Position numbers and translations under genes: made by a program | Part shown: in pieces, positions 1 through 64,000 of the stretch | How positions within the stretch are numbered: position 1 is the first letter of the stretch | Layout of the letters: each line of letters opens with the position of its first letter | Assembly: GCF_040947875.1 (NCBI RefSeq) | Contig: NZ_JBFRXN010000002.1 | Location: 2,666,001 to 2,730,000, forward strand | Reading direction: 5' to 3' | DNA: 64,000 nt | Source of the DNA: Pseudomonas sp. MYb118 | GTDB taxonomy: Bacteria; Pseudomonadota; Gammaproteobacteria; Pseudomonadales; Pseudomonadaceae | Notes under the pieces: generated by a model | The model's database searches: none | Told to the model about the DNA's origin: nothing | What the model saw: the letters and a program-made list of their open reading frames with translations, nothing else

Positions 1-1328
1 ACCTGTATTTCCAGGGACAGATTTCCGAGTCGTGGGCGCTGGAAGACGGGATCGTCAAGGAAGGCAGTTTCAACCTCGACCAGGGCGTTGGCGTGCGGGC
101 GCAATCGGGTGAAAAGACCGGTTTTGCCTACAGCAATGCCATCACCCTCGAAGCCCTCGGTGCCGCGGCCCGTGCCGCCCGCTCGATCTCCCGTGCCGGG
201 CAGAATGGCACGGTGCAGGCCTTCACCGCCCAGGACGTCGCGCAACTGTACGCGCCGGATAACCCCCTGGAAGTGCTGACCCGTGCGGAAAAGGTCGACC
301 TGCTCAAGCGTATCGACGTTGCCACTCGCGCCCTCGACCCGCGTATCCAGCAAGTGACTGTGAGCATGGCCGGGGTCTGGGAGCGCATCCTGGTCGCCGC
401 GACCGACGGCAGCCTGGCGGCGGATGTGCGTCCGCTGGTGCGCTTCAACGTCAGCGTGATCGTTGAACAGAACGGCCGCCGCGAGCGCGGTGGCCATGGT
501 GGTGGCGGGCGTACCGACTACCGTTATTTCCTCGCCGAAGACCGCGCCATGGGCTATGCCCGTGAGGCGCTGCGTCAGGCGCTGGTCAACCTCGAAGCCA
601 TCCCGGCGCCGGCCGGTACGCTGCCGGTGGTATTGGGTTCGGGTTGGTCCGGTGTGCTGCTGCACGAAGCGGTCGGTCATGGCCTGGAAGGCGACTTCAA
701 CCGCAAGGGCAGTTCGGCCTACAGCGGCCGCATGGGCGAAATGGTTGCGTCCAAGCTGTGCACCATCGTCGATGACGGCACGCTGGCCGGTCGTCGCGGC
801 TCGCTGAGTGTCGATGACGAAGGCACTCCAACCGAGTGCACCACGCTGATCGAGAACGGCGTCCTCAAGGGCTACATGCAGGACAAGCTCAACGCTCGCC
901 TGATGGGCGTGGCCCGTACCGGCAACGGCCGTCGCGAGTCCTATGCGCACCTGCCGATGCCGCGCATGACCAACACCTACATGCTGGCGGGCGAGAGCGA
1001 TCCGGCGGAAATCATCGCTTCGGTGAAACGCGGTATCTACTGCGCCAACCTCGGCGGCGGCCAGGTCGATATCACCAGCGGCAAGTTCGTGTTCTCCACC
1101 AGCGAGGCGTACCTGATCGAGGACGGCAAGATCACCGCGCCGGTCAAGGGCGCAACGCTGATCGGTAACGGTCCGGAAGCCATGAGCAAGGTGTCGATGG
1201 TCGGCAACGACCTGTCGCTGGACAGCGGCGTGGGTACGTGCGGCAAGGATGGGCAGTCGGTGCCGGTGGGTGTCGGCCAGCCAACGCTGAAGATCGACGC
1301 GATCACCGTGGGTGGCACGGGCGCGTAA
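1..1328 (+). CDS. tldD: Metalloprotease TldD, 5' end outside the window
   Basis: TldD forms a heterodimeric zinc protease with TldE/PmbA that degrades unfolded peptides and takes part in peptide antibiotic maturation and CcdA turnover. The frame is open from the first bases of the window (codons in phase with position 3), so the start lies upstream; an in-frame GTG at 93 is internal. The metal-binding HExxxH motif of this family (HEAVGH) is encoded at 663-680, followed by a glycine-rich C-terminal half that matches TldD to its end. Its partner pmbA lies 0.7 kb downstream with darP on the opposite strand between them, the usual pseudomonad arrangement. The family assignment is secure; only the N-terminal part is missing. 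Confidence 0.96.
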
Positions 1329-1376
1329 GCTGTGAAGCTGCGGGTGGGGCGCCTGGCGACCCACCCGTTTGGAAAC

Positions 1377-1901
1377 TCAGCGCAGGCCGCGTTGGGTTTC
1401 GTCCAGCTCACGGATGTATTTGAAGATTTTACGGCTCGAGGCAGGAGGCTTGTTGTGCGCCACCTCGTGCTGGGCCTGACGGACCAGGGAGCGTAACTGC
1501 TGGCGATCAGCCTCCGGGTACTCGGAGACGAATTTCTCCAGCACGGCGTCGTCACCGCCAATCAGGCGATCGCGCCAGCGTTCCAGGTTATGGAAACGTT
1601 CGTTGTATTGGCGAGTGGAGGCATCGAGTTGATCGAGCAGAACCAGAATCGCGTCAGTGTCCTGATCGCGCATCAGTTTGCCGATGAACTGCAAATGCCG
1701 TTTACGCGCGATGTGCGCAACGTGCTTGGGCGCATCCGCCAGGGCCCGGCGCAGGGCGTCGGTCAGCGGCAGTTTTGCCAGCAGGTCAGGCTTGAGCGTC
1801 GTGAGGCGCTCGCCGAGGTCAACCAGAGCATGCAGCTCGCGTTTGACCTGGGATTTGCTTTTTTCTCCCGTATCGAGGGAGTCGTCGTAAGAATCAACCA
1901 T
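1377..1901 (-). CDS. darP: Ribosome biogenesis factor DarP (YjgA/DUF615 family)
   Basis: A 174-residue protein of the YjgA/DUF615 family, which associates with late 50S ribosomal subunit precursors. The sequence is mostly charged helix, with the family-typical [20 protein letters not shown] near residues 14-33 and [13 protein letters not shown] near 66-78. The frame stays open far upstream, but the start chosen (MVDSYDDS, at 1901) gives the standard length and N-terminus; the extension is antisense to pmbA. It is convergent with tldD and divergent from pmbA (start 2010), so the roughly 100 bp between 1901 and 2010 must hold both promoters. Confidence 0.93.
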
Positions 1902-2009
1902 GGTGGCCGTCCGCAAGAAAACGCCGCCATGATAACCAGTCGGGGGCCGCTTGTCCGGCCCGGTCGCTCGAAGGCCTATCCCGATAGCAGAATTTGAGTG
2001 GAGAACAGC

Positions 2010-3356
2010 ATGAGTGCAGTTGAAAGCGTCGGCCCACAAGCATTGCCGGCACTGCAGGAACAAGTCGAGCAGATCATTGCTGAAGCCAAGCGTCAGGGCG
2101 CCAGTGCCTGTGAGGTGGCGGTGTCGCTGGAGCAGGGCCTGTCGACCTCGGTGCGCCAGCGCGAAGTCGAAACGGTCGAGTTCAATCGCGACCAGGGTTT
2201 TGGCATCACCTTGTACGTGGGCCAGCGCAAGGGCTCGGCCAGCACCTCGGCCAGTGGCCCGGACGCGATTCGCGAAACCGTCGCCGCGGCACTGGCGATT
2301 GCCAAACATACGTCTGAGGACGAAGCCGCCGGCCTGGCGGATGCCGCGCTGATGGCCAGGGACCTGCAGGATTTCGACCTGTTCCACCAGTGGGACATCA
2401 CCCCCGAGCAGGCCATCGAGAAAGCCCTGCTCTGCGAAGCCGCGGCTTTCGACGCCGACGCGCGGATCAAGAACGCCGACGGCACCACCTTGAGCACCCA
2501 TCAGGGTTGCCGGGTCTACGGCAACAGTCATGGCTTCATTGGTGGCTATGCCTCGACGCGCCATAGCTTGAGCTGCGTGATGATCGCCGAGGCCGATGGC
2601 CAGATGCAGCGCGATTACTGGTATGACGTCAATCGCATTGGCACCTTGCTCGCCGACCCGGTGAGCATCGGCCAGCGTGCCGCACAGCGGGCCGCGAGCC
2701 GCCTGGGTGCGCGTCCGGTGCCAACCTGTGAAGTGCCAGTGCTGTTTTCCGCCGAGCTGGCCGGTGGTCTGTTCGGCAGTTTCCTTTCGGCGATTTCCGG
2801 CGGCAGCCTGTATCGCAAATCCTCGTTCCTGGAAGGCACCCTCGGGCAGAAGCTGTTTCCCGAATGGCTGACGATTGATGAACGTCCACACCTGGCCCGT
2901 GCCTTGGGCAGCGCGGCGTTCGACGGCGACGGCCTGGCCACTTATGCCAAGCCGTTCGTCGAAAAGGGCGAGTTGGTGTCCTACATCCTCGGCACCTATT
3001 CCGGGCGCAAACTGGGCATGCCGAGCACCGCCAACGCCGGTGGCGTGCACAACCTGTTCGTCACCCATGGCGACGAAGACCAGGCCGCGTTGCTGCGCCG
3101 CATGGGCCGTGGCCTGCTGGTCACCGAGCTGATGGGGCAGGGCCTGAACATGGTTACCGGCGACTACTCGCGCGGTGCGGCGGGCTACTGGGTGGAAAAC
3201 GGTGAAATCCAGTTCGCCGTCCAGGAAGTGACCATTGCCGGCAACATGCGCGACATGTTCAAGCAGATCGTCGCGGTGGGTAACGACCTGGAAGTGCGCA
3301 GCAACATCCGCACGGGGTCGGTGCTGATCGAGCGCATGACGGTGGCGGGTAGCTAA
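2010..3356 (+). CDS. pmbA: Metalloprotease subunit PmbA/TldE
   Basis: A 448-residue partner of TldD. TldE lacks the HExxxH metal site, and none is seen here. The N-terminal region carries the family [20 protein letters not shown] strand pattern around residues 53-70, and the C-terminus holds the conserved [18 protein letters not shown] segment near residue 385. The ATG at 2010 is preferred over the in-frame GTG at 1998 because GGAG (2000-2003) sits 6 nt before it. A strong terminator follows at 3374. Together with tldD it makes the complete TldD/E protease. Confidence 0.95.
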
Positions 3357-3373
3357 ACCGTTCGCTGCATGAC

Positions 3374-3410
3374 AAAGGCGCGCCACCCATCGGGTGGCGC
3401 GCCTTTTTTT
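3374..3410 (+). terminator. Rho-independent terminator after pmbA
   Basis: A 15-bp perfect inverted repeat (arms 3374-3388 and 3392-3406, AAAGGCGCGCCACCC and its complement) with a short loop runs into a T tract. It ends the pmbA transcript and separates it from the REP element and the iron-regulated operon that follow. Confidence 0.93.
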
Positions 3411-3428
3411 ATCCTTACAACCTCCCCC

Positions 3429-3517
3429 TGTAGGAGCGAGCTTGCTCGCGATGGCGGCAAGACAGTCAACACACGAGTGCCTGATACACCGCTATCGCGA
3501 GCAAGCTCGCTCCTACA
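3429..3517. repeat. REPIN (inverted REP pair), copy 1
   Basis: Two REP sequences face each other: TGTAGGAGCGAGCTTGCTCG at 3429-3448 and its complement ending CTCGCTCCTACA at 3517, about 40 bp apart. Each arm can form its own hairpin (GCGAGC tt GCTCGC) and the pair can fold into one long cruciform. Such REPINs are mobilised in trans by RAYT transposases in pseudomonads; no RAYT gene is in this window. Confidence 0.93.
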
Positions 3518-3552
3518 GTAGAAAGCATAAACCTTGGTAGGCTTGTTTTGGT

Positions 3553-3585
3553 TCTCATTATCATCTAATAATAAATCTCATTACC
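3553..3585. promoter_or_regulatory. Candidate Fur box and promoter of fagA-fumC-orfX-sodA
   Basis: An AT-rich stretch with TCTCATTATCATCTAATAAT (from 3553) followed by AAATCTCATTA resembles overlapping copies of the Fur consensus (GATAATGATAATCATTATC). It lies immediately upstream of fagA, whose P. aeruginosa counterpart is Fur-repressed. The match is by eye; exact operator limits are inferred. Confidence 0.72.
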
Positions 3586-3600
3586 GAATGAGCCCGGATC

Positions 3601-4008
3601 ATGAGTTCTGCCTTGCACGATCAGCCGTACCTCGATAGCTGGCGCTGGATGAGTCGCCAGATCCGCTGCGCGCTGGACCCCGACGAGCCTCGCCTGATCG
3701 AACACTATCTGGCCGAAGGCCGCTATCTGGCGTGTTGCACGGCGACCTCACCCTGGACCATCGCCGAAACCACTTTCCGTCTGCTGCTCGACACCGCCGC
3801 CGATGTCGCGCTGCCCTGGCACTGGCGGACCTTCTGCCTGGATCAGGCGTGGCGCCCGCTGCGTGATCTCGAACGCCTGTCCCTGTGCAAATGCCGTCTC
3901 AAACGCTGGCAGAGCTACACCTGGCAACTGGCGACCTGCGAGTTGCAACCCTCGATTCCCCTCATTGAACTGGTGCAAGGATTTTCTGATGAACAAGACT
4001 CGTATTGA
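3601..4008 (+). CDS. fagA: FagA, Fur-associated protein of the fumC-sodA operon
   Basis: A 135-residue protein recognised by its place as first gene of fagA-fumC-orfX-sodA and by family features: tryptophan-rich, LDSWRWMSRQIRCALDPDEPRLIEHYLAEGRY near the N-terminus. No catalytic motif or membrane segment is visible and its biochemical role is unknown. A Fur-box-like sequence precedes it, so it should be made when iron is scarce or Fur is inactive. Its last 20 nt overlap the start of fumC, so the two are probably translationally coupled. Confidence 0.85.
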   Translation: MSSALHDQPYLDSWRWMSRQIRCALDPDEPRLIEHYLAEGRYLACCTATSPWTIAETTFRLLLDTAADVALPWHWRTFCLDQAWRPLRDLERLSLCKCRLKRWQSYTWQLATCELQPSIPLIELVQGFSDEQDSY

Positions 4009-5365
4009 GCGCGACAGCATGGGCGAGCTGCAGGTCCCGGTGGATGCGCTCTACGGCGCACAGACCCAACGTGCGGTGGACAACTTCCCGATCAGCGGCA
4101 AGCCGATGCCGGTGCAGTTCATTCGTGCGCTGATCCTGGCCAAGGCTGCTGCCGCCCGCGCCAACATTGATCTCGAGCAGATCACCGCCGCCCAGGGCAA
4201 TGCCATCGTCGAAGTCGCGCTGGAGTTGCTCAAGGGCGATTTCATGCAGCACTTCCCGGTGGATATTTTCCAGACCGGTTCTGGCACCAGTTCCAACATG
4301 AACGCCAACGAAGTGATCGCGACCCTTGCCAGCCGCCAACTCGGCGAGCCGGTGAACCCCAACGATCACGTCAACTGCGGGCAGAGCAGCAACGACATCA
4401 TCCCGACCACCATCCATGTCAGCGCGGCGCTGGCGCTGCACGAGCAACTGCTGCCGGCACTGACGCGCCTGGTGCAGGTGATCGAGCGCAAGGCTGAAGA
4501 CGTTCATCACCATGTCAAAACCGGCCGCACCCACCTGATGGATGCGATGCCGGTGCGCATGAGCCAGGTACTCAACGGCTGGGCCCAGCAATTGAAGGCC
4601 AACATCGCGCACCTTGAAGATCTGTTGCCGAGCCTGCAATCCCTGGCCCAGGGCGGCACGGCAGTGGGCACCGGGATCAATGCGCATCCGCAATTCGCCG
4701 CGCGTTTCAGCCAGGAGCTGAGCACGTTGACCCAGGTGTCGTTCCAGCCGGGCACCAACCTGTTTGCCCTGATTGGCTCGCAGGACACCGCCGTCGCGGT
4801 CTCCGGGCAGTTGAAAACCACTGCGGTGTCGTTGATGAAAATCGCCAACGACCTGCGCTGGATGAACTCGGGCCCCCTGGCCGGTCTCGGTGAAATCGAA
4901 CTCGAAGCCCTGCAGCCGGGCTCGTCGATCATGCCGGGCAAGGTCAACCCGGTCATCCCCGAGGCGACCGCCATGGTCGCCGCCCAGGTGATCGGCAATG
5001 ACACGGTGATCGCCATTGCCGGCCAGTCGGGCAATTTCGAACTGAACGTGATGCTGCCGATCATCGCCCAGAACCTGTTGAGCAGCATCGAGCTGCTGGC
5101 CAATGCCAGTCACCTGCTGGGTGAAAAGGCCATCGCCAGCTTCAAGGTCAATGACGCACGGCTCAAGGAAGCGCTGTCGCGCAACCCGATCCTGGTGACG
5201 GCGCTCAACCCGATCATCGGTTACCAGAAGGCCGCCGAGATTGCCAAGAAGGCTTACCAGCAGGGCCGGCCGGTGATTGATGTGGCACTGGAGCACACCG
5301 ACCTGACCCGCAGCCAGCTGGAAGAACTGCTCAATCCGGAAAAACTCACCGCTGGCGGCGTGTAA
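3989..5365 (+). CDS. fumC: Class II fumarate hydratase FumC, iron-independent
   Basis: Interconverts fumarate and malate in the TCA cycle without an iron-sulfur cluster. The 458-residue length is standard, and the superfamily signature GSSIMPGKVNP lies at residues 311-321; GSGTSSNMNANEV (near 97) and the SSND segment near 140 complete the active site. The ATG at 3989 (MNKTRIERDSMG) lies inside the fagA gene; the long upstream extension of the frame is not used. Placing an iron-free fumarase and a manganese superoxide dismutase in one Fur-controlled operon lets the cell keep the TCA cycle and superoxide defence running under iron limitation. Confidence 0.97.
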   Translation: MNKTRIERDSMGELQVPVDALYGAQTQRAVDNFPISGKPMPVQFIRALILAKAAAARANIDLEQITAAQGNAIVEVALELLKGDFMQHFPVDIFQTGSGTSSNMNANEVIATLASRQLGEPVNPNDHVNCGQSSNDIIPTTIHVSAALALHEQLLPALTRLVQVIERKAEDVHHHVKTGRTHLMDAMPVRMSQVLNGWAQQLKANIAHLEDLLPSLQSLAQGGTAVGTGINAHPQFAARFSQELSTLTQVSFQPGTNLFALIGSQDTAVAVSGQLKTTAVSLMKIANDLRWMNSGPLAGLGEIELEALQPGSSIMPGKVNPVIPEATAMVAAQVIGNDTVIAIAGQSGNFELNVMLPIIAQNLLSSIELLANASHLLGEKAIASFKVNDARLKEALSRNPILVTALNPIIGYQKAAEIAKKAYQQGRPVIDVALEHTDLTRSQLEELLNPEKLTAGGV

Positions 5366-5392
5366 CCAGCGCAACCGCTTTGGAGGCTCACC

Positions 5393-5824
5393 ATGGAACA
5401 CTGGAAACGCACAATCGAACGGGCAAACCGCTGTTTCATGCAGGGCGAACTGGTGGATGCCCGTGAGGCCTACCTGCAAGCCCTGGCCCTGGCCCAGGTG
5501 CTGTTCGAGCGCTGGCCCGACGCCGACGAAGCGGTAGCCGCCTGCGTGATCTCCCATCACAACCTGGCGGACCTGCACCTGCGCCTGAACCAGCCGGAGG
5601 AGAGCGCCGAGTATCTGTGCGCCATCCACCAGCGGTTGCTCAAGACCATACAGGACGTGCGCCTGTCGCCCGCGCTGCGGGAAGCGGCGCTGCGTCAGAG
5701 CAGCAAGACCTACGTCGAACTGTTGAATTTCATCAGCGAACACGGCGAATACCCGCGCACCCATCGCCTGCTGCACACCGATGCCGCGTCGCCGCCCGCG
5801 CCACACCATCACGGAGTCCATTGA
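5393..5824 (+). CDS. Conserved helical protein of the fumC-sodA operon (orfX)
   Basis: A 143-residue protein corresponding by position to the uncharacterised gene between fumC and sodA in P. aeruginosa. The sequence is rich in helix-forming and paired aromatic/alanine positions ([51 protein letters not shown], residues about 14-64), which looks like TPR-type helical hairpins, and it ends in a histidine-rich tail (HHHGVH). It starts 27 nt after fumC and its stop lies 1 nt before the sodA ATG. The function is unknown; a role as an adaptor or chaperone for the operon enzymes is only a guess. Confidence 0.85.
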
Positions 5825-5825
5825 A

Positions 5826-6437
5826 ATGGCTTTTACCTTGCCTGCCTTGCCGTATGCCTACGATGCCCTGGAACCGCACATTGATGCCAAGACCATGGAA
5901 ATCCATTACACCAAGCATCACCAGACCTACATCAACAACCTCAATGCGGCGGTCGAGGGCACCGAGTTTGCCGAGTGGCCAGTGGAAAAGCTGGTAGCTG
6001 CCGTGAAGCAACTGCCGGAAAACCTGCGCGCCGCCGTGATCAACCAGGGCGGCGGTCATGCCAACCATTCGTTGTTCTGGGAAGTCATGGTGCCCAACGG
6101 CGGTGGCCAGCCGGACGGCGAGCTGGCCAAGGCCATCGACGAACAATTGGGCGGTCTCGAGCGCTTCAAGGAAGCCTTCACCAAGGCCGCGCTGACCCGT
6201 TTCGGCAGTGGCTGGGCCTGGCTCAGCGTGACCCCGCAGAAGACCCTGGTGGTTGAAAGCAGCGGCAACCAGGACAGCCCATTGATGAGCGGCAATACGC
6301 CGATCCTCGGTCTGGATGTCTGGGAGCATGCCTATTACCTGCAATACCAGAACCGTCGCCCTGAATACATCAACGCTTTTTACAACGTGATCAATTGGCC
6401 CGAAGTCGCTGCACGCTATCAGGCTGCACTGGTTTGA
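5826..6437 (+). CDS. sodA: Manganese superoxide dismutase SodA
   Basis: Converts superoxide to oxygen and hydrogen peroxide. Length is 203 residues, typical for the Fe/Mn family. Metal ligands are visible as H27, H81 (in [10 protein letters not shown]) and the Asp and His of [11 protein letters not shown]. Gly77 together with NQDSP near residue 145 is the pattern of manganese enzymes. The ATG at 5826 was chosen over the longer frame starting at 5781 because [13 protein letters not shown] is the family N-terminus; the longer form would overlap orfX. It is the last gene of the Fur-controlled operon. Confidence 0.96.
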
Positions 6438-6467
6438 AGCTTCTATAAAAATAATCCAGGGCTGACT

Positions 6468-7361
6468 ATGGGCACTGAAACACTGGCGATCGGAAGTGGG
6501 CGGATGTTTCGCTACGCGTTGGGATCGCTGTTATTGCTGGCGGGCATGAGCCTGCTGGTCGCCCAGGGCCTGACGTGGTTGGGGCTCGAGCCGAAACTGT
6601 TGCGCGCGTTACAGGGCGGTGCGATCTGCGCCCTGGGCACGGCATTGGGTGCCGTGCCGGTGCTGGTGATCCGGCGCATGCCCCAGGCGCTCAGTGACAC
6701 CCTGCTCGGCTTCGGCGCCGGAGTGATGCTCGCGGCGACAGCGTTTTCGCTGATCGTCCCGGGCATCTCTGCGGCGGAAAACCTCGGGCTGACCCCGTGG
6801 GCGGCCAGCGGGCTGATCAGTTTCGGCATCCTGCTGGGTGCGTTCGGCCTGTTCCTGGTGGATCGGAAAGTCTCCGGTGCCTCACCGGAAATGCTCGTTG
6901 GCACACCGGAGCGCCCGGTCATCCCGCCGCGGATCTGGTTGTTCGTGTTTGCCATCATTGCCCACAACATTCCGGAAGGCATGGCCGTGGGCGTTTCGGC
7001 AGGCGGCGGCATGCCCGACGCCGATAGCCTGGCCATGGGCATTGCCTTGCAGGATGTGCCGGAAGGGCTGGTGATTGCGCTGGTCCTGGCGGGCGCGGGC
7101 ATGTCGAGGATCAAGGCATTCCTGATCGGTGCGGCGTCCGGGTTGGTCGAGCCGGTGTTTGCCCTGTTGTGCGCCTGGCTGGTCAGCCTGGCTGAACTGA
7201 TCCTGCCGTTGGGCCTGGCGTTGGCTGCCGGGGCGATGCTGTTGGTGGTCACCCATGAAGTCATCCCGGAGTCGCGCCGCCATGGTCACGACAAGCTGGC
7301 CAGCCTCGGGCTGCTGATCGGGTTCTGTCTGATGATGGTGATGGATACCGCGTTGGCTTAG
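6468..7361 (+). CDS. ZIP-family divalent metal transporter
   Basis: A 297-residue inner-membrane protein with about eight hydrophobic segments. The two ZIP signature helices are present: HNIPEGMAVGV near residue 165 and QDVPEGLVIAL near residue 195, whose His/Glu/Asp side chains bind the metal. It resembles the GufA-type subgroup. It begins 30 nt after sodA on the same strand, and the same order is seen in P. aeruginosa. Import of Mn or Zn to support SodA is an attractive inference from context, not shown by the sequence. Confidence 0.88.
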   Translation: MGTETLAIGSGRMFRYALGSLLLLAGMSLLVAQGLTWLGLEPKLLRALQGGAICALGTALGAVPVLVIRRMPQALSDTLLGFGAGVMLAATAFSLIVPGISAAENLGLTPWAASGLISFGILLGAFGLFLVDRKVSGASPEMLVGTPERPVIPPRIWLFVFAIIAHNIPEGMAVGVSAGGGMPDADSLAMGIALQDVPEGLVIALVLAGAGMSRIKAFLIGAASGLVEPVFALLCAWLVSLAELILPLGLALAAGAMLLVVTHEVIPESRRHGHDKLASLGLLIGFCLMMVMDTALA

Positions 7362-7372
7362 CCGGGGAGGGG

Positions 7373-7397
7373 CGGCAGTGGGGCAAGCCCGCTGCCG
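7373..7397. repeat. REP-like hairpin between convergent genes
   Basis: CGGCAGTGGGGCAAGCCCGCTGCCG forms a nearly perfect hairpin (arms CGGCAG/CTGCCG with an inner GGG/CCC) between the convergent ZIP and ptsO genes. The GGGCAAGCCC core resembles REP elements but the flanks do not match the GGAGCGAGC family seen elsewhere. No T tract follows, so it may be a REP relic or a bidirectional transcript end. Confidence 0.45.
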
Positions 7398-7409
7398 CAG
7401 GCTGCTGAC

Positions 7410-7682
7410 TTATTCGCCTTCGTCAAAATAGTTGTTGATCAACGCCACCAGCGCATCGAGCGCTTCCTGTTCCTGTTCGCCTTCAGTGCTCAGATGGATT
7501 TTGGTGCCCTTGCCGGCGGCGAGCATCATCATGGCCATGATGCTTTTGCCGTCGACCATGGACGCCGGGGTGCGCCCGGCCCTGATCTGGCAAGGAAACT
7601 GACCGGCCACGCCGACGAATTTGGCGGAAGCACGGGCATGCAGGCCCAGCTTGTTGATGATTTCGATTTCCAGAGCAGGCAT
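7410..7682 (-). CDS. ptsO: HPr-like phosphocarrier NPr
   Basis: Phosphocarrier of the nitrogen-related PTS, passing phosphate from PtsP (EI-Ntr) to PtsN. The 90-residue HPr fold has the phosphorylated histidine H15 in NKLGLHARAS and the regulatory serine S47 in VDGKSIMAMMML. Last gene of the leftward rpoN-hpf-ptsN-rapZ-ptsO cluster, starting 15 nt after rapZ. Confidence 0.96.
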   Translation of the reverse strand: MPALEIEIINKLGLHARASAKFVGVAGQFPCQIRAGRTPASMVDGKSIMAMMMLAAGKGTKIHLSTEGEQEQEALDALVALINNYFDEGE

Positions 7683-7697
7683 CGCGATGTGAATCCT

Positions 7698-8555
7698 TTA
7701 GGTGAGGTCGCGGTGGCGGACCTGGACATTCTTCAGGGATTTTTGCAGGACCTGACCCAGGCGCTCGGTCAGGTAGACGGAGCGGTGGTGCCCGCCCGTG
7801 CAGCCAATGGCAATGGTGACATAGGCGCGGTTGCTGGCGGCGAAGCGGGGCAGCCATTTGAGCAGGTAGGAGGAAATGTCCTGGAACATCTCCTCGACAT
7901 CCGGCTGGGCGGCCAGGTATTCGGCAACGGGTTGATCGAGGCCGGATTGCTCGCGTAGCTCCGGCTTCCAGTAAGGGTTGGGCAGGCACCGCACGTCGAA
8001 CACCAGGTCGGCGTCCACCGGCATGCCACGCTTGAACCCGAACGACTCCACCAGGAACGCCGTACCGGGCTCCGGCTGGTTCAGCAGGCGCAGCTTGATG
8101 GTGTCGCGCAACTGGTACAGGTTCAGACTGGTGGTGTTGACCTTGAGGTCGGCGAGGTCGGCGATCGGCCCCAGCAGATTGGTCTCGTCGTTGATCGCCT
8201 CGGCCAGCGAGCGATTGGCGCTGCTCAGCGGGTGGCGGCGACGGGTTTCCGAAAAACGCTTGAGCAAGGTCTCTTCGTCGGCATCCAGGTACAGGACATC
8301 GCACTGGATGTGCCGGCTGCGGACTTCCTCGAGCAGTTCGGGAAAACGGGTCAGGTGGCTTGGCAGGTTGCGCGCGTCGATGGACACGGCCACCAGCGGT
8401 TGCGACAGTTCGGTATGGATCAGCGCGCGTTCGGCCAGTTCCGGCAGCAACCCGGCGGGCAGGTTGTCGATGCAGTAGTAACCGTTGTCCTCGAGCACGT
8501 CGAGCGCGGTACTTTTACCTGAGCCGGAGCGACCACTGACGATGATCAAGCGCAT
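7698..8555 (-). CDS. rapZ: RNase adapter protein RapZ
   Basis: A nucleotide-binding protein that in enterobacteria delivers small RNAs to RNase E to control GlmS. The 285-residue protein has the P-loop GRSGSGKST at residues 8-16 and the C-terminal [19 protein letters not shown] segment (near 244-262) of the RNA-binding/sensor domain. It sits between ptsN and ptsO, the standard location, with only a few bases between genes. In Pseudomonas the GlmY/GlmZ sRNA partners are not known to exist, so the adapter role may differ there. Confidence 0.96.
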
Positions 8556-8557
8556 GA

Positions 8558-9022
8558 TTAGTGCCCGTTTTGCTCGTCCAGGACAACCTGATACAAGGCT
8601 TCATTGCTCGCGGCGCTGCGCAGGCGATCACGGACTTCCTTGCGATCGAGCATGCTGGCGATCTGACGGAGCAATTCAAGGTGCGCATCGGTAGCGGCTT
8701 CCGGGACCAGCAGGACGAACAGCAGGTCCACCGGAGCGCCGTCGATGGCGTCGAAGTCGATGGGAGCATCCAGGTGCATCAGGGCACTGATGGGCGAGGT
8801 GCAACCCTTGAGTCGGCAGTGCGGGATGGCGATACCGTTGCCAAAACCGGTCGAGCCGAGTTTTTCACGGGCGATCAGCGCCTCGAAGACATCTTGCATC
8901 TCCAGATCGGGGACTTCCCGGGCGATCAGGTTGGCAATTTGTTCGAGGGCTTTCTTTTTGCTGCCACCCGGCACGTTCACCAGGGAACGGCCGGGGGTCA
9001 GGATGCTTTCAAGTCGGATCAT
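8558..9022 (-). CDS. ptsN: Nitrogen-regulatory PTS protein EIIA-Ntr
   Basis: Terminal phosphoacceptor of the nitrogen PTS, which regulates potassium uptake, sigma-54 promoters and carbon/nitrogen balance by protein contact rather than sugar transport. The 154-residue protein has the phosphorylatable H68 in [13 protein letters not shown]. Two bases separate it from rapZ, so the two are co-transcribed. Confidence 0.96.
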
Positions 9023-9034
9023 GGGTAGGGAGTG

Positions 9035-9343
9035 TTAACGACCGGTTGCGCCCTGGAGGAGGCTCTGGGTCTTTTCCTTATGCTTTTTGAGTTGTTTATC
9101 CAGCTTGTCGGTCAGTGCGTCGATGGCCGCGTACATGTCGGTATGTTCCGCGTTGGCGACCACTTCACCGCCAGGAATATGCAGGGTGGCTTCGATTTTC
9201 TGTTTGAGCTTTTCGACGGTCATCGTGACCTGGACATTGGTGATCTTGTCGAAGTGTCGCTCCAGCCGATCGAGTTTTTCGCCGATGTAGGTGCGAAGAG
9301 GTTCGGTCACTTCCAGTTGGTGTCCACTGATGTTGACTTGCAT
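9035..9343 (-). CDS. hpf: Ribosome hibernation promoting factor
   Basis: Binds the 30S/100S ribosome in stationary phase to inactivate it. A 102-residue short-form HPF/YfiA protein: MQVNISGHQLEVTEPLRTYIGEKLDRLERHF at the N-terminus and VVANAEHTDMYAAIDALTDKLDKQLKKHKEK near the end. The start at 9343 is chosen over an upstream in-frame ATG because GAAGGAGA precedes it at proper distance. Lies directly after rpoN, the usual order. Confidence 0.95.
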   Translation of the reverse strand: MQVNISGHQLEVTEPLRTYIGEKLDRLERHFDKITNVQVTMTVEKLKQKIEATLHIPGGEVVANAEHTDMYAAIDALTDKLDKQLKKHKEKTQSLLQGATGR

Positions 9344-9418
9344 ACAGCTTCTCCTTCGTTGCCAGTGCATAAAGCGGCAGGCACTGATTACCTGCCACTG
9401 GAACGCTGTGGCGTGGCT

Positions 9419-10912
9419 CTACATCAACCGCTTGCGTTCGCTCGAAGGCGCGATCCCGAGGGATTCGCGGTACTTGGCGACGGTGCGGCGAGCCACCTGA
9501 ATGCCTTGTGCCTCCAGTAAACCAGCGATCTTGCTGTCACTCAACGGCTTTTTCTGATTTTCCGCGGCAACCAGTTTTTTGATGATCGCGCGGATCGCCG
9601 TGGACGAGCATTCGCCGCCTTCGGAGGTGCTGACGTGGCTGGAGAAAAAGTATTTCAGTTCATAAATGCCCCGTGGGGTGTGCATGAACTTCTGGGTGGT
9701 CACCCGGGAAATCGTCGATTCGTGCATGCCCACCGCCTCGGCGATGTCGTGCAGGACCAGCGGTTTCATCGCTTCGTCGCCGTACTCCAGAAAACCGCGC
9801 TGATGCTCGACGATCTGGGTGGCAACTTTCATCAGGGTTTCGTTGCGGCTCTGCAGGCTCTTGATGAACCAGCGGGCTTCCTGCAACTGATTGCGCATGA
9901 AGGTGTTGTCGGCGCTGGTATCGGCGCGGCGGACAAAACCGGCGTACTGGGCGTTGACCCGCAGCCGTGGCACGGACTCCTGGTTGAGCTCCACCAGCCA
10001 GCGCTCGTTGTCCTTGCGCACGATCACGTCGGGCACGACGTACTCGGCTTCGGTGGACTCGATCTGCGAGCCCGGACGCGGGTTGAGGCTCTGGACCAGC
10101 TCGATGACCTGGCGCAGTTCATCTTCCTTGAGCTTCATGCGGCGCATCAGTTGGCTGTAGTCGCGGCTGCCGAGCAGGTCGATGTAGTCGGTGACCAGGC
10201 GCTTGGCCTCGGCCAGCCAGGGCGTCTTGGCGGGCAGCTGGCGCAATTGCAGCAGCAGGCATTCGCCAAGGTTGCGGGCGGCGATGCCAGCCGGTTCGAA
10301 TTGCTGGATGCGGTGCAGGACGGCTTCGATTTCGTCCAGTTCGATATCCAGTTCCGGATCGAAGGCTTCGAGGATTTCTTCGAGGGTTTCGTCCAGGTAG
10401 CCCTGATTGTTGATGCAGTCGATCAGGGTCACGGCGATCAGGCGATCGGTGTCGGACATCGGCGCCAGGTTGAGTTGCCACAGCAGGTGGCTTTGCAGGC
10501 TTTCGCCGGCCGATGTGCGGGTGGTGAAGTCCCACTCGTCGTCATCGTTGCTCGGCAGGCTGCTGGCGCTGGTCTGGTAAACGTCTTCCCAGGCGGTGTC
10601 GACGGGCAGTTCGTTGGGAATGCGCTCGTTCCAGTCGCCTTCCTCGAGGTTGTCGACCGTCGGTGTGCTTTCCTGGTAGGAGGGTTCCTGAATCTCGCTG
10701 TTCGGCTTTTGTTCGACGTTGTCGGCCATCGGGTCGGAGTTGTCGAAGTCGTCGCCTTCCTCCTGGCGTTCGAGCATCGGATTGGACTCCAGGGCCTCCT
10801 GGATTTCCTGTTGCAGGTCCAGGGTCGACAATTGGAGCAGGCGGATGGCCTGTTGCAGCTGCGGTGTCATCGTCAGCTGCTGGCCCATTCTCAAGACTAG
10901 CGATGGTTTCAT
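9419..10912 (-). CDS. rpoN: RNA polymerase sigma-54 factor
   Basis: Directs RNA polymerase to -24/-12 promoters for nitrogen assimilation, flagella and catabolic operons, together with AAA+ activators. The 497-residue protein has the glutamine-rich region I ([32 protein letters not shown]), an acidic region II with many D/E residues (about 50-120), the core-binding region III and the RpoN box [10 protein letters not shown] at 474-483. The 182 bp between its start and lptB contain two GC hairpins but no T tract. Confidence 0.98.
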
Positions 10913-11094
10913 GGCAGGGGCTTAACACCTTTTTCCGGCGCACATGCGCCATCCACTACAGGGCGCCGGAGCGCCAAACATAAGCAAATTATATGCCCGA
11001 AACAGCAGCGTTTGCCTAGAGCGCTGTAACAATAAAAAAGTCTTGATTTTTCATCGTTACCAGCGCTCGACCGACCTGTCGGATACCTCGACGC

Positions 11095-11820
<726 letters not shown>

Positions 11821-12369
11821 TTACGGGGCCTTTTGCTCATCGGTTTTCTTTTTCGGCTGGATCACCATGTCGATACGCGGACGCGATTCGGTCACGTTGG
11901 CGCCTGTGGCGCGGCCGGCGGTAGCAAGCTTCTTGTTGGTGTCATAGACGATTTTCTCGCCCTGGGTCACGTTGCCGTCCTTGTCGATCACTTTGGCGCG
12001 GTCGATCAGGACGACGCGGTCCTGCTGGGCGTGGTACTGGATGGTGACGCCGTAGCCCTGCACCGGCTTGGTGTCGCCCGCCGTCTGCAGTTGTTCGAAG
12101 TAGGCGAGGTTGCCCACCGAGGTCACCACGTCGATGTCGCCGTTCGGAGCACGGGTCATGGTCACCTTGTTGCCGGTCACCTTCATCGAGCCCTGGGTGA
12201 TGATCACGTCGCCGGTGTAGGTGGCAACGCCATTCTTGTCGTCCAGTTGGGCATCGTCGGCCTGGATACGGATAGGCTGCTGCTGATCGTTCGGCAGAGA
12301 CCAGGCGCTCACGCTTCCCAGTGCTGCGCTCAGACCGAGCAAAATAGGGAGGGTTTTAACGAGCCTCAT
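11821..12369 (-). CDS. lptA: Periplasmic LPS-binding protein LptA
   Basis: Forms the periplasmic bridge that carries LPS to LptD. 182 residues with a signal peptide (KTLPILLGLSAALGSVSAWS, cleavage near residue 23) and the OstA-like beta-jellyroll pattern (RIQADDAQLDDKNGVATYTGDVIITQGSMKVTGNKV). A lysine-rich C-terminus is normal for this genus. The start overlaps the end of lptC by 14 nt. Confidence 0.97.
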   Translation of the reverse strand: MRLVKTLPILLGLSAALGSVSAWSLPNDQQQPIRIQADDAQLDDKNGVATYTGDVIITQGSMKVTGNKVTMTRAPNGDIDVVTSVGNLAYFEQLQTAGDTKPVQGYGVTIQYHAQQDRVVLIDRAKVIDKDGNVTQGEKIVYDTNKKLATAGRATGANVTESRPRIDMVIQPKKKTDEQKAP

Positions 12370-12928
12370 ACTGTCCTCTTACGTTCGATAGCAGGTGAAT
12401 CCTGCTGTCCTTCAAATAGGCTTTCATTCCTACGCCAGTCGATACGCCACCAGCGCCGTCGATTCTAACGGGTTGCTGGGTCTGCGCATATTGCTCCTGC
12501 GGGAACACCGTCATGCGAGTGGAGGTGATCAGGGTGTCGCGGTTCTTTTCGTCGGTGCGCTTGACGCGTACGTTGTCGATCAGCTCGACCTCGGTGCCGC
12601 CGGGGTTCACTTCGCCACGGTCACTGGTCACGTGCCAGGGGTAATCGGTGCCACGGTACATGTTCAGGTCGGGCTTGGTGACCAGCGTGATATCGGTGGC
12701 CTTGACGTGCTCGGCCTTGTCGGACGTCATCTCGTACTGCACGCGCCCGTCTTCAAGGTATTGCAGGGTGTGCGTGTTGGTCGCGTACCAGTCGATGGGA
12801 CTGTCTTCGACCTTGGCCACCGGCTTGTCGAGAAAGCGTTCCGGGCTGATGTTCCAGTAGCCGACCGCAGCGAAGATCGCAGCGATGCAACCGAATATCA
12901 GCGTATTGCGAATTTTCTTGCTCAGCAT
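12356..12928 (-). CDS. lptC: LPS export membrane protein LptC
   Basis: Bitopic inner-membrane protein that receives LPS from LptB2FG and hands it to LptA. 190 residues with one N-terminal transmembrane helix (about 7-25, IRNTLIFGCIAAIFAAVGYW) and a periplasmic jellyroll domain. It lies between kdsC and lptA, with 7 nt to kdsC and a 14-nt overlap with lptA. Confidence 0.97.
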   Translation of the reverse strand: MLSKKIRNTLIFGCIAAIFAAVGYWNISPERFLDKPVAKVEDSPIDWYATNTHTLQYLEDGRVQYEMTSDKAEHVKATDITLVTKPDLNMYRGTDYPWHVTSDRGEVNPGGTEVELIDNVRVKRTDEKNRDTLITSTRMTVFPQEQYAQTQQPVRIDGAGGVSTGVGMKAYLKDSRIHLLSNVRGQYEAR

Positions 12929-12935
12929 AGTTGGC

Positions 12936-13460
12936 TCACAGGTACGCGGCGTTGGCCGCGTCGAGGCGGTCCTGGGCGCGCAGGATCAGTTCGCAGAATT
13001 CGCGAGCGGCACCTTCGCCACCACGGGCCTGGGTCACGCCGTGCGCGTGTTCACGGACAAAGCTGGCGGCATTGGCAACCGCGATGCCCAGGCCGACACG
13101 GCGGATCACCGGCAGGTCAGGCAGGTCGTCGCCCAGGTAGGCAACGTTTTCGTAACTCAGCTTGAGCTCGGCGAGCAGTCCGTCGAGCACCACCAGTTTA
13201 TCTTCGCGCCCCTGGAAAACATGGGGAATGCCGAGGTTTTTCGCCCGACGTTCGACCACCGGGGTCTTGCGGCCACTGATGATGGCTGTCTGCACGCCGG
13301 CGGCCATCAGCATCTTGATGCCCTGGCCGTCGAGGGTACTGAATGCCTTGAATTCACTGCCATCCTCAAGGAAGTACAGGCGGCCGTCGGTCAGCACGCC
13401 ATCGACATCGAAGACGGCCAGTTTGATCTGTTTGCCGCGTTGCAGCAGGTCCGCACTCAT
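12936..13460 (-). CDS. kdsC: 3-deoxy-D-manno-octulosonate 8-phosphate phosphatase KdsC
   Basis: Removes phosphate from Kdo-8-phosphate to give Kdo for LPS. A small HAD phosphatase of 174 residues with no cap domain; the nucleophile and general acid are D18 and D20 in FDVDGVLTD, motif III is around GRKTPVVERRAKNLG, and motif IV is YLGDDLPD. Its first base overlaps the stop codon of kdsD, so the two are coupled. Confidence 0.97.
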   Translation of the reverse strand: MSADLLQRGKQIKLAVFDVDGVLTDGRLYFLEDGSEFKAFSTLDGQGIKMLMAAGVQTAIISGRKTPVVERRAKNLGIPHVFQGREDKLVVLDGLLAELKLSYENVAYLGDDLPDLPVIRRVGLGIAVANAASFVREHAHGVTQARGGEGAAREFCELILRAQDRLDAANAAYL

Positions 13461-14434
13461 TACATTACTCCCGCACGCAGCAAGTCGTGCATGTTCAGGG
13501 CGCCGACCGGACGATCGTCACCGTCAACCACGACCAGGGCGCTGATTTTGTTGTCTTCCATGATTTTCAGGGCCTCGGCGGCGAGCATCTCGGCGCGGGC
13601 GGTCTTGCCGTGCGCCGTCATCACGGCGTCGATGGTCGTGTGGTGAACGTCGATCGACTTGTCCAGGGAGCGGCGCAGGTCACCGTCGGTGAAGATCCCG
13701 GCCAGCTTGCCGTCGGCTTCCAGGATGACGGTCATGCCCAGACCCTTGCGGGTCATTTCCATCAACGCATCCTTGAGCAGCGTGCCGCGCTGGACCTTGG
13801 GCAACTCGTCGCCGGCGTGCATGACGTTTTCCACTTTCAGCAGCAGGCGCCGGCCCAGTGCGCCACCCGGATGGGAGAACGCGAAGTCTTCGGCGGTGAA
13901 GCCACGGGCCTCGAGCAGGGCAACGGCCAGGGCGTCGCCCATGACCAGCGCGGCGGTGGTCGAGGACGTCGGCGCCAGGTTCAGCGGGCAGGCTTCGTGC
14001 TCGACATGCACGTTGAGATTGACTTCGGCAGCCTTGGCCAGCGGCGAGTCGGGGTTGCCGGTGACGCTGATCAGTTGAATGCCCAGGCGCTTGATCAGGG
14101 GCAGCAGGGTGACGATTTCATTGGTGGAACCGGAGTTCGACAGGGCCAGAATGATGTCGTCACGGGTGATCATGCCCATGTCACCGTGGCTGGCTTCAGC
14201 CGGGTGCACGAAAAACGCAGTGGTGCCGGTGCTGGCGAGTGTGGCGGCAATCTTGTTGCCGATGTGCCCCGATTTACCCATGCCGACCACAACCACGCGG
14301 CCTTTGCTGGCCAGAATCATCTCGCAAGCGCGTACGAAATCCGCGTCGATGTGGGGCAGCAAGCCTTGTACGGCTTCCATTTCGAGGCGGATGGTGCGTT
14401 GTGCCGATTGAATCAGGTCGCTGGATTGGCTCAT
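13460..14434 (-). CDS. kdsD: D-arabinose 5-phosphate isomerase KdsD
   Basis: Converts ribulose 5-phosphate to arabinose 5-phosphate, the first committed step to Kdo. 324 residues: an N-terminal SIS domain (GMGKSGHIGNKIAATLASTGT, then HPAEASHGDMGM and ALSNSGSTNEI) followed by two CBS domains (about 205-324). First gene of the leftward LPS cluster; its promoter lies in the 275-bp divergent region shared with mlaF. Confidence 0.97.
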   Translation of the reverse strand: MSQSSDLIQSAQRTIRLEMEAVQGLLPHIDADFVRACEMILASKGRVVVVGMGKSGHIGNKIAATLASTGTTAFFVHPAEASHGDMGMITRDDIILALSNSGSTNEIVTLLPLIKRLGIQLISVTGNPDSPLAKAAEVNLNVHVEHEACPLNLAPTSSTTAALVMGDALAVALLEARGFTAEDFAFSHPGGALGRRLLLKVENVMHAGDELPKVQRGTLLKDALMEMTRKGLGMTVILEADGKLAGIFTDGDLRRSLDKSIDVHHTTIDAVMTAHGKTARAEMLAAEALKIMEDNKISALVVVDGDDRPVGALNMHDLLRAGVM

Positions 14435-14709
14435 GTCAGAAATCGTTTAGCCTGATGAAAAGGCGGCGATTATAGCGACAATGAGCGAAACCCTCACGCA
14501 AGTTCGTCACGCTTTGTCATTCCTTGTAACCGATTGCCTACATTTGACGTCAATTTTTCTACCCGGTGGTTGAACATGGCCGGCTTGGCGCTTGGGGGGC
14601 CGACCTTTGCAGTGATATAGTTCGCCGCCAGTTCGGCCCGCCCGGTAGGTTTGTGCTGTGGTCAGCAACACAGGCGTCCGAGTGAAAGGCTGCATCGCAA
14701 GGAGTTTAG

Positions 14710-15519
14710 ATGAGTGCCGATAACGCCTACGCGGTCGAGCTGAAGGGACTGACCTTCAAGCGCGGTGCGCGCAGCATTTTCAATAACGTCGATATCCGCA
14801 TTCCGCGCGGCAAGGTCACCGGCATCATGGGGCCTTCCGGGTGTGGCAAGACCACACTGTTGCGTTTGATGGGGGCCCAGTTGCGGCCGACCAAGGGCGA
14901 AGTCTGGGTCAACGGTCAGAACCTGCCGAAGTTGTCGCGCAGCGATCTGTTCGATGCACGCAAGCACATGGGTGTGCTGTTCCAGAGTGGCGCGCTGTTC
15001 ACCGACCTCGATGTGTTCGAGAACGTCGCCTTTCCGCTACGGGTTCATACTGAGCTGCCGGAAGAAATGATCCGCGACATCGTGCTGCTCAAATTGCAGG
15101 CAGTCGGCCTGCGCGGCGCCATCGACCTGATGCCCGAGGAACTGTCCGGCGGCATGAAGCGTCGTGTCGCACTGGCCCGGGCGATTGCCCTGGACCCGCA
15201 GATCCTCATGTATGACGAACCGTTCGTTGGCCAGGACCCGATCGCCATGGGCGTGCTGGTGCGCCTGATCCGTCTGCTCAACGATGCCCTGGGCATCACC
15301 AGTATCGTGGTTTCCCACGACCTGGCCGAGACCGCGAGCATCGCCGACTACATCTATATCGTCGGTGAGGGCCAGGTCCTGGGGCAGGGCACGCCCGCAG
15401 AGTTGCTGAACTCGCAGGAGCCACGGATTCGCCAATTCATGACCGGCGAACCCGACGGCCCGGTCGCATACCACTTTCCAGCGACGGATTACCGCGCAGA
15501 TCTTCTGGGGAAGCGTTGA
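14710..15519 (+). CDS. mlaF: Phospholipid transport ATPase MlaF
   Basis: ATPase of the MlaFEDB complex that moves phospholipids between inner and outer membranes and maintains outer-membrane asymmetry (Ttg2A in P. putida). 269 residues; Walker [10 protein letters not shown] at 41-49, signature [14 protein letters not shown], Walker [20 protein letters not shown] precedes the ATG. The stop overlaps the mlaE start by one base. Confidence 0.97.
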
Positions 15520-16316
15520 TGCGCAAGACTTCTCTCCTGGAACGCATTCGCCGTTTCGGCCACGCCGGCATCGACGTGCTGGCGGCGTTCGGTCGTTCGA
15601 CCATTTTCCTGTTCCACGCCCTGCTGGGGCGCGGCGGCATTGGCGGCGGGTTCGGCCTGCTGGTCCGGCAGCTGCACTCGGTGGGTGTGATGTCCCTGGT
15701 GATCATCGTCGTCTCCGGGATATTCATCGGCATGGTGCTGGCGCTGCAAGGCTTCAACATCCTCTCCAGCTACGGTTCGGAGCAGGCGGTCGGGCAGATG
15801 GTCGCCCTGACCCTGCTGCGGGAACTGGGCCCGGTGGTCACGGCGTTGCTGTTCGCCGGTCGTGCCGGTTCGGCCCTGACGGCGGAAATCGGCAACATGA
15901 AATCCACCGAGCAGTTGTCCAGCCTGGAAATGATCGGTGTCGACCCGCTCAAGTACATCATCGCCCCGCGCCTGTGGGCCGGCTTCATTTCCCTGCCGGT
16001 GCTGGCGATGATTTTCAGCGTGGTGGGTATCTGGGGCGGTTCGTGGGTAGCCGTCGACTGGCTGGGTGTGTATGAAGGTTCCTATTGGTCCAACATGCAA
16101 AACAGCGTGACGTTCACCGACGATGTGCTCAACGGCATCATCAAAAGTGTCGTCTTTGCCTTTGTCGTGACCTGGATCGCCGTATTCCAAGGCTATGACT
16201 GCGAGCCCACATCCGAGGGGATCAGTCGTGCCACTACCAAGACCGTGGTGTATGCCTCGCTGGCTGTACTCGGCCTGGACTTTATTTTGACCGCCTTGAT
16301 GTTTGGAGATTTCTGA
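15519..16316 (+). CDS. mlaE: Phospholipid transport permease MlaE
   Basis: Inner-membrane permease of the Mla system, 265 residues with about five to six hydrophobic segments and the MlaE-family motif around [33 protein letters not shown] (residues about 120-152). The ATG at 15519 sits in the TGATG overlap with mlaF; an in-frame TTG three bases earlier is not needed. Its stop overlaps mlaD by one base. Confidence 0.97.
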
Positions 16317-16783
16317 TGCAAAACCGCACCCTGGAAATCGGTGTCGGCCTTTTCCTGCTGGCTGGCATCCTGGCTTTGCTGCTGCTGGCCTTGCGGGTCA
16401 GTGGCCTGTCGCCGAGCCCGAGCACCGAAACCTATAAACTTTATGCGTATTTCGACAATATCGCCGGTTTGACGGTCAGAGCTAAAGTGACCATGGCCGG
16501 TGTGACCATCGGCAAGGTGACGGCAATTGATCTGGACCGCGACAGTTTCACCGGTCGGGTGACGATGCAGCTGGAAAAGCGCGTGGATAACCTGCCGGCT
16601 GACTCTACTGCATCTATTCTGACGGCTGGCCTGTTGGGCGAGAAGTACATCGGCATCAGCGTGGGTGGCGAAGAAGCCCTGCTCAAGGAGGGTGGGACCA
16701 TTCATGACACCCAGTCGTCGCTGGTGCTCGAGGACCTGATCGGTAAATTCCTGCTCAATACCGTTAGCAAAGACGCTAAATGA
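16316..16783 (+). CDS. mlaD: Periplasmic phospholipid-binding MCE protein MlaD
   Basis: Anchored by one N-terminal helix (about 7-26), this MCE-domain protein forms a hexameric ring that shuttles lipid between MlaE and MlaC. 155 residues; the MCE core is YFDNIAGLTVRAKVTMAGVTIGKV, followed by the hydrophobic pore segment (LLGEKYIGISVGG). Overlaps mlaE by one base and precedes mlaC by 11 bp. Confidence 0.97.
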   Translation: MQNRTLEIGVGLFLLAGILALLLLALRVSGLSPSPSTETYKLYAYFDNIAGLTVRAKVTMAGVTIGKVTAIDLDRDSFTGRVTMQLEKRVDNLPADSTASILTAGLLGEKYIGISVGGEEALLKEGGTIHDTQSSLVLEDLIGKFLLNTVSKDAK

Positions 16784-16794
16784 GGAGCTTTTGA

Positions 16795-17436
16795 ATGATT
16801 TCCACCTTACGACGCGGCCTGTTGGTATTACTCGCGGCCCTGCCGCTGATGGCACATGCGGTGGCGGCGCCTTCCGCGCACGATCTGGTCGAGGACACCA
16901 CCAATCGCCTGTTGGCAGACCTGTCGGCCAACAAGGAAAAGTACAAGCAGGACCCGAACGACTTTTACGCGGCGCTGAATGAAATCGTCGGTCCGGTCGT
17001 GGACGCCGAAGGCATCTCCAAGAGCATCATGACGGTCAAGTACTCGCGCAAGGCTACGCCGGCGCAGATGAAGACCTTCGAGGAGAACTTCAAGCGCGGC
17101 CTGTTCCAGTTCTATGGCAACGCCCTGCTCGAGTACAACAACCAGGGGATCGTCGTCGATCCGCCCAAGGATGAGTCGGGCGAGCGCACCAGCGTTGGCA
17201 TGACCGTCAAAGGCAACAATGGCGCGATCTATCCGGTGTCCTACACCCTGGAGAAGATCGGCGGCGAGTGGAAGCTGCGTAACGTGATCATCAACGGCAT
17301 CAACATCGGCAAGCTGTTCCGCGATCAGTTCGCGGATGCGATGCAGCGCAATGGCAACGACCTGGACAAGACCATCAATGGTTGGGCCGGTGAAGTCGCC
17401 AAGGCCAAGCAAGCCAGCGAGAAGTCGCCGCAATGA
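16795..17436 (+). CDS. mlaC: Periplasmic phospholipid carrier MlaC
   Basis: Soluble lipid shuttle between MlaFEDB and the outer-membrane MlaA complex. 213 residues with a signal peptide (LRRGLLVLLAALPLMAHAVAA, cleavage near residue 24) and a Tgt2/MlaC domain (VKYSRKATPAQMKTFEENFKRGLFQFYGNALLEY). mlaA is not in this window. Its last 4 nt overlap mlaB. Confidence 0.96.
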   Translation: MISTLRRGLLVLLAALPLMAHAVAAPSAHDLVEDTTNRLLADLSANKEKYKQDPNDFYAALNEIVGPVVDAEGISKSIMTVKYSRKATPAQMKTFEENFKRGLFQFYGNALLEYNNQGIVVDPPKDESGERTSVGMTVKGNNGAIYPVSYTLEKIGGEWKLRNVIINGINIGKLFRDQFADAMQRNGNDLDKTINGWAGEVAKAKQASEKSPQ

Positions 17437-17738
17437 GTGTGTCGGCGATTCGCATGACCGATTCCGGCGAGGTAATGCTCAGCGGCATGCTGGATTACCG
17501 CACCGGCCCCGGCCTGCGCAAGCAGGGCCGGGCGCTGATCAAGGCGAGCAAGGCCGCTGCCCTGGTGGTGGATTGCTCGGGCGTGCTGAAGTCCAGCAGT
17601 GTCGGCTTGTCGCTGTTGCTGTGTTTCATGCGTGACGCACAGGAAGCCGGCAAGACGCTGAGCATCCGTGCGATGCCCGAAGACATGCGTGAAATTGCCC
17701 AGGTCAGCGATCTGACCGAGCTTTTGACGCATCCCTAA
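17433..17738 (+). CDS. mlaB: STAS-domain protein MlaB
   Basis: Cytoplasmic STAS-domain subunit that stabilises and activates MlaF in the Mla transporter. 101 residues with the NTP-binding-like VVDCSGVLKSSSVGLSLLL segment; the conserved serine/threonine of STAS domains falls in S54-S56. The ATG at 17433 overlaps mlaC by 4 nt (ATGA), ensuring coupling. Confidence 0.94.
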   Translation: MSVSAIRMTDSGEVMLSGMLDYRTGPGLRKQGRALIKASKAAALVVDCSGVLKSSSVGLSLLLCFMRDAQEAGKTLSIRAMPEDMREIAQVSDLTELLTHP

Positions 17739-17852
17739 CAGCATCTATAAGGAAGCCCTCCGTCAGAGTCCTGTTTCGCGGGGTTCGCAGGCGCGGGGCT
17801 TTTTTGTATGATGTCCGACCCGCGCGCACTGGGCGCCCGATTGAGGTTGAGC

Positions 17853-19380
<1,528 letters not shown>

Positions 19381-19506
19381 TACTGCTGCATGGGCATAAG
19401 GACATGCCCGTTGAATTGTTCCAGTCGAGGGTGGTTGCACCCTCGATCTGTGTCCGGCGCCGATTGTGACCGGGCATGAGTACCTTGATAAGGACTGACG
19501 TTTCCC

Positions 19507-20142
19507 ATGTTGACCATCGCACTGTCCAAGGGCCGCATCCTTGACGACACCCTGCCGCTTCTGGCTGAAGCGGGCATCGTGCCGACCGAGAATCCGGACA
19601 AGAGCCGCAAGCTGATCATCCCCACGACCCAGGAAGATGTACGCCTGCTGATCGTGCGCGCCACCGATGTGCCGACCTACGTCGAACATGGTGCCGCTGA
19701 CCTCGGCGTCGCCGGTAAAGATGTGCTGATGGAATACGGTGGCCAAGGCCTGTACGAGCCGCTGGACCTGAAGATTGCCCGTTGCAAGCTGATGACGGCC
19801 GGCAAGGTCGGTGCGGTGGAACCCAAGGGGCGCCTGCGGATCGCCACCAAGTTCGTCAACGTCGCCAAGCGCTACTACGCCGAGCAGGGTCGTCAGGTCG
19901 ACATCATCAAGCTGTATGGCTCGATGGAGCTGGCCCCGCTGATCGGCCTGGCCGACAAGATCATCGACGTCGTCGACACCGGTAACACGCTGCGGGCCAA
20001 CGGCCTGGAGCCACAGGAATTCATTGCCGAAATCAGCTCCCGGCTGATCGTCAACAAGGCTTCGATGAAAATGCAACACGCCCGGATCCAGGCGTTGATC
20101 GACACCCTGCGCAACGCAGTGGAGTCTCGACACCGCGGCTGA
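19507..20142 (+). CDS. hisG: ATP phosphoribosyltransferase HisG, short form
   Basis: First enzyme of histidine synthesis, joining ATP and PRPP. At 211 residues this is the short form that lacks the C-terminal regulatory domain and works in a complex with HisZ; hisZ is not in this window. Motifs: [14 protein letters not shown] near the N-terminus and [36 protein letters not shown] (about 136-171, PRPP site). Lies 126 bp after murA; that gap contains a small hairpin (GGGCAT aaggac ATGCCC) at about 19392. Confidence 0.97.
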
Positions 20143-20194
20143 TTCACCTGCGCGACCCGAGGTCGCGCCGTCTATCCGCCTCATAGCCAGAATT

Positions 20195-20243
20195 CTCAGG
20201 TGCCCAAGCGGATTAAACGTTAGCTTTGGGCGCCTGAGTTTTT
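20195..20243 (+). terminator. Terminator or attenuator hairpin between hisG and hisD
   Basis: Arms CTCAGGTGCCCAA (20195-20207) and TTGGGCGCCTGAG (20226-20238) pair over 13 bp with one G-T wobble and are followed by five T residues. It would stop part of the hisG transcript before hisD, which starts at 20268. Confidence 0.8.
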
Positions 20244-20267
20244 CGCCAATCCTATGAGGCTCTCGCT

Positions 20268-21605
20268 ATGACCGCACCGACTGCAATTCGCCGACTCAAC
20301 GCTGCTGACCCGGATTTCGCGCATCATCTGGATCATCTGCTGAGCTGGGAAAGTGTGTCTGACGACTCGGTCAATCAGCGCGTGCTGGACATCATCAAGG
20401 CTGTACGCGAGCGTGGCGATGCGGCGCTGGTGGATTACACCCGCCAGTTCGACGGCCTGGACGTAGCGTCCATGGCTGACCTGATCCTGCCGCGCGAGCG
20501 CCTGGAACTGGCCCTGACCCGAATCACCGTGCCCCAGCGTGAAGCGCTGGAAAAGGCCGCAGCCCGGGTGCGCAGCTACCACGAAAAGCAAAAGCAGGAC
20601 TCCTGGACCTACACCGAGGCCGACGGCACCGTCCTCGGCCAGAAGGTCACGCCGCTGGATCGCGCCGGCCTGTACGTGCCGGGCGGCAAGGCGTCGTACC
20701 CGTCTTCGGTGTTGATGAACGCGATTCCGGCCAAGGTCGCCGGCGTGGCTGAAGTGGTCATGGTGGTGCCGACCCCGCGCGGTGAAATCAACGAGCTGGT
20801 GCTGGCCGCGGCGTGCATCGCCGGGGTTGACCGCGTGTTCACCATCGGTGGTGCCCAGGCGGTTGCCGCGCTGGCCTACGGCACCGAAAGCGTGCCGCAA
20901 GTGGACAAGGTGGTCGGCCCTGGCAACATCTACGTAGCCACCGCCAAGCGCCACGTGTTCGGCCAGGTGGGCATCGACATGATCGCCGGCCCCTCGGAAA
21001 TCCTCGTGGTGTGCGACGGCAAGACCGATCCGGACTGGATCGCCATGGACCTGTTCTCCCAGGCCGAGCACGACGAAGACGCCCAGGCGATCCTGGTCAG
21101 CCCGGACGCCGCGTTCCTCGATCAGGTGGCCGCGAGCATCGCCAAGCTGCTGCCGACCATGGACCGCGCCACCATCATCGAAACCTCGATCAATGGCCGC
21201 GGTGCCTTGATCCAGGTGCGGGACATGGAGCAGGCCATCGAAGTGGCCAACCGCATCGCGCCGGAGCACCTGGAGTTGTCGGTCGCCGACCCGCAGGCCT
21301 GGCTGCCGCAGATCCGCCACGCCGGCGCGATCTTCATGGGCCGTCACACCTCCGAAGCCCTGGGCGATTACTGCGCGGGCCCCAACCACGTATTGCCGAC
21401 GTCGGGCACCGCGCGCTTTTCCTCGCCGCTGGGCGTGTACGACTTCCAGAAGCGCTCGTCGATCATCTTCTGCTCTCAGGATGGTGCCTCGGAGCTGGGC
21501 AAGACCGCTTCGGTGCTGGCCCGTGGCGAATCGCTGAGCGCCCACGCACGCAGCGCCGAATACCGCATTCTCGATAAAGACTTCGTACCAGGTCAGGGGA
21601 ACTGA
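20268..21605 (+). CDS. hisD: Histidinol dehydrogenase HisD
   Basis: Catalyses the last two oxidations of histidine synthesis, histidinol to histidine, using NAD and zinc. 445 residues; signature region [36 protein letters not shown] (about 206-241) and catalytic/zinc residues in [13 protein letters not shown] and [27 protein letters not shown]. Two bases separate it from hisC. Confidence 0.98.
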
Positions 21606-21607
21606 AC

Positions 21608-22660
21608 ATGAGTAAATTCTGGAGCCCGTTCGTCAAGGACCTGGTGCCTTACGTGCCGGGCGAGCAGCCGAAGCTGGCGAAACTGGTGAAGCTCAACACC
21701 AACGAAAACCCGTATGGTCCTTCGCCAAAAGCCCTGGCCGCGATGCAGACCGAACTGAACGACAACCTGCGCCTGTATCCGGACCCCAACAGCGATCTGT
21801 TGAAGAACGCCGTCGCTCGCTACTACGGCGTGAACAGCAACCAGGTGTTCCTCGGCAACGGTTCCGATGAAGTGCTGGCGCATGTTTTCCACGGTTTGTT
21901 GCAACACGACAAACCGCTGCTGTTCCCGGACATCAGCTACAGCTTCTACCCGGTGTATGCCGGGCTGTACGGCATCGCCTTCGATGCCGTGCCGCTGGAC
22001 GCACAGTTCCAGATCGACCCGGCGGATTACGCCAGGCCGAACGGCGGGATCATCTTCCCCAACCCGAACGCCCCGACCGGTTGCCTGCTGGCGCTGGACG
22101 CGGTCGAGCAGATCCTCAAGGCCAACGCGGAATCGGTGGTGGTGGTCGACGAGGCCTACATCGACTTCGGTGGCGAAACCGCGATCAGCCTGGTGGACCG
22201 CTACCCGAACCTGCTGGTGACCCAGACCCTGTCCAAGTCCCGCTCCCTGGCCGGCCTGCGGGTGGGCCTGGCGGTGGGGCATCCGGACCTGATCGAGGCG
22301 TTGGAGCGGATCAAGAACAGCTTCAACTCCTACCCGCTGGATCGCCTGGCGAATGTTGGTGCTGCCGCCGCTTTCGACGATCGCGAATACTTCGACAAGA
22401 CCTGCCGACTGGTCATCGAAAGTCGCGAATGGGTGACGGCGCAGCTACAGGCCAAAGGTTTTGAGGTGCTGCCATCGGCTGCGAACTTCATCTTCGCCCG
22501 TCACCCGCAACATGATGCGGCCGGGCTGGCGGCGAAGCTGCGTGAGCAGGGCGTGATCGTCCGTCACTTCAAGCAGGAGCGTATTGCGCAGTTCCTGCGG
22601 ATCTCCATCGGTACGCCGGAGCAGAATCAGGCGTTGATCGAAGGCCTGGGCGACCTCTAA
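21608..22660 (+). CDS. hisC: Histidinol-phosphate aminotransferase HisC
   Basis: PLP-dependent transamination of imidazole-acetol phosphate to histidinol phosphate. 350 residues of fold type I; the PLP lysine lies in [20 protein letters not shown] (near residue 212), with NPNAPTG and DEAYIDF upstream. Co-transcribed with hisD. Ends just before a REPIN, the edge of this conserved block. Confidence 0.97.
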
Positions 22661-22675
22661 ACGCTGACACCCCCC

Positions 22676-22763
22676 TGTAGGAGCGAGCTTGCTCGCGATG
22701 CCATTTTCAATTCAACATCAATGTTGGAGTCTGAATCGCATCGCGGGCAAGCCCGCTCCTACA
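22676..22763. repeat. REPIN (inverted REP pair), copy 2
   Basis: Left arm TGTAGGAGCGAGCTTGCTCG from 22676 and right arm GGGCAAGCCCGCTCCTACA ending 22763. The arms belong to slightly different REP variants (CGAGCTTGCTCG and GGGCAAGCCC). Lies between hisC and the convergent DUF4198 gene. Confidence 0.92.
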
Positions 22764-22777
22764 GGGGCGCCGCTGAT

Positions 22778-23497
22778 TTATTCGTGATGCGGCTCGCCAA
22801 GGAACGTCAGCGAGCTGAACAGCCCCCGGCTGCTGACATCGGCGCTGTCCTTCACCGGCACTTCCACCTGCGCCGCAATCACATTCAACCCTTCGTTACG
22901 CACCACCACCTGCGCGCGGCCGTCTTTGTCGGTTTCGCTGCTCAAGGTGCTCGGCGCGTTGCGATAGTCGCCGATCAACTTCACCCCGGCGGCCGGTTGG
23001 CCATCCACCAGCACCCGGACCGGTAGCGGATTGCCGGGGCCGACGGTCAGCGGATCGACTTCCGGCAAAATCAGCAGTTTGATCTGATCCAGTTTCGGCA
23101 ACTTCGCCCCGGGCTGGTAAATCGCCAGGCTGTACTTGAAGGTCTGCGTCGACTCGATCGCCCCTGGTACCTTACTGCGCCCTTCGTTGATCCATTTTTT
23201 GTCCGCCGTCTGCGACCACATGCCGTTGTTCAGGGCTACCGCCATCACGGCCGGAGGTTTCAGCGGTTGCAGGCGAGCGTGATCGGCCAGGCGCTGGACC
23301 GTCACCGGGATCATCCTGCCGCTGGCGTCATAGGCCCAGGCGCCGCTGATTTTCTGCGCCTTGAAGGCGTTGTCTTCGGCGCCGTGGCCATAGACCACTT
23401 CGATGTTGCCGCGACGTTGTTCGGTCCACAGGCCGTGGGCCGAGACCTGGGTGGCGAACAGCAGACCGAGCACGGCCAGGGATTTGCGAGGGAGCAT
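22778..23497 (-). CDS. DUF4198-type periplasmic protein paired with a TonB receptor
   Basis: A 239-residue exported protein (signal peptide LAVLGLLFATQVSAHG, cleavage near residue 20) with the layout of DUF4198/NikM-like proteins: an HGLW segment right after the cleavage site and an Ig-like C-terminal half with a carboxypeptidase-regulatory-like repeat (GQPAAGVKLIGDYRNAPSTLSSETDKDGRAQVVVRNEGLNVIAA). These proteins are found beside metal and TonB-dependent uptake genes. It starts 12 bp after the TonB receptor on the same strand, so the two are an operon. Periplasmic handling of a metal or metal chelate is inferred. Confidence 0.78.
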   Translation of the reverse strand: MLPRKSLAVLGLLFATQVSAHGLWTEQRRGNIEVVYGHGAEDNAFKAQKISGAWAYDASGRMIPVTVQRLADHARLQPLKPPAVMAVALNNGMWSQTADKKWINEGRSKVPGAIESTQTFKYSLAIYQPGAKLPKLDQIKLLILPEVDPLTVGPGNPLPVRVLVDGQPAAGVKLIGDYRNAPSTLSSETDKDGRAQVVVRNEGLNVIAAQVEVPVKDSADVSSRGLFSSLTFLGEPHHE

Positions 23498-23509
23498 GGT
23501 GACGTCCTT

Positions 23510-25615
23510 TTACAGTTTGAGGGTCAGGCTGACGGTGAAGTTGCGCGGCTCGCCGGGGTTGACCCAGTAGTTGCTGTACGAGCGCTCGAAGTATTTCTCG
23601 TCGAAAACGTTGTTCAGGTTCAGGCCGACGGTGACGTTGTCGCCGGCCTTGTAGTGGGCCAGCAGGTCCACGGTGTGATACGCCGGCAGTTCGAAATCGC
23701 TACCGGCTTCACCCGAGCGGTCGCCGACATAGGTGAACGCAGCGCCAATGTCCGAACCGCGCAGGTGGCCGTCCTGGAACTCATAGACGCCCAGCAGGCT
23801 GCCACTGCGTTTGGCCACGCCGAGGATGCGGCTGCCGGTGGGGATCACCGCATCGCCCTGGGTCACTTCGGCGTCGATGTAGGCAAACGCGCCGATGAGG
23901 CGTACGGCGTCGGTCACTTGCCCGCTGACTTGCAGGTCGAAACCCCGGCTGCGGGCCTTGCCCATGGCGCGGCTGGTGTCGGTGCCCGGATCGAGGGCGA
24001 GGACGTTTTCCTTGTCGATGTGGAAGAAGGCGAGGGTGCTGCTCAGGCGGTCGTCGAACAGTTGGTTCTTGATCCCCACTTCATAGCCGACGCCTTCTTC
24101 CGGGTCGAAGGATTTGCCACTGGCGTCCAGTCCGTTGTTCGGTTTGAAAGAGGTCGAGGCGTTGGCGAACACGCCGGTCTGCGGGGTCAGTTGGTAGAGC
24201 AGGCCGGTGCGTTGGGTCAGGGCATCGTGGCGCTGGCGGCTGGTGGCCGCACGGCTGTGATCGTCGATGCGCTGGTCGAAATGCTCGAAGCGTGCGCCGA
24301 TCATCCCGCGCAGTTTGTCGGTGAAGATGATCTGGTCCTGCAGGTTCAGCGCGTGGCTTTGGATGTGCTCGAAAAAGTCGGTTCCCGAGCGCGCGCCGTT
24401 GGGTGTGGGCTGGCCGTAGACCGGGTTGTAGATGTCGATAGGGTAGGCACCGCCAGCGACGGTGGTGACGCGCTCATCCTTGCGATAGTTCTCGTACTCG
24501 CTGCCGATCAGCAGTTCGTGCTGCCAACTGCCGAGGTCGAACAGACCGCGCAGTTCCAGTTGCGTGATGCTGTCATGCCAGGTGTTGTCACGTTCGCGGT
24601 AACGGCGGTTGACCGTGTGGCCATCGGCGTTCAGCGCACGCTGCTCGCTGGCGTTGCCCCACAGCTTGCCTTCCTTGTAATGGCTGGCCAGGCGCAACTT
24701 CCAACTGTCGTTCAGATGATGTTCGAGGGCGGCCTGGAGCATGTTGTTGTGGTTGTCGATGTCGCCATCGCCGGGCTCGCCGAGGAAGGTCGAACGCGAG
24801 ACGCCGCTCCAGCGGTTGTTCGGCGCGACGATGCCGCGATCGAACGTCGAGCTGTGGCGGACGAATTCGCTTTCCACCAACAGGTGAGTGTCCGGGTTCA
24901 ACTGCCAACTGAACGAGGGCGCGACGAACACCCGCTGGCTGCCGACGTGATCGCGAAAACTGTGGTTGTCTTCCACCGCGAGGTTGACCCGCGACAGCAC
25001 ATCGCCTTGTTCGTCGAGCGGGGTGTTGACGTCCAGCGCGGTGCGGTAGCGATCCCAACTGCCGGCGCTGGTTTGCAGGGTGGTGAAGGCTTCGGGCTGC
25101 GGTTTCTTGGTGACGATGTTCACCGTACCGCCCGGATCGCCTCGGCCGTAGAGACTGGCAGCCGGGCCCTTGAGCACTTCGATGCGTTCGATGTTGGCCA
25201 CGTCCGGAGTGCTCGGGTAGCCGCGGTTGGCGCTGAAGCCGTCCTTGTAGAACTCCGAGGTGGTGAAGCCGCGCACGCTGTATTCGTAGAGCGTCAGGCC
25301 GCCGAAATCATTTTGTTTGGACACGCCGCCGGCAAAATCCAGGGCGCGTTCGACGCTGGTGCTGCCCAGGTCATCGAGCACTTTGGCCGGCACCACGCTG
25401 ATGGCCTGCGGAATGTCGACGATGGCCGTGTCGGTTTTGGTGGCGCTGGAGGAGCGGGTGGCGCGATAGCCCTTGACCGGCCCGGTGGGGGATTCGTAGT
25501 CGGAAGTGACGCGGATGGCGTCGAGTTCCAGGCTTGGCGGTTCTTCGGCGAACGCGGGTTCGGCCAGCAATCCAAGGGTCAGGCCCAGCAGGGAGGCCCT
25601 TTTTCGAGACGACAT
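23510..25615 (-). CDS. TonB-dependent siderophore receptor
   Basis: Outer-membrane receptor of 701 residues. Signal peptide (SSRKRASLLGLTLGLLAEPAFA), a plug domain (IPQAISVVPAKVLDDLGSTSVERALDFAGGV ... VRGFTTSEFYKDGF ... RIEVLKGPAASLYGRGDPGGTVNIVTKKP) and a 22-strand barrel ending in FTVSLTLKL. Plug and end motifs match the FhuA/FpvA type of ferric-siderophore receptors, but the ligand cannot be read from sequence. A recognisable N-terminal signalling domain is absent, so no FecR/ECF control is expected. The ATG at 25615 is preferred over a TTG at 25630. A Fur-like sequence lies upstream. Confidence 0.9.
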   Translation of the reverse strand: MSSRKRASLLGLTLGLLAEPAFAEEPPSLELDAIRVTSDYESPTGPVKGYRATRSSSATKTDTAIVDIPQAISVVPAKVLDDLGSTSVERALDFAGGVSKQNDFGGLTLYEYSVRGFTTSEFYKDGFSANRGYPSTPDVANIERIEVLKGPAASLYGRGDPGGTVNIVTKKPQPEAFTTLQTSAGSWDRYRTALDVNTPLDEQGDVLSRVNLAVEDNHSFRDHVGSQRVFVAPSFSWQLNPDTHLLVESEFVRHSSTFDRGIVAPNNRWSGVSRSTFLGEPGDGDIDNHNNMLQAALEHHLNDSWKLRLASHYKEGKLWGNASEQRALNADGHTVNRRYRERDNTWHDSITQLELRGLFDLGSWQHELLIGSEYENYRKDERVTTVAGGAYPIDIYNPVYGQPTPNGARSGTDFFEHIQSHALNLQDQIIFTDKLRGMIGARFEHFDQRIDDHSRAATSRQRHDALTQRTGLLYQLTPQTGVFANASTSFKPNNGLDASGKSFDPEEGVGYEVGIKNQLFDDRLSSTLAFFHIDKENVLALDPGTDTSRAMGKARSRGFDLQVSGQVTDAVRLIGAFAYIDAEVTQGDAVIPTGSRILGVAKRSGSLLGVYEFQDGHLRGSDIGAAFTYVGDRSGEAGSDFELPAYHTVDLLAHYKAGDNVTVGLNLNNVFDEKYFERSYSNYWVNPGEPRNFTVSLTLKL

Positions 25616-25647
25616 GTTATGTTGTTCCAATTGCGAGAATTGAAATA

Positions 25648-25675
25648 ATATAACATGCCTAATGAGAATTTCTTC
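25648..25675. promoter_or_regulatory. Candidate Fur box upstream of the TonB receptor
   Basis: AATATAACATGCCTAATGAG and the adjacent AATTTCTT contain the AATGAGAAT half-site common in Pseudomonas Fur boxes, in an AT-rich patch 35-60 bp before the receptor start. It is an eye match to the consensus and was not scored. Confidence 0.55.
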
Positions 25676-25702
25676 CAGTAGCGTGTATGACTCGCGACTG
25701 GC

Positions 25703-26863
25703 TTAGTTCTCTTCTTTTTCTTTCATGGGCGCCGGCGGTGGACGCAAGCCGATTTCGGCGGTGAGCTTGAGCTCCTTGCCGTTGCGCATCACCTGGATGG
25801 TGACCTTGTCGGTCGGCTTGATCCGCGCCACCTGGTTCATCGAGCGACGGCCGTCACCGGCCGGTTCGCCGTCAATGGTCAGGATCACGTCGCCCAATTG
25901 CAGGCCGGCTTTTTGCGCCGGGCCGTCGCGGAAAATCCCGGCGACCACGATGCCCGGACGGCCCGACAGGCCAAACGACTCTGCCAGCTCCTGGGTCAGC
26001 GGCTGAACTTCGATCCCCAGCCAGCCACGAATCACCTGGCCGTGTTCGATGATCGACTTCATCACTTCCATCGCCAGTTTCACCGGAATGGCGAAGCCGA
26101 TGCCCTGCGAGCCGCCGGACTTGGAGAAGATCGCCGTGTTGATGCCGGTCAGGTTGCCATTGGCATCCACCAGTGCACCGCCGGAGTTGCCCGGGTTGAT
26201 CGCCGCGTCGGTCTGGATGAAGTCTTCGTAGTTGTTCAGGCCCAGTTGATTGCGGCCGGTGGCGCTGATGATGCCCATGGTCACGGTCTGGCCAACGCCG
26301 AACGGGTTGCCGATGGCCAGCGCGACGTCGCCGATGCGGATGTTGTCGGAGCGGCCGACGGTGATCGAAGGCAGGTTCTTCAGGTCGATCTTCAATACGG
26401 CGAGGTCCGTTTCCGGGTCGCTGCCGATCACGCGCGCCAGGGTTTCACGGCCATCCTTGAGGGCGACGACAATCTGGTCGGCGCCGCTGGTCACGTGGTT
26501 GTTGGTCAGCAAGTAGCCTTCCGGGCTCATGATCACGCCGGAGCCGAGGCTCGATTCCATGCGCCGCTGCTTGGGCGAGTTGTCGCCGAAGAAACGGCGG
26601 AACTGCGGGTCCTCGAACAACGGGTGATTCGGTTTGTTGACGACCTTGGTGGTGTACAGGTTGACCACCGACGGTGCGGCGATGGTCACGGCGTCGGCGT
26701 AGGACACCGGGCCCTGTTGCACGGCGGTGGTTTGCGGGGCTTGCTGCAGGTTGACGTCGAGGCTCGGCAGGCCGACCCACTCCGGGTAACGCTGGATAAT
26801 CAACAGAGCGATAAGCACGCCAGCCAACAACGGCCAGCCGGAAAAACGCAGCGCCTTGAGCAT
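25703..26863 (-). CDS. algW: Periplasmic serine protease AlgW (DegS-like)
   Basis: Cleaves the anti-sigma factor MucA at site 1 when misfolded outer-membrane proteins are sensed, releasing AlgU for envelope stress and alginate genes. 386 residues: one N-terminal membrane anchor (about 7-24), a trypsin-like domain with the triad H123, D153 and S227 (NNHVTSG, ETDLAVLKID, NPGNSGGAL), and a single PDZ domain (about 262-370). Position next to hisC-hisD in P. aeruginosa agrees, though here the TonB/DUF4198 pair lies between. Confidence 0.95.
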   Translation of the reverse strand: MLKALRFSGWPLLAGVLIALLIIQRYPEWVGLPSLDVNLQQAPQTTAVQQGPVSYADAVTIAAPSVVNLYTTKVVNKPNHPLFEDPQFRRFFGDNSPKQRRMESSLGSGVIMSPEGYLLTNNHVTSGADQIVVALKDGRETLARVIGSDPETDLAVLKIDLKNLPSITVGRSDNIRIGDVALAIGNPFGVGQTVTMGIISATGRNQLGLNNYEDFIQTDAAINPGNSGGALVDANGNLTGINTAIFSKSGGSQGIGFAIPVKLAMEVMKSIIEHGQVIRGWLGIEVQPLTQELAESFGLSGRPGIVVAGIFRDGPAQKAGLQLGDVILTIDGEPAGDGRRSMNQVARIKPTDKVTIQVMRNGKELKLTAEIGLRPPPAPMKEKEEN

Positions 26864-26965
26864 TAAGCACGTCCTGAGAGTTTGCAGGCGGCATGAGACC
26901 GCCGATAATGTCGCGCATTATACGAGGCCGCGCGCGCCTCTGAACGGGATATTTAGGAGTCTTTT

Positions 26966-27724
26966 ATGGCCGTCGCCCTGAGCACACTCGTCGAAGAAGC
27001 CGACCGTTATCTGAACAGCGCCAGAATCGCCGATTATTGCCCCAACGGGTTACAGGTCGAAGGTCGCCCGCAGGTGATGCGCATCGTCAGTGGCGTCACC
27101 GCCAGCCAGGCGCTGCTGGACGCCGCCGTCGAGGCGCAGGCCGATCTGGTGCTGGTGCATCACGGTTATTTCTGGAAGGGCGAGAACCCGTGCATCACCG
27201 GCATGAAGCAGCGCCGCTTGAAAACCCTGCTCAAGCACGACATCAGCCTGCTGTCCTACCACCTGCCATTGGACCTGCATCCGGAGGTCGGCAATAACGT
27301 GCAGCTTGCTCGGCAGCTGGACATAACGGTCGAAGGGCCGCTCGATCCGGACAACCTGAAAGTGGTGGGGCTGGTGGGCTCCCTGAGCGAGCCGGCGACA
27401 CCCCGGGACTTCGCTCGCCGTGTGCAGGAAGTCATGGGCCGTGAGCCGCTGTTGATCGAAGGCAGCGAGATGATTCGTCGGGTCGGCTGGTGCACCGGTG
27501 GCGGCCAGGGGTATATCGACCAGGCCGTGCTGGCCGGCGTCGACCTGTATCTCAGTGGCGAAGCGTCGGAGCAGACTTTCCACAGTGCTCGCGAAAACGG
27601 CATCAGCTTTATCGCCGCCGGGCACCATGCCACCGAGCGCTATGGGGTGCAGGCGCTGGGTGATTATCTGGCTCGTCGGTTTGCCCTTGAGCACATCTTT
27701 ATTGATTGTCCGAATCCGATCTGA
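26966..27724 (+). CDS. Nif3-like dinuclear metal center protein
   Basis: A 252-residue member of the YbgI/Nif3 family, toroidal hexamers with a two-metal site. Metal-ligand candidates are the histidines in LVLVHHGYFWKG (near 65), SYHLPLDLH (near 97) and FIAAGHHATERYG (near 212). GTP cyclohydrolase I type 2-like activity has been proposed for the family, but the role in bacteria is unsettled. Divergent from algW with about 100 bp between starts. Confidence 0.93.
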   Translation: MAVALSTLVEEADRYLNSARIADYCPNGLQVEGRPQVMRIVSGVTASQALLDAAVEAQADLVLVHHGYFWKGENPCITGMKQRRLKTLLKHDISLLSYHLPLDLHPEVGNNVQLARQLDITVEGPLDPDNLKVVGLVGSLSEPATPRDFARRVQEVMGREPLLIEGSEMIRRVGWCTGGGQGYIDQAVLAGVDLYLSGEASEQTFHSARENGISFIAAGHHATERYGVQALGDYLARRFALEHIFIDCPNPI

Positions 27725-27750
27725 CAGTCAGATCGCTTCAATTTCAATAC

Positions 27751-27840
27751 TGTGGGAGCGAGCCTGCTCGCGATAGCGGTGTGTCAGGTGTTGATGCTGC
27801 TGGATGTGCCGGCCCTTTCGCGAGCAAGCCCGCTCCCACA
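27751..27840. repeat. REPIN (inverted REP pair), copy 3
   Basis: Left arm TGTGGGAGCGAGCCTGCTCG at 27751, right arm GCAAGCCCGCTCCCACA ending 27840. The spacer reads GTCAGGTGTTGATGCTGCTG then GATGTGCCGGCCCT, close to the spacer of copy 4 at 28179-28268, so the two are related copies. Confidence 0.92.
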
Positions 27841-27856
27841 GGTATGGTGGTGTTCG

Positions 27857-27882
27857 TGTGGGAGCGAGCTTGCCCGCGATGG
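27857..27882. repeat. Single REP sequence
   Basis: TGTGGGAGCGAGCTTGCCCG followed by CGATGG, a lone REP with no inverted partner of its own, 16 bp after REPIN copy 3 and at the left edge of the structured repeat. Confidence 0.85.
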
Positions 27883-27899
27883 CGGCCTTCCGGTGTACA

Positions 27900-28170
27900 T
27901 ATCCATTTCTGCGGGAACGGCCGCTTTTTGGTTCCGCCTTTACGGCGGGTGACTTTGGGCGCCAAAGTCACCAAAACGCTCGGCCCCTGACGTACGGCCC
28001 TTCGCTGGCGCTCAGGGTTCCCTCGCTCCGGTCCTGCTCCGTGGGCGCGCCGCCATCGGCCATCCTTGGCCGAGGGCGGCTAACCCGGCATCCATGCCGG
28101 GTTGCCCACTGCGCAGAACCTCCACTCGGCCTTCCGACGGGGCAATCTGCGGCGCCTATGAGATCGCTGT
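27900..28170. repeat. Hairpin-rich noncoding element, probable dispersed repeat
   Basis: About 270 bp without a credible gene. It contains several near-perfect inverted repeats: CCGCC/GGCGG (27934-27948), GGTGACTTTGG/CCAAAGTCACC type arms (27948-27972), TCGGCCA/TGGCCGA (28056-28073) and AACCCGGCAT/ATGCCGGGTT (28082-28103). The opening GGTTCCGCCTTTACGGCGGG and the following GTGACTTTGG core look like a larger intergenic repeat that I recall from several Pseudomonas genomes. It is enclosed by two related REPINs. Frames open across it show no protein-like composition. Confidence 0.6.
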
Positions 28171-28178
28171 TCTGTTTC

Positions 28179-28268
28179 TGTAGGAGCGAGCATGCTCGCG
28201 ATGGCGGTAGGTCAGGCGCTGATGATGCTGGATGTGGCGGCCCTATCGCGAGCAAGCTCGCTCCTACA
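28179..28268. repeat. REPIN (inverted REP pair), copy 4
   Basis: Left arm TGTAGGAGCGAGCATGCTCG at 28179, right arm AAGCTCGCTCCTACA ending 28268. The left hairpin tip carries CAT in place of CTT. The spacer (GTCAGGCGCTGATGATGCTG then GATGTGGCGGCCCT) closely matches that of copy 3. Confidence 0.92.
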
Positions 28269-28296
28269 GGAATTGGGTCTTACCGCCCAAACGAGG

Positions 28297-28314
28297 GGGT
28301 ATATTCATATACCC
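28297..28314. promoter_or_regulatory. 18-bp palindrome upstream of cysD
   Basis: GGGTATATTCATATACCC has perfect 8-bp arms around a TC centre and lies about 105 bp before the cysD start, just inside the REPIN edge. Symmetry and position suggest an operator for a dimeric regulator or a promoter-proximal hairpin. It does not look like the loosely conserved CysB site, so the cognate factor is unknown. Confidence 0.5.
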
Positions 28315-28417
28315 TTTCGATCTAGCTGGCGTCCTGATTAGAAGAGGTCGCTGTGCTAGGATTCCTCGCTCGAACACGGCCCGCTGGCCGTTCATAAGAA
28401 AGTTTTCGTGAGTAGCC

Positions 28418-29335
28418 ATGGTCGACAAACTGACGCATCTGAAACAGCTGGAGGCGGAAAGCATCCACATCATCCGCGAGGTGGCCGCCGAGTTCGACAA
28501 CCCGGTGATGCTGTACTCCATCGGTAAAGACTCCGCCGTGATGCTGCACCTGGCACGCAAGGCATTTTTCCCCGGCAAGCTGCCGTTCCCGGTGATGCAC
28601 GTCGACACTCGCTGGAAATTCCAGGAGATGTACGCCTTCCGCGACAAGATGGTGGCCGACCTGGGCCTGGACCTGATCACCCACATCAACCCCGATGGTG
28701 TGGCGCAGAACATCAACCCGTTCACCCACGGCAGCGCCAAGCACACCGACATCATGAAGACCGAAGGCCTCAAGCAGGCGTTGGACAAGCATGGTTTCGA
28801 TGCCGCCTTCGGTGGTGCGCGCCGCGACGAAGAGAAGTCCCGCGCCAAGGAGCGCGTGTACTCGTTCCGCGACAGCAAGCACCGCTGGGACCCGAAAAAC
28901 CAGCGTCCGGAGCTGTGGAACGTCTACAACGGCAAGGTCAACAAGGGCGAGTCGATCCGTGTTTTCCCGCTGTCGAACTGGACCGAGCTGGACATCTGGC
29001 AATACATCTACCTCGAAGGCATCCCGATCGTGCCGCTGTACTTCGCCGCCGAGCGTGAAGTCATCGAGAAGAACGGCACCCTGATCATGATCGACGACGA
29101 GCGCATCCTTGAGCACCTGAGCGAGGAAGACAAAGCACGCATCGTCAAAAAGAAAGTGCGATTCCGTACCCTTGGCTGCTACCCGTTGACGGGCGCGGTG
29201 GAGTCCGAGGCCGAAAGCCTGACGGACATCATTCAGGAAATGCTCCTGACGCGAACTTCCGAGCGCCAGGGCCGTGTCATCGACCACGATGGCGCAGGCT
29301 CGATGGAAGACAAAAAACGTCAAGGTTATTTCTAA
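28418..29335 (+). CDS. cysD: Sulfate adenylyltransferase small subunit CysD
   Basis: With CysN it forms ATP sulfurylase, making adenosine 5'-phosphosulfate from sulfate and ATP. 305 residues of the PAPS-reductase/ATP-PPase fold; the PP-motif is [18 protein letters not shown] (residues about 33-50), with the family [21 protein letters not shown] segment near 130. It precedes cysNC by 9 bp in one operon. Confidence 0.98.
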
Positions 29336-29344
29336 GGGGCTGTC

Positions 29345-31243
29345 ATGTCGCATCAATCTGATTTGATCAGCGAGGACATCCTCGCCTACCTGGGCCAGCA
29401 CGAACGTAAAGAGCTGCTGCGCTTTCTGACCTGCGGTAACGTCGATGACGGCAAGAGCACCCTGATCGGGCGCCTGCTGCACGACTCCAAGATGATCTAC
29501 GAAGATCACCTGGAAGCGATCACCCGCGACTCGAAAAAAGTCGGCACCACCGGCGAAGACATTGATCTGGCGTTGCTGGTCGACGGCCTGCAGGCCGAGC
29601 GTGAGCAGGGCATCACCATCGACGTTGCCTACCGCTATTTCTCCACGGCCAAGCGCAAGTTCATCATTGCCGACACTCCGGGCCATGAGCAGTACACCCG
29701 CAACATGGCCACCGGTGCGTCCACCTGTGACCTGGCGATCATCCTGGTCGACGCCCGTTACGGCGTGCAGACCCAGACCCGCCGCCACAGCTTCATCGCC
29801 TCCTTGCTGGGCATCAAGCACATCGTCGTCGCCATCAACAAGATGGACCTCAAGGGTTTCGACCAGGACGTGTTCGAGTCGATCAAGGCCGACTACCTGA
29901 AGTTCGCCGAGGGCCTGAAACTGCAGCCGACCAGCCTGCACTTCGTGCCGATGTCTGCCCTCAAGGGCGACAACGTGGTGAACAAGTCCGAGCGCTCGCC
30001 GTGGTACACCGGCCAGTCGCTGATGGAAATTCTCGAGACCGTGGAAGTGGCGGGCGATCGCAACTTCACCGACCTGCGTTTCCCGGTGCAGTACGTCAAC
30101 CGTCCGAACCTGAACTTCCGCGGTTTCGCCGGCACCCTGGCCAGTGGCATCGTCAAGAAAGGCGACGAAGTCGTGGTGTTGCCATCGGGCAAGAGCAGCC
30201 GCGTGAAGTCCATCGTCACCTTCGAAGGTGAGCTGGAGCACGCCGGTCCAGGCCAGGCGGTCACCCTGACCATGGAAGACGAAATCGACATCTCCCGTGG
30301 CGACCTGCTGGTGCACGCCGACAACGTCCCACCGGTGACCGACAGCTTCGAAGCGATGCTGGTGTGGATGGCTGAAGAGCCGATGCTGCCGGGCAAGAAA
30401 TACGACATCAAGCGCGCCACCAGTTACGTGCCGGGCTCCATCGCCAGCATCGTCAACAAGGTCGACGTAAACACCCTGGAAGAAGGTTCGGCCAGCGCGT
30501 TGCAACTGAACGAAATCGGCAAGGTGAAGATCGCGCTCGATGCGCCGATTGCCCTCGACGGTTACGACAGCAACCGCACCACCGGCGCCTTCATCGTCAT
30601 TGACCGCTTGACCAACGGCACCGTTGGCGCGGGCATGATCGTCGCGCAACCCTTGGCGCATGGCACCAGCACCCACCACGGCAAGCTGGCCCACGTGGCC
30701 ACCGAAGAGCGTGCACAGCGCTTCGGCCAGCAGCCGGCCACCGTGCTGTTCAGCGGTCTGTCGGGCGCGGGCAAGAGCACCCTGGCCTACGCGGTCGAGC
30801 GCAAGCTGTTCGACCTCGGTCGTGCGGTGTTCGTCCTCGATGGCCAGAACCTGCGTCATGACCTGAACAAGGGCCTGCCACAGGATCGCGCCGGGCGTAC
30901 CGAGAACTGGCGGCGTGCCGCGCACGTGGCGCGTCAGTTCAACGAAGCCGGCCTGCTGACCCTGGCCGCGTTCGTCGCACCGAGTGCCGAAGGTCGCGAG
31001 CAGGCCAAGGACCTGATCGGCAAGGAGCGTCTGCTGACGGTCTACGTCCAGGCCTCGCCAGCGGTGTGCGCGGAGCGTGACCCGCAAGGCTTGTACGCTG
31101 CCGGAGGGGACAACATCCCGGGTGAGTCCTTCCCGTACGATGTGCCGCTGGATGCCGATCTGGTGATCGACACCCAGTCCGTGTCGCTGGAAGAGGGCGT
31201 CAAGCAAGTGCTGGACCTGCTGCGCAAGCACGGGGCGATCTAG
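29345..31243 (+). CDS. cysNC: Fused sulfate adenylyltransferase GTPase and APS kinase CysNC
   Basis: The 632-residue protein joins two steps of sulfate activation. The N-terminal CysN half is an EF-Tu-like GTPase (GNVDDGKST at 31-39, [16 protein letters not shown]) that drives APS formation with CysD. The C-terminal CysC half is APS kinase with its own P-loop GLSGAGKST at 471-479 and [16 protein letters not shown], making PAPS. The fusion is normal in pseudomonads. A strong terminator follows. Confidence 0.98.
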
Positions 31244-31257
31244 GCCCTCGCGGTCAA

Positions 31258-31297
31258 ATAAAAACCCGCCGGTGAGTGATCATCGGCGGGTTTTTTT
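31258..31297 (+). terminator. Rho-independent terminator after cysNC
   Basis: Arms AAAAACCCGCCG and CGGCGGGTTTTT around the loop GTGAGTGATCAT, running into a run of seven T. It ends the cysD-cysNC transcript. Confidence 0.92.
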
Positions 31298-31313
31298 GTG
31301 CCCTTGATATGGC

Positions 31314-31387
31314 TATCGCGAGCAAGCTCGCTCCTACAGGGTGTAGCGGTGCGCACGAACCCCTGTAGGAGCGGGCTTGCCCGCGAT
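31314..31387. repeat. REP pair in back-to-back orientation
   Basis: ATCGCGAGCAAGCTCGCTCC (31314 on) ends at TACA 31337, and TGTAGGAGCGGGCTTGCCCG starts at 31364. The two REPs point away from each other, the opposite order to the REPINs elsewhere, as if two REPINs had lost their outer arms. Lies between the cysNC terminator and the convergent acyltransferase. Confidence 0.88.
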
Positions 31388-31409
31388 GAGGCCAGACCAG
31401 ACAACCCCA

Positions 31410-32312
31410 TTACCTGCCCGGATACTCCCGATGCATCTGCTCCAGCAAAGCATCCTTGTCCTGCCACAACTGGTTGATCCAGCCCTGGAACTGCAGGCGG
31501 TACTCGCCGTCCTGGTCATAGTTCCTGCCGATGAACTGCGGCGGGATCTTCAGCTCTTCGAAGTGCACCACCACGTCCTTGACGTTCCCGCACAGCAGGT
31601 CCCAGTACCCCGGACGCCCGCCGGGATAGTGGATGGTCACGTTGACGATGGACTCCAGCTGCTCGCCCATGGCATCCAGCACAAACGCGATACCACCGGC
31701 CTTGGGCTTGAGCAGGTACTTGAACGGTGACTGCTGCTGGGCGTGCTTGCCGTCGGTGAAGCGCGTGCCTTCGACGAAGTTGAAGATGCCCACCGGGTTG
31801 TTGCGAAATTTCGCGCAGGTCTTGCGGGTGGTTTCCAGGTCCTTGCCTTTCTTCTCCGGGTGCTTTTCCAGGTAGGCCTTGGTGTAGCGCTTCATGAACG
31901 GGAAGCCCAGCGTCCACCACGCCAGGCCAATCACCGGCACCCAGATCAGTTCCTGCTTGAGGAAGAACTTCAACGGCTGGATACGGCGGTTGAGCACGTA
32001 TTGCAGCACCATGATGTCGACCCAGCTCTGGTGGTTGCTGGTGATCAGGTACGAGTGCCGGTAGTCCAGCCCTTGCAGGCCACTGATGTGCCAGCGGGTG
32101 CGCCGCACCAGGTTCATCCAGCCCTTGTTGAGGCTGATCCAGGCTTCGTGGGTGTGGCTCATCAGCCAGCCGGCGAGGCGTTGGGTGAAGGCGAACGGCA
32201 GGACCTTGATCAAGGCCACGCAGAACAGGAACGAGCACAACGCGATGGTGTTCAGCGCCAGCAGCAAAGACGCGATCACACCGCGTGCCGGTGCAGGAAG
32301 AAAGTCCAGCAT
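31410..32312 (-). CDS. PlsC-family acyltransferase (YihG-like)
   Basis: A 300-residue inner-membrane protein with one or two N-terminal hydrophobic segments (about 10-40) and the glycerophosphate acyltransferase signature: catalytic H94 and D99 in NHQSWVD and the acyl-acceptor motif FVEGTRF near 179. It probably transfers fatty acyl groups to lysophosphatidate or a related lysolipid; the YihG group is distinct from the essential PlsC. It begins right after the pta stop and is likely cotranscribed with it. Confidence 0.88.
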   Translation of the reverse strand: MLDFLPAPARGVIASLLLALNTIALCSFLFCVALIKVLPFAFTQRLAGWLMSHTHEAWISLNKGWMNLVRRTRWHISGLQGLDYRHSYLITSNHQSWVDIMVLQYVLNRRIQPLKFFLKQELIWVPVIGLAWWTLGFPFMKRYTKAYLEKHPEKKGKDLETTRKTCAKFRNNPVGIFNFVEGTRFTDGKHAQQQSPFKYLLKPKAGGIAFVLDAMGEQLESIVNVTIHYPGGRPGYWDLLCGNVKDVVVHFEELKIPPQFIGRNYDQDGEYRLQFQGWINQLWQDKDALLEQMHREYPGR

Positions 32313-34412
32313 TTAAATATCCACAGGTCGGTTGGCGGCTTGAATCGCGGTCAGGGCGATGGTGTAGACGATGTCGTCGACCTGGGCACCACGCGGCAGG
32401 TCGTTCACCGGTTTGCGCAGGCCTTGCAGCATCGGCCCGAGGCTGACGCAGTCGGCGCTGCGCTGTACCGCCTTGTGCGTGGTGTTGCCGGTATTGAGGT
32501 CGGGGAACACGAACACCGTGGCACGGCCGGCCACCTGGCTGTTGGGCGCCAGTTGCCGGGCCACGGCTTCGTTGGCGGCGGCGTCGTATTGCAACGGGCC
32601 GTCGATCAGCAGCGCCCGCTGTTGCTCGTGGGCGAGCAGGGTGGCTTCGCGGACTTTCTCGACTTCTTCACCGCTGGCCGATTCGCCGCTGGAGTAGCTG
32701 ATCATCGCCACGCGCGGGGTGATGCCGAAGGCGGCGGCCGAGTCGGCGCTTTGCAGGGCGATTTCCGCCAGTTCGGCGGCACTCGGGTGCGGGTTCATCA
32801 CGCAGTCGCCGTACACCAGCACCTCTTCGGGGAACAGCATGAAGAACACCGACGACACCAGGGTGCAGCCCGGTGCGGTCTTGATCAGTTGCAGGGCCGG
32901 GCGGATGGTGTTGGCGGTGGAGTGAATGACCCCGGACACCAGGCCATCGACTTCGTCGAGCGCCAGCATCATGGTGCCGATCACCACCGGGTCTTCCAGT
33001 TGCTGTTCGGCCATCGGTGCGTTGAGGCTCTTGCTCTTGCGCAGGGCCACCATCGGCTCGACGTAGCGTTCGCGGATCAGGTCCGGATCGAGGATTTCCA
33101 GCCCCGGCGGCAGCTCGATGCCCTGGGCGCGCGCCACGGCTTCGACGTCCGCCGGTTTGGCCAGCAACACGCAGCGGGCAATGCCCCGGGCCTGGCAGAT
33201 CGCTGCCGCCTGCACGGTCAAAGGCTCGCTGCCCTCGGGCAGGACGATGCGCTTGTTGGCGCCCTGGGCGCGCTGGATCAGTTGATAACGGAACACCGCC
33301 GGCGACAGGCGCATTTCCCGTGGGGTGCCGCAGCGCTGGTGCAGCCAGTTGGCGTCGAGATGGCCGGCGACGAAGTCGGTGATGATTTCCGCTCGCTCGC
33401 GGTCGTCAATCGGGATTTCCTTGTTCAGGCCGTTGAGCAGGTTGGCGGTGTCGTAGGAACCGGTGCTCACCGACAACACCGGCAGGCCGGCCTGCAAGGC
33501 GCCACGGCACAGCTCCATGATGCGCGGGTCGGGCAGGGTGTCGCTGGTCAGCAGCAGGCCGGCCAGCGGCACGCCGTTGATGGCCGCGAGGCTGACGGCG
33601 AGGATGATGTCGTCGCGATCGCCGGGCGTCACCACCAGCACGCCGGGCTTGAGCAGCTCCACGGTGTTGCGCATGGTGCGGGCGCAGATGATGATCTTGG
33701 TCATGCGCCGGGTTTCGTAATCACCGGCATTGAGGATCTGCGCGCCCATCAGGTCGGCGACGTCGCGGGTGCGCGGCGCGTTCAGTTCCGGCTGGTAGGG
33801 GATGCAGCCGAGCAGGCGGAAATCACCGCTGCGCAGCAACGGCGAATGCTCGCGCAGGCGGGCGGCGAAGGCCTCCATGCTTTCATCGGTCTTGACCTTG
33901 TTGAGGATCACGCCGAGGACCTTCGGGTCTTTCGGGCCGCCGAACAATTGCGCCTGCAATTCCACGCGACCGGAGAGTTCGGTCAGCACTTCGTTTTCCG
34001 GCGCCGAGACCAGGATCACCTCGGCGTCGAGGCTCTTGGCCAGGTGCAGGTTGACCCGTGCGGCGTAGCTGGCGCTGCGGGTCGGGACCATGCCTTCGAC
34101 GATCAGCACGTCCTTGCCGATGGCGGCCTGCTGATACAGGGTGATGATTTCTTCGAGCAATTCATCGAGCTGACCGTCGCCGAGCATGCGCTCGACGTGG
34201 GCCAGGCCCAGCGGCTGCGGCGGTTTCAAGCCGTGGGTGCGCGCCACCAGTTCGGTGGAGCGCTCGGGCCCGGTGTCGCCGGGATGGGGCTGGGCAATCG
34301 GTTTGAAAAAGCCGACCTTGAGGCCCGCGCGCTCAAGGGTACGCACCAGCCCAAGGCTGATGGAGGTCAGGCCCACGCCAAAATCGGTGGGCGCGATAAA
34401 AAAAGTTTGCAT
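32313..34412 (-). CDS. pta: Phosphate acetyltransferase Pta
   Basis: Interconverts acetyl-CoA and acetyl phosphate. The long 699-residue form: an N-terminal P-loop/BioD-like domain (FFIAPTDFGVGLTSISLGLVRTLE), a central DRTGG domain, and the C-terminal PTA_PTB catalytic domain (from about 380, IVLPEGSEPLTVQAAAICQARGIARCVLL). The ATG at 34412 (MQTFFIAPTD) gives the family N-terminus; the frame opens 27 nt earlier. Acetate kinase, its usual partner, is not adjacent. Confidence 0.96.
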   Translation of the reverse strand: MQTFFIAPTDFGVGLTSISLGLVRTLERAGLKVGFFKPIAQPHPGDTGPERSTELVARTHGLKPPQPLGLAHVERMLGDGQLDELLEEIITLYQQAAIGKDVLIVEGMVPTRSASYAARVNLHLAKSLDAEVILVSAPENEVLTELSGRVELQAQLFGGPKDPKVLGVILNKVKTDESMEAFAARLREHSPLLRSGDFRLLGCIPYQPELNAPRTRDVADLMGAQILNAGDYETRRMTKIIICARTMRNTVELLKPGVLVVTPGDRDDIILAVSLAAINGVPLAGLLLTSDTLPDPRIMELCRGALQAGLPVLSVSTGSYDTANLLNGLNKEIPIDDRERAEIITDFVAGHLDANWLHQRCGTPREMRLSPAVFRYQLIQRAQGANKRIVLPEGSEPLTVQAAAICQARGIARCVLLAKPADVEAVARAQGIELPPGLEILDPDLIRERYVEPMVALRKSKSLNAPMAEQQLEDPVVIGTMMLALDEVDGLVSGVIHSTANTIRPALQLIKTAPGCTLVSSVFFMLFPEEVLVYGDCVMNPHPSAAELAEIALQSADSAAAFGITPRVAMISYSSGESASGEEVEKVREATLLAHEQQRALLIDGPLQYDAAANEAVARQLAPNSQVAGRATVFVFPDLNTGNTTHKAVQRSADCVSLGPMLQGLRKPVNDLPRGAQVDDIVYTIALTAIQAANRPVDI

Positions 34413-34473
34413 GCGGATTCTCGTAAGGGTGCATGGCAAAGGTGAGCGTCTATCTCTGACGTTCTACCGGGAT

Positions 34474-34782
34474 TCAGTCGCCAAGATTATCGCTAACCGC
34501 GCCTTGAGCGCACCAACCGCATGCAAAGCGCTGGCCGATTTTTGCCGCCCGCTGTGCAGGGTCCAGCACCCAGGCCCGCGATTGCCAGGGCGGCTGGTGA
34601 CGCAGGTGCTGCGTATGGCCGCAGGACAGCTCGGCCACCCAGTGGCCGTCCTCATCCTGGTGAAAGCCTGTGATGTTCGAGTCGGGTGTCGCGGTCCGTT
34701 TGTCCGGGTTGTGTTCGCTTTCGGACGATGGCTTCGCTAGACTTGGCCCTTCAATATTCTTCTGCAAAAGGTCTCGCCCCAT
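34474..34782 (-). CDS. DUF3565 protein, possible zinc-binding
   Basis: The last about 60 residues match the DUF3565 family: ITGFHQDEDGHWVAELSCGHTQHLRHQPPWQSRAWVLDP followed by a C-terminal FACGWC. Conserved cysteines and histidines in SCGHTQH and CGWC suggest a metal site. The N-terminus is uncertain: ATG at 34782 gives about 102 residues with a polar, low-complexity leader, an ATG at 34812 is longer, and a TTG about 15 nt inside 34782 is possible. The chosen start overlaps the divergent slyD ATG (34781), which would place one promoter inside the other gene. The function is unknown. Confidence 0.72.
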   Translation of the reverse strand: MGRDLLQKNIEGPSLAKPSSESEHNPDKRTATPDSNITGFHQDEDGHWVAELSCGHTQHLRHQPPWQSRAWVLDPAQRAAKIGQRFACGWCAQGAVSDNLGD

Positions 34783-35266
34783 GCTGATCGCCGCCAATAA
34801 GGCTGTCTCCATCGACTATACCCTGACCAACGACGCTGGTGAGGTCATCGACAGCTCCGCCGGCGGCGCACCGCTGGTTTACCTGCAAGGCGCAGGCAAC
34901 ATCATCCCAGGCCTGGAAAAAGCCCTGGAAGGCAAAGGTGTCGGCGAAGAGCTGACCGTGGCCGTTGAACCTGAAGATGCCTACGGCGAATACGCTGCCG
35001 AACTGGTCAGCACCCTGAACCGCAGCATGTTCGAAGGCGTCGACGAACTGGAAGTGGGCATGCAGTTCCACGCTTCCGCACCGGACGGCCAGATGCAGAT
35101 CGTGACCATCCGTGACCTGGACGGCGACGATGTCACCGTTGACGGCAACCACCCGCTGGCCGGTCAGCGCCTGAACTTCCAGGTCAAGATCGTTGCCATC
35201 CGTGACGCCAGCCAGGAAGAAATCGCCCATGGTCACATCCATGGCGAAGGTGGCCATCACCACTGA
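34781..35266 (+). CDS. slyD: FKBP-type peptidyl-prolyl isomerase SlyD
   Basis: A 161-residue SlyD-like prolyl isomerase and chaperone, with the FKBP core (DYTLTNDAGEVIDSSAGGAPLVYLQGAGNIIPGLEKALEGK), an inserted-flap chaperone domain (about 65-125) and a histidine-rich metal-binding tail (HGHIHGEGGHHH). In E. coli SlyD helps deliver nickel to hydrogenase; the short tail here probably still binds Ni or Zn. ATG at 34781; the frame extends upstream across the divergent gene but has no family similarity there. Confidence 0.95.
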   Translation: MLIAANKAVSIDYTLTNDAGEVIDSSAGGAPLVYLQGAGNIIPGLEKALEGKGVGEELTVAVEPEDAYGEYAAELVSTLNRSMFEGVDELEVGMQFHASAPDGQMQIVTIRDLDGDDVTVDGNHPLAGQRLNFQVKIVAIRDASQEEIAHGHIHGEGGHHH

Positions 35267-35295
35267 TTTTCTGCGCTAAGCTCAGAGAACTGGAG

Positions 35296-35317
35296 AGGCG
35301 CCCGAGGGCGCCTTTTT
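35296..35317 (+). terminator. Rho-independent terminator after slyD
   Basis: AGGCGCCC and GGGCGCCT pair over 8 bp around a GA loop and run into TTTTT. Confidence 0.88.
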
Positions 35318-35388
35318 AGTCCGCGGCTGTCCATGGCAGTATCGCCAAGAAGCTGTTTCGAGAAAAACACGGGAATCTGGAGTACGTC

Positions 35389-35871
35389 ATGAGTGCTTTT
35401 CACGACCTGAAATTGACAGCCCTGAATGGTCAGGAACTTCCACTGGCGCCTTTCAAGGGCAACGTCGTGCTGGTGGTCAACGTGGCCTCCAAATGTGGCT
35501 TGACCCCGCAATACGCCGCGCTGGAAAACCTGTATCAGCAATACAAGGACAAGGGCTTCAGTGTGCTGGGCCTGCCGTGCAACCAGTTTGCCGGACAGGA
35601 GCCGGGCACCGAGCAGGAAATCCAGGATTTCTGCAGCCTGAACTATGGCGTGACCTTTCCGTTGTCCAGCAAGCTGGAAGTCAACGGCCACGAGCGTCAT
35701 CAGTTGTATCGCCTGCTGGCCGGCGAGGGCGCCGAGTTTCCCGGTGACATCACCTGGAACTTCGAAAAATTCCTGCTGGGCAAGGACGGCCGGGTACTGG
35801 CACGCTTCTCGCCACGCACCGCACCGGATGATCCCTCGGTCATCCAGGCCATCGAAAAAGCCCTGGGCTGA
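35389..35871 (+). CDS. Glutathione peroxidase family protein (cysteine type)
   Basis: A 160-residue thiol peroxidase that reduces hydrogen and lipid peroxides with glutathione or thioredoxin. Peroxidatic C36 lies in NVASKCGLTPQY; the tetrad partners are in LPCNQFAGQEPG (near 62-73) and TWNFEKFL (near 124-131). A second cysteine in LPCNQF and one in FCSLNYG allow thioredoxin-type resolution, usual for bacterial members. Confidence 0.93.
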   Translation: MSAFHDLKLTALNGQELPLAPFKGNVVLVVNVASKCGLTPQYAALENLYQQYKDKGFSVLGLPCNQFAGQEPGTEQEIQDFCSLNYGVTFPLSSKLEVNGHERHQLYRLLAGEGAEFPGDITWNFEKFLLGKDGRVLARFSPRTAPDDPSVIQAIEKALG

Positions 35872-35888
35872 AGCCATTCCCTGTAGCT

Positions 35889-35987
35889 GTAGGAGCGAGC
35901 TTGCTCGCGATGGACGTCAACGATAACGCTGACAGCCTGACGCCCATCGGTGTCAGTGATTCCATCGCGAGCAAGCTCGCTCCTACA
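35889..35987. repeat. REPIN (inverted REP pair), copy 5
   Basis: Left arm TGTAGGAGCGAGCTTGCTCG at 35889, right arm CAAGCTCGCTCCTACA ending 35987. The spacer (CGTCAACGATAACGCTGACA ... GGTGTCAGTGATTCC) belongs to a spacer type shared in part with copies 6 and 8. Confidence 0.92.
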
Positions 35988-36104
35988 GGTGCGGCGGGGT
36001 ATCCGCAGGTTTTGACCCTTAATCACGCAAATCAATAATCCTTCCCAGCGCCCGCGAACCTCCATATTATCGCCGTCATAAAGTCTACCCCGTGGAGCGC
36101 ACCC

Positions 36105-37208
36105 ATGCCCGTTCAAGCCCTGTTCAAACCGTTCCACCTTGGCACCCTCGAACTGCCGACCCGTGTGGTCATGGCGCCCATGACCCGTTCGTTCTCGCCC
36201 GGTGGCGTGCCCAATTCCAAAGTCATCGAGTATTACCGTCGTCGCGCCGCGGCCGGCGTCGGCCTGATCATCACCGAAGGCACCACCGTCGGGCACAAGG
36301 CGTCCAACGGTTACCCGAACGTGCCGCATTTCTACGGTGAAGGCGCGTTGGCCGGCTGGAAGAAAGTGGTCGACGCGGTGCACGCCGAAGGCGGCAAGAT
36401 CGTGCCGCAACTGTGGCATGTCGGCAGTGTGCGGCGCATCGGCACCGAGCCGGACGCCAGCGTGCCAGGCTACGGCCCGTCGGAAAAACTCAAGGATGGC
36501 CAGGTCGTGGTGCACGGCATGAGCAAGCAGGACATCCAGGACGTGATCGCCGCGTTCGCCCAGGCCGCCAAGGATGCCAAAAGCATCGGCATGGACGGCG
36601 TGGAAATCCACGGCGCCCACGGTTACCTGATCGACCAGTTCTTCTGGGAGGGCAGCAACCAGCGGACCGACGAATACGGCGGCAGCCTGGCCAACCGTTC
36701 GCGTTTTGCCATCGAGCTGATCCAGGCGGTGCGTGCCGCCGTCGGTGAAGGCTTCCCGATCATCTTCCGCTTCTCGCAGTGGAAGCAGCAGGATTACACC
36801 GCGCGCCTGGTGCAGACGTCCGAGGCGCTGGGTGACTTCCTCAAGCCGTTGTCCGACGCTGGCGTGGACATTTTCCACTGCTCGACGCGCCGTTTCTGGG
36901 AGCCGGAGTTCGACGGTTCCGAGCTGAACCTGGCCGGCTGGACGCGCAAGCTGACCGGCAAGCCGACCATCACCGTGGGCAGCGTTGGCCTGGATGGCGA
37001 GTTCCTGCAATTCATGGTCAATACCGACAAGGTGGCACAACCGGCCAGCCTGGAAAAACTGCTGGAGCGTTTGAACAACGACGAGTTCGACCTGGTGGCG
37101 GTAGGGCGTGCACTGCTGGTGGACCCGGACTGGGCGCAGAAAGTGCGTGACGGGCGCGAGCAGGACATCCTGCCGTTCAGCCGTGAGGCGTTGATGACGC
37201 TGGTTTAA
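36105..37208 (+). CDS. Old-yellow-enzyme family alkene reductase
   Basis: An FMN-dependent NAD(P)H ene-reductase of 367 residues related to NemA and xenobiotic reductases. TIM-barrel features: FHLGTLELPTRVVMAPMTRS at the N-terminus, GVEIHGAHGYLIDQFFWEGSNQRTDEYGGSLANRSRF (about 166-202, with the catalytic Tyr of HGAHGYL) and the C-terminal VAVGRALLVDPDW. GTGGAG precedes the ATG. Likely substrates are activated alkenes or nitro compounds; the exact one is not readable. Confidence 0.9.
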   Translation: MPVQALFKPFHLGTLELPTRVVMAPMTRSFSPGGVPNSKVIEYYRRRAAAGVGLIITEGTTVGHKASNGYPNVPHFYGEGALAGWKKVVDAVHAEGGKIVPQLWHVGSVRRIGTEPDASVPGYGPSEKLKDGQVVVHGMSKQDIQDVIAAFAQAAKDAKSIGMDGVEIHGAHGYLIDQFFWEGSNQRTDEYGGSLANRSRFAIELIQAVRAAVGEGFPIIFRFSQWKQQDYTARLVQTSEALGDFLKPLSDAGVDIFHCSTRRFWEPEFDGSELNLAGWTRKLTGKPTITVGSVGLDGEFLQFMVNTDKVAQPASLEKLLERLNNDEFDLVAVGRALLVDPDWAQKVRDGREQDILPFSREALMTLV

Positions 37209-37228
37209 GCGGCGCCTGTCAGGGCCTC

Positions 37229-37291
37229 ATCGCGGGCAAGCCCGCTCCTACAGGGTCTCATTGCTCCTGTAGGAGCGAGCTTGCTCGCGAT
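37229..37291. repeat. REP pair in back-to-back orientation
   Basis: ATCGCGGGCAAGCCCGCTCC (37229 on, ending TACA 37252) and TGTAGGAGCGAGCTTGCTCG from 37268. As at 31314, the two elements point outwards. Sits between convergent genes. Confidence 0.88.
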
Positions 37292-37307
37292 GGCCCCAAC
37301 AAAAATC

Positions 37308-38483
37308 TCAAGGCAGGGAAGCAGCGCCAGGCACCACCGCCTCCCCCACACAAGCCCCCCGCAACTGCCCCTCGAACTGCTCGATGATCGCCGCCCAGCC
37401 CTGGCGACTGGCATGCTGACGCGCATTGAGCCGCACGCAGCGCAAGGTCTCGCGTTCCTCCAGCAACCACACCGCGGCATCGCAGAACGCCGCTTCATCG
37501 CCGGGCATCGCCAGCACGCCGTTGTAGCCATGGCGAATGTGCTGGGCCGCAGCCGCCTGGTCGTAAGCCACCACCCCAAGCCCCGACGCCAGCGCCTCGA
37601 GCACTACGTTGCCAAAGGTTTCGGTGAGGCTGGGAAACACGAACACATCGCCCGACGCATAGTGGGCAGCCAGGGCTTCGCCCCGTTGTGCTCCACAGAA
37701 AATCGCCTCAGGCAGCTCCTTCTCCAGTGCCGCCCGTTGCGGGCCGTCACCGACGATGATCAGTTTGATGTTCCGCTGTGGATAACTCGCCGTCAGGGTG
37801 TCGATGCAGCGCTTGAGCAACCCGAGGTTCTTCTCCGGTGCCAGGCGTCCGACGTGGAGGACGGCGATGTCCTTTTCGCCCAGGCCCCATTGTTCACGCA
37901 GCGATTGAATGCGTTTGCTTGGGTGGAACAGCTGGCTGTCGACCCCTCGGGACAACAACGCCAGACGCTCGAAATGCCGACGCTCCAGTTCCATGCGCTG
38001 GCTGACACTGGGCACCAGCGTCAGGTTGGAACGGTTGTGAAACCAGCGCAGGTAGTGGGTCAGCAGGCGCGTCAGCAGACCCAGCCCGTACTGGTTGGAG
38101 TACTGCTGGAAATTGGTGTGAAAGCCGCTGACCACGGAAATCCCCAGGCGCCGCGCCGCCCGCAACGCCGACAACCCCAGCGGGCCTTCGGTGGCGATGT
38201 ACAGCACGTCGGGGCGCTGGCGCGTCCAGCGTCGCAGCAGCTTGTGCATCGACGACTGGCCCCATTGCAAACCCGGATAGCCCGGCAACGGCCAGCCACG
38301 GCACAGCAACAGTTCATCGTCGCTGCCCAGTTGCTGGTCGCAACCCTGGCGAGGTCGCACCAGTTCCACCTGATGCCCGCGCGCGCGCAAACCGTCGCAC
38401 AGACGGCCAAGGGTATTGGCCACGCCGTTGATTTCGGGAGGGAAGGTTTCGGTGATCAGGGTGATATGCAGAGCTGTCGTCAT
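37308..38483 (-). CDS. GT4-family glycosyltransferase
   Basis: A 391-residue GT-B glycosyltransferase. The N-terminal domain has ITETFPPEINGVANTLGRLCDGLRARGHQVELVRP (acceptor side) and the C-terminal domain has HVGRLAPEKNLGLL, VGDGPQR and the E-x7-E motif in PSLTETFGNVVLEALASGLGVVAY. It resembles mannosyl- or glucosyltransferases acting on lipids or glycans (MgtA/PimB type). The start at 38483 (MTTALHITL) is chosen over one 24 nt upstream. No other glycan genes adjoin it. Confidence 0.86.
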   Translation of the reverse strand: MTTALHITLITETFPPEINGVANTLGRLCDGLRARGHQVELVRPRQGCDQQLGSDDELLLCRGWPLPGYPGLQWGQSSMHKLLRRWTRQRPDVLYIATEGPLGLSALRAARRLGISVVSGFHTNFQQYSNQYGLGLLTRLLTHYLRWFHNRSNLTLVPSVSQRMELERRHFERLALLSRGVDSQLFHPSKRIQSLREQWGLGEKDIAVLHVGRLAPEKNLGLLKRCIDTLTASYPQRNIKLIIVGDGPQRAALEKELPEAIFCGAQRGEALAAHYASGDVFVFPSLTETFGNVVLEALASGLGVVAYDQAAAAQHIRHGYNGVLAMPGDEAAFCDAAVWLLEERETLRCVRLNARQHASRQGWAAIIEQFEGQLRGACVGEAVVPGAASLP

Positions 38484-38547
38484 GACCTCAGTGTCGACTG
38501 AGGCCATGTCGCCGGTGTGGCTGTTTGATGATGGATTTGTGAACGCC

Positions 38548-39300
38548 TCAGCGTTGGGTCACGAGGTTCTCGGCACCACGTTCACGCACCCAGAACAGGG
38601 TGGCGCCGGCCACGGCCGCCGGCATCATCAGGATGTTCACCAGCGGGATCAGCAGCGCCAGATAAACGATGCCGCCGAAGCTCATGCTCTGCCAGCGCTT
38701 CTGCCGCAGCCAGGCGAGCATCTCGTTCCAGCCCAGCTTGTGGTTGTCCGCCGGGTAGTCGATGTACTGGATGGCCATCATCCACACGCCGAACAACAGC
38801 CACAGCGGGGCGGCGATGATGTTCACCACCGGCACGAACGACAGGATGAACAGGCCGATGGCCCGGGGCAGGAAGTAGCCGAGCTTGCGCATTTCCCGGG
38901 CGAAGGTGCGCGGGACCATGGCGATCAGTTCGCCCCAGCTGAACGCCGGGAAGTCATCGGTGCCACGCACCACCACCTCGACCTTCTCGGCGAGGAAACC
39001 GTTGAACGGGGCGGCGATGATGTTCGCCAGCATGGTGAAGGTGAAAAACACCATCAACACCACCAGCACCACAAAAATCGGCCAGAGGATGTAACTGAGG
39101 AAACTCAGCCAGTCGGGCAGGGTCGGCATCAGCGCATCGACCCACAGGCTGAATTGATGGCCGGCCAGATAGACCAATCCGACGAACAGCACCAGGTTGA
39201 TTACCAGTGGCAGCAATACGAAAAGACGCAGGCTGGGGCTGAGCACCAGTTTCAGGCCTTCGCGCAGGTATTGCGGGCCGGACAGAACAGGGGCGGGCAT
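38548..39300 (-). CDS. cysZ: Sulfate transporter CysZ
   Basis: Inner-membrane sulfate uptake protein, 250 residues with four or more long hydrophobic segments (about 25-50, 66-100, 140-185 and 205-235) and the family motif [13 protein letters not shown] near residue 95. Together with cysD-cysNC it belongs to the cysteine regulon, though about 7 kb away. Begins 64 nt upstream of the glycosyltransferase start on the same strand. Confidence 0.93.
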
Positions 39301-40576
<1,276 letters not shown>

Positions 40577-40587
40577 GGGTGTTGAAA

Positions 40588-40617
40588 TGAAAAAACCGGC
40601 TTAGGCCGGTTTTTTTG
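40588..40617 (+). terminator. Rho-independent terminator after trxB
   Basis: AAAAACCGGC and GCCGGTTTTT around TTAG, then further T residues. Because of the A and T runs it could work in both directions. Confidence 0.9.
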
Positions 40618-40629
40618 TGTCTGGTTTCC

Positions 40630-40729
40630 TGTAGGAGCGGGCTTGCCCGCGATGGGCGTCAACGATAACGCTGGCTACCTGACGCACAGCGGTGCCTGTT
40701 CGTCCATCGCGAGCAAGCTCGCTCCTACA
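40630..40729. repeat. REPIN (inverted REP pair), copy 6
   Basis: Left arm TGTAGGAGCGGGCTTGCCCG at 40630, right arm CAAGCTCGCTCCTACA ending 40729. The spacer has GCGTCAACGATAACGCTGGC, similar to copy 5. It lies between trxB and the convergent aminotransferase. Confidence 0.92.
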
Positions 40730-40741
40730 GGGTTGGGGTGT

Positions 40742-41992
40742 TCACACCAGTTTCTTGAGGCACGCCTCGAAGATGTCCAGGCCTTCTTCCAGCACCGCCG
40801 GCTCCGTGGTCAGCGGCGCCAGCAGGCGGATGATGTGCCGCGACTTGCCGCTGGGCATCAGCAGCAGGCCGGCGTCCCGCGCCAGGGTCAGCAGTTGCGT
40901 CAGTTGTGCCGGGGCGGGTGTGCCGTCGGCGTTGGCCAGTTCGATACCGCGCATGGCACCGACACCGGTCAGGCGGCCCAGGTACGGCGAGACGTTGCCC
41001 GCGAGCCAGGCTTCGTAGCGGCGCACGATCGCCTGCTCCTGCTGCGCGCCCCAGACGTGCAGGTTGGCGTCGCTCATTTCGTCCAGCGTCGCCAGTGCGG
41101 CTGCGCAGGCAATTGGGTTGCCCGAGTAGGTGCCGCCGAGCCCGCCCTTGGGCAAGGTGTCGAGCAGCGCCTTGCGCCCGACCACCGCCCCCAACGGCAC
41201 GCCGCCGCCAATGCTCTTGCCGAGCAGGATCAGGTCCGGCTCGATGCCCAGGCGCGAAAACGCAAAGCGTTCGCCGGTGCGGCCGAACCCGGACTGGATT
41301 TCATCGGCGATCAACACAATGTTCTTTTCATCGCACAAACGACGCAGCGCCTGGGCGAACTCGATGTCCAGGGCGAGGAAACCGGCTTCACCCTGCACCG
41401 GTTCGACGATGAAGCAGGCGACGTCGGCGATATCGATTTCGACGCTGAACAGCCGATCCAGCGCCTTCAACGCCTCGGCGCAGCTCACGCCGTTGTCCTT
41501 GCTCGGGAAGGGCAGGTGATACACCGGGCCGGGCAGTACGCCGACCTTCTGTTTGTACGGCGCGACCTTGCCGTTGAGGTTGAGCGTGGCCAGCGTGCGA
41601 CCGTGGAAGGCGCCATCGAAGGCGATCACCGCGCTGCGACCGGTGGCGCCACGGACGATCTTCAGGGCATTCTCCGCCGCTTCCGCGCCGCTGTTGGTGA
41701 GCATGCCGCTGACCGGGTAACTCACCGGAATGAACCCGGCCAGGCGCTCCATGAAGTCCAGGTAAGGCGTGTGCGGGGCTGCGTTGAACGCGTAGTGCGT
41801 CAGCCGGGTGGCCTGCTCGCGGATGGCTTCGACGATGCGCGGGTGGCAGTGGCCGAGGTTCAACACACCGATGCCGCCGACGAAGTCGATATAGCGTTTG
41901 CCATCGGTGGCCCAGACCTCGGCGTTCCTGCCGTGGCTGAGGGTGACAGGGTGCACGATGTTGATCGACTGACTGATGGATTCGCTGCTCAT
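40742..41992 (-). CDS. Class-III PLP-dependent aminotransferase (GabT-like)
   Basis: A 416-residue omega-aminotransferase. Class-III features: GGIGVLNLGHCHPRIVEAI, TNSGAEAAENALKIVR, the PLP-binding DEIQSGFGRTG and the Schiff-base lysine in LLGKSIGGGVPLGAV. Similarity is to 4-aminobutyrate and 2-aminoadipate aminotransferases of pseudomonads; the substrate cannot be assigned from sequence. No succinate-semialdehyde dehydrogenase lies beside it, which weakens a GABA role. Confidence 0.86.
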   Translation of the reverse strand: MSSESISQSINIVHPVTLSHGRNAEVWATDGKRYIDFVGGIGVLNLGHCHPRIVEAIREQATRLTHYAFNAAPHTPYLDFMERLAGFIPVSYPVSGMLTNSGAEAAENALKIVRGATGRSAVIAFDGAFHGRTLATLNLNGKVAPYKQKVGVLPGPVYHLPFPSKDNGVSCAEALKALDRLFSVEIDIADVACFIVEPVQGEAGFLALDIEFAQALRRLCDEKNIVLIADEIQSGFGRTGERFAFSRLGIEPDLILLGKSIGGGVPLGAVVGRKALLDTLPKGGLGGTYSGNPIACAAALATLDEMSDANLHVWGAQQEQAIVRRYEAWLAGNVSPYLGRLTGVGAMRGIELANADGTPAPAQLTQLLTLARDAGLLLMPSGKSRHIIRLLAPLTTEPAVLEEGLDIFEACLKKLV

Positions 41993-42132
41993 GGAGGACC
42001 GGCTCGCAAGGTGGAGAACTGGCGTTCATCTAAGCCGCGAGCAGCGGTGGCGGGCAAACGAAATAAAGTTGCCGGGTCAATCTTAAAAGTCGGGATGTGC
42101 GCTTGAATCCGTGAAACCTGAAACCTGAAACC

Positions 42133-42247
42133 TGTGGGAGCGAGCCTGTCGAGGCGTCGAACCGTCGCGATGGTCTCAAGAACACCGCGGGGTATCAGGT
42201 ACCCAGCGTCATCGTTGACGATCATCGCGAGCAGGCTCGCTCCCACA
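42133..42247. repeat. REPIN copy 7, left arm interrupted by a 15-nt insertion
   Basis: Right arm is normal (ATCGCGAGCAGGCTCGCTCC to CACA 42247). The left arm starts TGTGGGAGCGAGCCTG at 42133 but then reads TCGAGGCGTCGAACCG before continuing TCGCGATGG, adding about 15 nt after the hairpin loop. Immediately upstream, AAACCTG occurs three times in tandem (about 42115-42135). Confidence 0.85.
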
Positions 42248-42279
42248 GGTTCAATACAGTTTCAGGTGCAGCTTTCGCC

Positions 42280-42618
42280 TTAGCGGCGTGTCAGCGGCGG
42301 CTGGCTGAACTTCACCCCGGCCAGGCCGTGGGCGATCAGGGCGCGGATGTTGCCGTGGTCGCTGCCTTCCGGGGTGGCGAGCACCGAACGGTAGTGCTCG
42401 CCGAACGCCAGCAGCGCTTCTTCATCGCTCAGGCCTTCGAGCAGGGCCAGGCCCAGGGTCTTGCACGAGCCTTCGTTCTGGCCGGCGGCGTTTTCCACGC
42501 CACCGTTGTTGAAAGCCTGCGGCTGGTAATCGTAGCCGGCGGCGATGAAGGCCAGGGTCTCGGCGAAGACGTGTTCGCCGCTGTTGAGGCTGGCGCGCAG
42601 GGTATTCAGATCAGTCAT
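42280..42618 (-). CDS. HopJ type III effector family protein (housekeeping homolog)
   Basis: A 112-residue protein of the HopJ/HopPmaJ family (PF08888): FAETLAFIAAGYDYQPQAFNNGGVENAAGQNEGSCKTLGLALLEGLSDEEALLAFGEHYR. Despite the family name, members are widespread in non-pathogenic gammaproteobacteria. Here it sits at the end of the folM-folE-folX-DUF1244 cluster without any secretion genes or hrp-type promoter visible. The start at 42618 overlaps the DUF1244 gene by 8 nt. The function is unknown. Confidence 0.85.
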   Translation of the reverse strand: MTDLNTLRASLNSGEHVFAETLAFIAAGYDYQPQAFNNGGVENAAGQNEGSCKTLGLALLEGLSDEEALLAFGEHYRSVLATPEGSDHGNIRALIAHGLAGVKFSQPPLTRR

Positions 42619-42907
42619 GGGGTTTTCCTTTGGCGAACGCCGCCTGTTGTTCGGCGCTGGCTTCTTTCTGGTATTGGGCTTTCCACTCGGCGTAGGGCAT
42701 GCCGTAGACGACTTCACGGGCGTCATCGAGGCTGACCTCGATCTGGCGCTCGTCGGCAGCGGCCTTGTACCACTTGGAGAGGCAGTTGCGGCAGAAACCC
42801 GAGAGGTTCATCAGGTCGATGTTCTGCACATCCTTGCGGCTGTCCAGGTGCGCGACCAACCGGCGGAAGGCGGCGGCTTCAAGTTCGAGGCGTTGTTGCT
42901 CGGTCAT
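42611..42907 (-). CDS. DUF1244 protein with CxxC motif
   Basis: A 98-residue DUF1244-family protein: AFRRLVAHLDSRKDVQNIDLMNLSGFCRNCLSKWYKAAADE, with C39 and C42 forming a CxxC pair, then DDAREVVYGMPYAEWKAQYQ. The cysteines could bind metal or be redox active. The family is widespread in proteobacteria but uncharacterised. It overlaps the HopJ-family gene by 8 nt, which argues that the two act together, and lies 68 nt after folX. Confidence 0.85.
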   Translation of the reverse strand: MTEQQRLELEAAAFRRLVAHLDSRKDVQNIDLMNLSGFCRNCLSKWYKAAADERQIEVSLDDAREVVYGMPYAEWKAQYQKEASAEQQAAFAKGKPHD

Positions 42908-42975
42908 GATGGGCTCTGTGAGTTCTTGGGGGGCGGGCGATGATAGAAGCCTGGCGCACGATGCGCCAGACGCGT

Positions 42976-43347
42976 TCAGCGGCTCGCGGCCAGCGTAATC
43001 GACACCGACTCGGCAAAACGCAGGGCGTGGGGCTTGTCGACTTCCACTTCCGCGTACAGCACCGAGGTGTTGGCCATGACCAGGTCGAGGATTTCCTGGG
43101 TCAGGCGTTCGAGCAGAGCAAAACGATTGCCCTCGACGTGGGCGATGATCGCCTTGGTGATGGTGCGGTAGTTCAACGCGTGATCAATGTCGTTGTCGCG
43201 CACCGCTTCCTGGGCGGCGTACAGGATCGTCAGGTTGATCAGCACGTCCTGCTTGTTGAGGATCTCGTCCTCGTTGATGCCGATGTAGGTGCGCAGGCAC
43301 AGGTCCTTGACCCGGATGCGTGCCATGCCTGGTTGAAGTTGTGGCAT
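42976..43347 (-). CDS. folX: Dihydroneopterin triphosphate 2'-epimerase FolX
   Basis: Epimerises dihydroneopterin triphosphate to dihydromonapterin triphosphate, feeding tetrahydromonapterin, the cofactor of phenylalanine hydroxylase in Pseudomonas. 123 residues with the FolB/FolX fold: [31 protein letters not shown] and an internal [28 protein letters not shown]. FolX rather than FolB is supported by the adjacent folE and folM. The start at 43347 lies 2 bp after the folE stop. Confidence 0.93.
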
Positions 43348-43349
43348 TA

Positions 43350-43925
43350 CTACTTGCTCCGTCCAATCAATTGCAGGAACTCCTGGCGGGTGTTGCTCGA
43401 CTCGCGGAAGGCGCCGAGCATCACCGAGGTGTTCATGGTCGAATTCTGTTTTTCGACGCCGCGCATCATCATGCACATGTGCTGTGCCTCGATGACCACC
43501 GCGACACCGGCCGCCCCGGTGACTTGCTGCACCGCGTCGGCGATCTGCCGGGTGAGGTTTTCCTGGATTTGCAGGCGCCGGGCGAACATATCCACCAGCC
43601 GCGCAATCTTCGACAGGCCCAGCACCTTGCCCGTGGGAATATAAGCCACATGCGCCTTGCCGATGAAGGGCAGCATGTGATGTTCGCAAAGCGAGTACAA
43701 CTCGATGTTGTCGACGATCACCATTTCATCGTTGTCGGAGGCGAACAGCGCGCCGTTGACGATTTCCTCGACGCTCTGCCCATAGCCGTGACACAGGTAC
43801 TGCATGGCCTTGGCTGCGCGCATCGGGGTGTCGAGCAGGCCTTCGCGGTCGGGATTCTCGCCCAGGCCGACGAGAATCTCGCGATAACTGTGGGACAGGG
43901 CATTTTGAGCCGGGGCTAACGTCAT
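43350..43925 (-). CDS. folE: GTP cyclohydrolase I FolE
   Basis: Converts GTP to dihydroneopterin triphosphate. 191 residues; zinc and active-site residues lie in [33 protein letters not shown] and [21 protein letters not shown]. It is the middle gene of folM-folE-folX, so this copy probably supplies monapterin rather than folate. In P. putida a folE of this context belongs to a light-induced regulon, as I recall, which fits the nearby LOV and MerR genes. Confidence 0.95.
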
Positions 43926-43943
43926 GATGATCCTCTGCGTGGC

Positions 43944-44654
43944 CTACTTGAGGTGCCGCCCGCCATTGACGGTCAGGGTCGTGCCGGTGACATACGGGTT
44001 GTCGAGCAAATAACGCAGGCTCTGGTAGATCACTTCGCTGCCGGGCTCGATGCCCATTGCCGATTTGGCCAGTGCCTTGGCGCGGTACGCCGCGTCGTCG
44101 TGCGTATTGAACATTAGCAGGGCCGGGGCGATGCCGTTGACCTTGATCGCCGGCGCGTAACGGGCGGCGAAGGACAGGGTCAAGCTGTCGAGCCCGGCCT
44201 TGCTGGCGCAGTAGCCGATGTGCTGGCTGCTGCCCTTGCGTGTGACGTCATCGCCGATGTGCACGATGTCGGCAGGCTGCGAGCGGTGCAGCAGGTCGGC
44301 GCAGTGCAGGTTGATCAGGTAGGGCGCGAGCATGTGCACGCTGAACAGGCGAGTGAACACCTGCGCTTCGCTGCCCGGTGTCTCGGCCAGCCATTCCGAC
44401 GCGTTGTGGATGATCGCGCGCAGGCTGTGCGTGTGAGTCTTCAGTTCGTTGATGAACGCCAGGATGCCGGCTTCGCTGGACAAGTCGGCGAACACTGCCG
44501 TTGCGCCCAGGTCGCGCAGGGTCTGTACACCTGGGCGTTCGCTGCGATAGCTGAAGATCACGGCATGCCCGTCTTCGAGCAACCGCTGCGCACAATGCAG
44601 GCCGACGCGCTGGGCAGCGCCGGTGATGAGGATCGGAGCGGAAGAAGAGGTCAT
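43944..44654 (-). CDS. folM: Dihydromonapterin reductase FolM
   Basis: Short-chain reductase that reduces dihydromonapterin to the tetrahydro form. 236 residues; Rossmann motif ILITGAAQRVGLHCAQRLLEDGHAVIFSYR with the arginine-type NADPH site, and catalytic YCASK (Y-x3-K) near residue 150. First gene of the operon; a TATAGT-like -10 sequence lies about 25-30 bp before its start on the minus strand. Confidence 0.92.
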   Translation of the reverse strand: MTSSSAPILITGAAQRVGLHCAQRLLEDGHAVIFSYRSERPGVQTLRDLGATAVFADLSSEAGILAFINELKTHTHSLRAIIHNASEWLAETPGSEAQVFTRLFSVHMLAPYLINLHCADLLHRSQPADIVHIGDDVTRKGSSQHIGYCASKAGLDSLTLSFAARYAPAIKVNGIAPALLMFNTHDDAAYRAKALAKSAMGIEPGSEVIYQSLRYLLDNPYVTGTTLTVNGGRHLK

Positions 44655-44726
44655 GAACGGCTCGCGTCGCGGTGAGGGTAAAACTATACCAGCGCAACCG
44701 CCACGGCCACAGATCTACCGCGTTCC

Positions 44727-44827
44727 TGTAGGAGCGAGCTTGCTCGCGATTGATCGCCAACGATGACGATGTCTGCCTGACACACAGCGGTGTCAGTGAC
44801 TCCATCGCGAGCAAGCTCGCTCCTACA
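44727..44827. repeat. REPIN (inverted REP pair), copy 8
   Basis: Left arm TGTAGGAGCGAGCTTGCTCG at 44727, right arm CAAGCTCGCTCCTACA ending 44827, spacer with CACACAGCGGTGTCAGTGAC, similar to copy 5. It lies between folM and the monooxygenase-like gene, both on the minus strand, and separates their transcripts. Confidence 0.92.
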
Positions 44828-44845
44828 GGGGGGGGCGTCGCAGTG

Positions 44846-45403
44846 TCAGCGAGCTTCCGCGGGCGAGCGGCGGATCGGCGTGGCGTTCAACCACCCCGCC
44901 AGCAACCTTGTCGACAACGGAATGAAGAAGTACACCATCAGCGGCGTCAGGCACAGGGTGCTGATCATCACCCTGGGCAGCAGGCTCATCTCGCCGAGCA
45001 GCGGGCCCAGGACAAAATTGAACAGCAGCGACACCGGGAAGAACGCCAGCCAGATCGCCACCGCCTGTTTCCAGCGTGGTGGTCGTGCGCCGGCGGCGCC
45101 GAACCAGCCTTCGATGCCGCTCACGCGGTGTTCGGTCTTGTGCGCGAACAGGTCGCTGCCCCGGGCCAGCCAGGCCGTGCGCGATGCGGAGTGTTCCCAG
45201 GCGTGCATGGTCTGCTCGTTGGCGAAGCGGAAGATGATCTGGAATTCGTCGCCATCGGGTGGCGGGGCGAGTACGCCGGAGCCCAGGTAGCCCTGGAAGT
45301 CGGTGGCCAGTTGTTCGCCTTCGCGCAACCAGGTCATCAGGTCCTGATAGCGTCCATCGGCGACGCGGCGGGCAACCATCAGCGTGACGGGTGAGGTAGT
45401 CAT
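44846..45403 (-). CDS. ABM-domain protein with C-terminal membrane helices
   Basis: 185 residues. The N-terminal about 95 residues match an antibiotic biosynthesis monooxygenase/dimeric ferredoxin-like domain (VTLMVARRVADGRYQDLMTWLREGEQLATDFQGYLGSGVL, then EFQIIFRFANEQTMHAWEHS). The C-terminal part has two hydrophobic segments (about 118-140 and 145-170). Such ABM plus membrane proteins are uncharacterised and may bind heme or quinone-like small molecules at the membrane. The start at 45403 is the family N-terminus; the frame continues upstream across the divergent MerR gene. Confidence 0.8.
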   Translation of the reverse strand: MTTSPVTLMVARRVADGRYQDLMTWLREGEQLATDFQGYLGSGVLAPPPDGDEFQIIFRFANEQTMHAWEHSASRTAWLARGSDLFAHKTEHRVSGIEGWFGAAGARPPRWKQAVAIWLAFFPVSLLFNFVLGPLLGEMSLLPRVMISTLCLTPLMVYFFIPLSTRLLAGWLNATPIRRSPAEAR

Positions 45404-45614
45404 TGTGTAACTCCGTAGGTCTATCGCGCCACTCCGGATAGGAGTTTCGCCAGGCGCAGCGCCGGGGTGGTGGGCTGCGTCTCGGTACAAGCAAGGAATA
45501 CGCCGGATTCTACAGGTTATGCGCCCGGGAATCGTCATCGAGCAATGCCTTGAATAGGGAGGGGGTAGGCGAGGTAAGATAGGATCCAATTTGCACAATA
45601 GCGTTGTCCGCCCA

Positions 45615-46571
45615 ATGCCTGTACTGATTGACGATGTCACGGGTTCCCCAGCAGCTGTTCCTTCAGCGCAGGACGAGCTGTTTCCGATTCGCGAAGTGTC
45701 CCGGCTCACTGGCGTCAACCCGGTCACGCTGCGCGCCTGGGAGCGCCGTTATGGCCTGATCCAGCCCACGCGCACCGAAAGCGGGCATCGTTTGTATGCC
45801 CTGGCCGATATCGAGCGGGTCCACAGCATTCTGGGTTGGCTCGACCGTGGCGTTGCGGTGAGCAAGGTCGGCAAGATCCTGGCCAAGGTCTCGCCGCTCC
45901 AGGCGCTCTCGCACATCATTCCCGATGAACTGGTGCAGGCCGACTACGCGCAATGGCAGCAACAGGTGCATGCCGCGGTCAGCGCCTTCGACGATATTCA
46001 ACTCGATCAGGTCTACGGGCAGATCTTTTCCAGCTACTCCCAGTCGGTGGTGTTCCAGGACATCCTGATCCCGCTGTGGAAACAGTTGCTACAGCGTCAG
46101 GATCAGTTCGGCCAGACCAGCGAGTGGCTGTTTTACGATGGCTACCTGCGCACGCGGGTCCTGCAACGGCTGCTGCTGATGCGCAATTCGCCGCGGCGGG
46201 TGATCATCAGCGCCCTGGCCGGGCAATGTCGCGAGCTTGAATTGCTGGTGGCGGCGTTGTTCCTCAGCGGCAACGACATGGGCGTGCGCTTGCTGACCAT
46301 CGGCCAGCCCCTCGATGAACTGACGCTGGTCTGCGAAAAGATCAAGCCACAGGCATTGGTCCTCTTTTCCAATCACGCACCGGCGCCCGACTTGCCGCGA
46401 CGGCTGAACCGGCTGGCCATGAGTCTGGATTGTCAGTTGATGCTGGCCGGGGACGCGTCCGATCTGGCCGAGGACAGCCTGGCCGGAACGTCCATCGGCT
46501 GTCTGGGTAACGAAGGCATGGAAATGCGCCAGCGTCTGCGGCAGTTCCTTGCGGGTAACCTGGATACCTGA
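45615..46571 (+). CDS. MerR regulator with a cobalamin-domain-like C-terminus (class II LitR-like)
   Basis: About 318 residues. The N-terminal winged helix is a MerR domain (FPIREVSRLTGVNPVTLRAWERRYGLIQPTRTESGHRLYALADIERV). The rest resembles the helical-bundle and B12-binding domains of CarH/LitR (VFQDILIPLWKQLLQ, ISALAGQCRELELLVAALFLSGNDMGVRLLTIGQPLDEL), but the DxHxxG cobalamin motif is missing: GQCRELELL stands at that place. That is the pattern reported for class II LitR, which does not sense light through B12 itself. ATG at 45615 has no clear ribosome site; an in-frame TTG at 45591 follows AGGA by about 6 nt and may be the real start. Confidence 0.84.
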   Translation: MPVLIDDVTGSPAAVPSAQDELFPIREVSRLTGVNPVTLRAWERRYGLIQPTRTESGHRLYALADIERVHSILGWLDRGVAVSKVGKILAKVSPLQALSHIIPDELVQADYAQWQQQVHAAVSAFDDIQLDQVYGQIFSSYSQSVVFQDILIPLWKQLLQRQDQFGQTSEWLFYDGYLRTRVLQRLLLMRNSPRRVIISALAGQCRELELLVAALFLSGNDMGVRLLTIGQPLDELTLVCEKIKPQALVLFSNHAPAPDLPRRLNRLAMSLDCQLMLAGDASDLAEDSLAGTSIGCLGNEGMEMRQRLRQFLAGNLDT

Positions 46572-46572
46572 A

Positions 46573-47178
46573 TCAGAGGTGCAGGGCGGGATGGGTCAGC
46601 CGATGCTGCTGCAGGATGAACTGGCGCAGGCGCTCGGTTTCGTCCGTGTCGCTCTGGTTCAGTTGATAGGCATAGAAACCATTTTCGGCTTCTTTCTCGA
46701 AGGTGCCGCGCATCGCAATGCGTTCATAACCTGACGGGCTGAACCACAGGGCGAAATGCTTGGGTGGCTTGGTCTTGTTGCGCACTTCCAGCAGAACGCC
46801 TTTGAAAGACACCTCGTGCACCCACAGCGTGCCGGGCTGGCCATTGGCGTTTTCCAGGGCGACCGGTTCGTCGAGTACCAGCCGCCATGGCCGCACCGAC
46901 GGGCCATCTTCATAGATGCTGGGCACGCCCAGGCGCAAATGCAGCGCATGAAACTCGTCTTCCACCAGGTGCAGTGGAAAGGTCATTTGCTGGTTTTCGA
47001 AATTCGCCTGAATGGTGACTTGCTCATGGGCCGCGAGGCGTGTGAGCAGGTCACGGATTTGCGATCCACCGTTGACGAGCAGACTCGAGTTCGCATCCCG
47101 AACGTTGAGTTTCGGGTTGTGTTGCATGGACTGGATGTAATCCAGCTCGTCCTGGGTCAGGAGTGCGTCACGGTGCAT
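46573..47178 (-). CDS. Uncharacterised protein, possible degenerate PilZ/YcgR-like
   Basis: A 201-residue soluble protein with no signal peptide or membrane helix. Residues about 35-90 (GGSQIRDLLTRLAAHEQVTIQANFENQQMTFPLHLVED) have the beta-rich look of a YcgR N-domain, and 115-160 (GTLWVHEVSFKGVLLEV) recalls the PilZ (D/N)xSxxG motif with the acidic residue missing. No RxxxR motif was found, so c-di-GMP binding is doubtful. It is convergent with the MerR gene (1 nt between stops) and upstream of the LOV gene's end on the same strand. Confidence 0.6.
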   Translation of the reverse strand: MHRDALLTQDELDYIQSMQHNPKLNVRDANSSLLVNGGSQIRDLLTRLAAHEQVTIQANFENQQMTFPLHLVEDEFHALHLRLGVPSIYEDGPSVRPWRLVLDEPVALENANGQPGTLWVHEVSFKGVLLEVRNKTKPPKHFALWFSPSGYERIAMRGTFEKEAENGFYAYQLNQSDTDETERLRQFILQQHRLTHPALHL

Positions 47179-47254
47179 GATCGGCTCGAAAGATTAAGTT
47201 ACAAAGGCATTCAACGGTGATTGTAGTTAATGACATTCAATTCTTTATTTTGTT

Positions 47255-47713
47255 TTAGCCGTTCGTCGCTTTTAATTGGGCGAGTTCGCGTTGCAGCTCG
47301 GCGACCTGTGCTTCCAGCTGCGCAACCCGCTGCTGCGCCTTGACCTGAACGGTGACGTCTTTTTGCACACCGACAAAATACGTCTGGCCGTCGTTCGCGT
47401 TTTTCACGGTCGTCAGCGACAGCTCATTCCAGAAGGGCGTGCCGTCCTTTCGATAATTGCGCAGCACTTCGCGGCAGGAACCGTCGCGGGCCAGCGTGTC
47501 GCGAATGGTGTCCAGCGCTTGCTGGTCACGATCGCCCGATTGCAGGAAGCGGCAATCCTGATACAGGATCTCTTCGCTGCTGTAGCCGGTCAGGCGTTCG
47601 AAAGCCGGGTTGACGTAAATCAGGATGTTGTCGTGCTCGCCTTCTCGTTCGGCGATCACGATGCCGTCGTTGGACGCGTCGATCACCATCTGCAGCAGTT
47701 GGGCGTTGATCAT
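47255..47713 (-). CDS. Short LOV blue-light photoreceptor
   Basis: A 152-residue stand-alone LOV domain protein very like the short LOV proteins of P. putida (PpSB1-LOV). The flavin motif YQDCRFLQ contains the photoactive C54 and R55; N86 (NYRKDG), N96 (FWNELSL) and Q117 (VGVQKDV) are the flavin-contacting residues. A C-terminal coiled helix (QVKAQQRVAQLEAQVAELQRELAQL) would form the dimer. It has no output domain, so it must act by protein contact; the nearby class II LitR-like regulator is a plausible partner. Divergent from the flavodoxin gene. Confidence 0.94.
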   Translation of the reverse strand: MINAQLLQMVIDASNDGIVIAEREGEHDNILIYVNPAFERLTGYSSEEILYQDCRFLQSGDRDQQALDTIRDTLARDGSCREVLRNYRKDGTPFWNELSLTTVKNANDGQTYFVGVQKDVTVQVKAQQRVAQLEAQVAELQRELAQLKATNG

Positions 47714-47814
47714 GTAAGGTTTTTTCCTGGCGGTTGGACGTCTGAAGTCTAAAAGAACATTCGAGGCTGTGCTGTTAATATCCGACTCTTTTACACAGCT
47801 TCAGGATCAGATTG

Positions 47815-48270
47815 ATGAAAGTCGCCATCCTTTCCGGCTCGGTCTACGGCACGGCTGAAGAAGTCGCCCGCCACGCCGCGAGCCTATTGAAAACTGCGGG
47901 TTTCGAGGTATTCCACAACCCTCGCGCCAGCTACGCCGATGTCCAGGCCTTCGGCCCCGAAGCGTTCCTGGCCGTGACCTCGACCACCGGTCTTGGCGAG
48001 TTGCCGGACAACCTGCAACCGATGTACTTCGCCATCCGCGATCAGCTGCCGGCGCAATGGCGCGGTCTGCCGGGCGCGGTGATCGCTCTGGGCGACGCCA
48101 GTTACGGCGACACCTTCTGCGGTGGCGGTGAACTGATGCGCGAGCTGCTGGGTGAAATGGGGGTTCGCGAAGTGCTGCCGATGTTGCGCCTGGACGCCAG
48201 CGAAAGCGTGACCCCGGAAACCGACGCCGAGCCTTGGCTGGCGGACCTGATCAGCGCTCTGCGCGGCTGA
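47815..48270 (+). CDS. Flavodoxin-like protein
   Basis: A 151-residue FMN flavodoxin (MioC/FldP-like). The phosphate-binding loop is SGSVYGTAEEVARHAA at the N-terminus, and the isoalloxazine loops are TSTTGLGELPDN and GDASYGDTFCGGGE. Electron partner unknown. The ATG at 47815 is preferred over the TTG one codon before. The gene ends 20 nt inside the convergent LysR gene. Confidence 0.9.
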   Translation: MKVAILSGSVYGTAEEVARHAASLLKTAGFEVFHNPRASYADVQAFGPEAFLAVTSTTGLGELPDNLQPMYFAIRDQLPAQWRGLPGAVIALGDASYGDTFCGGGELMRELLGEMGVREVLPMLRLDASESVTPETDAEPWLADLISALRG

Positions 48271-49147
48271 TCGGCCGTTCACGCAGCAGCGCCAGCCAGG
48301 CCTGTGCCGCTTTCGATAAGTAGGCACCCTGGCGCCAGATGAAGGCGATGTCCCACCGCAGGTAGTCCGGCGCATTCAGGGTCAGGCGCACCACGCCTGG
48401 CCGTTCCAGCCCGCGCGCGACCAACCGCGGCAACAGCACCACGCCTTGCCCGGCCGCCACCAGCGCGGCAAGAAAGTCGGCCTGACCGCTGCGCCCGCCT
48501 TCCCTGGGGGTGAAGCCTGCCTGCTGGCAGGCTTGCAGCACCCGGTCATTGAGCACGAAGCTGCGTTGGTACAGCAGAAACGGCGTATCGGCCAATTCCT
48601 CCAGCCCGATGACCGCCCGGTTCGCCAGGGGATGATCGGTGGGCAACAGGGCATCCAGCGGTTCATCGCAAAACCGTTGGAAGGCGAACTGCGGGTCTTT
48701 GGTCAAAAGGCCGCCACCGAGCTCCAGCTCACCGTTCAACACCCCTTGCTCGATGTTCAGGCTGCCGCCTTCGAGCAAATGAATGCTGATGTTGGGGTAG
48801 CGCCGCCGGTATTCGGCGAACAGCTCGGCAAACAGCGCATCACTGCCCAGCAGCGGCAAGCCCAGGCGCAATTCGCCACGGGCCAGATGGCTCAGGTCGT
48901 CGAGTTCGCTGAGCAATTCGTTGCGCAGGCGCAGCATGCCTTCGGCCCGTTGCAGGACCACGCGCCCGGCGTCGGTCAGGCGCAATTGCGAACCCAGGCG
49001 CTCGAGCAGCGGCATACCCAGGCTCTGTTCCAGTTGGGCGACCTGTTTGCTCACGGCTGACTGGCTGATGTGCAGGGTTTTGGCGGCCTGGGTAAAGCCG
49101 CCCTGGTGCATGACTTCGACGAAGCTTCGTAGCTGTTTGAATTCCAT
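48251..49147 (-). CDS. LysR-type regulator divergent from lrgA/lrgB
   Basis: A 298-residue LysR regulator: N-terminal helix-turn-helix (MEFKQLRSFVEVMHQGGFTQAAKTLHISQSAVSKQVAQLEQSLG) and a substrate-binding-like domain (about 90-290). The ATG at 49147 is chosen because it gives the standard LysR start; the frame extends a further 135 nt upstream. It is divergent from the lrgA/cidA-type gene (start 49242), the common arrangement in which such a regulator (CidR-like) controls the murein hydrolase export genes. Confidence 0.92.
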   Translation of the reverse strand: MEFKQLRSFVEVMHQGGFTQAAKTLHISQSAVSKQVAQLEQSLGMPLLERLGSQLRLTDAGRVVLQRAEGMLRLRNELLSELDDLSHLARGELRLGLPLLGSDALFAELFAEYRRRYPNISIHLLEGGSLNIEQGVLNGELELGGGLLTKDPQFAFQRFCDEPLDALLPTDHPLANRAVIGLEELADTPFLLYQRSFVLNDRVLQACQQAGFTPREGGRSGQADFLAALVAAGQGVVLLPRLVARGLERPGVVRLTLNAPDYLRWDIAFIWRQGAYLSKAAQAWLALLRERPISRAER

Positions 49148-49241
49148 TGTGCAATTCCATTCCGGAATAGCTTTGAGTCTAACAATTCGCTTCGGGGATG
49201 ACAGCCCGCTCCGTAAAATGATCGGGCGAGGAATTGAAGAC

Positions 49242-49628
49242 ATGAATGCATCTACCCTGAAGAACCTGGGCCGCCTGGCCACTGAACTGGCGGTGTTGTT
49301 GGCTATTTATTGGCTGGGCTGTCAGTTGGCGGTCTGGTCGGGCTGGCCGATCCCCGGTGGGGTCATCGGCATGGCGCTGTTGCTGCTGGCGTTCGCGCTC
49401 GGGGTGGTCAAACCGGCGACGTTGCAGAAAGGCGCCGGCCTGCTGATGGCCGAGATGCTGCTGTTCTTCATCCCGGCGTTGATGAGCCTGCTCGATTACG
49501 GCGGCCTGTTGCGCGACGAAGGCTGGCGGATTCTGCTGGTAATCGGCGTCAGCACCTTGATGGTGATGTTGGTGACCGCATTCACCGTGGAGCTGGTGGT
49601 GCGGTTGAGGAGGTCCCGTGAAGCTTGA
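49242..49628 (+). CDS. CidA/LrgA-family holin-like membrane protein
   Basis: A 128-residue membrane protein with four hydrophobic segments (about 14-33, 36-56, 64-85 and 94-118) and the family motif IPGGVIGMALLLLAF. Members act as holin-like proteins in murein hydrolase control and as pyruvate or small-molecule transporters. It overlaps the next gene by 11 nt and lies next to a divergent LysR gene. Confidence 0.88.
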   Translation: MNASTLKNLGRLATELAVLLAIYWLGCQLAVWSGWPIPGGVIGMALLLLAFALGVVKPATLQKGAGLLMAEMLLFFIPALMSLLDYGGLLRDEGWRILLVIGVSTLMVMLVTAFTVELVVRLRRSREA

Positions 49629-50304
49629 GTGGATGCCGATGTTCTGGCTGGCCGTCACCTTGCTCGCATACGGGTTCAGCCGCTGGATTTACGCACGCAC
49701 GGGCCGGTATCTGCTGTCGCCGCTGATTCTGGTTCCGGCCTTGCTGCTGGCGCTTGCGGTGCCGATGCACACTGCCTACGCCGAATATTCGAGCAACACC
49801 CATTGGTTGATGCTGGTGCTGGGCCCGGTGACGGTGGCTTTCGCCGTGCCGATCTGGCAGCAGCGGCAGATGCTGATGCGCCATTGGTCGGCGCTTCTGC
49901 TCGGGATGCTGGCCGGCAGTGCGGCGTCCATCGGCAGTTCGTTCGGCCTGGCCAGGGCCCTGGCACTGGACAGTTCGATCACGATGTCGCTGGTGCCGCG
50001 CTCGATTACCACGCCTTTCGCCATGCCCCTGGCCCACGACCTGGGTGGCGTGCCGGAGCTCACGGCGGTGTTCGTCATGTTCACCGGCGTGTTCGGGGCG
50101 ATGCTCGGCGGCATTCTGCTCAAGTGGCTACCGCTGCGCAGTGCCCTGGCTCGCGGTGCGCTGTTTGGCGTCGGTGCGCACGGCGCCGGGGTCAGTCGGG
50201 CGCATGAGGTGGGCGGCGAGGAAGGCTCGGTGGCGGGGTTGGTGATGGTGCTGACGGGCTTGCTGAATCTGTTCGCCGCGCCATTGCTGGCGTCGCTTCT
50301 CTGA
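49618..50304 (+). CDS. CidB/LrgB-family membrane protein
   Basis: Partner of the preceding protein: 228 residues with six or more hydrophobic segments and the LrgB signature LVPRSITTPFAMPLAHDLGGVPELTAVFVMFTGVFGAMLGG (about 123-163). The start is a GTG at 49618 after GAGGAGG; no ATG gives a full-length protein. Coupled to the CidA/LrgA gene by an 11-nt overlap. Confidence 0.9.
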   Translation: MKLEWMPMFWLAVTLLAYGFSRWIYARTGRYLLSPLILVPALLLALAVPMHTAYAEYSSNTHWLMLVLGPVTVAFAVPIWQQRQMLMRHWSALLLGMLAGSAASIGSSFGLARALALDSSITMSLVPRSITTPFAMPLAHDLGGVPELTAVFVMFTGVFGAMLGGILLKWLPLRSALARGALFGVGAHGAGVSRAHEVGGEEGSVAGLVMVLTGLLNLFAAPLLASLL

Positions 50305-50436
50305 CTTGGATCCACACGGGCGCGCGTCCTGACTCGCTCGGTCATCAAGCTGGCTGCCAATGCAACTACTACTAAACTACTAGCCTGACTAGACTGGTTC
50401 ACGTGAGCAAAATAATAAGAACAGGAGTTCCTTGCC

Positions 50437-51219
50437 GTGAGCGTAGCCCCCGTCCAATCGCCCCACAGTGTCAAAGATCAGGTCAGCGCCGCCGAGTGGC
50501 AGACCCGTGTCGATCTCGCCGCCTGTTACCGTTTGGTCGCCCTGCATGGCTGGGACGATCTGATCTTCACCCATATTTCCGCCAAGGTGCCCGGCACCGA
50601 AGACTTCCTGATCAACCCGTTCGGGCTGATGTTCCACGAAATCACCGCGTCGAGCCTGGTCAAGGTCGACCAGGCCGGCAACAAGCTGATGGACAGCCCC
50701 TACGAGATCAATCCGGCGGGTTACACCATCCACAGCGCTGTGCATGAAGTGCGTCACGATGTGGCGTGCGTGCTGCACACCCACACGGCTTCGGGTGTTG
50801 CCGTGTCGGCGCAGAAGCAGGGCATTTTGCCGATCAGCCAGCAGTCGCTGTTCGTCCTCTCCAGCCTGGCTTATCACGCCTACGAAGGCGTTGCGCTGAA
50901 CCACGAAGAGAAGGCGCGCTTACAGGCCGATCTCGGCGACAACAATTTCCTGATGCTGAACAACCACGGTCTGCTGACCTGTGGGGGCACGGTTGCCGAT
51001 ACCTTCCTGATGATGTTCATTTTCCAGCGCACCTGCGATATCCAGGTCATGGCTTCGAGCGGCGGTGCCGAATTGATCAGCATCGACCCGCAGATTCTGG
51101 CGGGCGCCAGGGCGATGATCGCCGGCGTCACCAAAAGTGCTCAAGGGATGGGCGGTGCACTGGCCTGGCCAGCGCTGCTGCGCAAACTCGATCAACAAGA
51201 CGCGGGATACAAATTCTGA
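50437..51219 (+). CDS. Class II aldolase/adducin family protein
   Basis: 260 residues, GTG start at 50437 by family N-terminus. Zinc ligands are visible in HTHTASGVAVS (His-x-His) and in NNHGLLTCGGTV. Family members include fuculose aldolases and dehydratases; those in this context with an alpha/beta hydrolase and an SDR have no assigned substrate. Stop overlaps the next start by one base (TGATG). The 130 bp upstream holds AT-rich sequence that could be its promoter. Confidence 0.88.
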   Translation: MSVAPVQSPHSVKDQVSAAEWQTRVDLAACYRLVALHGWDDLIFTHISAKVPGTEDFLINPFGLMFHEITASSLVKVDQAGNKLMDSPYEINPAGYTIHSAVHEVRHDVACVLHTHTASGVAVSAQKQGILPISQQSLFVLSSLAYHAYEGVALNHEEKARLQADLGDNNFLMLNNHGLLTCGGTVADTFLMMFIFQRTCDIQVMASSGGAELISIDPQILAGARAMIAGVTKSAQGMGGALAWPALLRKLDQQDAGYKF

Positions 51220-52121
51220 TGCCTCTTGCCGAGATTCCTCTGTGTGTCTGGCGCAAGCGCGCCCAGTCGTTCCAGTTCCAGGGCCACACCGTGCGTTACT
51301 GGACGGCGGGGCAGGGTGAGCCGCTGCTGCTGATCCATGGCTTCCCCACCGCCAGTTGGGACTGGCATTACCTGTGGCAGCCGCTGGCCCAGCGTTATCG
51401 CCTGATTGCCTGCGACATGCTTGGCTTCGGCGATTCGGCCAAGCCACTGAACCATGAATACAGCCTGCTCGAGCAAGCCGATCTGCAACAGGCATTGCTG
51501 GAGCACTTGAGTATCCGGCAACCGGTGCACGTGCTGGCCCACGATTACGGCGACAGCGTGGCGCAGGAACTGCTGGCCCGGCACTATGAAGCACGTTTCA
51601 ACCTGGCCAGTTGCGTGTTCCTCAATGGCGGCCTGTTTCCGGAAACCCATCGTCCGGTGCTGATGCAGAAACTGTTGCTCAGCCCGTTGGGCTGGATGAT
51701 CGGCCGGGCGTTCTCACGTGACGCGCTGGTGAAGAGTTTCCGCCAGATCTTCGGCCCGCAGAGCCGTCCGAGCGAAAGCGAAATGGACGACTTCTGGAGT
51801 CTGGTCGACAGCAATCGTGGCCCGAGGATCCTGCACAAACTGATCAGCTACATCCCGGAACGACGGGCCCAGCGCGACCGCTGGGTCCATGCCATGCAGC
51901 GTGGCGGCGTGCCGCTGCGAGTGATCGACGGCGAGGTCGACCCGATCTCCGGCGGGCACATGGTCCAGCGTTATCGGCAACTGATTCCGAACCCCGACAC
52001 CGTGTTGTTGCCGGGCATCGGCCACTACCCGCAGACCGAGGCACCAGGGCAAGTGCTGGAGCACTACCTGGCATTTCGCGACCGGCTGACGCCGGCAACG
52101 CTGAAGGTCGCTTGCTCCTGA
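51219..52121 (+). CDS. Alpha/beta hydrolase with aspartate nucleophile (epoxide hydrolase/dehalogenase-like)
   Basis: A 300-residue hydrolase. Oxyanion HGFPTASWDWHY (40-51), nucleophile elbow AHDYGDSVAQ with D109 in place of serine, an acid in DGEVDPISG and the histidine in GIGHYPQTE. Aspartate nucleophile and HGFP motif place it near epoxide hydrolases and haloalkane dehalogenases rather than esterases. The start at 51219 overlaps the aldolase stop by one base; the long open extension in this frame lies inside the aldolase gene. Confidence 0.87.
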   Translation: MPLAEIPLCVWRKRAQSFQFQGHTVRYWTAGQGEPLLLIHGFPTASWDWHYLWQPLAQRYRLIACDMLGFGDSAKPLNHEYSLLEQADLQQALLEHLSIRQPVHVLAHDYGDSVAQELLARHYEARFNLASCVFLNGGLFPETHRPVLMQKLLLSPLGWMIGRAFSRDALVKSFRQIFGPQSRPSESEMDDFWSLVDSNRGPRILHKLISYIPERRAQRDRWVHAMQRGGVPLRVIDGEVDPISGGHMVQRYRQLIPNPDTVLLPGIGHYPQTEAPGQVLEHYLAFRDRLTPATLKVACS

Positions 52122-52138
52122 ATCCCAGCATCGCCCCC

Positions 52139-52226
52139 TGTAGGAGCGAGCTTGCTCGCGATGGCGGAGTGTCAGTCGACTGATTCTCAGCTGACACACC
52201 GCATCGCGAGCAAGCTCGCTCCTACA
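52139..52226. repeat. REPIN (inverted REP pair), copy 9
   Basis: Left arm TGTAGGAGCGAGCTTGCTCG at 52139, right arm CAAGCTCGCTCCTACA ending 52226. The spacer GTGTCAGTCGACTGATTCTC then AGCTGACACACCGC contains its own inverted repeat (GTGTCAG/CTGACAC) and a SalI-type GTCGAC centre. Nearly identical to copy 10. Confidence 0.93.
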
Positions 52227-52355
52227 GGAAAAGGGTGATCGTGCATCATCCTCAGGCCTTATCGCCTACCATTCAGCCTTGCCCAAGATCATTGTGGCGC
52301 GCACTCGCGTGGCAGACACTCGGACTCATAGTCCCTGGCCTGCTGGAGTCCCGCA

Positions 52356-53267
52356 ATGAACGAGTCTGTACGCTTCGAAGATAAAGTCGTGATCATCACC
52401 GGAGCCGGCGGTGGCCTGGGGCGTGCCCACGCGTTATTGTTCGCGAAGCAGGGGGCCAGGGTGCTGGTCAACGACCTGGGAGGCTCGACCCAGGGCGAAG
52501 GCGCCAATGCGTCGGCCGCCGACCGGGTGGTCGCGGAAATTCGCGAGGCGGGCGGCATCGCCGAGGCCAACCATGATTCCGTCACCGACGGCGAAAAAAT
52601 CGTCCAGAACGCCCTCGACGCCTTCGGCCGTGTCGATGTCGTGGTCAACAACGCCGGCATCCTGCGCGACAAGACCTTCCACAAGATGGACGACGCCGAT
52701 TGGGACCTGGTTTACCGTGTCCACGTCGAAGGCGCCTACAAAGTCACCCGCGCCGCCTGGCCGCACCTGCGCGAGCAAAACTACGGTCGGGTGATCTTCA
52801 CCGCCTCGACCTCGGGCATCTACGGCAACTTCGGCCAGTCCAACTATGGCATGGCCAAGCTCGGCCTCTACGGCCTGACCCGCACCTTGGCCATCGAAGG
52901 CCGCAAGAACAACATCCTGGTCAATGCCATCGCCCCCACCGGCGGCACCCGCATGACCGAAGGCCTGATTCCGCCACAGGTGTTCGAACAGCTCAAACCG
53001 GAACTGGTCAGCCCGCTGGTGGTGTACCTCGCCAGTGAGCAATGCCAGGAAACCTCCGGGTTGTTCGAAGTCGGTGGCGGCTGGATGGGCAAGGTGCGCT
53101 GGGAGCGCAGCCTCGGTGCCGGGTTCGACCCACGAGCCGGGTTCACCCCGGAAGACGTGGCTGCGAATTGGCAACAGATCTGCGATTTCGAAGGCGCGGC
53201 GCATCCGAAGGACAACATCGAAGCGCTCAAGGAAATGATGAGCAATTTGCAGCGTTACGCCATCTAA
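52356..53267 (+). CDS. SDR dehydrogenase of the MFE-2/3-hydroxyacyl-CoA type
   Basis: 303 residues with the long-chain 3-hydroxyacyl-CoA dehydrogenase layout of the multifunctional enzyme type 2: NAD site GAGGGLGRAHALLFAKQGARVLVNDLGG, NNAGILRD, and catalytic Ser...YGMAK near 165. The extended C-terminus (FEVGGGWMGKVRWERS, then a WQQICDFEGAAHPKDNIE segment) is typical of that subgroup. The gene stands alone between two nearly identical REPINs; a link with the aldolase and hydrolase upstream is inferred from synteny. Confidence 0.9.
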   Translation: MNESVRFEDKVVIITGAGGGLGRAHALLFAKQGARVLVNDLGGSTQGEGANASAADRVVAEIREAGGIAEANHDSVTDGEKIVQNALDAFGRVDVVVNNAGILRDKTFHKMDDADWDLVYRVHVEGAYKVTRAAWPHLREQNYGRVIFTASTSGIYGNFGQSNYGMAKLGLYGLTRTLAIEGRKNNILVNAIAPTGGTRMTEGLIPPQVFEQLKPELVSPLVVYLASEQCQETSGLFEVGGGWMGKVRWERSLGAGFDPRAGFTPEDVAANWQQICDFEGAAHPKDNIEALKEMMSNLQRYAI

Positions 53268-53284
53268 AAGCTCTATCGGTCCCC

Positions 53285-53386
53285 TGTAGGAGCGAGCTTG
53301 CTCGCGATGGCGGAGTGTCAGTCGACTGATTCTTAACTGACACACCGCATCGTCGGAACGCCGCCCGGAGCAAGCTCGCTCCTACA
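53285..53386. repeat. REPIN copy 10, right arm with a 14-nt insertion
   Basis: Left arm and spacer (53285 on) match copy 9 except for one two-base change (TTCTTAAC for TTCTCAGC). The right arm reads ATCG, then TCGGAACGCCGCCCG, then GAGCAAGCTCGCTCCTACA to 53386, a net gain of 14 nt compared with copy 9. Confidence 0.88.
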
Positions 53387-53403
53387 GGGGGGACGTGGGT
53401 GGG

Positions 53404-54171
53404 TTATGGAAAATACTTGCTCACCAACGCCGCCAGATTTGCCGCCGTCTCCACATCCATGACGCCACTGTAATTTGCCGGACGAAAATGCAACTGAAAC
53501 GCCCGCACCAGTTGGTTGTAGCCTTGTGCCGTTGATGCCTTGCTGACGTCATACCCGTAAGTCTTGAACAGCTTGAGCAGTTCAGCCCGCTCGGGCATCC
53601 CGGTCTGTGCGTAGCGATCCTGGAAAGCCTGTCGGGTCGCGTCATCGAACCAGGCCCCCACCCCCTTCAAATACAGCGCATGCCAGGGAAACGCCGGGCC
53701 TGGGTCGCTTTTGCGTCCGATGGAAATGTCTGAGTGCCCCAGCACCTGAGTCGGGCTGATGTCCGGATAGCGACCCAGGATGTTCAGCGCCAGCTCCTCG
53801 ATCGCGATGATCTGCGCCGGGTGATAGGGCGGGAAGGTGAACACGCCATCCTTGTAGGACGCGAGGTTGACGATTTCCACGCCGATCGAGGTGTCGTTCA
53901 AACTGGTCCGATCGCCCCAGGCACTGACACCCGCGTGCCACGCGCGGTGCTGTTCATCGACGAGGTTGAAGACTTCCTGCTCGGTATAACCGGCCTTCAC
54001 ATAACTCGGGTCCGTGACGTCGGGGATCAGATAGTGGGCACTCACGTTCGGCCCCGTCAGGGCACTGAGGGAGCTGGAAAAGTTACCGGCGGTGTAGTGA
54101 AAAACCAGAAAGCGGATTCGGCTGTTGTAGCTTCTGATGGCGCGGGATTTGTTGTACAGAATCGGTTTCAT
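53404..54171 (-). CDS. N-acetylmuramoyl-L-alanine amidase, AmpDh3-like
   Basis: A 255-residue zinc amidase of the AmpD/PGRP fold with a C-terminal peptidoglycan-binding domain (about 190-250). Zinc ligands H25 (FHYTAG), H146 (LGHSDIS) and D156 (SDPGPAF), catalytic E99 and K154. There is no signal peptide. The length and layout match AmpDh3 of P. aeruginosa, which is delivered by a type VI secretion system and carries an adjacent immunity gene. No such partner is recognisable here: left is the REPIN and right a 620-bp region without a clear gene. Confidence 0.85.
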   Translation of the reverse strand: MKPILYNKSRAIRSYNSRIRFLVFHYTAGNFSSSLSALTGPNVSAHYLIPDVTDPSYVKAGYTEQEVFNLVDEQHRAWHAGVSAWGDRTSLNDTSIGVEIVNLASYKDGVFTFPPYHPAQIIAIEELALNILGRYPDISPTQVLGHSDISIGRKSDPGPAFPWHALYLKGVGAWFDDATRQAFQDRYAQTGMPERAELLKLFKTYGYDVSKASTAQGYNQLVRAFQLHFRPANYSGVMDVETAANLAALVSKYFP

Positions 54172-54792
54172 AACAATGCTCTTCCATGATCAGTTGATGG
54201 CGCGATGGGCGCAGTCATCAGCTTTCATCATTCGGCATTTCACATGGTTACCGATTCTCGTAGTCACATTCGGCAAGTGATGTAGGTGCTCGCGATGCCC
54301 TCAAGCGCGCCAGCAGGAAAAACCAGGCCAAAAAAAAGCCGCTGCAAACGCAGCGGCCAAGGTAAGACGTTGGATCAAGGAGCTACAAATCAACGTCAGG
54401 TGCACACCGGGGGGATGAGTCGAAACCTTCGAATCATCTGAATTCTGGCGCCGGCGGTGTGGGCGGGTCACACACCGTCGAAGCGGGCTTTCAGCGGCTT
54501 TTCGTGAAAGCCAGGCAAGAATAAACCCCTGAGCGGAAAGGAAAAATAGCGATTCCAGACAAGCAGTGTTGCAGGCTGAGCAACAGTCCGCCGCGCAGGA
54601 TTGCAGCGGGTCCGTTCCATCATGCGCCTGACTGATCGGCCACCATCCACTGCATCCATACCGCGCTCAAACCCCTGCGCGGCAAGGCTGTTCATCCTTT
54701 CGAGCGACACCGCAAATACCTCCTTCGTGCGCTTATCGCCTCCTGGCGGCGGCAGTAGGGTGTGGCCTTCTGTCACTCACCGGGGAAGACGC
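54172..54792. other. 621-bp intergenic region with a minus-strand terminator
   Basis: Between the amidase and the DUF1302 gene. It holds the minus-strand terminator at 54331-54357, an inverted pair GACGTTG/CAACGTC (about 54366-54396), GC-rich repeats GGTGTGGGCGGGTCACACACC (54457-54477) and AT-richer sequence near the amidase start. Frames of 100 or so codons are open on both strands but show no protein-like pattern. Promoters for the two flanking genes must lie here; I cannot place them. Confidence 0.5.
54331..54357 (-). terminator. Rho-independent terminator on the minus strand without an assigned gene
   Basis: Read leftwards, GCCGCTGC gttt GCAGCGGC forms an 8-bp stem followed by eight T. 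It lies upstream of the amidase start, so it would end some minus-strand transcript coming from 54360-54790, where no gene is recognised. Confidence 0.75.
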
Positions 54793-56586
54793 ATGACAAA
54801 AACAACAATGCGCGCCATCTTCACGCCGCAGGCGCTGGCCGCTGCGGTGGCCTTGGGCTGCTGTGCCCAGGCGCAGGCCGTTTCATTCAACATTGGCGAG
54901 ATCGAAGCCACGTTCGATTCCTCGCTGTCCGTGGGCGCGAGCTGGGGCATGCGCGATGCCAAGCAGTCGCTGGTGGGGACAGTCAATGGCGGCAGCGGCC
55001 AGGCGTCGACCGGTGACGATGGCCGCCAGAACTTCACCAAGGGCGAAACCTTCTCGAAGATTTTCAAGGGCATTCACGACCTCGAACTCAAGTACGGCGA
55101 CACCGGCGTATTCGTGCGAGGCAAGTACTGGTACGACTTCGAACTCAAGGACGAAAACCGGCCGTTCAAGCCCATCAGCGACCACAACCGCAAGGAAGGC
55201 TCCAAGTCGGCGGGGGCGGAGATCCTCGATGCCTTCGTCTACCACAACTACTCCATCGGCGAGCTGCCGGGCACCGTGCGCGCCGGCAAGCAGGTGGTCA
55301 GTTGGGGGGAAAGCACCTTCATCGGCAACTCGATCAACAGCATCAACCCCATCGACGTTTCGGCGTTTCGCCGGCCGGGCGCCGAGATCAAGGAAGGCCT
55401 GATTCCGGTGAACATGCTGTTCGCCTCCCAGGGCCTGACCGACAAGCTGACCGTGGAAGGTTTCTACCAGCTGGAGTGGGACCAGACCGTCCTCGACAAC
55501 TGCGGCACCTTCTTCGGTGGTGACGTGGCGGCCGATGGCTGCACCACCGGCTACACCGTCGCCAGCCCGGCGATCGCCCCGTTGCAGCCGATTGCCGCGG
55601 CATTCGGCCAGGGTTTCCAGGTCAGCAGGGAAGGCGTGATCGTGCCCCGTGGCGGCGACCGCGATGCCCGTGACTCGGGGCAATGGGGCACGGCATTGCG
55701 CTGGCTGGGCGACGACACCGAGTACGGCCTGTACTTCATGAACTATCACAGCCGCTCGCCGTATGTCAGCACCAGCACCGCCGGGCTGAGCACCCTGGCG
55801 CGACTGCCGGCAATCATCGCCGCCGCCAACGCCATCGCTCCCGGCAGTGGTGCAGGGCTGGCCCAGAGCGTGATGCTCGGTCGTGGCCAGTACTACCTCG
55901 AATACCCGGAAGACATTCGTCTGTATGGCGCGAGCTTCTCCACCACCCTGCCCACCGGCACCGCCTGGACCGGCGAGATCAGCTATCGGCCCAACCTGCC
56001 GGTGCAGATCAACAGCACCGACCTGACCCTGGCCATGGTCAACCCGATTGCCGGCGGCACGGCCTCGCCGATCGCCACGGCGCCGGGGGCCGACAACAAG
56101 GGCTATCGCCGCAAGGAAGTGACCCAGATACAGAGCAGCCTGACGCACTTCATTGATCAGGTCGCCGGCGCCGACCGGTTGACCCTGGTGGGTGAAGCGG
56201 CGGTGGTGCATGTCGCTGGGCTGGAGGATAAAAGCAAGCTGCGCTACGGCCGCGATTCGGTCTACGGCCAATACGGCTTCGGTGGCGACACCGACGGTTT
56301 TGTCACCTCGACGTCCTGGGGTTACCGCGCCCGAGCCATCCTCGAATACAACAACGTCATCGCCGGGATCAATTTCAAACCCAACCTGTCGTGGTCCCAC
56401 GACGTCAACGGTTATGGCCCCAACGGCCTGTTCAACGAAGGCGCCAAGGCAATCAGCGTCGGCGTCGATGCCGACTACCGCAACACCTACACCGCGAGCC
56501 TGAGTTACACCGACTTCTTCGGTGGTGACTACAACACCCTGGAAGACCGTGACTTCCTGGCGTTGAGCTTTGGCGTGAACTTCTGA
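54793..56586 (+). CDS. DUF1302 outer-membrane barrel protein
   Basis: 597 residues with a signal peptide (FTPQALAAAVALGCCAQAQA, cleavage near 35) and long, beta-rich repeats ending in FLALSFGVNF, the C-terminal aromatic residue of outer-membrane barrels. The family signature FSKIFKGIHDLELKYGDTGVFVRGKYWYDFEL (about 86-117) and GKQVVSWGESTFIGNSINSINPIDVSAFRRPG (about 165-196) is complete. DUF1302 proteins occur with DUF1329 partners in steroid, terpene and lipid catabolic loci, probably as outer-membrane channels. Start at 54793 with GGGGA nearby. Confidence 0.9.
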   Translation: MTKTTMRAIFTPQALAAAVALGCCAQAQAVSFNIGEIEATFDSSLSVGASWGMRDAKQSLVGTVNGGSGQASTGDDGRQNFTKGETFSKIFKGIHDLELKYGDTGVFVRGKYWYDFELKDENRPFKPISDHNRKEGSKSAGAEILDAFVYHNYSIGELPGTVRAGKQVVSWGESTFIGNSINSINPIDVSAFRRPGAEIKEGLIPVNMLFASQGLTDKLTVEGFYQLEWDQTVLDNCGTFFGGDVAADGCTTGYTVASPAIAPLQPIAAAFGQGFQVSREGVIVPRGGDRDARDSGQWGTALRWLGDDTEYGLYFMNYHSRSPYVSTSTAGLSTLARLPAIIAAANAIAPGSGAGLAQSVMLGRGQYYLEYPEDIRLYGASFSTTLPTGTAWTGEISYRPNLPVQINSTDLTLAMVNPIAGGTASPIATAPGADNKGYRRKEVTQIQSSLTHFIDQVAGADRLTLVGEAAVVHVAGLEDKSKLRYGRDSVYGQYGFGGDTDGFVTSTSWGYRARAILEYNNVIAGINFKPNLSWSHDVNGYGPNGLFNEGAKAISVGVDADYRNTYTASLSYTDFFGGDYNTLEDRDFLALSFGVNF

Positions 56587-56609
56587 TCTGGCTGAGAAGG
56601 ATGATTTTG

Positions 56610-57977
56610 ATGCGCAAGATGATTTTGCAATGCAGCGTTCTGGCCCTCGGCCTGTTGGCTGCCAATGTGATGGCGGCGGTGTCGCCCGAAGAAGCCAACA
56701 AACTGGGCACCAGCCTGACGCCATTGGGCGCCGAAAAGGCCGGTAACGCCGACGGCTCGATCCCGGCCTGGACCGGCGGCCTGCCGAAAAATGCCGGGGC
56801 GGTGGACAGCAAGGGCTTTCTGGCCGACCCGTTCGCCAACGAAAAGCCGCTGTTCACCATTACCGCGGCGAACGTCGACCAGTACAAGGACAAACTGTCC
56901 GACGGCCAGGTCGCGATGTTCAAGCGTTACCCACAGACCTACAAAATCCCGGTCTACCCAAGCCACCGCACGGCAGCCTTGCCCACGGAGATCTACGAGT
57001 CGGCCAAGCGCAGCGCCTTGAACGTGACGCCGATCAACGACGGCAACGGCCTGGCCAATTTCACCGGCAACCGTTACTACGCCTTTCCGATTCCGAAGAA
57101 CGGCGTCGAAGTGATCTGGAACCACATCACCCGTTACCACGGTGGCAACCTGCGGCGCACCATCACCCAGGCCACGCCGCAGTCCAACGGCGATTTCACG
57201 GTGATCCGCTTCAAGGATGAAGTGGCGGTGCCGTCCCTGCTGGGCGACCTGAAGCCGGGCAGCGACGACAACGTGCTCAACTATTTCAAGCAGGAAGTGA
57301 CCGCTCCGGCACGGCTGGCAGGCAACGTGCTGCTGGTCCACGAAACCCTCGACCAGGTCAAGGAACCGCGCAAGGCCTGGATCTACAACGCCGGCCAGCG
57401 TCGTGTGCGCCGTGCGCCGCAGGTGGCGTATGACGGCGTCGGCACTTCGTCCGACGGCCTGCGCACCACCGACAACTTCGACATGTTTTCCGGCGCGCCG
57501 GATCGCTACGACTGGAAGCTGATCGGCAAGAAGGAAATGTACATCCCCTACAACAGCTACAAGCTCGACTCGCCCGACCTCAAATACACCGATGTGATCA
57601 AGGCCGGGCACATCAACCAGGACCTGACCCGCTACGAGCTGCACCGGGTCTGGGAAGTGGTCGCCACGGTCAAGCCCAACGAGCGGCACGTGTATGCCAA
57701 GCGCCACATGTACATCGACGAAGACACCTGGCAGGTGGCATTGGCAGACCACTACGACGGTCGCGGGCAACTGTGGCGTGTTGCCGAAGGGCATGCGCAG
57801 AACTACTACGATCACCAGGTGCCGGCCTATACCGTCGAAGCGCTGTATGACCTGATTGCCGGACGCTATATCGCCCTGGGCATGAAGAACGAAGAGAAGC
57901 GCAGTTTCGAGTTCGGTATCGAAGCTAAAGCGGGTGACTACACACCTGCTGCACTGCGGAGTACAGGGGTCAGGTGA
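56610..57977 (+). CDS. DUF1329 periplasmic protein (LolB/LolA-like fold family)
   Basis: 455 residues with a signal peptide (KMILQCSVLALGLLAANVMAAVS, cleavage near 23). DUF1329 features: KLGTSLTPLGAEKAGNADGSIPAWTGGL at the mature N-terminus and ELHRVWEVVATVKPNERHVYAKRHMYIDEDTWQVALADHYDGRG near the end. I recall the family being placed in the LolA/LolB clan, which suggests lipid or sterol transfer to the outer membrane. ATG at 56610 is 9 nt after AAGG; the ATG at 56601 touches it. Cotranscribed with DUF1302, 23 nt apart. Confidence 0.9.
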   Translation: MRKMILQCSVLALGLLAANVMAAVSPEEANKLGTSLTPLGAEKAGNADGSIPAWTGGLPKNAGAVDSKGFLADPFANEKPLFTITAANVDQYKDKLSDGQVAMFKRYPQTYKIPVYPSHRTAALPTEIYESAKRSALNVTPINDGNGLANFTGNRYYAFPIPKNGVEVIWNHITRYHGGNLRRTITQATPQSNGDFTVIRFKDEVAVPSLLGDLKPGSDDNVLNYFKQEVTAPARLAGNVLLVHETLDQVKEPRKAWIYNAGQRRVRRAPQVAYDGVGTSSDGLRTTDNFDMFSGAPDRYDWKLIGKKEMYIPYNSYKLDSPDLKYTDVIKAGHINQDLTRYELHRVWEVVATVKPNERHVYAKRHMYIDEDTWQVALADHYDGRGQLWRVAEGHAQNYYDHQVPAYTVEALYDLIAGRYIALGMKNEEKRSFEFGIEAKAGDYTPAALRSTGVR

Positions 57978-57999
57978 TGATTCCTACATAGCCTTCGGA

Positions 58000-58028
58000 A
58001 AAAGGTGACTTAATAGTCACCTTTTTTA
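58000..58028 (+). terminator. Rho-independent terminator after the DUF1329 gene
   Basis: AAAAAGGTGAC and GTCACCTTTTT around TTAATA, then TT. It ends the DUF1302-DUF1329 transcript ahead of the LuxR gene. Confidence 0.92.
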
Positions 58029-58117
58029 TTGGCATTGATCAGCGTGTTGAATACTTCTTCAACAAGCCGTGTGCACAGGGCTAGGGTGGTGCAACAAAAA
58101 TAACAAGGCCTGTGCTA

Positions 58118-60664
58118 ATGACCGCCATGACAGCATGGCCGGACCGTCCTGGATTCCTGCCCCGTTTATCTTCCCATCACCGCTCTCGGGATCGGCTGAT
58201 CGAGCCGCTGCTGGCCTCGATGGCACGGGTGAAACTGCTGTGTGCCCCGGCGGGGAGCGGCAAGAGTGCGCTGCTGATCGAGTGCCTGCTGCGCGCTCCG
58301 GCGTCATGTCACGTCTGTTGGTTGCCGTTGGCGGGGGCCTCGATCAGTGCCGATGAATTTCTCCAGCGCCTGGCCCAGGCGCTGGGAGCAGACGCGACGG
58401 ACGAAGCCGGCCTGCTCGCGTACCTGGCGCGGCCGTCGATGCCGATCTGGCTGTGCGTGGATGATTTTTGCCGCACGCCCAACCCGGAGCTGGATGCGTT
58501 GCTCGACCGGCTGTTGTCGTTCAGCAGCCCGGCCGTCACCTGGTGGTTGAGTGCGCGCCGCCTTCCCGCGTGCAATTGGCCGCGGCTGTTGCTCGCCGAC
58601 GAACTCTACGACTGCGAACGCGAGACCCTGGCGTTCACCCACAGCGAGATCGCCGCGCTGCTGCACCACTTGGAACCTGCGCACGCAGCCAGGCGTGCCA
58701 GCCGGATTGTCGAATTAAGTGGCGGCTGGTGCGCAGGCGTGCGGATCGCCCTGCTGCAAAAGTGCGACTGGTCGCGCAACGAGCAATTGCACGGTCGAGC
58801 GGACACCTTGCACAACTACCTCGAACATGAACTGTTCAGCATGCTCACCCCGGAGTTGAGTGAAGCCTGGCGAGTGCTGGCGCATCTGCCGCGCTTCAAT
58901 GCCCGCCTGTGCGAACACCTGTTCGGCGCGGGCGAGGGCGCGCAGTACCTGAGTACCTTGCAGGCCCTGGGTTGCTTCATCGAACCCTGGCGTGATTCCA
59001 CCGACTGGTTGCAGATCTTCGCGCCGCTGACGCGCCTGATGCGCGAGGAGCAGTGGCCACAGGCACGCTCCTGGCATCGCCGTGCCTGCCAGTGGTTCAG
59101 CGCCGAGCACGACTGGAAGGCGGCTTTCGAACAGGCCTTGCTGGCTGAGGAATTCGAAGTGGCCGTCAGCCTGTTGCAGCATTTCAGTTTCGAGCACCTG
59201 TTCGAGGAACAGACGGTGGTGCTGCTGTTGCGTCTGCATGAGCGCAAAGGGGATGCCCTGATGCTCGGGTCGCCGCAACTGGTCGGGCTGATCAGTTCGG
59301 CCTTGCTCATCGCCGGACGCTTCGAACAGGCGGGGGAATGCATCGACAACCTGTCGCGTTTTCTGCCCCAGCCATCGGTACTGTTGCAGCAGCAACTGAT
59401 CGCCCGGTGGCAGACGTTGCAGGGCTGGCGCTTGCATTTGCAGGGTTGCATGCAGGCTTCGCGGGCGCATTTCCTGGAGGCGCTCGAGGTCCTCGGGGCA
59501 CCTCTCTGGAGCGTCCGTTTGATGTGCCTGTCGGGGCTGACCCAGCAGGCGCTGCTGACGGGTGAGCTTGACATCGCCCAAGCGCTCAACCGTGATGCAT
59601 TGTGCCTGGCACGCGAGCAGGGCTCGCTCGTGTTCGAAGGTTTGCTGGAGCTCGACCATGCGCAACTGCTGGAGCAACGAGGGGCGCTCGCCCGGGCAGA
59701 GCAGCTCCTGGCGAACATGCACGGATTACTCATCGAGCAACAACCGCGCGCAGAGCCGTTGTTGGGGCGTATTGCCTTGCGTTGCGGGCGACTTCTCCTG
59801 TCCCAGGGCGAGGAAACGCTGGCGGCTGTGCAGTTCGAGAATGGCCTGAAACTCTCCCTGCGCAGTCATGACAAGCGCGCGTTGTACGGTTTTCTCGGCT
59901 TGGCGCAACTCGCTGCCAACCGCCTGGATTATGCCCAGGCATTTGTGCTGTTGCGTGATGCAGAAAGGCTGATGCAGCAGCGGCGGATTCCGGAAACGGT
60001 CTACCGTGGCGTGTTGTTGCAGGTCAGCAGTCACTTCTGGTTGCAGCAGGGCCGCCCGGAACTGGCTCGAGAAGCCCTGAATAGATTGCTGCGTCACTAT
60101 CGCGGACCCAATGCACTTCAGGCACCGCCAGCCACGCTGTCGTTGGTCGCGCGGGTCGAGTACCAATTGGTGCTCGCAGAGACGCAACTGCAATTGACTC
60201 AACGGCCACTGGAGCGCTTGCAACCCCTGCTCGATCACGCACGGCACCACGCGATGCTGTCCCTGGAAGCGGAATTGCAACTGGCGTGCGCTGAGGTGGC
60301 TGATCTGAGCGGGCACACCGAGCAGGCCAGGACAGCCATGGCCGCAGGCCTCGCATTAGTTGAGCGCTGCAATGCACAGCAAGCGATACGTGATTTGACC
60401 CTGCGCCAGCCGAGCCTCCAAAGCCGCTTGCGTTGTAATACGCAAGCGACCGAGCCGGCCACCGATACTACCCGGTTGAGCGCTCGAGAAGTTGAAGTTA
60501 TCACGCTGATTGCCCACGGCAACTCCAATCAGCAGATCGCCGAACAACTATTTATTTCCTTGCATACGGTGAAAACCCACGCGCGGCGTATTTATGGGAA
60601 ATTGGGTGTGGCGCGGCGTACTCAAGCAGTGGCAAAAGTTAAGGAGATGGGCGTTGTAAGTTAA
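58118..60664 (+). CDS. MalT-type LuxR regulator (LAL family)
   Basis: About 848 residues. N-terminal ATPase domain with the Walker A APAGSGKS near residue 43 and a Walker B-like LCVDDFCR; a central TPR-like helical region (about 300-780) and the C-terminal LuxR helix-turn-helix [54 protein letters not shown]. The start is uncertain: ATG at 58118 is used, with AAGG about 11 nt upstream; a GTG lies six bases earlier. Such regulators bind a small effector and often activate adjacent uptake or degradation genes; the DUF1302/DUF1329 pair is the natural target. Confidence 0.92.
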
Positions 60665-60846
60665 AATTTTGGTTGTGCTGAATTGATCTTTACGAATGCA
60701 TACAAGTTGTCGGTTTTAAAATTCTGGTCGCTCGTTGTATATTTTCAATCAGTCGGCAATACGACGCCGATTGTGATTGTGAACCTCTAATTTTATCGCC
60801 GAGTCGAACAGGGTGTTCGACGCTGAAGGCATGACAGGAAGTATGT

Positions 60847-61527
60847 ATGAGTGATAGTTTTTTCTCGCAAGGCAAAATTGGGCAGTTAAAGAATACCCGG
60901 GCGGATTTTGCGGTTTATGTGTTATTGGTTGAGCGTCTTCAGAAGTTCGGAGTCAATCCGCATGTTACCTTCCTGAATTCGATCGATGTCAGCAGTGATC
61001 AGGTGACAGCCGCTACTTCGCTCTTCGACGAGGCACTCGCTTGGGTCGAAAAAGAAGCGGTTCCTGATTACGCGCGAAATACCATGTTGATATCCCGTGC
61101 ACGATATTCCAGGGAGCCCAAGGACCTGATCGACGGTTTGACGGTCATTGTCTTCGAGAGCATCGTGAGTGATATTGTCAAGGCGTTGACCGCGGAACCT
61201 TCGATCAATACTTTAAAGCGCAATATCAAATCGGTCACGGTCGAAGATGTTCGCGTTGCGTTGCGCGACGTGACCAGCGTTAATATTGATGAAGTGTACT
61301 TGACGACGTCGGGGATGTCCGGCGGTGAGCTGATAGCTGTTGAATCGAAAAGTATCGTCGAAGATATTTACAGCAGCTTTCAACATAATGAAATTCCTTA
61401 CTATTATGGTGAGGGCGGTGTTTACACAGTGCGCGGCACTCTTGAAGAACAATATCGCCATCCTCAATTGAGCAAAAGTGACATCAGCCAAATGGTGGTC
61501 GCGATCATTCCTGTATTCCTGGTCTGA
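60847..61527 (+). CDS. Unrecognised protein in AT-richer DNA
   Basis: 226 residues, soluble, with no signal peptide or membrane helix, and no family I recognise. The sequence alternates acidic and hydrophobic stretches, e.g. ADFAVYVLLVERLQKFGVNPHVTF, GLTVIVFESIVSDIVKALTAEPSINTLKRNI and the late SIVEDIYSSFQHNEIPYYYGEGGVYTVRGTLEEQY, ending in VVAIIPVFLV. Codons use more A/T at third positions than neighbouring genes. The 180 bp upstream is AT-rich and holds no REP. Its last 23 nt overlap the convergent hmgR gene. GGAAG precedes the ATG. Confidence 0.8.
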   Translation: MSDSFFSQGKIGQLKNTRADFAVYVLLVERLQKFGVNPHVTFLNSIDVSSDQVTAATSLFDEALAWVEKEAVPDYARNTMLISRARYSREPKDLIDGLTVIVFESIVSDIVKALTAEPSINTLKRNIKSVTVEDVRVALRDVTSVNIDEVYLTTSGMSGGELIAVESKSIVEDIYSSFQHNEIPYYYGEGGVYTVRGTLEEQYRHPQLSKSDISQMVVAIIPVFLV

Positions 61528-62314
61528 TCCCGATGGGGTCCTGATAACCCATGCGCCAACTAACGGCCCGCGTCGCCGCCAGCAATCGCTGCGCCGCCGG
61601 GCCGTTTTCGTCTGCGTGAAACAATGAAGTCGGACCCACGACAGTCATGACCGCCGCCACGTTACCCAGGGCATTGAACACCGGGGCAGACAGCGCGTCG
61701 ACGCCCGGCATCAACAAGCCATGGACATGGTGCAGGCCACGCTGGCGAATCTGTTCGCCCAACTGCGCATAGGTCTGCTCGTCGGCCAGGGCATGGGTCT
61801 TGGCGCTCTGCAATTCCTGCTCACGCAATTCGATGGTTTCGCGCTTGGGCAGAAAGGCGCCGAAGACCAGCCCGGTGGATGAACTGAGCAGCGGCAACAC
61901 CGAACCCAGTTGCGTCACCACCGTCACCGCGCGCACCGCCGGTTCGATGTGCACCACGGTGGCGCCCTGGTTGCCCCACACCGCCAGAAAGCAGGTTTCG
62001 TTCAGTTCGTCGCGCAACTCGGCCAGGGGCAGGGCGCCGACTTTCAGCACGTCCATACTGTTGAGTGCCGCCAGGCCGACACGCAGGGCTTCACGCCCCA
62101 AGCCGTAATGGTTGGTGGCGGTGTTCTGTTCGGCGAAACCGCTGGCGATCAGCGCCTGCAAATAGCGATGAACCTTGCTCGCCGGCATCTGCACATGTTC
62201 GGCCAGGCGCGACAGGCTCGTCGAGGGCGACAACTCGGCCAGCGCCTTGAGGATGTCGGTGCCGACCTCGGCCGAGCGGACTTTCTGTTTATCGTTGCTG
62301 CGCGGCGTTTCCAT
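61505..62314 (-). CDS. hmgR: IclR-family repressor HmgR
   Basis: Repressor of homogentisate catabolism whose effector is homogentisate. 269 residues; winged helix (TDILKALAELSPSTSLSRLAEHVQMPASKVHRYLQALIASGFAEQN) and an IclR effector domain (about 80-255). It is divergent from hmgA with a likely palindromic operator between, as in P. putida. The gene converges on, and overlaps by 23 nt, the unrecognised gene at 60847. Confidence 0.92.
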   Translation of the reverse strand: METPRSNDKQKVRSAEVGTDILKALAELSPSTSLSRLAEHVQMPASKVHRYLQALIASGFAEQNTATNHYGLGREALRVGLAALNSMDVLKVGALPLAELRDELNETCFLAVWGNQGATVVHIEPAVRAVTVVTQLGSVLPLLSSSTGLVFGAFLPKRETIELREQELQSAKTHALADEQTYAQLGEQIRQRGLHHVHGLLMPGVDALSAPVFNALGNVAAVMTVVGPTSLFHADENGPAAQRLLAATRAVSWRMGYQDPIGIRPGIQE

Positions 62315-62354
62315 GATGGCGGTCTGATCCGTAACAAATGGGCGTCTTTATAGC

Positions 62355-62401
62355 TTGACGGTCAATAGCGATCAAATTACGTTAAGCGTAATTGAATTAC
62401 G
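62355..62401. promoter_or_regulatory. HmgR operator overlapping the hmgA promoter
   Basis: A TTGACG -35 candidate at 62355 is followed by AATTACGTTAAGCGTAATT (62375-62393), a 7-bp inverted repeat around TTAAG. A third AATTACG copy at 62395-62401 lies exactly 20 bp after the first, on the same face of the helix. A palindromic HmgR operator at this site is known from P. putida; the precise bases here are read by eye. Confidence 0.75.
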
Positions 62402-62478
62402 ATAAAAACAACCCAGGCGTGCCAGAACCTCTGCGACAGAGTGACGGGCCATTGCCTGCTCCCTGTTCAGGAGGCTCC

Positions 62479-63783
62479 ATGAACCTCGATTCAACGGCGC
62501 CAGCGCTGGCTTATCAGTCGGGCTTCGGCAACCAATTTTCCAGCGAGGCGTTGCCCGGCGCGCTGCCGGTCGGCCAGAACTCCCCACAAAAAGCCCCCTA
62601 CGGCCTGTACACCGAATTGCTGTCCGGCACCGCCTTCACCATGCCGCGTAGTGAAGCGCGACGCACCTGGATGTACCGCATCCAGCCGTCGGCCAATCAC
62701 CCGGCGTTCGTCAAACTCGAGCGGCAACTGGCCGGCGGGCCGCTGGGGGAAGTGACGCCCAACCGCCTGCGCTGGAATGCCCTGGAATTGCCGACCCAGC
62801 CGACCGACTTCATCGACGGCCTGATCAGCATGGCCGCCAACGGCAGCGCCGACAAACCGGCGGGCATCAGCATTCACCAGTACCTCGCCAATCAGTCGAT
62901 GCAACGGGTGTTCTTCAACGCCGACGGGGAAATGCTGCTGGTGCCGCAACTGGGCCGGCTGCGCATCGTCACCGAGCTGGGGGTGCTGGAAGTCGAGCCG
63001 CTGGAAATCGCCGTGTTGCCGCGCGGGGTGAAATTCCGTGTCGAACTGCTCGACCCGCAGGCACGCGGTTACGTCGCTGAAAACCATGGCGCGCCGCTGC
63101 GCCTGCCGGACCTGGGCCCCATCGGCAGCAACGGCCTGGCCAATACGCGAGACTTCCTGGCGCCGGTCGCGCACTACGAGCACCTCACGCAACCCACCAC
63201 CCTGGTGCAGAAATTTCTCGGCCAGTTGTGGGGCTGCGAACTCGATCATTCGCCGCTCAACGTGGTCGCCTGGCACGGCAACAACGTGCCGTACAAGTAT
63301 GACCTGCGGCGCTTCAACACCATCGGCACGGTCAGCTTCGATCATCCTGACCCGTCGATCTTCACGGTACTGACTTCGCCGACCAGCGTGCATGGCCTGG
63401 CCAACCTCGATTTCGTGATCTTCCCGCCACGCTGGATGGTCGCGGAAAACACCTTCCGCCCGCCGTGGTTCCACCGCAACCTGATGAACGAATTCATGGG
63501 CCTGATCAAGGGCGAGTACGACGCCAAGGCTGAGGACTTCGTGCCTGGCGGTGCTTCGCTGCACAGCTGCATGAGTGCCCACGGCCCGGACGGCGAGACC
63601 TGTACCCGGGCGATCAACGCCGAGCTGGCCCCGGCCAAGATCGACAACACCATGGCCTTCATGTTCGAGACCAGCCAGGTGCTGCGCCCGAGCCGCTTCG
63701 CCCTCGACTGCCCGCAACTGCAACCCCGTTACGATGCTTGCTGGGCGTCGCTGCCCGCCACTTTCGACCCGACCCGGAGATAA
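62479..63783 (+). CDS. hmgA: Homogentisate 1,2-dioxygenase HmgA
   Basis: Opens the homogentisate ring to maleylacetoacetate in tyrosine and phenylalanine breakdown, using Fe(II). 434 residues, standard. Family features: [19 protein letters not shown] at the N-terminus, [20 protein letters not shown] and the iron ligands in [34 protein letters not shown] and [11 protein letters not shown]. The ATG at 62479 follows AGGAGG; the frame continues upstream into the operator. Loss gives brown pyomelanin. Confidence 0.97.
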
Positions 63784-63786
63784 CCC

Positions 63787-64000
63787 ATGACACAGACTTC
63801 CATCACTCGCAGCTGGGTTGCTTCCGCCAACGACCATGCCGATTTCCCCCTGCAAAACCTGCCGCTGGGAGTGTTCAGCGTGAAGGGTTCGGCGCCGCGC
63901 AGCGGGGTGGCCATCGGTGAGCACATCTTCGATCTGGAGGCGGCACTGGATGTGGGGCTGTTCGAGGGGGCGGCCAAGGTCGCCGTCGAAGCCACCCGTG
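63787..64000 (+). CDS. fahA: Fumarylacetoacetase, cut by the window end
   Basis: The N-terminal 71 residues (MTQTSITRSWVASANDHADFPLQNLPLGVFSVKG, then RSGVAIGEHIFDLEAAL) match fumarylacetoacetate hydrolase, which splits fumarylacetoacetate to fumarate and acetoacetate. It begins 3 nt after hmgA, confirming an hmgA-fahA operon. The C-terminal catalytic domain lies outside the window. Confidence 0.9.
   Translation, partial: MTQTSITRSWVASANDHADFPLQNLPLGVFSVKGSAPRSGVAIGEHIFDLEAALDVGLFEGAAKVAVEATR

Follow-up and report, generated by a model that had tools for sequence, protein, structure and literature searches.

We consider it likely that the window, by which we mean the whole 64,000-nucleotide stretch of Pseudomonas sp. 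MYb118 DNA analysed here, carries the sensor and one repressor of a known blue-light switch whose operators lie 2 Mb away, that both genes are set into a core block of fol, ABM, PilZ-type and flavodoxin genes, and that light control of the fol genes is probably weak or absent. In the dark, the class II LitR protein would bind operators of the type TRTACA-N12-TGTAYA and repress; blue light would then lead to a Cys54-FMN adduct in the short LOV protein, which would bind LitR and remove it from the DNA. This exchange would take place at a double operator preceding rudS-litR1-phrB-SDR-FAD oxidoreductase-DUF1365-ufaM and at a lone operator in front of the neighbouring FAD oxidoreductase. The genes, the operators, their conservation and the joint absence of litR and LOV from other genomes were observed directly.

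Genes of the locus

All genes named in the initial annotation are present and lie on the strands given there, as judged from family models and open reading frames (Table 1), and the identities of folM, folE and folX are borne out by scores above the cut-offs of all three models. The genome measures 6.58 Mb in 4 contigs, and its nearest named relatives, by comparison of the LOV protein, include P. jessenii, P. mandelii, P. frederiksbergensis and strains named P. fluorescens. The ABM-like protein reaches 21.8 bits with the Pfam ABM model, against a cut-off of 23.1, and its hydrophobic stretches cover residues ~113-142 and ~145-164. In the gap between folM and the ABM gene lies an inverted pair of TGTAGGAGCGAGCTTGCTCGCGA-like sequences, as of REP elements (44725-44749 and 44805-44829), which is absent from several relatives.

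Table 1. Features of the locus, with positions in the window
Feature	Position	Strand	Remark
folX, dihydroneopterin triphosphate 2'-epimerase	42976-43347	-	above cut-off of NF008418
folE, GTP cyclohydrolase I	43350-43925	-	above cut-off of TIGR00063
folM, dihydromonapterin reductase	43944-44654	-	above cut-off of NF005066
Place of the folM operator of other lineages, apparently eroded in the window	44685-44708	-
ABM-like protein, hydrophobic segments at its C-terminus; belongs to the core block	44846-45403	-	Pfam ABM
Class II LitR (MerR family), 318 aa from the probable start ATG 45615	45615-46571	+	ORF opens at TTG 45591
Two-domain YcgR-type/PilZ-like protein (predicted), flanked by litR and LOV; core block member	46573-47178	-
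Short LOV blue-light receptor of 152 aa with Cys54; Leu67 aligns with PpSB1 Arg66	47255-47713	-
Flavodoxin, end of the core block	47815-48270	+	NF004343

The probable start of LitR is ATG 45615 (residue 9 of the longer frame), because 14 of the 89 relatives compared have stops in that frame, all inside its first 12 positions and none later. Its N-terminal MerR helix-turn-helix (HTH) scores above cut-off (PF13411, 4e-15). The initial annotation had ascribed to this regulator a cobalamin-domain-like C-terminus lacking DxHxxG; the motif is indeed absent, but the likeness is weak and amounts to a resemblance of the whole protein to CarH (phmmer alignment over residues 21-251, below the curated cut-off), and Pfam at E values up to 1 finds no B12 domain in it, nor the internal four-helix B12-binding_2 part reported for PmlR2. 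That domain is present in the LitR1 of the same genome. CarH and class I LitR thus have the MerR-type HTH and an overall likeness in common with the window protein, whereas the latter has neither DxHxxG nor a Pfam B12 domain, and its light sensor is a separate flavoprotein. By analogy with its orthologues, it is predicted to repress through TRTACA-N12-TGTAYA independently of B12. Candidate sites resembling the operator, and differing from it by 1 to 2 mismatches, occur shortly 5' of litR in four loci (L117, L120, L147 and L148), and sites with up to 2 mismatches precede litR at 7/90 loci, compared with 1.1 expected, hinting that litR may be autoregulated in some distant lineages, the window not being among them.

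The short LOV protein consists of a LOV core devoid of an effector domain and its nearest PDB chains are 7yx0, 7r5n and 7a6p; the photoactive Cys54, as originally annotated, is invariant in 17/17 aligned sequences. Leu67 aligns with Arg66 of PDB chain 29lw, which we take from its sequence to be PpSB1. The R66I exchange in PpSB1 is reported to make dark recovery ~100-fold faster (PMC6047819), and the light memory of the window protein is predicted from this residue to be shorter than that of PpSB1. The gap between the LOV and PilZ-type genes (47179-47254) shows strong conservation among 30 closely related loci (GTTACAAAG...GGTGATTGTAGTTAATGAC), the window carrying a 4-base insertion, and could contain a putative promoter of the PilZ-type gene.

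The published system in other Pseudomonas species

The locus is the counterpart, in a P. fluorescens-group-like genome, of a cluster described for P. mendocina NBRC 14162 that comprises pmlR2, PME15565, pmSB-LOV, folM-folE-folX and a hypothetical gene (Maruyama 2022, PMC9758184). Because that cluster has been published, the main idea of the initial annotation, a blue-light regulon formed by a class II LitR-like MerR protein, a short LOV receptor and monapterin genes, is of the right kind, without being new; the LitR-LOV module itself is already known. PmlR2 is described as a repressor, and light-activated PmSB-LOV binds its HTH part, abolishes DNA binding and restores run-off transcription (PMC9758184). 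Repression and light-dependent anti-repression are thus published for P. mendocina, the species for which alone the LOV FMN adduct and the light-dependent binding of LitR are established (PMC9758184), and we infer by analogy that the same mechanism would work in our strain. The PmlR2 sites, TGTACA-N12-TGTACA, are near the P. putida consensus TRTACA-N12-TGTAYA, and PmlR2 also shifts the folM promoter, which has the site TGTACA-N12-GGTATA 95 bp upstream of folM (PMC9758184). Light induces phrB and ufaM 25- to 33-fold, folM 2.4- to 2.5-fold and folE 1.6- to 3.3-fold (Table 1 of that report), and leaves pmlR2 (1.4-1.5) and pmSB-LOV (0.9-1.1) nearly unchanged; its authors describe the pmlR2-PME15565-LOV cluster as one that Pseudomonas conserves (PMC9758184). 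Together with the light dependence of folE2 in P. putida (PMC8508746), these values make the folE induction named in the initial annotation a real one in other species.

P. mendocina and the window have in common a class II LitR, a small gene in between, a short LOV and folM-folE-folX side by side, and the two genomes agree in the operator type at the litR1-phrB locus, with identical -35/-10 hexamers and a 16-bp spacer. They differ in that the window has no recognisable folM operator, and in that B12-binding_2, reported for PmlR2, is not found by Pfam in the window LitR. P. putida KT2440 shares with the window's genome, as cited, the operator consensus and the photolyase, ufaM and folE genes, which are light-induced in that species; it has three LitR (PplR1-3) and two short LOV proteins (PpSB1-LOV and PpSB2-LOV; Sumi 2020, as cited in PMC9758184 and PMC8508746), whereas the window's genome has two LitR and one short LOV.

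Co-occurrence of litR and LOV in a core block

Ninety loci were compared, namely the window and 89 relatives that favour genomes with this LitR because they were picked among the LitR matches listed; 29 of the loci had flanks of 1.5 kb only. The order folX-folE-folM-(ABM)-litR-PilZ-LOV-flavodoxin, whose recurrence in other genomes the initial annotation had proposed as a check, is found in nearly all of these loci, chosen as they were for a LitR match, with LOV at 89/90, the PilZ-type gene at 87/90 and ABM at 76/90. Twenty further loci were centred on the PilZ-type gene, 17 of them from genomes that lack the short LOV. In 16 of these 17, litR and LOV are both missing and the order of ABM, PilZ, flavodoxin and folM or another SDR is kept; in the seventeenth (G185), LOV alone is missing. 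Of the remaining three, one (G024) lacks both genes here and has the pair elsewhere, and two have both. Conversely, litR and LOV lie close together in five genomes from which the PilZ-type gene is absent (G006, G070, G079, G141 and G168). The fol, ABM, PilZ-type and flavodoxin genes are hence a core block, and litR and LOV occupy two of its gaps. Because the block persists without litR and LOV, and because five genomes keep the latter without PilZ, the ABM and PilZ-type genes occur independently of the light genes, contrary to the earlier suggestion that both could be unrecognised members of the regulon.

Among 199 genomes of the genus, LitR and LOV at E <= 1e-50 are both present in 170, both absent in 26 and unpaired in 3 (LOV only in G091 and G142, LitR only in G185), as read by hand from the match tables, where a LOV-paired LitR paralogue may count as present. 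This co-occurrence is what the initial annotation had called for. A rapid tree, built from two proteins and having long branches, shows 4 changes for LitR and 5 for LOV, and 3/3 independent pairs are concordant; since there are only three such pairs, the joint change is not significant (sign test, p 0.25), and the joint absence rests on few independent events. A second pair, in which LOV and LitR stand head to head beside a ufaM operon, was seen in two genomes (L272:6660-8233 of G192 and L273:6676-8245 of G024); its LitR is 38 percent identical to the window LitR and a double operator adjoins its LOV. Taken together, co-occurrence, joint absence, the second pair and the biochemistry of the orthologues support class II LitR and short LOV as one light module. 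The proposal that the genes of the locus act together holds to this extent; it is not supported for the fol genes of this strain, whose promoter shows no operator-like site.

The PilZ-type gene

The product of 46573-47178 has no Pfam match of its own, and no solved structure was matched by a profile of its family. The PilZ-like call holds nevertheless: PF07238 recognises 8 of the 37 members of the family, at best with 1.5e-7, and the model of the protein (mean pLDDT 81.6) resembles MrkH, YcgR, MotI and the PilZ domain of Alg44 (Foldseek E 2.6e-4 to 1e-3), indicating a PilZ barrel. Over the whole length, the likeness of the model to MrkH, YcgR and MotI is weak, the PilZ domains being closer; the predicted fold would thus be that of these two-domain PilZ proteins. 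The usual c-di-GMP motifs are RxxxR and [DN]xSxxG. Here, in contrast to YcgR, MrkH and MotI, they are altered to R96xxR99 and E122xS124xxG127, with R96, R99 and S124 invariant, and E122 and G127 kept in at least 90 percent, of the 37 members; ligand binding is putative. A literature search returned no paper joining PilZ and short LOV, and papers on PilZ, LitR and Pseudomonas were taken as unrelated from their titles and the openings of their abstracts; a link from pterin to c-di-GMP has been described (PMC13259868).

The folM operator and light control of the fol genes

Upstream of folM, a site with up to 2 mismatches occurs at 25 of 86 loci with a true folM, against 0.2 in shuffles. With 10 loci added and a spacer of 12, the operator is present at 20/96 loci at <=1 mismatch and 30/96 at <=2, compared with at most 1 and at most 8 loci, respectively, for other spacers from 8 to 16, and with 0 and at most 1 for two rearranged control motifs. 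Its state changes 6 times on the tree, where 17/93 rows have the site. Of the two halves, the inner one, TATACC, which overlaps the apparent -10, is widely conserved, and the outer one varies among loci. The window retains the inner half and has ACGGCC instead of TGTACA in the outer one, of which close relatives often retain a part (e.g. CGTACA or CGTTCA). At several loci (L039, L138, L141, L149, L242, L244, L247, L248 and L256-L261), an SDR only ~39-44 percent identical to folM takes its place.

In the window's folM promoter, the best operator match has 5 mismatches when the whole 194-bp gap is scanned and 6 within 130 bp, which is chance level; equally, the regions 45404-45614 and 44655-44730, earlier proposed for binding of the MerR protein, contain no operator-like site, at least 5 of 12 positions being wrong in the best match. 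The fol operon was therefore not upheld as a local LitR target, as neither its promoter nor that of litR offers such a site. The operator seems to have been eroded in this strain and to survive in other lineages, and because several of these have it and the window does not, light probably exerts little or no control over the pterin genes here, although a weak site departing from the consensus could serve folM. At loci without litR and LOV, the folM operator is kept in 5/9, three of the five being near relatives.

Operators elsewhere in the genome

At up to 1 mismatch, TRTACA-N12-TGTAYA occurs at 19 places in this genome, compared with 10 for the reversed pattern; 15 of the 19 were inspected, the other four lying on contigs C3 and C4. 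Two exact operators, 26 bp apart, stand upstream of rudS-litR1-phrB-SDR-FAD oxidoreductase-DUF1365-CMAS (ufaM)-DUF2878, as would be expected of a member of the LitR-LOV regulon, and a single site, TATACC-N12-TGTACA, precedes the neighbouring FAD oxidoreductase just upstream of this operon. The promoter of rudS-litR1-phrB, TTGACT-N16-TATGAT, has the hexamers and spacing printed for P. mendocina P6650. The litR1-phrB locus, 2 Mb from the window, is thus the likely LitR/LOV target in this strain as far as operator sequences indicate. The double operator is present in 145/199 genus genomes, against 0 with the reversed control. Two other exact matches (C2:911120 and C2:1451800) and nearly all inspected places with 1 mismatch were discarded as lying inside coding frames, and a match just before a lipoprotein-like frame (C2:1045130) was set aside as a probable chance hit. 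Across the whole window, matches at up to 3 mismatches number 35, above the shuffle mean of 15.6; none of them falls in the folM, litR or LOV promoter.

Genomes without LOV that keep LitR1 operators

Four LOV-less genomes retain double operators, one in G104 (L268) and two each in G127 (L267), G188 (L269) and G189 (L265), located before rudS-litR1-phrB and, in three genomes, before ufaM operons; G110 is like the G104 group for LOV and operator. The regulon is therefore not everywhere LOV-dependent. What, then, might relieve repression there? The LOV-less genomes were searched at E <= 1e-12, with loci L279, L285, L286, L287 and L291 left out of the count. At this threshold, G104, G127 and G189 have LOV profile matches without the adduct cysteine motif, G188 has no match and most other LOV-less genomes have LOV-domain proteins of other make-up; BLUF was found in 0/25 genomes. 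A class I LitR as sensor was considered and rejected for the LitR1 of the four genomes, each of which has a single LitR1 match without DxHxxG and with only B12-binding_2 by Pfam. Tentatively, and with more doubt than conviction, one may suppose that the class II LitR regulon extends beyond the range of its LOV sensor, that an undescribed light input or a non-light signal to LitR1 operates in these genomes, and that the LitR3/LOV pair flanking the PilZ-type gene is a detachable addition.

Extent of the light module

Do litR, LOV, the adjacent fol operon and perhaps the ABM and PilZ-type genes constitute a single local blue-light regulon in the strain analysed? In favour of this are the light induction of folM and folE and the PmlR2 shift of the folM promoter in P. 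mendocina (PMC9758184), the light-dependent folE2 of P. putida (PMC8508746) and the folM operator of several lineages; yet the window's folM and litR promoters are free of operator-like sites, the ABM and PilZ-type genes are retained where litR and LOV are missing, and the latter occur without PilZ, all of which makes a local regulon unlikely. At the opposite extreme, litR and LOV could be chance neighbours with no common function, and it is true that proximity alone proves little when the block exists without them, but we give this hardly any credence in view of the near-complete co-occurrence, the joint absence around a retained gene, the second pair elsewhere and the direct contact between the two orthologues in P. 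mendocina (PMC9758184).

A part for the PilZ-type protein as a working third component, tying the light signal to c-di-GMP, has some appeal given its place between litR and LOV at 87/90 loci, its conservation above that of LitR in the close group (e.g. 90 versus 76 percent) and its predicted YcgR-type fold. Its presence in 191/199 genomes and its retention in 16/17 fetched LOV-less genomes without litR and LOV at the locus led us to reject it as a dedicated part of the module, however, and its lack in five genomes with litR and LOV and its altered ligand motifs make even a working role very improbable. We thus prefer the reading of a sensor and one repressor acting on distant operators, and the evidence so far does not justify counting the neighbouring fol, ABM and PilZ-type genes as part of the light regulon in this strain.

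Biological meaning

What these comparisons add to the published module is a caution against inferring a regulon from proximity, since the pterin/ABM/PilZ block keeps its order independently of the light genes. While the photolyase operator is widespread, that of folM has switched state several times along the tree. This supplies a ready-made set of genomes for comparing monapterin synthesis under light control with monapterin synthesis free of it. Finally, the LOV-less genomes with LitR1 operators raise the question of whether class II LitR has other relievers.
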